Positions 1 through 43,271 of a stretch of 43,271 nt of DNA are shown here, one piece after another. Under the pieces are notes generated by a model, which saw only the letters and a list, made by a program, of their open reading frames with translations, did no database searches and was not told where the DNA came from. The position numbers and the translations under genes were made by a program. Every line of letters begins with the position of its first letter. The stretch's first letter is position 1. The stretch comes from Saprospiraceae bacterium (GTDB taxonomy: Bacteria; Bacteroidota; Bacteroidia; Chitinophagales; Saprospiraceae), in NCBI GenBank assembly GCA_022844565.1, contig JALHLK010000017.1, positions 1-43,271 of the forward strand, given 5' to 3'.

Positions 1-3
1 CTT

Positions 4-61
4 GACAGATTCTCCATAAAATATACTAGTCGTTTACAAGTTGTAGTTTCCAAAATCTGTC
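4..61. repeat. 8-bp inverted repeat of unknown role
   Basis: GACAGATT at 4-11 is mirrored exactly by AATCTGTC at 54-61, with 42 bases between, and is followed by a run of A. It could be the closing stem of a small RNA or the end of an element that lies mostly outside the window. No gene could be read in 1-166. Confidence 0.25.
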
Positions 62-166
62 GAAAAAAAAATAAAAATTATTTATTAACCAAATAGACAC
101 ACTTTAATGAACTATTCCATACCGAAGTAAACACCTTGATTTTAAAACTCTTTAATTTTTGTTAAA

Positions 167-730
167 ATGAGTAAATATGTAATTGATATAGATAATTTCT
201 ATTGTGATAGTTATTATAGAAGTAAATATAATCCAAATTATCAAAGTATAAAGATAAATGACCCTTCTGCTTTTTTGGTTATTTCATTTGAAGATTCCCA
301 TGAAATTATTCCAGAATTTATATTTAACTCAAGTGCTGGTCATTATTTTTGTTCTTCAAAATTTAAAAAGTTAATTTTGGAAAATTTTGAAAACGTTACT
401 TTTGAAAAAGTTCATAGAATTGAGAATTCAAATTTAGATGAATTATGGAAAATAAATTTTGATGAAAATTTATCAGGTGATTTTGCAATTATTAATGATA
501 ATTTAATTGTTACTGATAAGGCAATGAAATTCCTTAAAGAGAATAAAGTTTTTCAAGAAAATTTCATAGGAGAAGTTTATGAAAAAAAGTATGATGTATA
601 TACCAATATGTTTAAGGTTTCTGGAGATATTAAGGATTTTTTAGAAGTCAATTTGCCTAATCTAAGAAAGATTGTATTAGATATAAGGTTTGAAATTGAC
701 TCTGAATGGAGTAGGAGAAGTAAGCTTTAA
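167..730 (+). CDS. Hypothetical protein, possible Imm11/DUF1629-like immunity protein
   Basis: This 187-residue protein has no signal peptide or membrane segment, so it is probably cytoplasmic. Two stretches recall the DUF1629/Imm11 family of polymorphic-toxin immunity proteins: a middle segment around FCSSKFKKLILENF followed by a VTFEKV strand, and a later segment around NLIVTDKAMKFLKENKV. This is a family resemblance judged by eye, not a search result. The gene is more AT-rich than the glycolytic genes that follow, which fits an accessory gene. No toxin gene is visible in the window; a partner would have to lie to the left of base 1. A strong hairpin terminator follows at 824-885. If the Imm11 link is wrong it is simply an uncharacterised small protein. 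Confidence 0.5.
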   Translation: MSKYVIDIDNFYCDSYYRSKYNPNYQSIKINDPSAFLVISFEDSHEIIPEFIFNSSAGHYFCSSKFKKLILENFENVTFEKVHRIENSNLDELWKINFDENLSGDFAIINDNLIVTDKAMKFLKENKVFQENFIGEVYEKKYDVYTNMFKVSGDIKDFLEVNLPNLRKIVLDIRFEIDSEWSRRSKL

Positions 731-823
731 AATTTGCTTCTCTATTTTATAAATTTTGCCTTTACGGCACTATTCGAAGTTTATTTCGGTAAACTCAATA
801 CAAGTAAAACTTAAAATATACAT

Positions 824-885
824 TAGCCTATCTGCTTAGCCAATTATTATAAAAAAGCTAATCGGATAGGTTATTTTTATTTTAT
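824..885 (+). terminator. Rho-independent terminator
   Basis: A long hairpin pairs AGCCTATCTGCTTAGC (from 824) with GCTAATCGGATAGGTT (857-872), with a few mismatches. A T-rich tail (TTATTTTTATTTTATT) follows on the plus strand. It ends the upstream gene and separates it from gapA. Confidence 0.75.
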
Positions 886-1104
886 TGATAAGTGACTAAT
901 GCAATTAGAGCTGATTCTCGATATTTTACTTTTTAGATGTGTTTAAATATGATTGATATTTCCATAGGTGAAGATGTACCCACCCCCAAACAAATAAATC
1001 TCCCATTTTACCAAAAAAACCAAATAATTGTTAAGAATTTATGATTTTCAGCAATTTCATGCATAGTTTCAATTAATAAATGGATGAAATTCCAAATATA
1101 TCTT
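886..1104. other. Intergenic region before gapA
   Basis: The 731-1157 gap holds the terminator at 824-885 and the gapA -7 box at 1105-1112. In the remaining AT-rich sequence I see no open reading frame worth calling and no RNA gene. Confidence 0.5.
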
Positions 1105-1112
1105 TAGCTTTG
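1105..1112 (+). promoter_or_regulatory. gapA promoter, Bacteroidota -7 box
   Basis: TAGCTTTG matches the Bacteroidota primary sigma -7 consensus TAnnTTTG and is followed by C. It would give a leader of about 40 bases before the gapA ATG. No clear TTTG -33 box was seen at the usual spacing. Confidence 0.55.
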
Positions 1113-1157
1113 CACATGTAAATAATTAGAACAAATAAAAATTTAAAAAAGGATAAC

Positions 1158-2165
1158 ATGGCAATCAAAGTAGCAATTAATGGATTTGGACGTATCGGAA
1201 GATTGGTATACAGACAGATTTATAACATGGAGGGTATCGATGTAGTAGCAGTCAATGACTTGACTAACCCCGCTGTACTGGCTCATTTATTAAAATATGA
1301 TACTGCACAAGGTAGATTTAATGAGGATGTAACTTCGACTGAAGATAGCATAAAAGTAAACAATGATGTACTTAAAGTATATGCTCAAAAAGATCCTTCT
1401 CAAATTCCTTGGGGTGCGCATGATGTAGATGTGGTACTTGAATGTACTGGTTTTTTTGCTGATAAAGACAAGTGTGAGGCACACATCACAGCAGGTGCTA
1501 AAAAAGTAGTAATCTCTGCTCCTGCAACGGGTGACTTAAAAACAATCGTATACAACGTAAATCATGAGATCTTAGACGGAACAGAAACAGTCATTAGTTG
1601 CGCATCTTGTACTACCAACTGTCTTGCTCCCATGGCTCAAGTATTAGAAAACAAATACGGCATCATCACAGGCTTGATGTCTACAATACATGCTTATACA
1701 AATGATCAGAATACGCAAGATGCTCCACATCCAAAAGGTGACTTGAGGAGAGCAAGAGCAGCTGCTCAAAACATCGTACCAAACTCTACAGGTGCCGCAA
1801 AAGCAATCGGTTTAGTACTTCCTAGCTTGAAAGGAAAATTAGATGGTGGTGCACAGAGAGTACCTACTTTGACGGGTTCATTGACAGAACTGTACTCTGT
1901 GTTGAATGCAACGGTAACAGTAGAAGAGATCAATGCTGCAATGAAGGCGGCATCTAACGAAAGTTATGGCTATACTGAAGATGAAATCGTAAGCAGTGAT
2001 GTAATTGGTATGACTTTCGGAAGTTTATTTGATGCTACGCAGACTAGAGTTATCAAACAAGGAGATTCACAACTGGTAAAAACAGTATCTTGGTATGATA
2101 ATGAAATGAGTTATGTAAGCCAATTGGTAAGAACACTAAGTCATTTTGCTTCTTTGATTAAGTAA
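1158..2165 (+). CDS. gapA: Glyceraldehyde-3-phosphate dehydrogenase, type I
   Basis: The product oxidises glyceraldehyde 3-phosphate to 1,3-bisphosphoglycerate with NAD in glycolysis. The 335-residue length is normal for the family. The N-terminal Rossmann loop is NGFGRIGR (residues 8-15). Asp34 in NDLT fits NAD rather than NADP preference. The catalytic cysteine is Cys151 in SCTTNC, with its partner His178 in STIHAYT. The C-terminal signature [10 protein letters not shown] is intact. The gene has its own -7 box at 1105-1112 and its own terminator at 2194-2232, so it can be transcribed alone, although pgk follows directly and acts on the next step of the pathway. Assignment is secure. Confidence 0.98.
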
Positions 2166-2193
2166 TTAAGGAAAGTAAGAAAATATAAATGAG

Positions 2194-2232
2194 AAAAACC
2201 GCTTTTTGAAAATATCAAATGGCGGTTTTTTT
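2194..2232 (+). terminator. Terminator after gapA
   Basis: AAAAACCGC (2194-2202) pairs with GCGGTTTTT (2222-2230), and the T-run continues to 2232. No clear promoter was seen between it and pgk, so some read-through into pgk is plausible. Confidence 0.8.
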
Positions 2233-2273
2233 ATGTAGTAACAATAATAAAATCAAATCTAAAAATTTAAAAA

Positions 2274-3470
2274 ATGAAAAATTTTAACGAATATAACTTT
2301 AGTGGTGTGAAAGCACTCATCAGAGTTGACTTTAACGTGCCCTTGGATGAAAACTTCAATATCACTGATGATACAAGAATGACTGCAGCTGTACCGACCA
2401 TCAAAAAAATATTGAGTGAAGGTGGAAGTGTGGTATTGATGAGTCACTTAGGAAGACCAAAAGATGGACCAACTGATAAATATAGTTTAAAACATATCGT
2501 GAAACACTTGAGTGATCTTCTAGGAGGTATCGAAGTGAAATTTACAGACGATTGTATCAGTGAAAGTTCTTTTGAAATGTCAGCAGGATTGAAAGCCGGT
2601 GAAGTCTTACTTTTAGAAAATTTAAGATTCTATAAAGAGGAAGAAAAAGGAGACGTAGAGTTTGCGGCTAAATTAGCTAAACATGGTAATTTTTGGGTAA
2701 ATGATGCTTTTGGGACAGCACACAGAGCACATGCCTCAACGACAATCGTTTCACAATTTTTTGAGAAAGGACATAAGTCATTTGGATACTTGATGGAGGC
2801 TGAAGTGATCAATGGAAATAAGTTGCTCAACAATCCAGAATCTCCTGTGACTGCTATCGTGGGTGGTGCAAAAGTATCTGATAAGATCAAGTTATTGGAA
2901 AAACTAATTCCTATATCTGACAATATTATCATCGGTGGTGGAATGGCCTATACGTTTGTCAAGGCTTTAGGAGGCAATATTGGTAAATCTATCTGCGAAT
3001 TAGACTACCTCGAGTTGGCCTTAGAAACTTTAGAAATTGCAAAAGCTAATAATTGTGAAATTCACTTGCCAAATGATACCGTAGTTGCTGATAAGTTTGC
3101 TCCTGATGCCAATAAAAAGGTATGTAAAACAGCGGAGATTGAAGATGCTTGGGAGGGTCTAGACATTGGTCCTGAGAGTACTGTTAGATTTGCAGAAGTA
3201 ATCAAAAATAGTAAAACAATCCTTTGGAATGGTCCGATGGGTGTATTTGAATTTGATGCATTTGCTGTAGGAACATTTAAAATTGCTGAGGCTGTAGCGG
3301 AGGCAACATCTCGAGGGGCATTTTCGCTGATTGGAGGTGGAGACAGTGTTTCTGCAATCAATAAAGCAGGACTCGAAGATAAAGTAAGTTATGTATCTAC
3401 CGGTGGTGGAGCTATGCTGGAGTTTTTAGAAGGAAAATCTTTACCTGGTATTGCTGCAGTAATAGATTAA
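2274..3470 (+). CDS. pgk: Phosphoglycerate kinase
   Basis: This enzyme transfers phosphate from 1,3-bisphosphoglycerate to ADP, the step after GAPDH. The length of 398 residues is typical. The N-terminal substrate loop RVDFNVPLD (residues 17-25) and SHLGRPK are present. The nucleotide-binding segment GGAKVSDK and the C-terminal GGGDSV and [13 protein letters not shown] motifs are intact. The first ATG of the frame gives the family's usual N-terminus. It sits 41 bases after the gapA terminator and only 14 bases before galK, so pgk and galK probably share a transcript. Confidence 0.97.
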
Positions 3471-3484
3471 TTCTTAAAATTTTT

Positions 3485-4645
3485 ATGAGTAAAATAGATC
3501 AACTAAGATTAGCCCATACAAAGAAACATGGTGTCTCTCCACAAGTCTTTGTGATGGCACCAGGTCGAATAAATATCATTGGGGAGCACACAGACTACAA
3601 TTTAGGCTATGTGCTACCCACTGCTATTAATAAGTATATTTACTTTACGATCAGTATACGGACTGATTTGATGTTTAATATTTATGCTAAAGATTTAGAA
3701 AAGGAGTATCATTTTAATATAGAAAACCAAGATGATAATGAATCCTATCAATGGTATCACCATATCACAGGCGTCATTAAAGAGTTCATAAAAAGAGGGC
3801 TATCACCTACTTTTGGTCTAGATATAAGTTATTGTGGTGATATACCTTTAGGATCTGGATTGTCATCATCAGCAGCGGTTGAATCTGGTATCGCCTGTGC
3901 GATCAACCAAATATTTCATTTTAATTTACCAAAAATAGACTTGGCCATTATAGCGCAAGATACAGAGCACAACCACATTGGTGTGAAATGTGGCATTATG
4001 GATATGTACGCTTCCATCTTTTCTAAAAAGGATTACGTTCTTCAATTGGATTGTAAGAGCTTGACCCATAAATATGCTCCTTTACACATTGAAGGATATC
4101 GTTTTGTACTGGTTAATTCAGGTGTAAAACACAGTCTAGCCGATTCTGCTTATAATCAGCGGAGAAATCAATGTGAGCAAGGTGTTGCATATTTTAAAAC
4201 AATTGATCCTCAAATTGAATCACTAAGGGACGTCACGATTTCGATGATCGAGCAATCACAAACCAATATTGACTCACTAATATGGCAACGGTGTAAGTAT
4301 GTAGTGGAAGAAAATCTTAGAGTGTTGTCAACTATTCGAGCACTTGAGAATAATGACATTAAAGAAGTAGGCAGTTTGCTCTATGAATCACACTATGGTC
4401 TGAGTAAAGAATACGAAGTGAGTTGTGAAGAACTTGATTATCTTATTGACTTGGTCAAAGACTTGCCATATGCAGCTGGTGCGCGTATGATGGGTGGTGG
4501 ATTTGGAGGTTGTACGATCAATCTTGTGGAGAATGATCACCTTGATAAATTTAAGGATGAAATAAAAAGTAAGTACATAGATAAGTATGGAATTGATCCT
4601 GATGTCATTGAGGTTGAAAATTCAGAAGGGGTTAGGGTATTTTGA
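3485..4645 (+). CDS. galK: Galactokinase (GHMP kinase family)
   Basis: The product phosphorylates galactose to galactose 1-phosphate in the Leloir pathway. The galactokinase signature GRINIIGEHTDYNLGYVLP covers residues 27-45. The GHMP ATP-binding loop PLGSGLSSSAA lies at about 121-131. The likely catalytic base is Asp173 in GIMDMY, and the C-terminal GHMP motif GARMMGGGFGG is present. At 386 residues it is full length. It starts 14 bases after pgk, which suggests co-transcription with a glycolytic gene rather than with galT or galE; no other Leloir gene is in the window. Related GHMP sugar kinases are possible, but the signature favours galactokinase. Confidence 0.93.
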   Translation: MSKIDQLRLAHTKKHGVSPQVFVMAPGRINIIGEHTDYNLGYVLPTAINKYIYFTISIRTDLMFNIYAKDLEKEYHFNIENQDDNESYQWYHHITGVIKEFIKRGLSPTFGLDISYCGDIPLGSGLSSSAAVESGIACAINQIFHFNLPKIDLAIIAQDTEHNHIGVKCGIMDMYASIFSKKDYVLQLDCKSLTHKYAPLHIEGYRFVLVNSGVKHSLADSAYNQRRNQCEQGVAYFKTIDPQIESLRDVTISMIEQSQTNIDSLIWQRCKYVVEENLRVLSTIRALENNDIKEVGSLLYESHYGLSKEYEVSCEELDYLIDLVKDLPYAAGARMMGGGFGGCTINLVENDHLDKFKDEIKSKYIDKYGIDPDVIEVENSEGVRVF

Positions 4646-4786
4646 TAACTTAGCGCCATTTCTTTTGAACCACAAAGGAACATAGAACACAAAGTTGTTT
4701 ATACAGATTTTTAGCTAAATAAATGCAGTTTGAAATGGACAAAAAATTAATTTAACCCTATCTTGCATTTAATTTAAATCGAAATT

Positions 4787-5518
4787 TTGAAAGATTTAAC
4801 CTTAATCTTTATACTTTTAGCACTATTAGCCGAGATCCTAGGAACCGTAGGAGGATTTGGATCATCTGTCTTTTTTGTACCTATTGCTAATATGTATTTT
4901 GACTTCCAGACGGTATTGGGTTTGACAGCTTTATTTCATGTCTTTAGCAATTTGAGTAAAATTGCGATGTTCAGAAAAGGGTTGGATAAGAAGGTATTGA
5001 TTCAACTAGGAGTGCCCGCAGTAATTTTCGTAGTCATTGGGGCTTTTTTAACTAGTGTGTTGAATATTGTTTATGCTGAAAAGATACTGGGTATTTTCTT
5101 GATATTGTTTAGCTTATTTTTCTTGATATTTCCTAAAGTTGAAATTAAGCCAAGTTTGACTTCTAGTATCGGTGGAGGAGCATTATCAGGCTTTTTAGCA
5201 GGGTTTCTAGGTACAGGAGGTGCAGTGAGGGGACTAACTATGGCAGCATTTAATTTAGAGAAATCTGCCTTTGTTGCAACATCTGCGGCAATTGACTTTT
5301 TTGTTGACTTTTCTAGGACGATTACTTATTTTTTTAACGGGTATGTGACCATACATATGTGGCCTTATATCATTACTTTTTTTTTCGTAAGTATTATCGG
5401 AACTTACGTTGGCAAATTATTACTTAAACAGATTTCGCAGGATAAGTTTCGAAAGATAACACTAGGTTTGATTCTATTCGTCGGAATTTTAACAGTAATT
5501 GGTTATAAAGTAAGTTAA
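4787..5518 (+). CDS. TauE/SafE family membrane permease
   Basis: This 243-residue protein is almost entirely hydrophobic, with about seven or eight predicted membrane helices, and belongs to the TauE/SafE (sulfite exporter) family. The two internal repeats characteristic of the family are visible: GTVGGFGSSVFFVPIA near the N-terminus and GGALSGFLAGFLGTGGAVRG in the middle. Substrates in this family include sulfite, sulfonates and other organic anions, and none can be assigned here. No ATG is available before residue 36, so translation probably begins at the TTG at 4787, which gives the expected N-terminal helix. It lies 141 bases after galK and converges with the MCE gene. Confidence 0.82.
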   Translation: MKDLTLIFILLALLAEILGTVGGFGSSVFFVPIANMYFDFQTVLGLTALFHVFSNLSKIAMFRKGLDKKVLIQLGVPAVIFVVIGAFLTSVLNIVYAEKILGIFLILFSLFFLIFPKVEIKPSLTSSIGGGALSGFLAGFLGTGGAVRGLTMAAFNLEKSAFVATSAAIDFFVDFSRTITYFFNGYVTIHMWPYIITFFFVSIIGTYVGKLLLKQISQDKFRKITLGLILFVGILTVIGYKVS

Positions 5519-5533
5519 TACATTTTCAAAAAT

Positions 5534-6577
5534 CTAATTTTTTACTGCAGGATCATCTTGTGGGTATGTATAGGGCCTATTTTTATTGATTAAGCCAATA
5601 TTTAGATATCTTTTAGGATTTAACCGAAGATCTTGAAGGAGTAAATTAATTTGATGAGTCGTGCTTTCCAAGTTATTGTAAATAGTCTCGTCATTCATAA
5701 GTTTACCGATTGTACCTTCACCACTATTCATTTTGGTAGTCAGCATATTGAGGTCTGTCATTGTTTTGTTGGTGTTTTCTAACGTTTTTTCAAGGGTAAC
5801 TATCGCTCCTTTTGCCTCTGAGATCGTAATAGTGGTGGAGTCTAAAGTGGCCGCTAAATTAAGTGCTCTTAAGTTTTGAGAAGTGGCAGCAAAATTATCC
5901 ATAATCTTCGTCAACTTATCATCGTTTTTCGCTAGTCCTGCAGTAAGCTTACTCACGTTTTGCATCGTCTGATTAAGGCTTCTTGAATTTGATTCCATTA
6001 TCTGATTTAAACTATTTGTTAAGTCTGTTATATTTTTTAAGACGAATTCGAGTTGTTTGATTGAATTATTCACAGACCCTTTTGAACCTTCAGAACCTAG
6101 TTCTTCCACAACTGTTTTTAACTCCGTACTCAAAGACGAAATATAGGTATTGGGATCACTACCGAGCATAGAAGTAAATAATCCTACATTTTGACCCACA
6201 AAATAATCGCCTTCCTCAGCACAACCCTCTGAACAGGGTTTATCAAAAATCAGTGCAAGAAATTTACCTCCAACAATCCCTTCCGATCTTAATTCTACCT
6301 TAGTATCTTTAGGTACTTTGTAATCACCGATCACACTGAAGTAAACATCCATTTTCTTAACATTTTGGGGATTTAAGACGATGTCTTTGATCATTCCGAC
6401 TTTAAAACCATTGATCGTTACACTATTAGAAACCGCTAATCCTGTGATATCCTCAAAAGTGGTAAAGTATGTTGCATTTTTTTTAAAAAGTTCGTTTCCT
6501 TTTATATATCTGTAACCCCATACAGCTATTAATAAGCAAATCGTAGAAAACAAACCTAATTTTAGCTCTTTAGACAT
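5534..6577 (-). CDS. MlaD/MCE domain lipid-transport protein
   Basis: The protein has one N-terminal membrane helix (about residues 7-24) followed by an MCE domain at about 38-115, recognisable by TFEDITGLAVSNSVTINGFKVG. A long helical C-terminal half with many Asn, Ser and Thr follows. This is the architecture of the substrate-binding subunit of Mla-type ABC systems, which move phospholipids between the two membranes. The length of 347 residues is usual for Bacteroidota members. Genes for the permease (MlaE) and ATPase (MlaF) are not adjacent, so they must be encoded elsewhere. The -7 box TACATTTG at 6621-6628 on the minus strand is its likely promoter. Confidence 0.88.
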   Translation of the reverse strand: MSKELKLGLFSTICLLIAVWGYRYIKGNELFKKNATYFTTFEDITGLAVSNSVTINGFKVGMIKDIVLNPQNVKKMDVYFSVIGDYKVPKDTKVELRSEGIVGGKFLALIFDKPCSEGCAEEGDYFVGQNVGLFTSMLGSDPNTYISSLSTELKTVVEELGSEGSKGSVNNSIKQLEFVLKNITDLTNSLNQIMESNSRSLNQTMQNVSKLTAGLAKNDDKLTKIMDNFAATSQNLRALNLAATLDSTTITISEAKGAIVTLEKTLENTNKTMTDLNMLTTKMNSGEGTIGKLMNDETIYNNLESTTHQINLLLQDLRLNPKRYLNIGLINKNRPYTYPQDDPAVKN

Positions 6578-6620
6578 AAGTAACGTTAAATTGTCGTTTT
6601 AATCATATTGATTTAAATCA

Positions 6621-6628
6621 CAAATGTA
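6621..6628 (-). promoter_or_regulatory. Promoter -7 box of the MCE gene
   Basis: On the minus strand this reads TACATTTG, a full match to TAnnTTTG, 44 bases upstream of the start codon. No well-spaced -33 TTTG was found. Confidence 0.45.
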
Positions 6629-6805
6629 AGGTATAATCAACACATAGAGAACCTCTCAATTGGATATAACTATATTTTAACCCAAAAGTTACTAATGTTT
6701 GAGCTTAAAACTTCATTATTTAACTCAAATTTGCAAATCTCAGACAAAAAGGTAGCATATTTTTTAATGCAGTTCATACAAAAAGCAGCAAAAAGACCGA
6801 TCCTT

Positions 6806-7894
6806 TTACTCTTGACTCAACGCTAAAGCAGCAAAGGAAGCTAACCAATGCTCTCCTTCGTAACTTCCATCTACCATCATTGGTAAAGAACTTTTGACAT
6901 GATTATTAGCAATTGCATTGAGATGGATATACTCAGGCGCACTTTTTACAATTCGATATAAAGACCAAGCTCTACAAAAGTTAGCCCCATCAAGATGAAC
7001 TAGTTTTCCGTCAGTTCGATCTGAGACATCAGCAGGGGCAAGTTGAATAGATTGGTCTGTAAATTGTGGCAAGAACTGATTAAACCAATTTTTGAATTCG
7101 TCTTTTGATAATATCTTTGACATGAGTTCTGCTTCCTGTAGACAAGGTGAAAGAAAATCAAAGCCACTAGGTTCCCAAGTCATCGGACAATCTTTATCAT
7201 TACCATAATATTTCTTTGAACGTAGCTCTATCATATTTTTTAATTCAGAATGCTTAAAATGTAAGGCATAATCATATGCTAAAGAAAGTCCAAAAGCAGT
7301 ATTTGAATGTTCTCCTCCTCGAACAGGATAGTTTAATCTTGGTAGAAATTCAATGTATTTATTTACAATAAAATCAGATAGAGGCTGGAGGTTATTACTT
7401 AATTCTTTGGCTTTTTCATGGTCCCATTTGTTTAACTCTTCTTGCAACTTCAGTAACCAAGCCCAACCGTATGGCCTTTCAAAAGATTTTTCACTTTCCC
7501 TTTTAAAATAATTAAGTTCTATTTCTACATTTTCTTTTGTAACATTATCTGAGAGGATTGTCAATATCTCATTTGATTTAGAATGGTTTGGAAATTTACG
7601 CAAAAGATGAACCAACAACCAGTGTCCGTGCACTGATGAGTGCCAATCATAACATCCATAAAAAACTGGGTGAAGCTCTTTTGGTGTTCCAATTTCTTCG
7701 GGATTTCCAAGTGATTGATTTAACTTGTTTGGAAATTCTTTTTGTAAACATTTTAGCGGTAGATTAGCTAAAATTAGCGCTTGGTCATAAGTTAATTGCA
7801 ATGGCTCTTCTATTAAGACTTTACCCTCTGGGCTTGAACAACTGAAAAAGATTAAACATATTAAAAGAGCACAAAAAAGATTAAATTTAAGCAT
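6806..7894 (-). CDS. DUF2891 family lipoprotein
   Basis: This 362-residue protein begins with a lipoprotein signal: a hydrophobic stretch ending in IFFSC, with Cys19 as the likely acylated residue. The body matches the DUF2891 family by the segment HPVFYGCYDWHSSVHGHW at about residues 75-92 and by repeated aromatic helices of an alpha/alpha barrel type. The function of DUF2891 is unknown; clustered His, Tyr and Trp residues suggest a carbohydrate-active or metal site, which is inference. It starts 15 bases after the stop of the T9SS cargo gene at 7910-9847, so the two may be co-transcribed. It is probably anchored in the outer membrane or exposed to the periplasm. Confidence 0.85.
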   Translation of the reverse strand: MLKFNLFCALLICLIFFSCSSPEGKVLIEEPLQLTYDQALILANLPLKCLQKEFPNKLNQSLGNPEEIGTPKELHPVFYGCYDWHSSVHGHWLLVHLLRKFPNHSKSNEILTILSDNVTKENVEIELNYFKRESEKSFERPYGWAWLLKLQEELNKWDHEKAKELSNNLQPLSDFIVNKYIEFLPRLNYPVRGGEHSNTAFGLSLAYDYALHFKHSELKNMIELRSKKYYGNDKDCPMTWEPSGFDFLSPCLQEAELMSKILSKDEFKNWFNQFLPQFTDQSIQLAPADVSDRTDGKLVHLDGANFCRAWSLYRIVKSAPEYIHLNAIANNHVKSSLPMMVDGSYEGEHWLASFAALALSQE

Positions 7895-7909
7895 AGAATA
7901 TACATTTGT

Positions 7910-9847
7910 TTACCTTAACACGGTGATAGAACCCGAATAAGCCTGTTCCACCCCATCAATATACCTAATGATAGCTTTCCACACATAAACACCTTCTTCT
8001 ACTGGAGCACCATTATATGTACCATCCCATGCATGGTCAATACTATTTAAAGCGAAGTTAGTAATATTATGCAATTTATTACCCCATCTATCAAATACAT
8101 TAAAACTTACACCTTCCGCGGAGGCACTTCTGCCTGAAATTATCATTTTGGAATTCACTCCTTCCTTGTGAGAAGTCATGATATTTGGATAATAAATATC
8201 TCTTTGCTTATCTACTTTTATAAAAACCTCGTCGCGGGCTATACATCCCAAGGTGTTTACCACTGAAAAAGAATAAATCCCGTCGTTAAAAGGCAATGCA
8301 GCGGTTGAAAAACATGTTGGACAATCAACGGTTGGATTGTTATTGGTCTGAGACCAGAAAAATCTTGAAGTTGGCTCATCACTTGTAAAAGTGCCTCTTA
8401 AATTAATTTTATCACCAAGTATCACTTCTTCAACATCACTTACAATAAGCGCTTCAATTTCACTTACAGATATGTCAAAATTTAGTTGTTTTCTTTCACA
8501 TAAAGAATTTACAACTACTGAAATTTGCTGAGGTCCAGAAAGTCTTCTTCTAGATGCAGTTGAGCCATCGCTCCACAAGTATTTAACACCTTGTAGTGAT
8601 AAATCTATTGTTGCTTCAGCATCTTTACAAATTTTGATTGACTCATTTACAAAACTAAGATCGAAAGGAACAACTTTAAGTGGTGTGCTATCTTTCACTG
8701 CAAGCGTACGTGGATTGTCAGAGACTGTCATCCCGCCAAGAGAATTTGGTAAGCCTGTAAGTGTTGCTTGATTTTTGTAAGTACCTAAGGCAGATGGCAA
8801 AACTTCCACCAAAACTTGAATACTATCTATACCTTGCCTCACGGTCATATTTGTAATAGAAAGTCTATTACCGTTTATCACAGCATTTCCGCCAAAAGGA
8901 TTAGATACAATAGATTTGGGTTTTAATTCTGAAGGAAAATCATCAAAAAGATTTATACCTGTCCTGGGTGCTCCAGAAGCATTGGATAAGGTAAATGTAT
9001 ATAAAACCTCTGAACATGGCACCGTACTGTCAACTGAGACACTCTTCAACAAATCTATTGTGTATGGACAAGAACAACCATCTTGTCCAGAAGAATTAGG
9101 ACCTTGAGCTAATAATGAAATAGCTCCCGTTTTTTTATTGATGGAAACAAACTTGTTTTGATCAGGTGAAGAATATGATCCGTAACCATACAAGTTTCCA
9201 AAAGAATCAAAAAACAAAGCGCCTAATTCACCCACTTCTGGTTGGACTGGGAAACCTGTAAAAACGGTTCCATTATCCGGATCGATGGTAACCAATCTTT
9301 TTAAATTAAAATCGTGGCCATACAATACACCAGTAAAGGGATCAAATGCTATATCAACAATGCCTGGGTTTATAATGCTTAAATTAACAAATGATACTCT
9401 ATAATTTGGGTCGTCAAGGTCAACTTTGATAATTTGAGAAGATCCCCTTAAACCTAACAACAAAAGATATCTACCATCTGGAGTGATGTCACCCGCAAAA
9501 AATATCGGTGCCATCGGTATGCCTAGAGGAATTCCAAGGTCTTGGGCCCTACCATCGTTTCCAACCCTTCTCAATCTTTTTGAAACTGGGTCCATACCGT
9601 AGATAAAGTTGTCTGTTATACGATAACCCATTGCATTTAAAATCATACCTACTGAAGGTGCAATAGTATCAAGAGATATTTGCTTTCCGTCAGAGCCTAT
9701 TTTAACTTCGTAAAGTTCAGAAGTTGATCTATTTGGTATGGTAAGGGAAAGAAAATATTGTCCTCTACATTCAAAAGGCTCTTGTTGTGCTAACAAAAGG
9801 TTGTTAACCATCAAAAATAAGATACCATATATTAGATGTTTGCTCAA
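7910..9847 (-). CDS. Secreted protein with type B T9SS sorting domain
   Basis: A signal peptide (residues 1-20, ending LLAQQ) leads into a beta-propeller-like region at about 25-250 with repeated strands such as AFDPFTGVLYGHDF and PDGRYLLLLG. A DUF11-like surface segment (about 265-380) and Ig-like segments follow. The last 85 residues are a gliding-motility-type C-terminal domain: NVFDRWGNKL, AWDGTYNGAPVEEGVYVWK and a terminal SITVLR. This is the type B sorting signal of type IX secretion, so the protein is expected at the cell surface or outside the cell. Its activity is unknown. No PorP/SprF-like partner lies beside it, although such partners often accompany type B cargo. The DUF2891 lipoprotein follows 15 bases downstream. 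Confidence 0.85.
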   Translation of the reverse strand: MSKHLIYGILFLMVNNLLLAQQEPFECRGQYFLSLTIPNRSTSELYEVKIGSDGKQISLDTIAPSVGMILNAMGYRITDNFIYGMDPVSKRLRRVGNDGRAQDLGIPLGIPMAPIFFAGDITPDGRYLLLLGLRGSSQIIKVDLDDPNYRVSFVNLSIINPGIVDIAFDPFTGVLYGHDFNLKRLVTIDPDNGTVFTGFPVQPEVGELGALFFDSFGNLYGYGSYSSPDQNKFVSINKKTGAISLLAQGPNSSGQDGCSCPYTIDLLKSVSVDSTVPCSEVLYTFTLSNASGAPRTGINLFDDFPSELKPKSIVSNPFGGNAVINGNRLSITNMTVRQGIDSIQVLVEVLPSALGTYKNQATLTGLPNSLGGMTVSDNPRTLAVKDSTPLKVVPFDLSFVNESIKICKDAEATIDLSLQGVKYLWSDGSTASRRRLSGPQQISVVVNSLCERKQLNFDISVSEIEALIVSDVEEVILGDKINLRGTFTSDEPTSRFFWSQTNNNPTVDCPTCFSTAALPFNDGIYSFSVVNTLGCIARDEVFIKVDKQRDIYYPNIMTSHKEGVNSKMIISGRSASAEGVSFNVFDRWGNKLHNITNFALNSIDHAWDGTYNGAPVEEGVYVWKAIIRYIDGVEQAYSGSITVLR

Positions 9848-10159
9848 ACGTTTATTCTTTTAACCTTTCCACTTGAGATATAAATATACTATATTAAACT
9901 GCAATATCACAACTTTGTTTTACAATTTTTTCATTGTGATGTTAATTTTTTTGTAATTTTTGTTACTTGGCTATTCTTACATCAAAATAAATTCGAAGAA
10001 ATTCATTAATTGTATTTTGTTTACTTACTTCTTCATTTACTAAAATACAACAAATAAAAGCCTTTGGTAAAGCGTTCGTTGTGAATATGCAACATTGAAA
10101 TTATTGTGATTGTTAAGAAAAAGAATGTTTTCCTTAAAGCAATAAACATCATAACAAAT
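9848..10159. other. Divergent intergenic region
   Basis: This AT-rich stretch separates two divergently transcribed genes. I see no convincing ORF or RNA gene, and no full TAnnTTTG box for the minus-strand gene. The right part holds the regulatory sites at 10160-10204. Confidence 0.5.
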
Positions 10160-10175
10160 AGTGATAAAAGTCACT
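10160..10175. promoter_or_regulatory. Candidate CRP/FNR-family operator
   Basis: AGTGATAAAAGTCACT is a dyad with half-sites GTGA and TCAC six bases apart, the spacing of CRP-type sites. Its centre is about 43 bases upstream of the start site implied by the -7 box at 10197, a common position for activators of this family. No regulator is encoded nearby. Confidence 0.35.
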
Positions 10176-10196
10176 CAAAGCATGTTTGATTATAAA

Positions 10197-10204
10197 TAAC
10201 TTTG
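10197..10204 (+). promoter_or_regulatory. Promoter -7 box of the 133-aa hypothetical gene
   Basis: TAACTTTG followed by C matches the Bacteroidota -7 consensus. It overlaps the in-frame TTG at 10202, which argues that translation starts at the ATG at 10235 instead. Confidence 0.55.
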
Positions 10205-10234
10205 CTACAAGTAATAAACATAAAATGTAATAGA

Positions 10235-10636
10235 ATGAAAATTTCAAAATCAATGGTCCTTCAAGATTTACGAAACCAATTTATGGAAAAATTTCCAAGC
10301 TTAAAGCTCGAATTCTATACATTAGGTCATGAGGGCGATGCTACTTCAAAAACAAAACAAGAATTATTACACGACAGATCGTTAGAGTCCTTAAGTCCCA
10401 ATATAAAAGAAGGGGAATTTATATACGATGGTGAGATGTCGGTAAAAGAATTTGAGGAAGGATTGAAAGATCAATTTGGACTAAATGCACAAGTTTATAG
10501 AAAGTCGAAAGGAATATGGCTTCAAACTACAGCCACTGATGCATGGAGTCTTAATACTCAAGATGGTAAAGGCTATCGCTCTACATTGGATCATCATATT
10601 GAAGAAGTTAAAGTGCAAGACTACGATTTGGAGTAA
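10235..10636 (+). CDS. Conserved hypothetical protein
   Basis: I chose the ATG at 10235 (133 residues) because an earlier in-frame TTG overlaps the promoter box. The protein is soluble and has no signal peptide. Its C-terminal half holds GEMSVKEFEEGLKDQFGLNA followed by VYRKSKGIWLQTTATDAWSL, a pattern I associate with small uncharacterised proteins common in Bacteroidota. The N-terminal segment (VLQDLRNQFMEKFPSLKLEF) looks like a diverged copy of the same helix-strand unit, so the protein may be two repeats of one fold. No function is known. A CRP-like dyad upstream suggests regulated expression. The stop codon lies one base from the convergent dehydrogenase gene. Confidence 0.75.
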   Translation: MKISKSMVLQDLRNQFMEKFPSLKLEFYTLGHEGDATSKTKQELLHDRSLESLSPNIKEGEFIYDGEMSVKEFEEGLKDQFGLNAQVYRKSKGIWLQTTATDAWSLNTQDGKGYRSTLDHHIEEVKVQDYDLE

Positions 10637-10637
10637 T

Positions 10638-11510
10638 TTAAAATATTGTAGGCTTTGCTTGAGACTTTAATTTTATATATTCTAAAAAATCAAAAGTTCC
10701 TATTTGAGGCGCAATAGTATCTTTTTGAATAACTTCTAAAAAAAATGCAAGTTTGTCATACAAATTTTTGCTAAAGACTTTAATGATAGGTAATGAAAAT
10801 TTAAATAATCCTAATGGAATGTTTATCAAGTTTTTCCTTGGGTTAACCTGTTTTTGAATCAATTCTAAAAGTTGTTTTCTAGTGTAAATAGTCATGCCTC
10901 CTACTTCTTGTATCACATTATTACCCTCTATAGCACCAACACAAATCTTTGCTAAATCTCCTTCATAAATAGGATTTGTTTTTTTATCTCCCATACCTAT
11001 ATTCACCAAATTACCCTTTTTCGCTAGATCAATCATGTCCAAAAATCCACTAAAAATAGCAGGTGGCTTAATAATAGAATAATTTAACCCCGAAGACATT
11101 AGTAATTCTGAAAAACAATGGTGAACTCTAAAATACGCTACATGTTGGTACTTTTCTGCATGAAAAGCAGAGACATAAACGAATTTTTTGACATTACTTT
11201 TCAAAGCTTCTTTTAAAATATGAGAATTTGCTACAAAGTCTATATCATTAAATGAAGGCTTGCTACGGTCCATGGGAGAAACACTTTTGCCTAGCGCTGA
11301 CATTACTACTTCATAGCCTGCACAAATATCAATCAGTGACATAGGGTTAGTAATGTCTGTTACTATAAATTTTGTAGTAATATTGCTTAAACTTTCTGCT
11401 CTTGCGTTATTTCTGACGACCACTGTCAAATCATATCCTTGCTGTAGTGCTTCTTTTGCTATTTCCTTTCCAAGGTTACCTGTAGCACCAAACAAAAGTA
11501 GTTTCGTCAT
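10638..11510 (-). CDS. NmrA-like/atypical SDR NAD(P)-binding protein
   Basis: A 290-residue soluble protein with an N-terminal Rossmann fold. The nucleotide-binding loop FGATGNLG is at residues 7-14, and VVVRN follows the second strand. The usual SDR active-site tyrosine motif is not obvious; YVSAFHAEKY near residue 117 and the later SIIKPPAIFSGF are typical of atypical SDRs of the NmrA or complex I NDUFA9-like type. These act as sugar or quinone reductases or as redox sensors, and the substrate cannot be predicted. The gene is convergent with the hypothetical gene on its left and follows gltD by 40 bases on the same strand, so it may receive read-through from gltBD. Confidence 0.83.
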   Translation of the reverse strand: MTKLLLFGATGNLGKEIAKEALQQGYDLTVVVRNNARAESLSNITTKFIVTDITNPMSLIDICAGYEVVMSALGKSVSPMDRSKPSFNDIDFVANSHILKEALKSNVKKFVYVSAFHAEKYQHVAYFRVHHCFSELLMSSGLNYSIIKPPAIFSGFLDMIDLAKKGNLVNIGMGDKKTNPIYEGDLAKICVGAIEGNNVIQEVGGMTIYTRKQLLELIQKQVNPRKNLINIPLGLFKFSLPIIKVFSKNLYDKLAFFLEVIQKDTIAPQIGTFDFLEYIKLKSQAKPTIF

Positions 11511-11550
11511 TTAGTAAAAATTGATATTTGTATTTTTATTTCGGATTCAA

Positions 11551-13014
11551 TTACACTGCTAGTAAACCCATTTCCTTCGAATCTAAAACACTTTTTTCTC
11601 CTGTCAAAAACTCATCAACAACTTTAGCTGCTTCCCTTCCTTCAGAAATAGCCCAAACAACTAAAGACTGTCCTCTTCTCATATCACCCGCTGCAAAAAC
11701 ATTAGGAACAGAAGTTTGGTAATTATTAGTTTTTACATTGCCGCGTTCGTCTAATTCTAGTCCTAATTGAGGAATGGCTCCACTAGGATCCGGACCCAGA
11801 AATCCCATTGCTAAGAAGACTACATCTGCTACAATAATACGTTCAGAGCCAGGTATTTCAATAAAAGTATACCTTCCAGAAACAGGATCTTTATCCCATT
11901 GAATCTCTACAATTTTTAACCCACATAAATTGCCATTTTCGTCTTTGACAAACTCCTTGCTATTTATTGACCATTTTCTTTCACAACCTTCTTCATGCGA
12001 GGATGATGTACGGAGCACCATAGGCCAATTTGGCCAAGAATCTTCAATGCCTCTTGTTGTCTTTGGTTTTGTAAGTAGTTCTATTTGAGTTACTGATGCT
12101 GCATCGTGCCTATTAGATGTACCTACACAATCCGAACCTGTATCACCTCCACCGATCACAACTACATGCTTATCTTTAACAAATATATCTGGTAAACCTT
12201 TTTCACCTGAAGAAACATATCTATTAGACTTCTCAAGAAAGTCCATGGCAAAGTAAACACCCTTTGCTTCGCGTCCTGGTATTTTCAAATCCCTTGGGAT
12301 CGTAGAACCGCCACACATCACAATAGCATCAAAATCTTGTTTCAATTCATGCCCATTTATGTCCCTGCCTATCCATGTGGAGGTTTTAAACTCAATCCCT
12401 GATTGGATCATAACTTCCACCCTTCTTTTGACAACCCATTTTTCTAATTTAAAATCAGGTATGCCATACCGCACTAATCCTCCAACCTCGTCATTTTTCT
12501 CAAATACAGTCACGGTATGACCTGCTTTGTTGAGTTGGTCTGCAGCTGCTAATCCCGCAGGTCCAGAACCAACAACCGCAACTTTTTTACCCGTGCGTTC
12601 AGGATGTATAGGTTTAACCCACCCTTCTTGAAAAGCACGTTCGATAATACTTTTTTCGATAAATTCTATTGCGACGGGATCATTATTAATTCCCAATACA
12701 CATGAACCTTCACAAGGTGCTGGGCAAATCCTTCCTGTAAATTCAGGAAAGTTATTGGTTAATGTCAAGATCTCATAGGCTTCTTTCCAATCTCCTTTAT
12801 AAACTGCATCATTAAAATCAGGGATGATATTGCCAAGCGGACATCCATTATGGCAAAATGGAATACCACAATCCATACATCGAGCCCCTTGAGTTTTGAT
12901 GTCCTCTTCTTTAAAAGGTATATAAATTTCTTTATAATCACCTACTCTATCTTTTGGGTTTCTCGAGCTAGGGGTAGCTCTTTTATATTTTTTAAATCCT
13001 GTAATTTCTCCCAT
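11551..13014 (-). CDS. gltD: Glutamate synthase small subunit
   Basis: The subunit passes electrons from NADPH to the large subunit, which makes two glutamates from glutamine and 2-oxoglutarate. Of 487 residues, the N-terminus carries iron-sulfur ligands Cys46, Cys49, Cys54 and Cys58 and a second set Cys97, Cys101 and Cys105. The FAD-binding loop GSGPAGLAAADQL starts near residue 149. The NADPH-binding GGGDTGSDCVGT is near 290. The C-terminal FAD motif VFAAGDMRRGQSLVVWAI is complete. The gene starts 35 bases after gltB ends, forming a gltBD operon. Homologous flavoprotein subunits exist in other enzymes, but the gltB neighbour settles the call. Confidence 0.97.
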   Translation of the reverse strand: MGEITGFKKYKRATPSSRNPKDRVGDYKEIYIPFKEEDIKTQGARCMDCGIPFCHNGCPLGNIIPDFNDAVYKGDWKEAYEILTLTNNFPEFTGRICPAPCEGSCVLGINNDPVAIEFIEKSIIERAFQEGWVKPIHPERTGKKVAVVGSGPAGLAAADQLNKAGHTVTVFEKNDEVGGLVRYGIPDFKLEKWVVKRRVEVMIQSGIEFKTSTWIGRDINGHELKQDFDAIVMCGGSTIPRDLKIPGREAKGVYFAMDFLEKSNRYVSSGEKGLPDIFVKDKHVVVIGGGDTGSDCVGTSNRHDAASVTQIELLTKPKTTRGIEDSWPNWPMVLRTSSSHEEGCERKWSINSKEFVKDENGNLCGLKIVEIQWDKDPVSGRYTFIEIPGSERIIVADVVFLAMGFLGPDPSGAIPQLGLELDERGNVKTNNYQTSVPNVFAAGDMRRGQSLVVWAISEGREAAKVVDEFLTGEKSVLDSKEMGLLAV

Positions 13015-13049
13015 ATTGAATCTTACTTCTAATTCTTTAAATGATTTGG

Positions 13050-16000
13050 TTATGCGTATTTTGTTGCAACTTGGACTAAATTTGGGGTAGCTAAACTTGA
13101 TGTCATTTGTTTTTCCATTACGGCTTTATATTCCGTTGGTATTACTTTTATAAAATCATTTTTTATCTCATCCCAACTTTGTAAAATATTCAGCGCATTC
13201 ATGGAGCTGGTAAGTCTAAAGTGTTCTCTAACCATTTTTCGGATGTATTCAAAATCCAAATCATTAGGTTCTTCCATCAAAACCATTTCTTTATTAAGTC
13301 TTTCTTCCAATTTACCATCAACATTTCTTATATAGGCTATTCCGCCAGACATCCCAGCCGCAAAATTCCTACCTGTTTTACCCAGGATTACTACACGACC
13401 ACCAGTCATATATTCACAACCATTATGGCCGACACCTTCTACGACAACTTCTGCACCACTGTTTCTTACACAAAACCTTTCACCAGCTAAACCTTTAATA
13501 AAAGCTTTCCCGCTTGTTGCTCCAAAGAAAGCTACATTGCCAATAATAATATTTTCTGCTGCATCAAAATTAGCCTCTCGGTCTGGAACCACGCATAATG
13601 TGGCACCACTCAATCCTTTACCAAAATAGTCGTTGGCCTCTCCCTCTAGCAAAAAATCTAGACCTTTTGCACCAAATGCTCCAAAACTTTGGCCAGCTGA
13701 CCCTCTAAACCTAAACTTTATAGATTCAGACGGAAGTCCTTGAGCTCCATACCTTTTAGCAATCTCACTGGACAACATTGTGCCCACAGCTCTATCCGTA
13801 CTTTGTACATTAAAAATACTACTTATTTGTATTTGGTCAGTGATAGCTAAATTTGAAAATTTGATTAACTTTCTATCTAATACATGCTCAATACCGTGAT
13901 CTTGACCAACTGATTGATAAAATGTTTGGTTTTCATAACCTTTAGGTGACTTTTCAATATGAAATATTGGATTTAAATTTAAGTTTTGGTACTTCCAGTG
14001 TTTTCCTTCGATATCAGATGTTAATAAGTGGGATTTACCCACCATGTCATTGACGGTTCTAAAACCTAATTCAGCCATGATCTCTCTCAAATCTTGAGCT
14101 AAAAACTGGAAATAATTAACAACATGCTCCACTTTTCCTTCAAACTTAGCTCTAAGTTCAGGGTCTTGCGTTGCAATACCTACTGGACAAGTATTTAAAT
14201 GGCATTTGCGCATCAATATACACCCACTGACTACTAATGCAGCTGTGGCTATTCCCCACTCTTCAGCACCTAATAAAGTAGCTATTGCTAAGTCTCTGCC
14301 TGTTCTGATTTGGCCGTCGGCTTGGATGACTACTCTATCACGCAATCCATTTTTAACTAAAGTTTGGTGAGTTTCAGATAGGCCCATTTCCCAAGGTAAT
14401 CCTGCATGCATTATTGAACTTAAAGGACTTGCACCGGTCCCTCCATCAAAACCTGAGATTAAAATGTGATCTGCATGAGCCTTGGCAACGCCTGATGCAA
14501 TGATGCCTACACCGGCCTTTGAAACCAATTTAACACTAATTCTTGCATCCCTGTTTGAATTTTTAAGATCAAAAATTAATTGTGCTAAATCTTCGATCGA
14601 GTAGATATCATGATGAGGAGGTGGTGATATCAGTCCTACACCTGGCGTACTATGTCTAATACGGGCTATGGTCTCGTCTACCTTGTGACCCGGTAGCTGT
14701 CCACCTTCACCAGGTTTAGCTCCCTGAGCCATTTTGATTTGCAATTCGTCTGCATTATTTAGGTATTCGATCGTTACGCCAAAACGACCACTAGCAACTT
14801 GTTTAATAGCTGACCTCAATAAATCTCCATTGGGCCTCGCTTTATATCTTGAAGAATCTTCACCCCCCTCGCCACTGTTACTTTTGCCACCAATTCTATT
14901 CATTGCAATAGCAAGTGTAGTATGCGCTTCATCTGAAATCGAACCAAAAGACATCGCCCCTGTGGCAAATCGCCTCATGATACTTTCTACAGACTCTACT
15001 TGGGCAAGAGGTATAGATTTACTCTGTTTAAACTTAAACAAACTTCTTAAGGTACAAGCCCTAACTTCTTGTTTATTAATTGATTCTGTATATTTTTTAT
15101 AAATGTTATAATCGCCAGTTTTTGTTGATTGTTGTAGTAAATGTACAGATGTTGGATTAAACAAGTGAAATTCACCCCTTCTTTTCCATTGGTACCTACC
15201 TGATTCAATTAATGTGTTAACTTCTGCACCAAAGGCAATAAAATGTTTATGTACATTTTCTTTAGCCAATTGTTCAAATGTCATGCCTTCAATTCTCGAT
15301 ATCGTTCCTTTAAAACACTTGTCTACTACCACTTTAGAAATACCGAGTGCTTCAAATGCTTGAGCTCCTTTGTACGAAAGCATGGTAGAAATTCCGAGTT
15401 TCGACATTACTTTTAAAAGACCAGCATTTACAGATTTTAAATAGTTTTTTTCAGCTTTTTCGTAAGATAAACCATTTTGACTTGCTAGTAAATTGATCGT
15501 TTCGAGGGATAATGCTGGGAAAATAGCATCAGCACCATAACCGCACAATGTAGCAAAATGATGTACCTCTGTTGCATCACCTACTTTACAAATTAACGAA
15601 ACTCTCCGTCTTATACCTTTAGAAATCAAGTAATGATGTACAATACCAAGGGATAGAAGCGATGGTATTGAAGCCCTGTCAATGGCTATTGATGTATTAT
15701 CTAAAACAATGATTTTAAAACCACTGAGTACGGATTCTTCTACTTCTACTTTAAGTTTATCAAGCGACTTTTCTAAATCTGATAAATCTTCCACATTAAA
15801 AGTTGCTTCAAAACTTTTTAGACTGATACCATGGGCCGCAATGTTGACAAGTCTACCATAATCTACCTGACTTAATATCGGACTTTTTATTCTAATTACC
15901 TTTGCATCCTGCTCCTTGAGTTTTGTGACAGAGCCACTACCACCGATATATCCTTCTAAACTCATAAAGGGACTCTCTCTGATAGAATCAATCGGAGGGT

Positions 16001-17585
16001 TGGTAACTTGGGCAAACTGCTGTTTAAAATAATTCGAAATATGTTGAGCTTGTGTTGATAAAACGGCTAAAGGTATATCTGAACCCATAGATCCTATTGA
16101 TTCTTTACCTTCTTTTATCATATCCATCAAAATCAGCTCTTCGTCTTCTTTGGTAAAACCTTGAGCTATTTGTCTTTGCAGCAATGGAATAGACTTATCT
16201 GTTACAACGTCTGTAGTTGGCAAGTCTTCCATTTTTATTCTATTGCCATCTAACCACTCACCATAAGGTCTATTCTTACAAACTATATTTTTCAAATCAT
16301 CGTCACCAATAATCTTTTTCTTGTCTAAATCTGCTATTAGAATTTGACCCGGCCTGAGGTTTCCTTTATAGACTATTTTACTTTGATCAAGCGGTAATAC
16401 ACCTGACTCTGAAGCCAAAATTAATATATTATCTGTTGTGAGACAATACTTAGAAGGCCTTAAACCATTACGATCTAAAGTAGCACCCAGTACTTTACCA
16501 TCAGTAAAAACGATGGAAGCAGGGCCGTCCCAGGGTTCCATCAAATATTCATGAAATTCATAAAACTCTTTTTTAAATTGAGGCATTGCTACATCATCAT
16601 GCCAAGCTTCTGGGATCATCATCATCAAAGCATGTGGCACGCTTACCCCTTCTCTAATTAAAAATTCGAACACAGCGTCAAAATTGCCTGAGTCGGATAA
16701 GGTATTGCTACAAACAGGTAAAAGATGCGTTAAATCTTCTTTTGAAAAAGAACCGGACTCTAAATCGTTTTCTCTAGCATTCCACCAATTTACATTACCT
16801 TGTACGGTGTTGATCTCTCCATTATGTGCGATACATCTGAAGGGTTGGGCTAATTTCCATTTTGGCACCGTGTTGGTACTGAATCTTGAGTGGACAAGCG
16901 CAACTGCAGATTTAAACAAAGGATCAGATAAATCATTAAAATAAGGTCTAACCTGCATGGCTGTTAGTTGCCCCTTGTATACAATAGTTTGTGAAGAAAA
17001 GGAAGAAAAATAAAATTCTTCTATAAGACTGGGGTGAGCAATAGACACAGCACGAATGATGGCATTGCGAAGCACATAAAGTTTCCTCTCTAGAATTTTG
17101 GAATCTTGATTAAACTCTTTTTTAGAAACAAAAACTTGAATCATATCGGGCTCAGTCGATAAAGCTGAAAAACCTATCATACTGTTATCAACAGGTACTT
17201 CTCTTGAAAATAGGTAGTCAAAACCAAGTTTAGATATTATATCCTTCATTATTTTGATACAGCTGTTTTGGAGTGCAGTATCCTTAGGAAGGAACAAAAA
17301 CCCAACTCCATAATTACCCGCACTAGGTAGGTCCAGTCCATGATTTTTAGCGTGGTTAAGAAAAAAGTCGTGTGGTATTTGTAATAATATTCCTGCACCA
17401 TCACCTGTATTTGCCTCACAACCACAAGCACCCCTATGCTCCATATTTTCCAAAACGGTGAGGGCATCAGAAACAAGGCTATGAAGCGGTAAGGCATTAA
17501 GATTGGCCATTAAACCTATACCACAAGCGTCTGATTCCAGACCGGGTGTATACATTCCATGACTAATATTTTCAGATAAATTCAT
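13050..17585 (-). CDS. gltB: Glutamate synthase large subunit
   Basis: The 1511-residue length is usual for bacterial GltB. The N-terminal glutamine amidotransferase domain (class II) has Cys21 in ESDACGIG, which becomes the N-terminal nucleophile after removal of a 20-residue propeptide; HRGACGCEANTGDGAG follows. The central and FMN domains contain GGKSNSGEGGEDSSRY and the GTGASPLSS region. Cys1122, Cys1128 and Cys1133 are the 3Fe-4S ligands, in KCHLNTCPVG and just before it. The C-terminal beta-helix domain has GXGXG-type repeats such as GVGHNGCEYMTGG. The gene is upstream of gltD and downstream of the glnK-amt-porin genes, a nitrogen-assimilation neighbourhood. A large dyad in its leader (17614-17657) may regulate it. 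Confidence 0.97.
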   Translation of the reverse strand: MNLSENISHGMYTPGLESDACGIGLMANLNALPLHSLVSDALTVLENMEHRGACGCEANTGDGAGILLQIPHDFFLNHAKNHGLDLPSAGNYGVGFLFLPKDTALQNSCIKIMKDIISKLGFDYLFSREVPVDNSMIGFSALSTEPDMIQVFVSKKEFNQDSKILERKLYVLRNAIIRAVSIAHPSLIEEFYFSSFSSQTIVYKGQLTAMQVRPYFNDLSDPLFKSAVALVHSRFSTNTVPKWKLAQPFRCIAHNGEINTVQGNVNWWNARENDLESGSFSKEDLTHLLPVCSNTLSDSGNFDAVFEFLIREGVSVPHALMMMIPEAWHDDVAMPQFKKEFYEFHEYLMEPWDGPASIVFTDGKVLGATLDRNGLRPSKYCLTTDNILILASESGVLPLDQSKIVYKGNLRPGQILIADLDKKKIIGDDDLKNIVCKNRPYGEWLDGNRIKMEDLPTTDVVTDKSIPLLQRQIAQGFTKEDEELILMDMIKEGKESIGSMGSDIPLAVLSTQAQHISNYFKQQFAQVTNPPIDSIRESPFMSLEGYIGGSGSVTKLKEQDAKVIRIKSPILSQVDYGRLVNIAAHGISLKSFEATFNVEDLSDLEKSLDKLKVEVEESVLSGFKIIVLDNTSIAIDRASIPSLLSLGIVHHYLISKGIRRRVSLICKVGDATEVHHFATLCGYGADAIFPALSLETINLLASQNGLSYEKAEKNYLKSVNAGLLKVMSKLGISTMLSYKGAQAFEALGISKVVVDKCFKGTISRIEGMTFEQLAKENVHKHFIAFGAEVNTLIESGRYQWKRRGEFHLFNPTSVHLLQQSTKTGDYNIYKKYTESINKQEVRACTLRSLFKFKQSKSIPLAQVESVESIMRRFATGAMSFGSISDEAHTTLAIAMNRIGGKSNSGEGGEDSSRYKARPNGDLLRSAIKQVASGRFGVTIEYLNNADELQIKMAQGAKPGEGGQLPGHKVDETIARIRHSTPGVGLISPPPHHDIYSIEDLAQLIFDLKNSNRDARISVKLVSKAGVGIIASGVAKAHADHILISGFDGGTGASPLSSIMHAGLPWEMGLSETHQTLVKNGLRDRVVIQADGQIRTGRDLAIATLLGAEEWGIATAALVVSGCILMRKCHLNTCPVGIATQDPELRAKFEGKVEHVVNYFQFLAQDLREIMAELGFRTVNDMVGKSHLLTSDIEGKHWKYQNLNLNPIFHIEKSPKGYENQTFYQSVGQDHGIEHVLDRKLIKFSNLAITDQIQISSIFNVQSTDRAVGTMLSSEIAKRYGAQGLPSESIKFRFRGSAGQSFGAFGAKGLDFLLEGEANDYFGKGLSGATLCVVPDREANFDAAENIIIGNVAFFGATSGKAFIKGLAGERFCVRNSGAEVVVEGVGHNGCEYMTGGRVVILGKTGRNFAAGMSGGIAYIRNVDGKLEERLNKEMVLMEEPNDLDFEYIRKMVREHFRLTSSMNALNILQSWDEIKNDFIKVIPTEYKAVMEKQMTSSLATPNLVQVATKYA

Positions 17586-17613
17586 ATTGCAAGATTAAAA
17601 TAGTATAAATAAA

Positions 17614-17657
17614 TGTGTCGAATAAGTTTGATCAATGATCAATTATTATTCGACACA
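17614..17657 (-). promoter_or_regulatory. Large hairpin/dyad in the gltB leader
   Basis: TGTGTCGAATAA (17614-17625) is matched exactly by its reverse complement at 17646-17657. Nested in the centre is TTGATCAATGATCAA (17628-17642), itself a 7-bp dyad around one base. The RNA could fold into a long stem 29 bases before the gltB start. There is no T-run after it on the minus strand, so it is not a simple terminator. It may be an operator or a leader structure. Confidence 0.6.
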
Positions 17658-17701
17658 GGTTGAATTTCTATATAGTAGCAAATGTTACTTTGCGTGGACT
17701 A

Positions 17702-17709
17702 CAAAAATA
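17702..17709 (-). promoter_or_regulatory. Possible gltB promoter -7 box
   Basis: The minus strand reads TATTTTTG, matching TAnnTTTG. It would give a leader of about 110 bases that contains the dyad at 17614-17657. The -33 box is not clear. Confidence 0.4.
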
Positions 17710-17809
17710 GATATTTTATTATAATATATTGTTTAGTATGTGATTTTTTTACAAATTTCGACATTTTGTTAAATGATAAATACAAAATTAGCCATTTTTT
17801 AAATTAATA

Positions 17810-18838
17810 TTAGAACGAATAAATACCTGCTAAAATGAAAGATGCGAGATTTTTACCCATTGTTTTAGGAAGACCTTCTGCATTGACCGACTTAACAATT
17901 GCATCATCTGAATGTATGTCAAATCTTATTTCTGGTATCAACTTAAAATTACCTCGCTTAATATGAGCAGACAATGTAAAATCTAAAACATTTTGATCTG
18001 GTGCAACCAAAATACCTGCTAAACCTGTGTTTTCAAAATATTCTAATCTTGCACCGATGGCAAATACATCTGATGCCGCGATGTTTGTATAAATTGCTGC
18101 ACCTGAAAATAAGTCAACAGCTGTTGTAGCATTAAGTCCTACATAGAATTTATCTGTCAACTGCGCTCCCGTGGTTAAATCAATTTGATTGTACCCACTC
18201 CCACCTAGATAGTTTAAGAAAATACTTCCCTTGCCACCAACGTACTTCAATTGACCACCGACATTATATTTTCCATTAGGATTAGAAAGTGTAAAGTCAG
18301 TAGGATTCATAACCGCAGTGGAAAGACCGAAGCCAGAACCAAGGTCAAAATCTACCTTCAATCCTGCATGACTAAATGGACCATAAGAAAATAAATAAGA
18401 TGTAGAATAATTAAAATTACCTGTTGGTGAGATCACCTCATATCCAAGATACGTATTAAAACTACCTAATGTAACTTTAACCTTATCACTCAAGTTATAA
18501 TAACCATACATTTGATTCATCATGGCTAATCCTGCAGGTGCGTTAAAAACCGCATTTACACCTCTTGGCCCGAAAACCAAATCCGCCATAAAACCGAATT
18601 TATCCGTATCATAGGCAGCTTTGAGGTTAAACATTCCTAACGAAAATCCTGGATTATTAGCAAAAGAGCTACCTGGAGCTACTGTAGTACCAACAGAAGC
18701 ATCGTTTGAATTATTAAGGTTTGACCTAAAATAAACATCGACAGATCCTGACAATGTAAAATTTGAATCTAATTGAATTTGTGCATTTGAATTGATCAGG
18801 GAACCAATCAATAATAGGGAAAAAATAAGTTTCTTCAT
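17810..18838 (-). CDS. Outer-membrane beta-barrel porin, OmpL-like
   Basis: I start at the ATG at 18838 (342 residues), because it opens a clean signal peptide of about 20 residues ending in SNAQ; ten further codons upstream are possible. The mature protein begins FTLSGSVDVYFRSNLNN and continues with alternating polar and hydrophobic strands, ending in an aromatic residue (GIYSF), as outer-membrane barrels do. It resembles the putative beta-barrel porin family (bbp2/OmpL-like). The gene follows the ammonium transporter, so it may let ammonium or another nitrogen source through the outer membrane; that role is inferred from position only. A 10-bp hairpin at 18980-19005 lies between amt and this gene. 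Confidence 0.8.
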   Translation of the reverse strand: MKKLIFSLLLIGSLINSNAQIQLDSNFTLSGSVDVYFRSNLNNSNDASVGTTVAPGSSFANNPGFSLGMFNLKAAYDTDKFGFMADLVFGPRGVNAVFNAPAGLAMMNQMYGYYNLSDKVKVTLGSFNTYLGYEVISPTGNFNYSTSYLFSYGPFSHAGLKVDFDLGSGFGLSTAVMNPTDFTLSNPNGKYNVGGQLKYVGGKGSIFLNYLGGSGYNQIDLTTGAQLTDKFYVGLNATTAVDLFSGAAIYTNIAASDVFAIGARLEYFENTGLAGILVAPDQNVLDFTLSAHIKRGNFKLIPEIRFDIHSDDAIVKSVNAEGLPKTMGKNLASFILAGIYSF

Positions 18839-18979
18839 TTTTGATTTATTTAAATTATTAAAAAACATTCAAAATTTGAAGTAACCTCTGCGCAAAAAAT
18901 ATACATTTGCAATGCGATGAATTGTTGGCAAAGGTTACCTCTGATTTTCAGGGATTTATCTTGTCAATGATTTAAATTG

Positions 18980-19005
18980 GGGCTCTTGTTGGCAGACAGG
19001 AGCCC
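18980..19005. terminator. Hairpin between amt and the porin gene
   Basis: GGGCTCTTGT pairs with ACAGGAGCCC around a six-base loop, with one G-T pair. There is no T-run on either strand, so it may be a pausing or RNA-stabilising structure, or a weak terminator, that sets amt and porin expression apart. Confidence 0.45.
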
Positions 19006-19041
19006 TCTCTTCATTCAAATCAAATCGTCAAAGTCAATATT

Positions 19042-20262
19042 TTATATTTTGTAAGCTTCCATCTCGTGTTCTGTGATATCCAAACCTCTTTCTTCATAAT
19101 CTTCAGTAACTCTAATACCAGTTGTAACTTTAAGTATATAGAAAATTAAAAAAGCTGTTCCAAATGCAAAAGCACCAATAGCACCAACACCAATAAGCTG
19201 AGAAACAAGACTTTTCCCTTCGCCAAAGATACCAGTTGCAAGTGTACCCCAAACTCCACAGACGAGGTGTACTGATGTTGCTCCAACTGGATCGTCAATT
19301 TTGATTTTATCAAAGAAAACCACTGAAAAAGGTATTAAGATTCCTGCTATGCCTCCAATTATTATAGATTCCATAGGCGTAATGACATCGGCTCCAGCTG
19401 TAATACCTACTAAACCTCCTAAGATACCGTTTAGAACCATTGATACATCATAAGATTTAAACATAAAGTATGAAGTAAAAAATGCTGTTACTGCTCCTGC
19501 AGCGGCTCCTAAAGAAGTTGTTACAAAAACTAGCGAGAGAAGAGCTGGGTCCGCTGAAAGAACAGAACCACCATTAAATCCATACCAGCCAAACCATAAA
19601 AGGAATACGCCAATAGTAGCTAAAGGTATACTGTGTCCTGGTATTGGTCTCACTGAATTTCCGACAAACTTTCCAATTCGTGGGCCCAAGACAATAGCTC
19701 CTGCTAAAGCACCCCATCCTCCAACAGAATGAACTAAAGATGAACCAGCAAAATCATGAAATCCAGCTACTTTTAACCAGCCTCCACCCCAATGCCACAT
19801 ACCAATAATTGGATAAATAAGCATCACAAAAATAATTGTGAAGATAAAAAATGGAACTAATTTAATTCTCTCTGCCACAGCTCCCGAAACGATAGTAGCG
19901 CACGTAGCAGCAAACATACCTTGAAAAATAAAATCAGACCAGTATGTATATCCAGGATTATAAGCTGAAGTTAAGCCAGCTTCATCTGTAGAAATACCAA
20001 AACCAGCAAACCCAAAAAATCCACCTGCAAAATCTGCTCCTGGATACATTAGATTAAAACCCATAATGGCATATGTTAAAAGTCCTATAGCTGGAATCAT
20101 TGTATTTTTGAAAATAATATTTATTACATTTTTCTTTTGAACAAATCCTGATTCAACACAAGCAAAACCAAGGTGCATGATAAATACAAATGCCGTTGAT
20201 ATTAATATCCAAAGATTGTTTGTGGTAAAAAGTTCCTGTGAAATTGTAGTTGCACTTTCCAT
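19042..20262 (-). CDS. amt: Ammonium transporter (Amt family)
   Basis: A polytopic inner-membrane protein of 406 residues with about eleven helices. Family motifs include MHLGFACVESGFVQKKN (residues 29-45), HWGGGWL and DFAGSSLVHSVGG. The twin pore histidines appear as His178 and His332. The C-terminal tail (residues from about 385) is short and polar, as needed for contact with a P-II protein. The gene lies 41 bases after glnK, the classic glnK-amt pair in which P-II blocks the transporter when nitrogen is plentiful. The assignment is secure; channel selectivity for ammonium is inferred from family. Confidence 0.96.
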   Translation of the reverse strand: MESATTISQELFTTNNLWILISTAFVFIMHLGFACVESGFVQKKNVINIIFKNTMIPAIGLLTYAIMGFNLMYPGADFAGGFFGFAGFGISTDEAGLTSAYNPGYTYWSDFIFQGMFAATCATIVSGAVAERIKLVPFFIFTIIFVMLIYPIIGMWHWGGGWLKVAGFHDFAGSSLVHSVGGWGALAGAIVLGPRIGKFVGNSVRPIPGHSIPLATIGVFLLWFGWYGFNGGSVLSADPALLSLVFVTTSLGAAAGAVTAFFTSYFMFKSYDVSMVLNGILGGLVGITAGADVITPMESIIIGGIAGILIPFSVVFFDKIKIDDPVGATSVHLVCGVWGTLATGIFGEGKSLVSQLIGVGAIGAFAFGTAFLIFYILKVTTGIRVTEDYEERGLDITEHEMEAYKI

Positions 20263-20303
20263 AATTATATATTTCTATTTGTTTTGTATTTGATTTTCTT
20301 AAT

Positions 20304-20642
20304 TTATAATGCTGATTCATTAGATTTCGAAGTTCTGATACTCAATATTTCATCAATTGTTGAAATGATAATTTTACCATCACCTATTTCGCCTGTATGG
20401 GCTGCTTTGCGTATTGTTTCGATTACCTTTGCGGCACTATCATTTGCTACAATAATTTCAATATGAATTCTAGCAATGTATCCTAAATCATATTCTGCAC
20501 CTCTGTAAGTCACATGTTCCGTTGCTTGCTTTCCGAATCCTTTTACTTCCTTGTAAGTAAAGAAACTAGCTCCTATTTCGCTAAGAGCCGATTTGACACT
20601 TTCGAATTTTGAGGATCTAATAATTGCTTCAATTTTTTTCAT
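20304..20642 (-). CDS. glnK: P-II nitrogen regulatory protein
   Basis: A 112-residue P-II protein. It starts MKKIEAIIRSSKFESVKSAL, the standard first strand and helix. The T-loop carries Tyr51 in RGAEYDLG, the position uridylylated in many bacteria. The B- and C-loop region includes HTGEIGDGKIIIS. P-II senses ATP/ADP and 2-oxoglutarate and binds Amt. Its place immediately upstream of amt supports the name glnK over glnB. The T-loop sequence after Tyr51 (DLGYIARIH) differs from the enterobacterial VDFLPK form, so modification is uncertain. Confidence 0.96.
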   Translation of the reverse strand: MKKIEAIIRSSKFESVKSALSEIGASFFTYKEVKGFGKQATEHVTYRGAEYDLGYIARIHIEIIVANDSAAKVIETIRKAAHTGEIGDGKIIISTIDEILSIRTSKSNESAL

Positions 20643-20732
20643 ACTTTTTTTATTTGGTTAAAAAACTTGATTTGATAATAACATGATGCAATATTAAGTG
20701 GTAATCATGATAGGTTATTTGATACTTTGTTT

Positions 20733-20740
20733 TACATTTG
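20733..20740 (+). promoter_or_regulatory. Promoter -7 box of the 497-aa hypothetical gene
   Basis: TACATTTG matches the Bacteroidota -7 consensus and lies 70 bases before the ATG at 20811. It is inside a longer frame opened by a TTG at 20727, which favours the ATG start. Confidence 0.45.
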
Positions 20741-20810
20741 TCATCTCCAAAACGCTTTTGTTTTTAAATTAATAACTGATTTTCAATACTATAAACAAAC
20801 AATTAATGCT

Positions 20811-22304
20811 ATGCCTATCTCACAAACAGACCAGTTATTTAATCTTATAAAAACACTTACTAAAGCTGAAAAGAGAAATTTCACCGTGTATACCAACAGA
20901 ATTCAGGACTCTGAGAACTTAAAATATATGCAACTTTTTGAATTGATGGATAAGCAAACTAAACTGGACGAAAGCCAAATCCTCAATAAATTAAAAGATA
21001 CTGACAAGACTCAATATTCCAATTTAAAAAGACATTTGTACAAACAAATTATGACGAGTCTTAGGCTTATACATATTGATAAAAAAGCTGACATCAAAAT
21101 CCGAGAATACCTCGATTTTGCTGATATTCTTTACAGTAAAGGTCTTTATCTCCATTCACTAAAATTAATTAACACCGCCAAAGTATTTGCAGAAAAATCA
21201 AACAATAGCATTTTAAAACTTTCACTCTTAGAGTCTGAAAAAACCATTGAATCTAAGCACATTACAAGATCAGGGACAGACAATACTAAAAAAATCACCC
21301 AAGAGTCCTTGATAACAGGTAAAAATGTTTTAAACAGCACTAAACTAACCAATTTAGGCTTGTTAATCCATGCATTTTATATCAACAAGGGTCATGTAAA
21401 AAGTGATGCAGAAAAAATTGAAATCACAGAATTTTTTGAACAAAACATGCCAAAAGTCGAAATTGATACCCTACAATTTCATGAAAAGGTGTATTTATAC
21501 CAATCATTGGTCTGGTATTATTACATTCTTTTAGACTTCGAAAACTGTATGATGTATTCCTTAAAATGGATTGATTTGTTTCATAAAGATCCTTCTATGT
21601 TAAATCATGAAGCTGATTTATATATGAGGGGTTATCATTACTTGTTAACTTGTTCATTTTATACTGACGAAAAAGATAAGTACCTTTCTCACTTGGCAAA
21701 TTTGGAAAAATTTAGAAAAGAAAATTATAGTAAAATGAGTTCAATTACACAAATTGTGTCATTTATCTATGTTCATAGTGGTAGATTGAATAAATTTATC
21801 CTGCTAAAAAGATATGAAGAAGGACTGAATGTTATTCCAAAAACACTAAAAAGAATTGCTAAATACAAGGATAAATTAGATGCACATAGGATAATGGTAT
21901 TTTATTTTAAGTTTGCTTGGCTATATCTTATGGCAAAACAGCCTTCTAAAGCGGTAGATTATCTGAATGAAATTCAAAAAATGGAAATCGGAGCATTGCG
22001 TGAAGATATTCAAATATACACTAGATTGATGTTATTAATGGCTCATTATGATCTTTCGAACTTGTCGATTATGGATTATTTATTGAGCAATGCAAAACAA
22101 ATTGCGTCAAAATATGATGAAACCAATAAAATGCAAAGTTCTACTTTTCAATTTTTTTCAAAAATAACGCGTATCCCTGTTGGTGACCGAAAAATGGAAA
22201 TGAGAAAATTTCTTTCTAAAATGGAAGATATCAAATCAAATGTATACGAAAAAAGAAATTTCATGTATTTGGATGTTACGGAATGGTTGAAAAGTAGGAT
22301 ATGA
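20811..22304 (+). CDS. Conserved helical protein of unknown function
   Basis: I start at the ATG at 20811 (497 residues) rather than an upstream TTG, since the promoter box lies between them. The protein has no signal peptide or membrane segment and is almost wholly alpha-helical, with pairs of helices that resemble TPR-like repeats (for example AWLYLMAKQPSKAVDYLNEI near residue 400). The N-terminal SQTDQLFNLIKTLTKAEKRN and a following NLKRHLYKQIMTSLRLIHID segment look like a conserved domain that I associate with uncharacterised Saprospiraceae proteins. The role may be scaffolding or regulatory, but no function is assigned. It is divergent from glnK. Confidence 0.75.
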   Translation: MPISQTDQLFNLIKTLTKAEKRNFTVYTNRIQDSENLKYMQLFELMDKQTKLDESQILNKLKDTDKTQYSNLKRHLYKQIMTSLRLIHIDKKADIKIREYLDFADILYSKGLYLHSLKLINTAKVFAEKSNNSILKLSLLESEKTIESKHITRSGTDNTKKITQESLITGKNVLNSTKLTNLGLLIHAFYINKGHVKSDAEKIEITEFFEQNMPKVEIDTLQFHEKVYLYQSLVWYYYILLDFENCMMYSLKWIDLFHKDPSMLNHEADLYMRGYHYLLTCSFYTDEKDKYLSHLANLEKFRKENYSKMSSITQIVSFIYVHSGRLNKFILLKRYEEGLNVIPKTLKRIAKYKDKLDAHRIMVFYFKFAWLYLMAKQPSKAVDYLNEIQKMEIGALREDIQIYTRLMLLMAHYDLSNLSIMDYLLSNAKQIASKYDETNKMQSSTFQFFSKITRIPVGDRKMEMRKFLSKMEDIKSNVYEKRNFMYLDVTEWLKSRI

Positions 22305-22377
22305 TATTTAGTTCTTTCTGAAAATAACTTTTCTTTTTCTATCAATGCGATTTCTCCCTTTACCCTAACACCCAAAA

Positions 22378-22398
22378 ATTGATTCCCTAAGAATCAAT
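22378..22398. repeat. 8-bp inverted repeat
   Basis: ATTGATTC and GAATCAAT flank five bases. No T-run follows on the plus strand, so its role in ending the upstream gene is uncertain. Confidence 0.35.
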
Positions 22399-22420
22399 TG
22401 CCAACGAATCTTAGTTTTTA

Positions 22421-22462
22421 TTAAAAAAAAAAAGAGCTACCTAACTATATAAGTAACTCTTT
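22421..22462 (-). terminator. Terminator of the GMC oxidoreductase operon
   Basis: On the minus strand AAAGAGTTAC pairs with GTAGCTCTTT around a loop of about twelve bases, with one G-T pair, and a run of eleven T follows. This is a strong intrinsic terminator for the two-gene operon at 22505-24887. Confidence 0.85.
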
Positions 22463-22504
22463 ACATTAAAAAGTATTTCTATTTTCAAAAAATATAGCTT
22501 TTTA

Positions 22505-24211
22505 CTATAGATTTTGTTTTTTCAATTCTTCTACTGCAAAATTAGCAGCTCTAGCCGTCAAAGCCATATAAGTAAGTGAAGGGTTAACGCAAGACGCTGA
22601 AGTCATACATGCACCGTCTGTTACAAAAACATTGGTTGCACCCCAAACCTGATTATTGCCATTCAACACTGAAGTTTTTTGATCTCTACCCATTCTGGCA
22701 GTACCCATTTCGTGAATACCTATACCAGGTGATTTTTCTTTATCGTTGAACGTATTGATATCTTTACAACCAGCAGATTCAAGCATATTGGCAGCTTCAC
22801 TAACCATGTCTTCACGCATCTTCCATTCATTATCACCCCAAGCAGCATCAAAATTTATAATAGGAAGACCCCATTTATCTTTTTTGTCGGTAAGCGTAAA
22901 TCTATTGGTCTCGTAAGGAAGGCACTCTCCGAAGCCTCCGATATTCATCCCCCACTGGCCTGGCATAGAATGCTTCGCTTTAAAATCCGCACCAAAACCT
23001 AAGTCATCAGTACCTCTACCTCTACTAGCTCCACCTTGGTACCCAAAACCTCTTAAATAATCACGCTTATCACTTCCCCAGTTAGCAAATCTTGGGATAT
23101 ATATACCATTTGGCCTTCTACCATAATAGTACATATCTTCAAAACCTTCCCACTTTCCTGATGCACCAGCACCTAAGTGATGATCCATTATATTACGACC
23201 TAATTGATCAGACTCATTGCCTAAACCATTTGGATTTGCACTATTCTTTGTCTGCATCATAATCCAAGAACTATTGATAGAACCTGCATTTAAGAAAATG
23301 ATTTTAGCATAGTATTCAGCTTCTTCCATCGTGTTTTGATCTTTGGATCTTACACCTATTGCCTTTCCTGTCTTATCATCCATGATCAAAGAATAGACGA
23401 TTTTATCATTGATCAAAGTTAGATTACCCGTCTTCTGAGCAGCTGGCAACGTCGCAGATTGAGTACTGAAGTAGGCACCATAAGGACATCCTCTCATACA
23501 TCTATTTCGAAATTGACAAGAACCTCTTCCCAGTGCTTTGTGTTCCTCTGTAGGATTAGTAAGGTGTGCTACCCTACCTATGATCATTTTTCGACCTGCA
23601 AATTTACTTTCAATTCCTTTTTTTACTTCTTTTTCTACACAGTTTAGTTCCATTGCTGGTTGAAAAGAACTGTCAGGTAAAACTGAAAGATTTTCTTTAG
23701 ACCCACTGATACCTGCAAATTTTTCAACATAGGTATACCATGGCTCAAGATCTTTATAACGTATTGGCCAATCTACACCTACTCCTTCTTCGCCATTGGC
23801 TGTAAAGTCTTTTTCATTCCATCGGTAAGACTGTCTACCCCAGAGCAAAGATCTTCCTCCCGTATGATAAGCTCTTATCCAGTCAAATCTTCTCGTTTCA
23901 TCATAGGGATTTTCTTTATCATTCTCAAAAAGATGTCTGTGTTCTTCATTTGCGGTGTAACCCGTTCTGACACCTGCCCAATATTCTTCCATCGTCTTTA
24001 GATCAAGTCTACCACGAGTCTTAAAATCCCAAGGGTCAGAGTTAGCCGTAGTGTAATCTACCACATGCTTTACATCTCTTCCTCTATCTATCATAGCAAC
24101 CTTGAGACCTTTTTCTGTCAACTCTTTTGCAGCCCATCCACCAGATACACCAGACCCGACTACGATTGCGTCATAGGTTACTTCGTCTTTACCATTTGAA
24201 TTTATATACAT
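22505..24211 (-). CDS. GMC family oxidoreductase (gluconate/sugar dehydrogenase type)
   Basis: A 568-residue FAD-dependent oxidoreductase. The dinucleotide loop VVGSGVSGGWAAKEL is at about residues 16-30, with an acidic end of the second strand (MIDRG). GGRSLLWGRQSYRW is the second conserved FAD contact. The region FRNRCMRGCPYGAYFSTQ resembles the cysteine-bearing loop of gluconate-2-dehydrogenase-like subunits. The C-terminal domain has GIHEMGTARMG, with the catalytic-site histidine, and VFVTDGACMTSASCVNPSLT. It follows a subunit-3-like gene by 31 bases, so the two probably form a membrane-associated dehydrogenase that oxidises a sugar or sugar acid. The substrate cannot be read from the sequence. 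Confidence 0.9.
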   Translation of the reverse strand: MYINSNGKDEVTYDAIVVGSGVSGGWAAKELTEKGLKVAMIDRGRDVKHVVDYTTANSDPWDFKTRGRLDLKTMEEYWAGVRTGYTANEEHRHLFENDKENPYDETRRFDWIRAYHTGGRSLLWGRQSYRWNEKDFTANGEEGVGVDWPIRYKDLEPWYTYVEKFAGISGSKENLSVLPDSSFQPAMELNCVEKEVKKGIESKFAGRKMIIGRVAHLTNPTEEHKALGRGSCQFRNRCMRGCPYGAYFSTQSATLPAAQKTGNLTLINDKIVYSLIMDDKTGKAIGVRSKDQNTMEEAEYYAKIIFLNAGSINSSWIMMQTKNSANPNGLGNESDQLGRNIMDHHLGAGASGKWEGFEDMYYYGRRPNGIYIPRFANWGSDKRDYLRGFGYQGGASRGRGTDDLGFGADFKAKHSMPGQWGMNIGGFGECLPYETNRFTLTDKKDKWGLPIINFDAAWGDNEWKMREDMVSEAANMLESAGCKDINTFNDKEKSPGIGIHEMGTARMGRDQKTSVLNGNNQVWGATNVFVTDGACMTSASCVNPSLTYMALTARAANFAVEELKKQNL

Positions 24212-24242
24212 ATCTAATATGAATTTTAACGTTTATTAAAAA

Positions 24243-24887
24243 TTAAAGTGCGTATGCTTTGGTATCAGGTGTGATGGTGATACATGCATCATATCTACCT
24301 GGTACAGAAACGTAGTTGAGATTGGATTTTGCACCAATTTCAGAAGAAAAATAACCAAAAACCGTCAATTCCCTTAATAAATCAAAGAATGGAACTGGTA
24401 CTTTCTTCGCTTTGGCATCTTGTTTTTCAATGCCACTTTCTGGGTCAACTTGCTTAGCTTTAGCTTCTTCTCTTTCTGCTTTTGCAAGTTCTTTGAGAGA
24501 TTTCATTAGATCTATTTTCTTAGCCGCGTCCAATGAAAATAGGTCTCCTCCTAATTTCTTAGCCTCCTGACCTACTAAGTCAAATCCCTTAACAAAGTGG
24601 TCTTGCTGCTCTTTCGTGTAGCAATCAGCCAATAACAAAGCAATGAATGGACCAACACCTGCCTCGATTGCTCCTGGAGTGTCTGTCTTCGGAATGATAA
24701 TTTCTGTTAATTCATCCAAGATTTTTGAATGATCTGCTGATAAAGAAAATGGCTTTCCAGCTGCTCCTGCAACTTCTTTTCCTTCATTGGAAGGTTTACA
24801 ACCATTTAAGATTACGGATGCTGTTGTCAGCGACACAGCTCCACCTATTAGTAGTGTAACATTTTGTAATGCTTCTCTTCTGTTCAT
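24243..24887 (-). CDS. Gluconate 2-dehydrogenase subunit 3 family protein
   Basis: A 214-residue exported protein. The N-terminus MNRREALQNVTLLIGGAVSL is Tat-like (RRE before a hydrophobic stretch), and ILNGC gives a possible lipobox at about Cys30. The body contains LDELTEIIIPKTDTPGAIEAGV, typical of the subunit-3 family, which helps export the flavoprotein subunit. An insert rich in Lys, Glu and Ala (about residues 135-165) is charged and probably helical. The gene is directly upstream of the GMC oxidoreductase, and the pair shares a terminator. Confidence 0.88.
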   Translation of the reverse strand: MNRREALQNVTLLIGGAVSLTTASVILNGCKPSNEGKEVAGAAGKPFSLSADHSKILDELTEIIIPKTDTPGAIEAGVGPFIALLLADCYTKEQQDHFVKGFDLVGQEAKKLGGDLFSLDAAKKIDLMKSLKELAKAEREEAKAKQVDPESGIEKQDAKAKKVPVPFFDLLRELTVFGYFSSEIGAKSNLNYVSVPGRYDACITITPDTKAYAL

Positions 24888-24914
24888 CTATGGCACATTT
24901 ATGATTTGAAAATT

Positions 24915-24922
24915 CAAATGTA
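24915..24922 (-). promoter_or_regulatory. Promoter -7 box of the dehydrogenase operon
   Basis: The minus strand reads TACATTTG, a full match to TAnnTTTG, 28 bases before the start codon of the subunit-3 gene. Confidence 0.5.
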
Positions 24923-25084
24923 GTAATTACTCCAAACTTCTAAAGCGTAAAGGAATTATTAATTTGTTAAAATCTGTACTTCAATGCTTAATTAGACGAA
25001 ATCTAATTAATAGATAGATTTTTTATTCATTAATCACAAATTCTTGCAGAAATCAGCATATACAATTAAAAAAAACGTAGCCTG

Positions 25085-26878
25085 TTAGTTCTGATAAAAT
25101 TGAAGTTTGGCCAAGCTGCTATACACTCCATCTTTATAATTGGATAGATCTTCGTGGGTACCTGACTCTACGATTTTGCCTTTTTCGATCACGTAGATAC
25201 AGTCTACATCTTTAATGGTAGCCAATCGGTGTGCGATGATGATCGAAGTTCTTCCTACCATCAACCTATCCAAAGCTTCTTGCACTACTCGTTCGGACTC
25301 TGCATCAAGTGAAGAAGTAGCCTCATCGAGTAATAAGATAGCAGGATCTTTTAATAATGCTCTCGCAATAGCAATTCGCTGCTTTTGGCCTCCAGACAGT
25401 TTTACACCTCTATCACCAACAATGGTTTCAAACTTCTCAGGAAATCCATTGATAAATTCGAGGCTATTACTTTGTTCTGCAGCTTTGATGATTTCATCTT
25501 CCGTTGCATCAGGCTTACCATAGAGTATATTTTCTCGAATAGTGCCACCAAATAGTATCACATCTTGGGGTACCACACCTATAGCAGCTCTATAATTATT
25601 AACATTGTAAGACTGAATATCGACACCGTCTACTGTGATCGTGCCACTTGTGAGATCGTAAAATCGCATTAACAATTGAACCAAAGTAGATTTACCACTA
25701 CCACTCTGACCTACCAAGGCTACTTTGCTGCCTGCTTTTATGTTGATATTCACTTGTTTTAAGACGGTAACATCTTTTCTAGAAGGGTAGGAAAAATTAA
25801 CGTTGTCAAAGTTGACATCACCTTTGAGCTTTAGAGGTACTGGGATTGCTTTCACATTTTTAATCTCCTGATCACTTTCAAGTATTTCTAATATTCTTTC
25901 TGTAGCCCCAATACCTTGACTAATTGCTGTGTATAAGGTTCCAAATGAAGCGATTGCTCCTCCTAATATACCTGTGTAAAATATAAATGAGATCAATTCC
26001 CCAATTTCCATTTCTCCATCTTGGACCATGATTGCGCCTTTCCAAAGAATAAAAAACAATCCTCCAAACAAAAAAGTGATGATAAATACGATGAATAAAC
26101 CTCTTACTTTGGCAAATTCAATGGATATTTTTACTACTTTATCTACACTTTTAGCATACCTGATGGCCTCATACCATTCGTTGGCAAAAGATTTTACGAT
26201 ATTAAAAGATTGAAAAGTTTCTTCTACAACAATGTTGGTTTCGGCTAATTTGTCTTGTCTATTTTTTGAAAGCCTCCTAATATATCTTCCAAAAAACATA
26301 GCTAATATGACTATGGCAGGAAAAGTGGCTAACATGACCAATGATAGCTTTGGTGCTAAATAAGCTATGATTCCAATGCCTACTACAAGTATAACAATTT
26401 GTCTTAAAAATTCCGCAAGCGTTATTGAAAAGATACTTTGTAATTGCTCAATATCTGTAGTAATTCTACTAGTCAATTCCCCTACTCTTCTTTCTTCAAA
26501 AAAAGAAATATTCTGGGCAATGATTTTATTGTAGAGCTCTTTCCTAAGATCGGCCATACCATTTTCTGCAACGATGGTAAAAAACATGGTGCGTAGATAT
26601 GAAAATAATCCTTGTGCTACCAAAATCACAAGAAATATGATCCAAAAATCCTCCAGCTTTATGCCAAGATTGTACTTACTTTTTCCTTCTGCAATATTGG
26701 CCATTTCACCTGCCAAACCTGGAAAAAGCATAAATAGTAGACTTCCCAAAACTAAAAGAAACATGCCCGCAACAAAGTAACCCATGTAAGGCTTGATGTA
26801 CTTAAATATTCTAACAGATCTTACTAAAGTATCACGCGACAGCTTTACCTTTTTAGAATCATCTTTTACAACTGACAT
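25085..26878 (-). CDS. ABC exporter, fused permease and ATPase (MsbA-like)
   Basis: A 597-residue half-transporter that should act as a homodimer or heterodimer in the inner membrane. The N-terminal half has six predicted helices; the coupling region includes EERRVGELTSRITTDIEQLQS. The ATPase domain (about 345-597) has Walker A GQSGSGKST with Lys396, the signature LSGGQ at 494-498, Walker B ILLLDEATSSLD, and the switch His in IIAHRLATI. It belongs to the ABCB group with lipid A flippases and multidrug exporters; the substrate is unknown. There is no partner half-transporter next to it. Confidence 0.92.
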   Translation of the reverse strand: MSVVKDDSKKVKLSRDTLVRSVRIFKYIKPYMGYFVAGMFLLVLGSLLFMLFPGLAGEMANIAEGKSKYNLGIKLEDFWIIFLVILVAQGLFSYLRTMFFTIVAENGMADLRKELYNKIIAQNISFFEERRVGELTSRITTDIEQLQSIFSITLAEFLRQIVILVVGIGIIAYLAPKLSLVMLATFPAIVILAMFFGRYIRRLSKNRQDKLAETNIVVEETFQSFNIVKSFANEWYEAIRYAKSVDKVVKISIEFAKVRGLFIVFIITFLFGGLFFILWKGAIMVQDGEMEIGELISFIFYTGILGGAIASFGTLYTAISQGIGATERILEILESDQEIKNVKAIPVPLKLKGDVNFDNVNFSYPSRKDVTVLKQVNINIKAGSKVALVGQSGSGKSTLVQLLMRFYDLTSGTITVDGVDIQSYNVNNYRAAIGVVPQDVILFGGTIRENILYGKPDATEDEIIKAAEQSNSLEFINGFPEKFETIVGDRGVKLSGGQKQRIAIARALLKDPAILLLDEATSSLDAESERVVQEALDRLMVGRTSIIIAHRLATIKDVDCIYVIEKGKIVESGTHEDLSNYKDGVYSSLAKLQFYQN

Positions 26879-26943
26879 TTAATTTTCTTTTATCAGGATA
26901 CTCAACATTAAGCTACACCTGTTAAACTCAATAAAAACAAACC

Positions 26944-27930
26944 TTAAGCGTTGATATACATCACCTCTTTTACTGCTTTAATCACTTTCGTCGGATTGGG
27001 AAGGTACTCTTCTACCAATGTAGGAGCGTAACCTAAAGATGTATCTGCTGAATTGACTCTTACTACAGGAGCATCCAAATAATCAAAAGCGTGTCTTTGC
27101 ACTCTATATGCAATTTCTGAAGCCACACTAGCATATGGCCAAGCTTCGTCAACCACGACCATTCTATTCGTCTTTTTTAGAGATGCAACGATGGTGGCAA
27201 AATCTAGTGGTCTGATCGTTCTCAGGTCTATTACTTCTGCGGATATACCTTCTTTTTCAAGCTCTGCTGCTGCTGCTAGTGCTACCAATACCATTTTATT
27301 GTACGATACGATGGTTACGTCGCTACCTTCTTTTCTGATGGACGCTTTCCCTATGGGTACGATGTAATCTCCATCTGGGACCATACCTTTAAATCCATAT
27401 AATTGCTCACTTTCCATCATACAGATCGGATCATCGTCTCTAATGGCCGCTTTTAATAAACCTTTAGCATCTGCTGGATCGATACAAGATATTACTTTTA
27501 AGCCTGGTACATTTGCCATCCAAGACTCAAAAGTTTGTGAATGCTGTTGTGCAAGCTGTCCTGCTGCCCCTGATGGACCTCTAAATACAATTGGACAGTT
27601 AAATTGACCTCCTGATTGAGATAATGTTTTAGCTGCATTATTTACGATTTGGTCAAAAGCAAGAATTGCAAAATTCCAAGTCATAAATTCTACGATTGGT
27701 CGTAGACCATTCATTGCTGCACCTACACCGATACCTGCAAAACCTAATTCTGCAATCGGAGTATCAATGACTCTTTTTGCTCCAAATTCTGTTAAGAGGC
27801 CTTTACTTACTTTGTAGGCACCATTATACTCTGCTACCTCTTCACCCATCAAAAAGACCGTTTCGTCTCTTCTCATTTCTTCTGCCAACGCTTCATTAAG
27901 CGCATCTCTCAGTGTTAATTCTCTTGCCAT
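26944..27930 (-). CDS. pdhB: Pyruvate dehydrogenase E1 component, beta subunit
   Basis: I start at the ATG at 27930 (328 residues, [15 protein letters not shown]) because a -7 box lies within the 18 extra codons of the longer frame. The beta subunit pairs with E1 alpha and carries out thiamine-diphosphate-dependent decarboxylation of pyruvate. Typical motifs are [54 protein letters not shown] and DLRTIRPLD. The gene stands alone; E1 alpha and E2 are not in the window. Branched-chain 2-oxoacid dehydrogenase beta subunits are close relatives, so the substrate is likely but not proven. Confidence 0.9.
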
Positions 27931-27959
27931 CGTTTTTATTTCTTTCTTTAAAAGTGCCG

Positions 27960-27967
27960 CAAAAATA
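27960..27967 (-). promoter_or_regulatory. pdhB promoter -7 box
   Basis: The minus strand reads TATTTTTG, 29 bases before the chosen ATG. A TTTG occurs 14 bases further upstream, shorter than the usual spacing. Confidence 0.45.
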
Positions 27968-28186
27968 AAATTAAAAATGCTCAAATTATAGCTTTTTGAG
28001 TTTTAATTTACGTCAACCAATTTTATGTACAATTCTACAAAAATTAGTGAAAAAGGTTTTTGATAATGGAAAGATAATGTAAAAATAAATATTCTACCAT
28101 AAAACTCATGATGTTGACCATAAGATATTACCCCTATATAAGATAACAATCTGAATTCATTATTCTTATAAAATAAATTTATATAT

Positions 28187-28235
28187 GATTACTAGACTAA
28201 TCGTTTTCTACTATAATCACGTTAGTCTGATAATC
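28187..28235. repeat. 14-bp inverted repeat upstream of the AAA ATPase gene
   Basis: GATTACTAGACTAA (28187-28200) pairs with TTAGTCTGATAATC (28222-28235) apart from two positions. It lies about 30 bases upstream of the -7 box at 28264 and could be an operator. The rest of the 27931-28290 gap shows no ORF or RNA gene. Confidence 0.45.
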
Positions 28236-28263
28236 ATTTATAGAGTTTTTAAGAATTATTGTG

Positions 28264-28271
28264 TATCTTTG
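28264..28271 (+). promoter_or_regulatory. Promoter -7 box of the AAA ATPase gene
   Basis: TATCTTTG followed by C matches the consensus. It overlaps a GTG-started extension of the frame, so the ATG at 28291 is the likely start, with a very short leader. Confidence 0.55.
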
Positions 28272-28290
28272 CGGTAATTTTAAGTGTAAA

Positions 28291-29481
28291 ATGGAAGAAC
28301 TATACAAATATCATCAGAAATATTTACAGACAGTAGATTTAAAATTGTCTAGATATTTAAGTGATCAAATTGACTGGAATGAAAGGTTGATTGGCATCAA
28401 AGGGCCAAAAGGTGTAGGTAAGACAACGATGATTTTACAGCATATTGTAAAAAAATTTGGACAATCGAATGAAGCACTTTACATCAGTATGGATAACTTA
28501 TTTGTTGAAAAGTCGACAATTTTTAAAATAGCAGAAGATCATTTAAATTTAGGTGGAACTCATTTATACCTTGACGAAATCCATAAGTACAAAAATTGGA
28601 GTAAAGATTTAAAAACGACCTATGATTTATTCCCAGAATTAAAAATCGTTTTTACAGGTTCTTCAATGTTGCAAATTTATAGTGGTGCCGCAGATTTAAG
28701 TAGAAGAGCCCTCACATATAATTTGCATGGCCTTTCTTTTAGGGAGTTTCTTTCGTTTGAAACAGGCAATTCACTTCCCGTTTTTACATTAAATGAGGTT
28801 TTGAATAATCATATTGCAATTGCCCACGAGTTAACTTCGCATATTAAAATCTTACCCTATTTCAATGAATATTTAAAAATTGGTTTTTTCCCCTTTTACC
28901 TATCAAACAAGCATAATTTTCATTTAAAACTCGAAAATGTAATAAATAATATCTTAGAAATAGATATGCCTTATGTACTGGGAACGAACATTCAAAGTGT
29001 TTCGAAAATCAAAAAATTATTACTCTTACTTGCTGAGGAGGTTCCATTTCAGCCCAATATTACAAAGCTTGCAGGTAGTCTAGAATTAAATAAAGCTACA
29101 GTCAGTCAATATTTATATTACCTAGAACAAGCTGGATTGATCAATTTACTGCTTGACTCTGGCAAAGGATATAGCTTATTAAGCAAACCTGAGAAAATAT
29201 ACCTTAACAACACGAATTTAGCTTACAGTATTTCACCTACAACTAACATTGGTAATATCAGAGAAACTTTTTTCTTCAATCAAGTTTCTAGTCTTCATGA
29301 AGTGAATACTTCGGCTTATGGTGATTTTCTTATCGATGACCAATACACTTTTGAAGTGGGTGGCAAAAACAAAAAATTTAATCAAATTGCAAATGTGGAA
29401 AATAGCTTTGTAGTATCGGATGAACTCATCACAGGTATGAAGAATAAGATTCCTCTTTGGCTGTTTGGGTTTTTATATTAG
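28291..29481 (+). CDS. AAA ATPase with DUF4143 domain
   Basis: A 396-residue cytoplasmic protein. The P-loop GPKGVGKTTM is near residues 39-48, Walker B HLYLDEIHKY is at about 92-101, and sensor-1 VFTGSSM follows near 122. GAADLSRRALTYNLHGLSFREFL is a hallmark of the AAA_14/DUF4143 family. The segment PNITKLAGSLELNKATVSQY is a winged helix. The C-terminal part (FEVGGKNKKF) resembles the nuclease-like DUF4143 region. Such proteins are widespread, often mobile or variable between strains, and their role is not established. The gene sits alone, with a dyad upstream. Confidence 0.88.
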   Translation: MEELYKYHQKYLQTVDLKLSRYLSDQIDWNERLIGIKGPKGVGKTTMILQHIVKKFGQSNEALYISMDNLFVEKSTIFKIAEDHLNLGGTHLYLDEIHKYKNWSKDLKTTYDLFPELKIVFTGSSMLQIYSGAADLSRRALTYNLHGLSFREFLSFETGNSLPVFTLNEVLNNHIAIAHELTSHIKILPYFNEYLKIGFFPFYLSNKHNFHLKLENVINNILEIDMPYVLGTNIQSVSKIKKLLLLLAEEVPFQPNITKLAGSLELNKATVSQYLYYLEQAGLINLLLDSGKGYSLLSKPEKIYLNNTNLAYSISPTTNIGNIRETFFFNQVSSLHEVNTSAYGDFLIDDQYTFEVGGKNKKFNQIANVENSFVVSDELITGMKNKIPLWLFGFLY

Positions 29482-29525
29482 ACTTCAAAAAAAACACCCA
29501 ATTGCTTTGACAAAATATGAATATA

Positions 29526-30083
29526 TTATTTGAGAAAAGTCAATATCATTTGATTAGGATTCGTAGATTGTGGCTCTCCATTTAGCGCTATTCTGTTTTT
29601 AGCTATTCCCTTTATTTCAAGATACATTAGTACTGTTTTTATCCTATTATCTAACAATAATAATTGGTCACTTGTACCTGAACTTTTATATGGCGTAATC
29701 ATTACTTTTTGACTAGGATTAGCAGAGAGGTAAGCTACTGATTCGTCTATAGCTGAAATAGCTTTGCTTGACAATAACGCAAGGTCTGATCTATAATCAA
29801 GATTTAGTGCCTTAGGTGCTACCGTAAAATCTTTACTAGGCATATAAAATGCACCGTCAGAGTTAGCAAGTATATCTTCACTATCAGCGTTTTTTACCAA
29901 AGTATATCCTTTGAAATAATCATCCTCTTTGCCATGAATGTTGACGATGGTTCCATCTGGCGCCAAGTCAACCTTTAAAGGAGTGACATTATACAAAATC
30001 ACCGTTGTTCTTACTTTATCTTGAGCACAAATAGCTGAGTAAGATGTCAAAAATATAAGGAGTAGTTGTGTTATCTTTTTCAT
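29526..30083 (-). CDS. Secreted protein with OmpA-like C-terminal region
   Basis: The ATG at 30083 (185 residues) opens a signal peptide, MKKITQLLLIFLTSYSAICA, and a good promoter lies just upstream inside a longer frame. The C-terminal half (about residues 110-185) has the OmpA-like order of strand, loop, helix and strand: VMITPYKSSGTSD, then LDNRIKTVLMYLEIKGIAKNRI, then a final strand. The usual peptidoglycan-binding Asp and Arg are not clearly kept, so binding is uncertain. The mature protein is probably periplasmic or secreted. No function is assigned. Confidence 0.65.
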   Translation of the reverse strand: MKKITQLLLIFLTSYSAICAQDKVRTTVILYNVTPLKVDLAPDGTIVNIHGKEDDYFKGYTLVKNADSEDILANSDGAFYMPSKDFTVAPKALNLDYRSDLALLSSKAISAIDESVAYLSANPSQKVMITPYKSSGTSDQLLLLDNRIKTVLMYLEIKGIAKNRIALNGEPQSTNPNQMILTFLK

Positions 30084-30109
30084 AATTATATTTATAACAA
30101 AATCCATTC

Positions 30110-30138
30110 CAAAATTATTAATATTTGACAAATACAAA
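30110..30138 (-). promoter_or_regulatory. Promoter with -33 and -7 boxes
   Basis: On the minus strand TTTG (30138-30135) is 17 bases before TAATTTTG (30117-30110). Both boxes match the Bacteroidota consensus. It supports the start at 30083 for the OmpA-like protein. Confidence 0.6.
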
Positions 30139-30521
30139 TGGTAATAAAAAGTTAATTATTTTTAAAAGCTTAATTTCGTGGTTATTTTGGGTATAATAAT
30201 TAATGGTATTCCTTGTTTAGACAATCCTTTACGAAGAGAACATAGGGACGTTCAATATGCTCTATTTCGATTACAGAAAATTTATCGCGTTGTGTATACT
30301 TCGTGACTGCAATTGCCAATCACTGCGTTGAAATCAAAAAAGTGTCTTCACTGGATTATTGCTGCTGTAAATATTCTCAATGCTAGGGCATCGAAGCCCT
30401 AGTTTAGAGCTAAAATCGTTCGTGACGATTTTGTTTCCCTCTTCATGCCTTGTTCTTGGCTTTTTCTTATTTTTTTCACTACGAAAAGGAGTTTTTAGAT
30501 CTTCCCATTAATTTGTTTTAT
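30139..30521. other. Structured intergenic region, possible gene remnant or repeat element
   Basis: No intact gene was found. Two strong hairpins lie close together: CTAGGGC/GCCCTAG (30383-30402) and AAAATCGT/ACGATTTT (30412-30432). On the minus strand, frames at about 30180-30320 read protein-like stretches such as KYTQRDKFSVIEIEHIERPY, and in another frame RKGLSKQGIPLIIIPKITTK. These look like pieces of one coding sequence separated by a frameshift. The region could be the remains of a gene or a dispersed repeat. Confidence 0.35.
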
Positions 30522-30529
30522 TACCTTTG
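30522..30529 (+). promoter_or_regulatory. Promoter -7 box of the kdsC-ubiA-maf operon
   Basis: TACCTTTG matches TAnnTTTG and lies 23 bases before the kdsC ATG. No well-spaced -33 box was seen. Confidence 0.5.
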
Positions 30530-30552
30530 TTGCTTAATTTATATCAAAATTT

Positions 30553-31065
30553 ATGTTTAATCACGCTAGTTTATTACCTATTAAAGCCTTTGTATTGGAT
30601 GTCGATGGAGTTTTGACGGATGGAAAGGTATTGGTGACAGAGCATGGCGAGTTTTTACGGACTATGAGTGTAAGAGATGGGCAAGCTATGAAGATTGCTA
30701 TTAAATCTGGATACCAAATGTATATAATCACCAAAGGAGCATCGATCGGTGTCCGAAAAAGATTAGAACTCCTAGGTGTAACTGGCATCTATGATAAATT
30801 GAGTGAGAAGGTCAGTGCCATCCAAGATTTATTGGCGACCACCAATCTGATGAAAGAAGAAATCCTCTACATGGGTGATGATTTACCCGATTTATCAGTC
30901 ATACCTTTTGTAGGTGTATTTACTTGTCCAAATGATGCAGTCACAGAGGTTTTAGAAAAGGCTGATTATATATCTTCTATTAAGGGAGGCGACGGTTGTG
31001 TAAGAGATATCATTGAAAAAGTATTGAAATTACACGGTAATTGGTACAACGAAGCACATCTATGA
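30553..31065 (+). CDS. kdsC: KdsC-like HAD phosphatase (KDO 8-phosphate phosphatase)
   Basis: A 170-residue C0-type HAD phosphatase without a cap domain. The nucleophile motif is DVDGVLTDG, with Asp16 and Asp18; the lysine motif follows in IITKG; the metal-binding motif is MGDDLPDLSV. This length and the SVRDGQAMK segment match KdsC, which removes phosphate from 3-deoxy-D-manno-octulosonate 8-phosphate during lipopolysaccharide core synthesis. Its stop overlaps the next start by four bases (ATGA), a sign of translational coupling. Other C0 sugar phosphatases are possible, but KdsC is the best fit. Confidence 0.88.
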   Translation: MFNHASLLPIKAFVLDVDGVLTDGKVLVTEHGEFLRTMSVRDGQAMKIAIKSGYQMYIITKGASIGVRKRLELLGVTGIYDKLSEKVSAIQDLLATTNLMKEEILYMGDDLPDLSVIPFVGVFTCPNDAVTEVLEKADYISSIKGGDGCVRDIIEKVLKLHGNWYNEAHL

Positions 31066-31979
31066 AATCATTACTTGATCTAATTAGATGGAAAAATGTA
31101 TTGATCACGGGTATTTATCAGTATTTGTTGTATTTCTTCTTGATAAAACCTGCATTCGAACAAGCCGGATTGAGTCTTCAGTTACAGCAACACGAAATAC
31201 TACTTTTTATCTTCTGTACGATCTGTATCGTCATCTGCGCTAATGTGATTAACGATCTTTTTGATAATGAAATTGACAAAATTAATAAACCCAATAGCCC
31301 GATCGCCTCGGGTAAAATCCGAAAGGAGTCGGCTCTTAAAATTTATTATAGCTTTTTACTTTTGGGACTGCTAACTGCAATTTATATAGCCTATTCCATT
31401 GGTAAAATTTACTTAGTTTCCATTTATTTCATTATGCAAGGATTGATGTATTTGTACAGTCACCGATTGAAAAAACAAGGTTTAATAGGAAATACTGTAG
31501 TAGCTTTGTCGATTGCGTTCGTGTCGATAGTGATGATTTTTGCAGAACCTCAATTGATCGAAAATGATGCTTTAGGTAATAGTCTTGCGATTATTCTTGG
31601 TTTTTCTGGTTTTGTTTTTCTGATCAATCTAAGTAGAGAGTTGGTAAAAGACTTAGAAGATGTAGAAGGAGACCAAAGTCAAAATCTTACTACATTCCCT
31701 ATTAAATACGGGAAACTTTCAGCCAAAAGATTAATAATATTCCTACTTATCCTCTTGGTACTTGCTTTAGTCGCATGGGTAGCCTTAAAAAATGATTTGG
31801 ATTTTAGGTTAAAATCATATCCTTTAGTAATACTTGCTGGCCCCATATGCCTTGCCATTCTCAAAATCTTTAAAGCAGAGATAAAAGTACACTACAGTAA
31901 AGTGAGTAAGTTACTAAAGTTTATTATCCTACTAGGTTTGGTATATTTTTATTTAATTGTCCAATTTTATTATCATTAG
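31062..31979 (+). CDS. UbiA family prenyltransferase
   Basis: The start at 31062 (305 residues) uses the ATGA overlap with kdsC. The protein has about eight membrane helices. The first Asp-rich motif NDLFDNEIDKINKP spans residues 64-77 (Asp65, Asp68, Asp72) and binds prenyl diphosphate through magnesium; the second, DLEDVEGDQ, is near residue 200. It resembles geranylgeranylglycerol-phosphate geranylgeranyltransferase-like members found in Bacteroidota beside kdsC and maf. The aromatic or polar acceptor is not known. Menaquinone or heme A prenyltransferases are alternatives, but the gene context does not support them. Confidence 0.87.
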   Translation: MKSLLDLIRWKNVLITGIYQYLLYFFLIKPAFEQAGLSLQLQQHEILLFIFCTICIVICANVINDLFDNEIDKINKPNSPIASGKIRKESALKIYYSFLLLGLLTAIYIAYSIGKIYLVSIYFIMQGLMYLYSHRLKKQGLIGNTVVALSIAFVSIVMIFAEPQLIENDALGNSLAIILGFSGFVFLINLSRELVKDLEDVEGDQSQNLTTFPIKYGKLSAKRLIIFLLILLVLALVAWVALKNDLDFRLKSYPLVILAGPICLAILKIFKAEIKVHYSKVSKLLKFIILLGLVYFYLIVQFYYH

Positions 31980-31981
31980 AC

Positions 31982-32557
31982 ATGGTATATTTAGGTTCTA
32001 AATCTCCGAGAAGGCAAGAATTACTCAAATCTATTGTTCAAAATTTTGAGGTTATACACAAAGATGTTGACGAATCTTTTGACCTGTCAGAGGATGTAAA
32101 TAAAGTACCCATTCTACTTGCCGAAAAGAAATTTAAAAGCATCATCTCTGATCTTCAAAAACACGACTTACTGATTACAGCCGATACCGTCGTCATCAAA
32201 GAAGGATTGATCTACAATAAGCCTGAAGATACCAATGAGGCAAGTCAAATGATTAGTCAATTGATGGGAGGTTACCATTATGTGATAACAGGGGTAGTGG
32301 TAGGTAATCATGTAAATTTTGTGCCCTTTAGTGAGACCACTAAAGTATACTTGGATGTGCTCACCGATGCGGAGCTTGATTATTATGTAAATACGTTCAA
32401 ACCTTTTGACAAAGCGGGAGGATATGGCATTCAGGATTGGATTGGTATGGCAAAAATCTCAAAAATAGAAGGGAGTTATGCCAACGTGATGGGATTGCCG
32501 ACCCAAAAGCTATATGAAGTAATCAAAGACAACTTTACTCAAATATTAAAGGGATAA
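31982..32557 (+). CDS. maf: Maf family nucleotide pyrophosphatase
   Basis: The 191-residue protein begins MVYLGSKSPRRQELL, the conserved Maf N-terminus (Ser6 to Arg11). The ITADTVV segment carries the catalytic Asp, and FDKAGGYGIQ is the second active-site motif. Maf proteins hydrolyse dTTP, UTP and modified nucleotides such as m5UTP, and are thought to clean the nucleotide pool. The gene begins two bases after ubiA ends, completing the three-gene operon. A hairpin at its stop codon marks the end. Confidence 0.94.
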   Translation: MVYLGSKSPRRQELLKSIVQNFEVIHKDVDESFDLSEDVNKVPILLAEKKFKSIISDLQKHDLLITADTVVIKEGLIYNKPEDTNEASQMISQLMGGYHYVITGVVVGNHVNFVPFSETTKVYLDVLTDAELDYYVNTFKPFDKAGGYGIQDWIGMAKISKIEGSYANVMGLPTQKLYEVIKDNFTQILKG

Positions 32558-32580
32558 CAGTTTTGTGTTGTTACCCCTTT
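32548..32580. terminator. Hairpin at the end of maf
   Basis: AAAGGGATAACA pairs with TGTTACCCCTTT, with one G-T pair, and includes the maf stop codon. The two flanking genes converge here. There is no long T-run, so it may act on both strands weakly. Confidence 0.5.
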
Positions 32581-32609
32581 AAAAATTTAATTATCTAAAT
32601 TCAATATTT

Positions 32610-35375
32610 TTAATTTAGAGCCACTTTCGTCATCTGTATCTCTTTACCTTGCTCTACTATGAAGATAACTTGTGCAGCATTTACGACCTTACCCGAAAGA
32701 TTGACTTCGAGATTTGCCGACCCATTTGAAATGTTGGCTGCCTCAGAATGTATTATCTTACCATTTATATCATATACTTTTAGCACCGCAGGCGATTTCG
32801 AATTCTTACTTGTGATAGCAATATTGATTCTATCTTGAGGTGACGGATTCGGATACGCTTTGATGGACAATCCATTTGGACTTGACTCAGGATTTTTGGT
32901 CTGAATCATGATTTTACCAATTGTTTTGCCATTTTTGATTTCTTTGAGTATCGAGACAGACAAAATATCTGATGGATTTACTGCATCTATCTTTTGTTTA
33001 TTAGATGCTACTCCATTTATAAAGTATTCAGCATTTTCCAAAGATACATCTGTACCTATTTTTTTATCCTTTACCAACACCTTTTTAGATAATTCTTGGT
33101 TTTGCTTTGCCCCATTTTTTGTAACTACTACAATCAAACCTTCAAATTCTCCAGGATTATCAGTATATTTTAATATTTCTTTTTCATCCTTAAAAACATT
33201 AACTGATTTGATGTCTTCTGGATCAACTTTAGCGAGAACATCAGACCCATTTAGGATCAATGCTTTACCATCAAGAACAATTAATGGTTTTTTCGATGGA
33301 TTTTTCTGAAGATCTGTTAAACTTTCTTTTGGTGAATCATCATTCAATTTAAATTTAATAGGCACCGTATATTGTACATTGACAGCTTGACCTCGTTGCC
33401 TCCCAGGAGTCCATTTCTGATCCATATTATTCATTTTTAGTACCGCTTGTTTGGCTGCTTCACCCATTCCTGCTCCAGGATCACGAATAACAACAACATC
33501 TTCAATCGTACCGTCTTTCATAACATTAAACTGAACTACTGCTTGCCCTTCTACTTTGCTTTCTCGCGCTTCCTTTGGATAAAGTACTGTATTACTTAGG
33601 AATTCTAACAATTTCATATTGGCACATCTTTTTTTATCATCGTCAGTGTCCTCAGAATTTTCACACCCGGGAAATCGAGGCATTTGTTCTACTATTTTAA
33701 ACAACTCTTTTCCCGTTGTAGGAGGTGGTGGAGGTGGTGGAGGCGGTGATCCATGTCCTACTACCACTGTTTGGCCCTTTATATCTTCGGACTTATTAGG
33801 ATCTTCGACTCCTTTTAAGGCAAATTTGATAGGAATGGTATACTGCACATTGACAGCTTGACCATTTTCTCTACCTGGTACCCATTTAGCATCCATTTTG
33901 TTCATGGACTCTACTACTGCCTTAGCAGCAACACCTAAACCAGCACCTGGATCGCGTAGCACTACTACATCTGCAATTTCACCCGTACTTAAGACAACAA
34001 ATTGTACAACCGCTTGACCGAAAATACCTTGGTCTCTGGCTGATTTAGGGTAAGAAACATTCGTTCCTAGATATTGCAATAATTTATTTTTCGAACATGC
34101 GTCTTTTTCAAAAATTGTTCCATTTAAGTCTTCGCATCCTGGAAAACGGGGCATTTCTTCCACAGTTTTATATAAAGGAGCTGGTGGAGGTGGAGGTGGT
34201 GGTAAGGGCGGAAATACTGCATTACTAGAATTATTAGTAACTTCATTTCTGCTTAACAAGTTTATTTTGATTTCTTTCCTCTCTTCATTGACAGACATAT
34301 CCATTTTCCATTCTGTCAAGTCAAAAAGCCCATTGATTTCTTTATTGACGATGGTAAAATTATACCCATTGTAATTTAACTTGCTATCTTTCCACATATA
34401 AAGTCCTTTTTCAGCCTCGGTATTTTGCATAGATAGTAAATTGGCTAATGATAGTTCTTTAACGCTTGGGATAGTGTCTTTAAGGTTTGTCAAAAATTCA
34501 TTTGATTCAATTTTACCCATGACCTTACTCGAAGCAAGTAAATAAGTAAACAATCCAATCATCGGTAAAATAATAGCATACCGCAAGGCAGCCTTTTTAT
34601 TTGATTTATTTAAATTTAACATGGCTATACGATCTTTAATTTGTGAATTGAAAAAACTATTAACTAATTGGTCTTGTAGTGGGCTAGATGTGGTATGTAG
34701 TAAGAGATGAATGTATTCTTTATAGTCTGATTGGGATACTACGGTCCGATCCGCAATATATTCATGGGCATCTTTGAGTGATTTTTTGTAGAAAATAAGG
34801 ACTGGATTAAACCAAAAGAAGACTTGAAGTAATTCAGTAATCAAAACATCAATGCTGTGCCATTGCTGCACATGCGTTATTTCATGGGTGATAACTTTAT
34901 GCAATTTTTCTCCAAAATTTAGTCCTTTGCTTAGAAAAATGACATTAAGAAAAGAAAAAGGAAGATGCGGTTTTTCATTATACGCAAATACCAGATTGCC
35001 TTGCTTGACCTTTTCTGCTGATTGGTACAATTTAAAAATCTTTTGCAAACCATTGATCAATCTCATCAACATAAAAGTGACACCCAAAAGGTAGATCAAC
35101 TTCATCGATAGCAGCGCAATCATATGCCAATCTATTGTCTTCTCTTTGACTTGCAGGCTAAACACTTCGATAGTAGACATATCTGCCATCGAAATCGTAA
35201 ACACTTCTGGCTTATCGATGATGATTAAAGGAGCTATAAGTGGAAGTACCAAGCCCAACACAAGACTCGAAACCAAAAACAATCGATTATTTTGAAAGAA
35301 AGTCAATCTTTGCATACCAAAATAATAGGACAGATACAATACTATCCAAATGATACTAACGTGTAAAAAATACAT
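32610..35375 (-). CDS. BlaR1-like M56 peptidase with two TonB C-terminal domains and T9SS tail
   Basis: A 921-residue protein of mosaic build. The N-terminal ~300 residues hold about four membrane helices and the zinc peptidase motif HEITH (164-168), in the M56/BlaR1 manner. Two long proline runs follow, and each precedes a TonB_C-like domain: one with YPKSARDQGIFGQAVVQFVV, the other with YPKEARESKVEGQAVVQFNV. Next come two segments like TonB-receptor plug pieces (LIVLDGKAL..., AEYFINGVASN). The last ~80 residues match a type A T9SS sorting domain (KAYPNPSPQDRINIAI and VYDINGKIIHSE). The gene follows blaI by 75 bases. In known systems such peptidases sense a signal and cause BlaI cleavage; the signal here is unknown. 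The sorting tail on a membrane-spanning protein is odd. Confidence 0.88.
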   Translation of the reverse strand: MYFLHVSIIWIVLYLSYYFGMQRLTFFQNNRLFLVSSLVLGLVLPLIAPLIIIDKPEVFTISMADMSTIEVFSLQVKEKTIDWHMIALLSMKLIYLLGVTFMLMRLINGLQKIFKLYQSAEKVKQGNLVFAYNEKPHLPFSFLNVIFLSKGLNFGEKLHKVITHEITHVQQWHSIDVLITELLQVFFWFNPVLIFYKKSLKDAHEYIADRTVVSQSDYKEYIHLLLHTTSSPLQDQLVNSFFNSQIKDRIAMLNLNKSNKKAALRYAIILPMIGLFTYLLASSKVMGKIESNEFLTNLKDTIPSVKELSLANLLSMQNTEAEKGLYMWKDSKLNYNGYNFTIVNKEINGLFDLTEWKMDMSVNEERKEIKINLLSRNEVTNNSSNAVFPPLPPPPPPPAPLYKTVEEMPRFPGCEDLNGTIFEKDACSKNKLLQYLGTNVSYPKSARDQGIFGQAVVQFVVLSTGEIADVVVLRDPGAGLGVAAKAVVESMNKMDAKWVPGRENGQAVNVQYTIPIKFALKGVEDPNKSEDIKGQTVVVGHGSPPPPPPPPPTTGKELFKIVEQMPRFPGCENSEDTDDDKKRCANMKLLEFLSNTVLYPKEARESKVEGQAVVQFNVMKDGTIEDVVVIRDPGAGMGEAAKQAVLKMNNMDQKWTPGRQRGQAVNVQYTVPIKFKLNDDSPKESLTDLQKNPSKKPLIVLDGKALILNGSDVLAKVDPEDIKSVNVFKDEKEILKYTDNPGEFEGLIVVVTKNGAKQNQELSKKVLVKDKKIGTDVSLENAEYFINGVASNKQKIDAVNPSDILSVSILKEIKNGKTIGKIMIQTKNPESSPNGLSIKAYPNPSPQDRINIAITSKNSKSPAVLKVYDINGKIIHSEAANISNGSANLEVNLSGKVVNAAQVIFIVEQGKEIQMTKVALN

Positions 35376-35419
35376 GGCAAATGTGTTTTAAAAATTAACA
35401 AAACTTACGCGCTACTGCC

Positions 35420-35453
35420 CTACTCCATCATTACTGCTCTTGCTACTCCATCA
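35420..35453. repeat. 11-bp direct repeat near the end of blaI
   Basis: CTACTCCATCA occurs at 35420-35430 and again at 35443-35453, where it includes the blaI stop codon. The surrounding bases also match loosely, so it looks like a small local duplication. Confidence 0.5.
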
Positions 35454-35825
35454 CTCCTGTTCGTCCTTAAATTTGGACTTAATTTTTTCAAGGTCACTCA
35501 GTGAGAGGTCATTTTCTTTTACTAAAAAACTTACTAATTCATTCATCGATCCCTCAAAATAGGAACTCACCAGATTGCGCACCGAAAATTTAGAATACTC
35601 TTCCTTACGTACGATAGGAAAATAAACATAAGTGCGACCAAATGCCTTGTGATCTAAAAATCCTTTACTTTCCAAGATGCGGGTGATGGATGAAATGGTG
35701 GAATGTGGTGGTTTTGGTTCTGGCATATCCGCGATGAGCTCTGTCACGGTTGCCTCTCCCCTATCCCAATACATGTGCATCAATTCTTCCTCCGCCTTGG
35801 TCAATCTCTCTAATCTACTCTTCAT
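35451..35825 (-). CDS. blaI: BlaI/MecI family transcriptional repressor
   Basis: A 124-residue winged-helix repressor. LTKAEEELMHMYWDRGEATV opens the DNA-binding domain, and STISSITRILESKGFLDH is the recognition helix region. GRTYVYFP is the wing. The C-terminal helices mediate dimer formation. Members of this family are released from DNA after cleavage triggered by a BlaR1-type partner, which is the gene 75 bases downstream. It has a well-formed promoter with a dyad over the -33 box, which suggests self-repression. Whether the pair controls beta-lactam response or another envelope stress is unknown; no beta-lactamase is nearby. Confidence 0.94.
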   Translation of the reverse strand: MKSRLERLTKAEEELMHMYWDRGEATVTELIADMPEPKPPHSTISSITRILESKGFLDHKAFGRTYVYFPIVRKEEYSKFSVRNLVSSYFEGSMNELVSFLVKENDLSLSDLEKIKSKFKDEQE

Positions 35826-35852
35826 CTCTTCCTTCTAAAATTAATTACAAAA

Positions 35853-35883
35853 CAAATATACAACGTATTTTTTAGTTATGCAA
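35853..35883 (-). promoter_or_regulatory. blaI promoter
   Basis: On the minus strand TTG (35883-35881) is 20 bases before TATATTTG (35860-35853), a full match to the -7 consensus with good spacing. Confidence 0.65.
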
Positions 35884-35887
35884 CTAA
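35872..35887. promoter_or_regulatory. Candidate BlaI operator
   Basis: TTAGTT and AACTAA flank four bases, a perfect dyad that covers the -33 box of blaI. Its TAGT/ACTA core recalls sequences bound by BlaI/MecI proteins, so it is a likely site of self-repression. This is inference from position and symmetry. Confidence 0.45.
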
Positions 35888-36024
35888 TTTTTAAGTTATT
35901 TTTAAAATAAATATTTTGGCAGATGAAAAATGTAGATAAATAGGAGGTTTTTGGATTAAAAATGGGGAAAATAATTTTTAATAGAATGTAGGGAAATTTA
36001 ATTTAGAAAATTGTTAGGCTAAAG

Positions 36025-36056
36025 TTTGGTAAAAGAAAAGATGGATATTAAATTTG
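36025..36056 (+). promoter_or_regulatory. Predicted cas9 operon promoter
   Basis: TTTG (36025-36028) is 20 bases before TAAATTTG (36049-36056); both boxes match the Bacteroidota consensus. Transcription would start near 36063 and give a cas9 leader of about 184 bases that runs antisense through the whole tracrRNA gene. No better plus-strand promoter is seen between the tracrRNA and cas9. Confidence 0.6.
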
Positions 36057-36133
36057 TTTTTCAAGAAAAAGCTCCAAAAAACATGAAAACACCGTTTCAA
36101 AGAAATTTTGCAAGAAGATTAAGCTTTAAAAAC

Positions 36134-36208
36134 AAAAAAGCCCCGAAGATAGTCGAGGCGCTATATGTTTTCACAACGGAATAATCCTTATTGTGAATTG
36201 CTTTTGTT
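36134..36208 (-). ncRNA. tracrRNA of the type II-C CRISPR system
   Basis: The minus strand begins with the anti-repeat AACAAAAGCAATTCACAA (about 36208-36191), which pairs over 18 continuous bases with the 5' end of the minus-strand repeat, plus one G-T pair. The linker TAAGGATTATTCCG and the GTTGTGAAAAC nexus follow. The RNA ends in a terminator hairpin, GCCTCGA/TCGGGGC (36159-36140), with six T. A promoter sits directly upstream. The predicted length is about 75 bases, close to other II-C tracrRNAs. The gene is divergent from cas9 and lies between the cas9 promoter and the cas9 start codon. TTCACAA and TTGTGAA inside it can also pair with each other. Confidence 0.9.
36140..36159 (-). terminator. 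tracrRNA terminator
   Basis: A seven-base stem with one G-T pair and a six-base loop, followed on the minus strand by six T (36139-36134). On the plus strand there is no T-run after the hairpin, so cas9 transcription should pass. Confidence 0.85.
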
Positions 36209-36212
36209 GCTA

Positions 36213-36242
36213 CAAAGATATTATATAATTTAAAAAACCAAA
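36213..36242 (-). promoter_or_regulatory. tracrRNA promoter
   Basis: On the minus strand TTTG (36242-36239) is 18 bases before TATCTTTG (36220-36213). Both are full matches to the Bacteroidota boxes. The -33 box ends four bases short of the cas9 ATG, so this promoter overlaps the cas9 ribosome-loading region. Confidence 0.75.
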
Positions 36243-36246
36243 GAAA

Positions 36247-39200
36247 ATGGGTAAAAATATTTTGGGACTGGATTTGGGAAATACATCTATTGGATGGGCA
36301 TATGTTATTGAAGGAGAGAATCGAGATGACTCTAAAATTATTCAAATAGGAACTAGAGTTAATCCTTTGACAACTGATGAACAAACCGATTTTGAAAAAG
36401 GTAAGCCAATAACAATTAATGCGGATAGAACACTTAAACGAGGAGCAAGAAGAAATTTAGATAGATTTCAGTTAAGAAGAAAAAATCTAATTGAGATATT
36501 ATTAACTTCTAGGTTAATTACAAACAGCACATTACTTGCAGAAAATGGATTAAATACTACTCATGAAACATGGCAATTAAGATCAAAAGCTGTTACAGAG
36601 AAGATAAATAAATATGAACTAGCTAGAGTATTTTTAGCTATAAATAAAAAAAGAGGGTATAAAAGCAGTCGAAAAGCCAAAAATGACGAAGAAGGGCAAG
36701 CAATAGATGGTATGGCCATAGCCAAAAGACTTTATGAAGAAAATTTTACACCTGGTCAATTAGTATTTCAATTGCTCACAGAAGGGAAAAAAATTATACC
36801 CGATTTTTATCGCTCTGATCTACAGAAAGAATTAGACCTTGTTTGGAGTTTTCAAAAACAATTTTATCCAGAACTTTTAACCGATTCATTTTACAAAGAA
36901 ATCCAAGGAAAAGGACAAAGACAAACAGCCGCTACTTTTTGGGGAAAGTATAAAATTACAACTGTAGATATTAAAGCCAAGTCAAGAGATGAAAAAAGAA
37001 TACAATCTTATTCATTGAGAATCCAAGCATTGGAAAAGTGTCTCACAATAGAAGAAGTAGCATATGTGATTACAGAAATTAACAACAACCTTAACAATTC
37101 AAGCGGATATTTGGGCAATATTTCTGATAGAAGTAAGGAGCTCTATTTTAATAAAGAAACAGTAGGCCAAAATTTATACAAAAAGTTAAAATCAAATCCA
37201 CATACTAGGTTAAAGAATCAAGTCTTTTATCGTCAAGATTATTTAGATGAATTTGAAACAATTTGGAAAGAACAATCAAAACATCATACTGAACTGACCG
37301 AAGAATTAAAGGCAGAAATCCGAGATGTAACCATTTTTTATCAACGAAAACTCAAATCCCAAAAAGGACTAATTAGTTTTTGTGAATTTGAAAATAAAGA
37401 AAAAATTATTAACGATAAAAAGAAAATTATTGGGCAAAGGGTGGCTCCTAAATCTTCACCACTAACTCAAGAGTTTAAGATTTGGCAGATTCTCAATAAT
37501 GTAGAAGCAAGGAAAAAGGGAAAAAAACAACAAATTCAAAATAACACTTTTCAACCATCACTTTTTGAAGAAAACCTACAATTTGTTTTTGATTTTGAAA
37601 CCAGACAAAGTTTATTTGAAGAACTCAATATCAAGGGCAACCTATCAGCAACAAAAATAATTGAATTATTAGGTTACAAACCAACAGATTGGGAGCTCAA
37701 TTATACTCAGTTAGAAGGTAATATTACTAATAAAAACCTATATAATGCCTACTTAAAAATTATAGAAATAGAAGGATATAATGTTAAAGAAATATTGAAT
37801 GTAAAATCTAACAAAGATGAGATAGAATTAGATGATTTAAACATACCCGTCTCAAAAATTAAAACATTTATTAAAGATATATTTGATACTCTAAATATTA
37901 ATTCAGAAATTCTTAATTTTAATGCTGAACTAGATGGTAAGGAATTCGAAAAACAGCCATCATATCAACTTTGGCATTTACTTTATTCATATGAAGGTGA
38001 TGATTCACAAAGTGGAAATGAAAAGCTCTTTGAATTGCTAAATAAAAAATTTGGCTTCAAACTTGAACATTCCAAAATTTTAGCTAATGTCTCTCTACCT
38101 ATCGATTATGGTAGTCTTAGCACCAAAGCTATTCGAAAAATATATCCTTATATTAAAGAAAATAAATATAGTGTTGCATGTGAATTCGCAGGTTATAGAC
38201 ATTCAGCAGCCTCCTTAACAATAGATGAAATCAATTCGAGACCTCTAAGAGACAAATTGGATATATTAAAGAAAAATAGTCTACGTAATCCAGTGGTTGA
38301 AAAAATATTAAATCAAATGGTTAATTTAGTCAACCAGCTTATCGATAAAAATAGCAAGAAAAATGCTAATGGAGAAATTATTGAATATTTCAAATTTGAT
38401 GAAATAAGGATTGAACTTGCAAGAGAGTTGAAAAAAAATGCCAAGGAAAGAGCTGAAATGACAAGCAATATTAATGCAGCAAAAATTGAGCATGAAAAAA
38501 TATTTAAAACCTTGCAAAACGAATTTGGAATTAAAAATCCAACAAGAAATGACATAATACGCTATAAATTGTATGAAGAACTTAGAAATAATGGTTACAA
38601 AGACCTATATACAAACACTTATATTCCAAAAGAAATTCTATTTAGTAAAGAAGTAGATATAGAGCACATAATTCCCCAATCACGTCTATTTGACGATAGT
38701 TTTTCAAATAAAACATTAGTTTACCGACATACCAACCTAGACAAGGGCAATCAAACTGCATATGATTATATTTTAGCCAAATTTGGAAATGAAAAACTAG
38801 AAGAATATACACTTCTCTTAGATAAGCTATATAAATTAGGCAAAGAGGAAGGAATCTCAAAGGCTAAATATCAAAAACTTCTAAAGCAAGAAAGTGAAAT
38901 AGGTGATGGGTTTATTGAGAGAGATTTACGAGATAGTCAGTATATAGCTAAGAAAGCAAAAAATATGTTGCTCGAAATTACTAGAACAGTTGTATCAACT
39001 TCTGGAAATATAACAGATCGACTTCGCGAAGATTGGGGACTTATTAACATAATGCAAGAATTGAATTTCGAAAAATTTAAGGCACTTGGTCTAACAGAAA
39101 ACGTTGAAAAAAAGGACGGGAACTTTAAAGAACGGATAATAGCCTGGACAAAAAGAAACGATCACAGACACCACGCTATGGATGCACTGACCGTAGCCTT

Positions 39201-40536
39201 TACTAAGCACAATCATATTCAGTACCTCAATTATTTGAATGCTAGGAAAGACCAAAAGCATAATATGCATAACAACGTAATTGCTATAGAAAACCTTGAA
39301 ACGGAGCTAAAAATAAATGATCAAGGACAAAAACAGAGAGTGTTTAAATCTCCAATCGACAATTTTAGGCAAGTGGCAAAAGAACATTTAGAAAATGTTT
39401 TGGTGTCTCACAAGGCAAAGAATAAAGTTGTTACCAAAAATAGGAATATAATTAAAGGTACCAATGGTGAAATATCAAAAATTGAACTCACTCCTCGTGG
39501 CCAACTTCACAAAGAATCCATGTATGGAAAATATCAGTTTTATATAAATAAAGAAGAAAAGGTTGGAACTAAATTTGATGAAGAAACTATACTTAAAATA
39601 AGTAACCCAACTTACAAATTATTGCTTTTACAAAGACTTATTGAAAATGGCAAGGATCCTAAAAAAGCCTTTGGAGGACCAAATGCTTTAAATAAAAATC
39701 CTATCTTTATTGATGGTGACAGAACGAATCCAATGCCAGAATCAGTAAATTTGACTTGGCTCGAAGAAGATTATTCTATCCGTAAAGATATTTCTCCTGA
39801 TAACTTTAAAGATGTAAAATCGATTGAGAAAGTTCTTGACTCAAAAATTAAAAAAATACTAATTGAAAGGCTTCAAAGTTATGGTAACGACGCTAAAAAA
39901 GCTTTTTCAGATTTGGAAAAAAATCCAGTTTGGCAAAACGAATCTAAAGGCATTTCTGTGAAGAGAGTTACAATTTCTGGCGTCAAAAACGCTGAATTTT
40001 TACATTATAAAAAGGACCACTTAGGCAACGAATTGAAAGATAAAAATGGAAATCAAATTCCAGTAGATTTTGTAAGTACTGGAAACAACCACCACGTAGC
40101 TATTTACAAAGATGAAAACGGAAATTTACACGAAAGAGTGGTTTCTCTTTTTGATGCAGTAAAACTAATCAAAGAAGATCTACCAGTAGTGGACACTTAT
40201 TATAATCAAGGTATTGGTTGGCAATTTATGTTTTCTATGAAACAAAATGAATATTTTGTTTTTCCTAATGAAAAAATGGGATTCGAACCAAATGAAATTG
40301 ACTTGTTAGACCCGAAAAATAAGAAACTGATTAGTCCTAATTTGTTTAGAGTACAGAAATTTGGATCATTGTTGTCAGGTATTTGGTTTCGACATCATTT
40401 AGAAACAAATGTAGATGCTCAAAGTGTATTAAAAGGAACAACGTATAAGGTTATTCAAAGTTTACCACATCTGAAGGATATCAAAAAAGTTAGAATTAAC
40501 CATTTGGGAGATATAATTCAAATCGGGGAATACTAA
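36247..40536 (+). CDS. cas9: CRISPR-associated endonuclease Cas9, type II-C
   Basis: A 1429-residue Cas9, the long form common in Bacteroidota II-C systems, which cuts double-stranded DNA under guidance of crRNA and tracrRNA. RuvC-I is LGLDLGNTSIGW with Asp9. The Arg-rich bridge helix is RTLKRGARRNLDRFQLRRK, from about residue 62. A long recognition lobe follows. RuvC-II is IRIELARE with Glu723. The HNH domain has DIEHIIPQSR, with catalytic His807 and Glu806, and Asn830. RuvC-III is HHAMDAL with His976 and Asp979. The remaining ~400 residues form the wedge and PAM-interacting region. All catalytic residues are present, so it should be active. It heads a cas9-cas1-cas2 operon; absence of csn2 and cas4 supports subtype II-C. 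The PAM cannot be read from sequence. Confidence 0.98.
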   Translation: MGKNILGLDLGNTSIGWAYVIEGENRDDSKIIQIGTRVNPLTTDEQTDFEKGKPITINADRTLKRGARRNLDRFQLRRKNLIEILLTSRLITNSTLLAENGLNTTHETWQLRSKAVTEKINKYELARVFLAINKKRGYKSSRKAKNDEEGQAIDGMAIAKRLYEENFTPGQLVFQLLTEGKKIIPDFYRSDLQKELDLVWSFQKQFYPELLTDSFYKEIQGKGQRQTAATFWGKYKITTVDIKAKSRDEKRIQSYSLRIQALEKCLTIEEVAYVITEINNNLNNSSGYLGNISDRSKELYFNKETVGQNLYKKLKSNPHTRLKNQVFYRQDYLDEFETIWKEQSKHHTELTEELKAEIRDVTIFYQRKLKSQKGLISFCEFENKEKIINDKKKIIGQRVAPKSSPLTQEFKIWQILNNVEARKKGKKQQIQNNTFQPSLFEENLQFVFDFETRQSLFEELNIKGNLSATKIIELLGYKPTDWELNYTQLEGNITNKNLYNAYLKIIEIEGYNVKEILNVKSNKDEIELDDLNIPVSKIKTFIKDIFDTLNINSEILNFNAELDGKEFEKQPSYQLWHLLYSYEGDDSQSGNEKLFELLNKKFGFKLEHSKILANVSLPIDYGSLSTKAIRKIYPYIKENKYSVACEFAGYRHSAASLTIDEINSRPLRDKLDILKKNSLRNPVVEKILNQMVNLVNQLIDKNSKKNANGEIIEYFKFDEIRIELARELKKNAKERAEMTSNINAAKIEHEKIFKTLQNEFGIKNPTRNDIIRYKLYEELRNNGYKDLYTNTYIPKEILFSKEVDIEHIIPQSRLFDDSFSNKTLVYRHTNLDKGNQTAYDYILAKFGNEKLEEYTLLLDKLYKLGKEEGISKAKYQKLLKQESEIGDGFIERDLRDSQYIAKKAKNMLLEITRTVVSTSGNITDRLREDWGLINIMQELNFEKFKALGLTENVEKKDGNFKERIIAWTKRNDHRHHAMDALTVAFTKHNHIQYLNYLNARKDQKHNMHNNVIAIENLETELKINDQGQKQRVFKSPIDNFRQVAKEHLENVLVSHKAKNKVVTKNRNIIKGTNGEISKIELTPRGQLHKESMYGKYQFYINKEEKVGTKFDEETILKISNPTYKLLLLQRLIENGKDPKKAFGGPNALNKNPIFIDGDRTNPMPESVNLTWLEEDYSIRKDISPDNFKDVKSIEKVLDSKIKKILIERLQSYGNDAKKAFSDLEKNPVWQNESKGISVKRVTISGVKNAEFLHYKKDHLGNELKDKNGNQIPVDFVSTGNNHHVAIYKDENGNLHERVVSLFDAVKLIKEDLPVVDTYYNQGIGWQFMFSMKQNEYFVFPNEKMGFEPNEIDLLDPKNKKLISPNLFRVQKFGSLLSGIWFRHHLETNVDAQSVLKGTTYKVIQSLPHLKDIKKVRINHLGDIIQIGEY

Positions 40537-40560
40537 AATACTATTACTTTATTTTTGGCA

Positions 40561-40590
40561 AAGTATTTGATACACTTATATAAAATACTT
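40561..40590. repeat. 8-bp inverted repeat between cas9 and cas1
   Basis: AAGTATTT (40561-40568) and AAATACTT (40583-40590) are exact reverse complements in the 59-base gap, just before the cas1 start. No T-run follows. It may be an RNA structure that tunes cas1 translation or stability. Confidence 0.4.
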
Positions 40591-40595
40591 CCCCA

Positions 40596-41495
40596 ATGAT
40601 CAAACGCACACTATATTTTGGTAATCCCGCTTATTTATCCGTTAAGAACAATCAACTTTGCATTAAAAAAACTGGAGATAACCCAGAAGAACATACCATA
40701 CCCATTGAAGACATAGGTATCCTCATAGCAGACCATCAACAAGTGACTATCACACACTCCGTGATAACACTACTTCAAGAAAATAATTCTGTCATAATAT
40801 GGTGTGGGTCCGATCATATGCCCCTATCTATGAGCTTGCCCATATATGGAAATGATACGTACAGTGAGAAATTAAGGTACCAAGTGGAGGCTAGTGAACC
40901 CCTCAAAAAACAGCTATGGAAACAAACAATTAGTGCTAAGATCAAAAATCAATCTTATTTGCTGCGGCATCTTGGATATCGGTTTATCCATTTAGAAAAA
41001 ATGATCGCCAAGGTCAACAGTGGAGACCCTGAAAACTATGAAGGACAAGCAGCTGCCATCTATTGGAATGCATTGCTAAAACAACATGAAGTAACGCGAG
41101 GTAGAGATGATGGAGGCCCAAATGTATTGTTCAATTATGGATATGCTATATTAAGAGCAGTCATTGCAAGAAATCTTGTGGGTAGTGGTTGCTTACCAGC
41201 ATTAGGCATACATCATAGTAATAAATACAATCCGTACTGTCTTGCAGACGACATCATGGAGCCATACCGCCCGATAGTAGACCAATATATTATGAAATAC
41301 CTCAGTCAAATAAAAGAACATAATGGGAACTTAACCAAAGAGGATAAAGCATATTTATTACAAATACCGGTGTTGGATGTATCCATACAAGGCAAAGATA
41401 GCCCTCTTATGGTCGGAGCCCAACGAACCACAGCAAGTTTGGTACAATGTTATCAAGGCAAAGCAAGAAAAATATTATATCCCGATTTACAATGA
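40596..41495 (+). CDS. cas1: CRISPR integrase Cas1, type II-C
   Basis: The 299-residue protein catalyses spacer integration together with Cas2. It starts MIKRTLYFGNPAYLSV, the usual type II N-terminus. The N-terminal beta domain ends near residue 85 and a helical domain follows. Likely metal ligands are Glu149 in NYEGQAAAIYW, His207 in GIHHSNKYNP and Glu222 in LADDIMEPYRP, placed as in Streptococcus Cas1; the assignment between neighbouring His residues is by eye. It begins 59 bases after cas9 and overlaps cas2 by four bases, so cas1 and cas2 are translationally coupled. Confidence 0.97.
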   Translation: MIKRTLYFGNPAYLSVKNNQLCIKKTGDNPEEHTIPIEDIGILIADHQQVTITHSVITLLQENNSVIIWCGSDHMPLSMSLPIYGNDTYSEKLRYQVEASEPLKKQLWKQTISAKIKNQSYLLRHLGYRFIHLEKMIAKVNSGDPENYEGQAAAIYWNALLKQHEVTRGRDDGGPNVLFNYGYAILRAVIARNLVGSGCLPALGIHHSNKYNPYCLADDIMEPYRPIVDQYIMKYLSQIKEHNGNLTKEDKAYLLQIPVLDVSIQGKDSPLMVGAQRTTASLVQCYQGKARKILYPDLQ

Positions 41496-41827
41496 TTACA
41501 AGACTTAATAAATATCAGATTATGTGGGTATTTGTACACTTCGATTTACCTACCGACACCAAGAAAGATCGGAAGGCTTATACCGTATTTAGAAAATTTC
41601 TATTAGACGATGGTTTTAAAATGATCCAATATAGTATGTATGCAAGACATTGCAGCAGCAGAGAAAATGCAGAAGTACATAAAAAAAGAGTAAAATCCAA
41701 ATTACCTCCTTTGGGGCAAGTCATTGTTTTCGAAATTACGGATGTACAATTTGGAAGAATAGAGTTTTTCTTTAGTGAAAAACCAAAACCACCATCTAAT
41801 CTCCCAAAGCAATTGGAATTATTTTGA
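41492..41827 (+). CDS. cas2: CRISPR-associated Cas2, type II-C, with QLELF tail
   Basis: I start at the ATG at 41492, which overlaps the cas1 stop as ATGA; the longer frame begins inside cas1. The 111-residue product has the ferredoxin-like Cas2 fold: first strand MWVFVHFDLP, with Asp18, then FRKFLLDDGFKMIQYSMYAR and the strand QVIVFEITDVQF. Cas2 is the structural core of the Cas1-Cas2 integrase. The end of the protein is unusual: after a Pro- and Lys-rich linker (SEKPKPPSNLPK) it closes with QLELF, which fits the short motif used by many proteins to bind the DNA polymerase sliding clamp. A hairpin follows before the array. Confidence 0.95.
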   Translation: MITRLNKYQIMWVFVHFDLPTDTKKDRKAYTVFRKFLLDDGFKMIQYSMYARHCSSRENAEVHKKRVKSKLPPLGQVIVFEITDVQFGRIEFFFSEKPKPPSNLPKQLELF

Positions 41828-41830
41828 TTA

Positions 41831-41860
41831 GAAAATAAAAAAGCCAGTAAACCGGCTTTC
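41831..41860 (-). terminator. Terminator between cas2 and the CRISPR array
   Basis: AAAGCC (41840-41845) pairs with GGCTTT (41854-41859). On the minus strand the stem is followed by a T-rich tail (GGCTTTTTTATTTT), a good terminator for a pre-crRNA entering from the right. On the plus strand the tail is poorer (GGCTTTCCTATTT), but it may also end the cas operon. Confidence 0.7.
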
Positions 41861-41939
41861 CTATTTCAAAATATTTGCCTTTTTCAAATTCTAAATAAGT
41901 TGCTATTTACCTGATATTCAACACAATACACTAGGGTAT

Positions 41940-43271
41940 GTTGTGGCAAATATCAGTAAATCAAAGAACAAAAGCAATTCACAACCAATCTTCCTCATTA
42001 TCGAAAAAAGCACATGTTGTGGCAAATATCAGTAAATCAAAGAACAAAAGCAATTCACAACTCATTACTAAGTACTACTATATAGGTACTGTTGTGGCAA
42101 ATATCAGTAAATCAAAGAACAAAAGCAATTCACAACTTACTTACACTAGCATCAGGCAACGTCCAAGTTGTGGCAAATATCAGTAAATCAAAGAACAAAA
42201 GCAATTCACAACTATATGACATTAATAGTTTCCCAAATTATCGTTGTGGCAAATATCAGTAAATCAAAGAACAAAAGCAATTCACAACCTCCGAGAGATT
42301 CAACTTAGAGAAGCCACCGTTGTGGCAAATATCAGTAAATCAAAGAACAAAAGCAATTCACAACATGTTGGCAATGGCAAAGTATTTTGGAATGGTTGTG
42401 GCAAATATCAGTAAATCAAAGAACAAAAGCAATTCACAACTATATTGAATCAATACACCAACTCCAAAACGTTGTGGCAAATATCAGTAAATCAAAGAAC
42501 AAAAGCAATTCACAACCTAAAGTCAGGAATTGTATTTAGTGAAAAGTTGTGGCAAATATCAGTAAATCAAAGAACAAAAGCAATTCACAACCATTAGCAT
42601 CAAATAAACCACCTCCATAAGTTGTGGCAAATATCAGTAAATCAAAGAACAAAAGCAATTCACAACTCTTTTCCTACTTTGAGCACAAAGCTTGCGTTGT
42701 GGCAAATATCAGTAAATCAAAGAACAAAAGCAATTCACAACTGTGTAAATGTTGGGTTTGATTTCCCTACTGTTGTGGCAAATATCAGTAAATCAAAGAA
42801 CAAAAGCAATTCACAACCCTGACTTTAGCTTATACACAACGGTTTCAGTTGTGGCAAATATCAGTAAATCAAAGAACAAAAGCAATTCACAACTGATTTC
42901 TTAATATCATTCCTAGCTTATTGGTTGTGGCAAATATCAGTAAATCAAAGAACAAAAGCAATTCACAACTGGTGTGGTGTGGTGGGTAGGCCCAAGGCTG
43001 TTGTGGCAAATATCAGTAAATCAAAGAACAAAAGCAATTCACAACTAATAATTAGTAGTGCTATTGTTTTCTAAGTTGTGGCAAATATCAGTAAATCAAA
43101 GAACAAAAGCAATTCACAACAGTATAAATAGCGGCAGTATTACACCTACAGTTGTGGCAAATATCAGTAAATCAAAGAACAAAAGCAATTCACAACTAAT
43201 AATTAGTAGTGCTATTGTTTTCTAAGTTGTGGCAAATATCAGTAAATCAAAGAACAAAAGCAATTCACAAC
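41940..43271 (-). CRISPR. Type II-C CRISPR array, 18 repeats and 17 spacers, cut by the window edge
   Basis: Eighteen 46-base repeats (plus strand begins GTTGTGGCAAAT and ends GCAATTCACAAC) are identical by eye throughout, including the cas2-proximal one. Spacers are 29 bases (six) or 30 bases (eleven). Repeat ends GTTGTG and CACAAC form a dyad. The crRNA strand is the minus strand, on which each repeat starts GTTGTGAATTGCTTTTGTTC, because only that strand pairs with the tracrRNA. So transcription runs right to left, and the leader should lie beyond 43271. Spacer 15 (43046-43074) and spacer 17 (43197-43225) are identical. Repeats begin at 41940, 42016, 42091, 42167, 42243, 42319, 42395, 42471, 42546, 42621, 42696, 42772, 42848, 42924, 43000, 43075, 43151 and 43226. 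No spacer target was recognised inside the window. Confidence 0.98.

Follow-up and report, generated by a model that had tools for sequence, protein, structure and literature searches.

In Streptococcus agalactiae, which carries a type II-A CRISPR-Cas system, a distal cas promoter at the 3′ end of the tracrRNA, P2cas, drives cas9, and strains without the proximal promoter depend on it (PMC12216829). Other S. agalactiae strains retain the proximal promoter P1cas, which is repressed via the long tracrRNA, and P2cas is under the control of CovR (PMC12216829). RNA-seq in this species revealed an antisense RNA, about 100 nt long, that covers the tracrRNA 3′ end and was suggested to modulate the tracrRNA (PMC4448216); we infer that this RNA starts at P2cas. 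In Streptococcus pyogenes, as told in the S. agalactiae study, cas9 is repressed by Cas9 itself, which acts on the promoter DNA with the long tracrRNA as its guide (PMC12216829). Among the type II-C systems of Bacteroidetes, the tracrRNA model CRISPRCas_38 is typically found within 100 bases upstream of cas9, and the passages of the published account that describe the model make no statement on a promoter or on antisense transcription (PMC9067536). The F. psychrophilum study, in its passages on the Fp2Cas9 locus of Flavobacterium psychrophilum, took TAnnTTTG as the cas9 promoter motif, a promoter of the Bacteroidota type (PMC10309648). For CRISPR1 of Riemerella anatipestifer, the passages of the report that deal with the locus describe neither a cas9 promoter nor an antisense leader (PMC5006608).

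In this study, we analyzed a stretch of 43,271 nucleotides from a Saprospiraceae bacterium (hereafter the window) in which a cas9 promoter is predicted beyond the tracrRNA gene. As in the published description of S. agalactiae P2cas, this promoter would stand at or beyond the tracrRNA 3′ end and point toward cas9; the window differs in that it is type II-C, has another promoter type, shows no proximal promoter and has no known regulator. The first-pass annotation of this DNA had contrasted it with S. pyogenes as a different layout, which is half right. The two have in common a tracrRNA gene upstream of cas9, and control of cas9 by a tracrRNA product is a feature of S. pyogenes that is proposed here, whereas the window lacks a long-tracrRNA guide match to the cas9 promoter. 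However, S. agalactiae does have a cas promoter located at the 3′ end of its tracrRNA (PMC12216829), and the predicted layout is a variant of this known arrangement with a distal cas promoter and not a new kind. Loci of the same phylum share other parts of it. The window tracrRNA is probably of the CRISPRCas_38 type, matched by the published description as to phylum, subtype and place (PMC9067536). The Fp2Cas9 locus, as described, is likewise II-C with the tracrRNA adjoining cas9 and a cas9 promoter inferred from its motif, but there the promoter was proposed to lie in an IS982 copy within the tracrRNA-cas9 gap (PMC10309648), and the described R. anatipestifer CRISPR1 is also II-C, of the same phylum, with an anti-repeat upstream of cas9 (PMC5006608). 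A literature search of open-licence papers listed none that describes a Bacteroidota cas9 leader antisense to the tracrRNA.

The locus and its predicted promoters

The window holds a type II-C CRISPR-Cas locus: cas9, cas1, cas2 and an array are present, csn2 and cas4 are absent (three large frames scanned), and the anti-repeat of the tracrRNA matches the array repeat (Table 1). One spacer of the array is duplicated (43046-43074 and 43197-43225), with one other spacer in between. Targeting of the cas9 promoter by the array was considered and dropped, the longest match of the 16 distinct spacers to 35826-36260 being 10 nt, which gives no sign of it. All elements claimed by the first-pass annotation are present at their positions, and the tracrRNA does lie wholly between the predicted cas9 promoter and the ATG; this holds for the layout, the use of the promoter being itself a prediction.

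Table 1. Features of the type II-C locus and their positions in the window
Feature	Position	Strand	Remarks
cas9	36247..40536	+	1429 aa; ATG at 36247; Pfam RuvC_III and HNH_4
cas1	40596..41495	+	Pfam Cas_Cas1
cas2 reading frame	41447..41827	+	Pfam CRISPR_Cas2, residues 26-104
CRISPR array	41940..43271 (to window end)	crRNA sense minus	18 exact 46-nt repeats in window; 17 spacers, 16 distinct
BlaI/MecI-type repressor gene	35451..35825	minus	Pfam Penicillinase_R; divergent from cas9
Likely BlaI promoter box	35860-35853	minus	box score 10.3
tracrRNA	36134..36208 (start 36208)	minus	anti-repeat, nexus and terminator; core conserved in relatives
tracrRNA intrinsic terminator	36134..36159	minus	GCCTCGACTATCTTCGGGGC and T run; terminator search
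tracrRNA promoter	36213..36242	minus	TTTG 36242-36239; box TATCTTTG 36220-36213, score 10.5
Predicted cas9 promoter	36025..36056	+	TTTG 36025-36028, 20 nt, TAAATTTG 36049-36056; score 8.4
Predicted cas9 mRNA leader	36063..36246	+	about 184 nt; would hold the full tracrRNA complement; placed from the box
crRNA-repeat-like leader segment	36191..36209	+	TTGTGAATTGCTTTTGTTG; 18 nt identical to repeat, crRNA sense

The tracrRNA gene lies 5′ of cas9 and is transcribed away from it. The anti-repeat of the tracrRNA matches the repeat over 18 nt and is accompanied by the nexus TAAGGATTATTCCGTTGTGAAAACAT and by a terminator hairpin that has a T run; an Rfam search with the tracrRNA gave no match at the gathering score. 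Its terminator is the sole one found in 35500-36700, where shuffles average 0.6, and the search of the same interval for plus-strand terminators found none; the tracrRNA hairpin was rejected as a plus-strand terminator because its T run is on the wrong side. The TTTG of the tracrRNA promoter sits 18 nt upstream of the box. A TA..TT[TA]G box at 22-45 nt is present in 58 of 100 relatives versus 3.3 in shuffles, and a TTG at the matching upstream spacing accompanies 41 of 103 strong tracrRNA promoters.

The promoter matrix was trained on 100 tracrRNA promoters of a first set of loci, the one of the window included, and no plus-strand cas9 box was used; the several box cut-offs were chosen by us. 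With this matrix, the plus strand from 35826 to 36260 contains only one box scoring at least 5, that at 36049-36056, and a TTG stands at −23 from it, within the range typical of strong tracrRNA promoters. A score of at least 7.5 together with an upstream TTG is reached by eight sites on both strands of the whole 43-kb window, three of which are 36049, the tracrRNA promoter and the BlaI promoter at 35860. The position of the BlaI/MecI-type gene on the minus strand and its strong box mean that 35826-36134 reads as a divergent promoter region. The Bacteroidota promoter type differs from the sigma-70 type, and a sigma-70 promoter scan of the region found none (shuffle mean 5.0).

The three Cas9 proteins closest to that of the window in a whole-genome homologue search (72-76% identity) are encoded by L002, L003 and L031, of which L002 and L003 are near-twins. 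All three loci have a short tracrRNA-cas9 gap, and the window's cas9 promoter box is absent from them. Similarity to the window fades at the tracrRNA terminator, with other DNA upstream. That it ends there suggests that a mobile cassette may begin at the tracrRNA terminator (36134), the cas9 promoter beyond it coming from new surroundings. In L002, a small frame on the plus strand upstream of the tracrRNA was dropped, since its near-twin L003 had none listed.

Gap length and promoter position in related loci

Cas9 homologues came from two sources: the best 80 loci among named genome contigs, and whole genomes that were searched with the protein, by alignment or with the tracrRNA core. The set consists of best-scoring or pattern-found hits and is not a random sample. 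Of 395 genomes drawn from the class, 54 matched in the tracrRNA core search, as did 27 of 395 drawn from the phylum; the draws overlap. We kept 158 nonredundant loci in which the tracrRNA is divergent from cas9 and no more than 700 nt upstream. Besides duplicates, this leaves out 13 distinct cas9 loci in which no tracrRNA core could be recognised within 700 nt, the near-duplicates L003 and L014, and loci whose Cas9 start the script did not find (10 of 136 in one set); the promoter tests further exclude loci that lack a tracrRNA end or enough upstream sequence.

Measured from the anti-repeat 3′ end to the ATG, the distance is 40-81 nt in 88 loci, 88-210 nt in 60 and larger in the remaining 10, the first two groups forming clusters with few loci between them; in the window it is 56 nt. 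Most of the gap in short-gap loci is taken up by the tracrRNA promoter, and in these 88 of 158 loci there is little room for a cas9 promoter between the tracrRNA and the ATG, which suggests that a short gap with a putative antisense leader is a common layout in related loci. The tracrRNA box scores lower in short-gap loci (median 8.5 in 83 rows vs. 11.1 in 69 rows, p 0.0004), which may reflect weaker tracrRNA output or sequence constraint alone.

Plus-strand boxes were then compared with 100 shuffles, either singly, with the tracrRNA-promoter matrix and an upstream zone in which the box ends no more than 100 nt before the tracrRNA 3′ end, or as two-box sites with a TTG at the spacing typical of strong tracrRNA promoters (cut-offs 4.5, 6 and 7.5). 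The upstream zone of short-gap loci holds a box of at least 7.5 in 14/83 (shuffle average 4.8, maximum 11) and of at least 5.5 in 26/83 (average 12.7, maximum 22). Two-box sites in this zone number 14, 8 and 6 of 83 at the three cut-offs, against 2.7, 1.3 and 0.6 in shuffles, whose maximum in 100 runs was 6 at cut-off 6 and 3 at 7.5; the window is one of the eight and, by its score, also of the six. On these excess-over-shuffle ratios, we take the box at 36049-36056 as probably, not certainly, real. No box fell within the tracrRNA body of the short-gap loci (0/83).

In long-gap loci, a box of at least 7.5 occurs within the gap in 17/58 (shuffles 4.5, maximum 10), mostly 21-60 nt before the ATG, and upstream boxes stay near shuffles at 3/58 vs. 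3.2 (cut-off 7.5) and 10 vs. 7.7 (5.5); their upstream two-box sites number 4, 2 and 0 of 58 vs. 1.7, 0.9 and 0.5. The direct contrast between short- and longer-gap loci for upstream two-box sites is weak (13/82 vs. 4/68, 8 vs. 2 and 6 vs. 0; Fisher p 0.07, 0.11 and 0.03 at the three cut-offs). In phylogenetically independent pairs the upstream box, two-box or single, was not significant, whereas the gap box does track a longer gap, partly because a longer gap offers more room. As to its promoter, a P2cas-like layout is suggested by the predicted box at 36025-36056 and by the group excess over shuffles, but the contrast with long-gap loci is weak. A comparison of related loci for a conserved cas9 promoter upstream of the tracrRNA, as the first-pass annotation had called for, supports the arrangement through the frequency of the short gap and through upstream boxes that exceed shuffles, although L002, L003 and L031 lack the window's box.

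It is possible, if rather unlikely, that cas9 is instead transcribed from an unrecognised promoter inside the 38-nt gap and carries a short leader that is not antisense. Such a promoter would fit with the 57 of 83 short-gap loci that have no box of at least 5.5 in the zone beyond the tracrRNA, with the lack of the window's box in L002, L003 and L031, and with a TATAAT at 36224-36229 on the plus strand. However, a box inside the gap is seen in 2/83 short-gap loci, against 3.3 in shuffles at 5.5 and 0.8 (maximum 3) at 7.5, the gap is already taken by the tracrRNA promoter on the opposite strand, and where long-gap loci have a gap promoter, its box is of the same type.

A quick tree built on the first 480 Cas9 residues (157 rows, one short-protein row left out) requires 39 changes of layout, at least 26 of them on well-supported branches, compared with 51.6 for shuffled labels. 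The layout is clustered yet labile, and module exchange could inflate the number of changes. In the alignment, a further tracrRNA-like 3′ segment, a hairpin with GGGGCAACTC and a T run, is present in L040 and L048 some 50-80 nt past the tracrRNA 3′ end, as if an older tracrRNA had stayed behind after cassette replacement.

A palindrome at tracrRNA promoters of other loci

As a side result, a palindrome, TACGG-N4-CCGTA, was found upstream of the tracrRNA box in 13 of the 158 loci, all with gaps above 100 nt (L035, L036, L037, L039, L048, L050, L053, L070, L122, L168, L170, L172 and L173). In 12 of these loci its distance to the anti-repeat end is 48-60 nt, and it stays with the tracrRNA at the longest gap. 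In the 1.65 Mb of fetched loci the core ACGG-N4-CCGT was counted 18 times, a number that includes the 13. Eleven genomes contain 3-15 copies each; a reversed control pattern is commoner than the palindrome in four of them and nearly equal in a fifth, so that many palindrome copies may be there by chance. At least 7 of the 11 genomes have a copy no further than about 320 nt from a gene that belongs to a single response regulator family, and in both loci scanned with Pfam this gene follows a TPR histidine kinase. The regulator is encoded in 13/13 palindrome genomes versus 10 of 27 others that we picked ourselves, two of which carry copies with one mismatch (L074 and L080); kinship may explain part of this association. 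The response regulator is a possible candidate for a dedicated regulator of tracrRNA transcription in other II-C loci. A literature search for the motif in six spellings returned one unrelated paper alone. No exact copy was found in the genome of the window, and the palindrome therefore has no bearing on it.

A predicted antisense leader and the expression of cas9

It seems that the tracrRNA stands so near cas9 that its promoter would occupy the gap up to the ATG, so that cas9 would be transcribed from a promoter beyond the tracrRNA 3′ end. Transcription would then run backwards through the tracrRNA gene, keeping its complement as a leader, and the two promoters would face each other about 150 bp apart. 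The leader of this predicted transcript is likely antisense to the tracrRNA, and a duplex with all 75 nt of the latter has a computed energy of −132.9 kcal/mol, compared with −25.2 for tracrRNA and crRNA repeat. The duplex would stop 38 nt before the cas9 ATG; the ribosome site should therefore stay uncovered, and binding need not be blocked. Since both RNAs share the same DNA, the perfect complement is unavoidable and is neither independent evidence nor a sign of selection. The predicted leader also contains a 33-codon ATG frame (36083-36184) that spans most of the antisense segment, probably by chance.

Such a leader might act in three ways: polymerases from the two facing promoters could collide, RNase III could cut the duplex, and the leader could use tracrRNA. 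We prefer passive interference because nothing here points to the pairing as such having been selected. On this view, a standing, mild drop in cas9 mRNA would come from polymerase collision and from antisense pairing with excess tracrRNA, with no dedicated sensing step. In the other, interchangeable layout, cas9 would have a promoter of its own inside a wider gap. We would put at about even the chance that the locus is an ordinary Bacteroidota type II-C cassette with a distal cas9 promoter, an antisense leader and passive, mild interference, representing one of two interchangeable layouts.

The first-pass annotation had gone further and proposed that the tracrRNA could pair with the leader, attract RNase III or Cas9 and lower cas9 output, linking the enzyme level to free tracrRNA. 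In a true regulatory loop of this kind, pairing would go through the repeat-like segment, the duplex would be cleaved by RNase III, alone or together with Cas9, and the amount of cas9 mRNA would drop. We consider this loop unlikely, and the claim that tracrRNA pairing regulates cas9 is unsupported so far. The 75 bp of complementarity, which include 18 nt of crRNA repeat and give the stable duplex computed above, would favor it, as would the frequency of the short-gap layout and the account of Campylobacter jejuni, in which tracrRNA pairs with repeat-like host mRNAs and turns them into guides (PMC8224270). However, a loop would be easily lost given the layout switches on the quick tree, the upstream DNA of L002, L003 and L031 differs, the duplex ends ahead of the ATG, and the complementarity follows from the overlap anyway. 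By reasoning, the sign of such a loop would depend on the form of tracrRNA. If only free tracrRNA triggers leader cutting, more Cas9 would leave less free tracrRNA and hence more cas9 mRNA, a positive feedback through which cells could divide into Cas9-high and Cas9-low ones; a requirement for Cas9-bound tracrRNA would instead make the feedback negative. A broader version, in which the leader of about half of the Bacteroidota II-C loci is a built-in tracrRNA antagonist, with destruction of cas9 mRNA by free tracrRNA, consumption of tracrRNA by cas9 mRNA, protection of Cas9-bound tracrRNA and a positive feedback with a possible threshold or Cas9-high/Cas9-low split, switched on and off in evolution by gain or loss of a gap promoter, appears improbable to us.

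Similarly improbable is that cas9 is expressed mainly by read-through from upstream and that 36025-36056 is a chance match, although the leader would run across the tracrRNA in this case as well. Of 75 short-gap loci, 17, including L031, have a longest upstream frame that runs in the cas9 direction and stops no more than 300 nt from the tracrRNA 3′ end. However, both of the genes nearest upstream in the window (back to 32610) lie on the minus strand. Autorepression of the streptococcal type, in which a longer tracrRNA would guide Cas9 to the cas9 promoter, is strongly disfavored: a weak second minus-strand box (36259-36252, score 6.1) could start a longer tracrRNA, but the longest match of the 5′ extension to the cas9 promoter region is 8 nt, within shuffles, and none of its segments pairs with the anti-repeat beyond 5 nt.

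If the cas9 leaders of short-gap loci are antisense, then the expression of tracrRNA and cas9 cannot be independent in those loci, and sister loci with and without the overlap, such as L041/L054, L040/L139 and L043/L048/L049, would constitute a natural experiment. In that case, expression constructs with a replaced leader would drop the coupling of tracrRNA and cas9 unnoticed.
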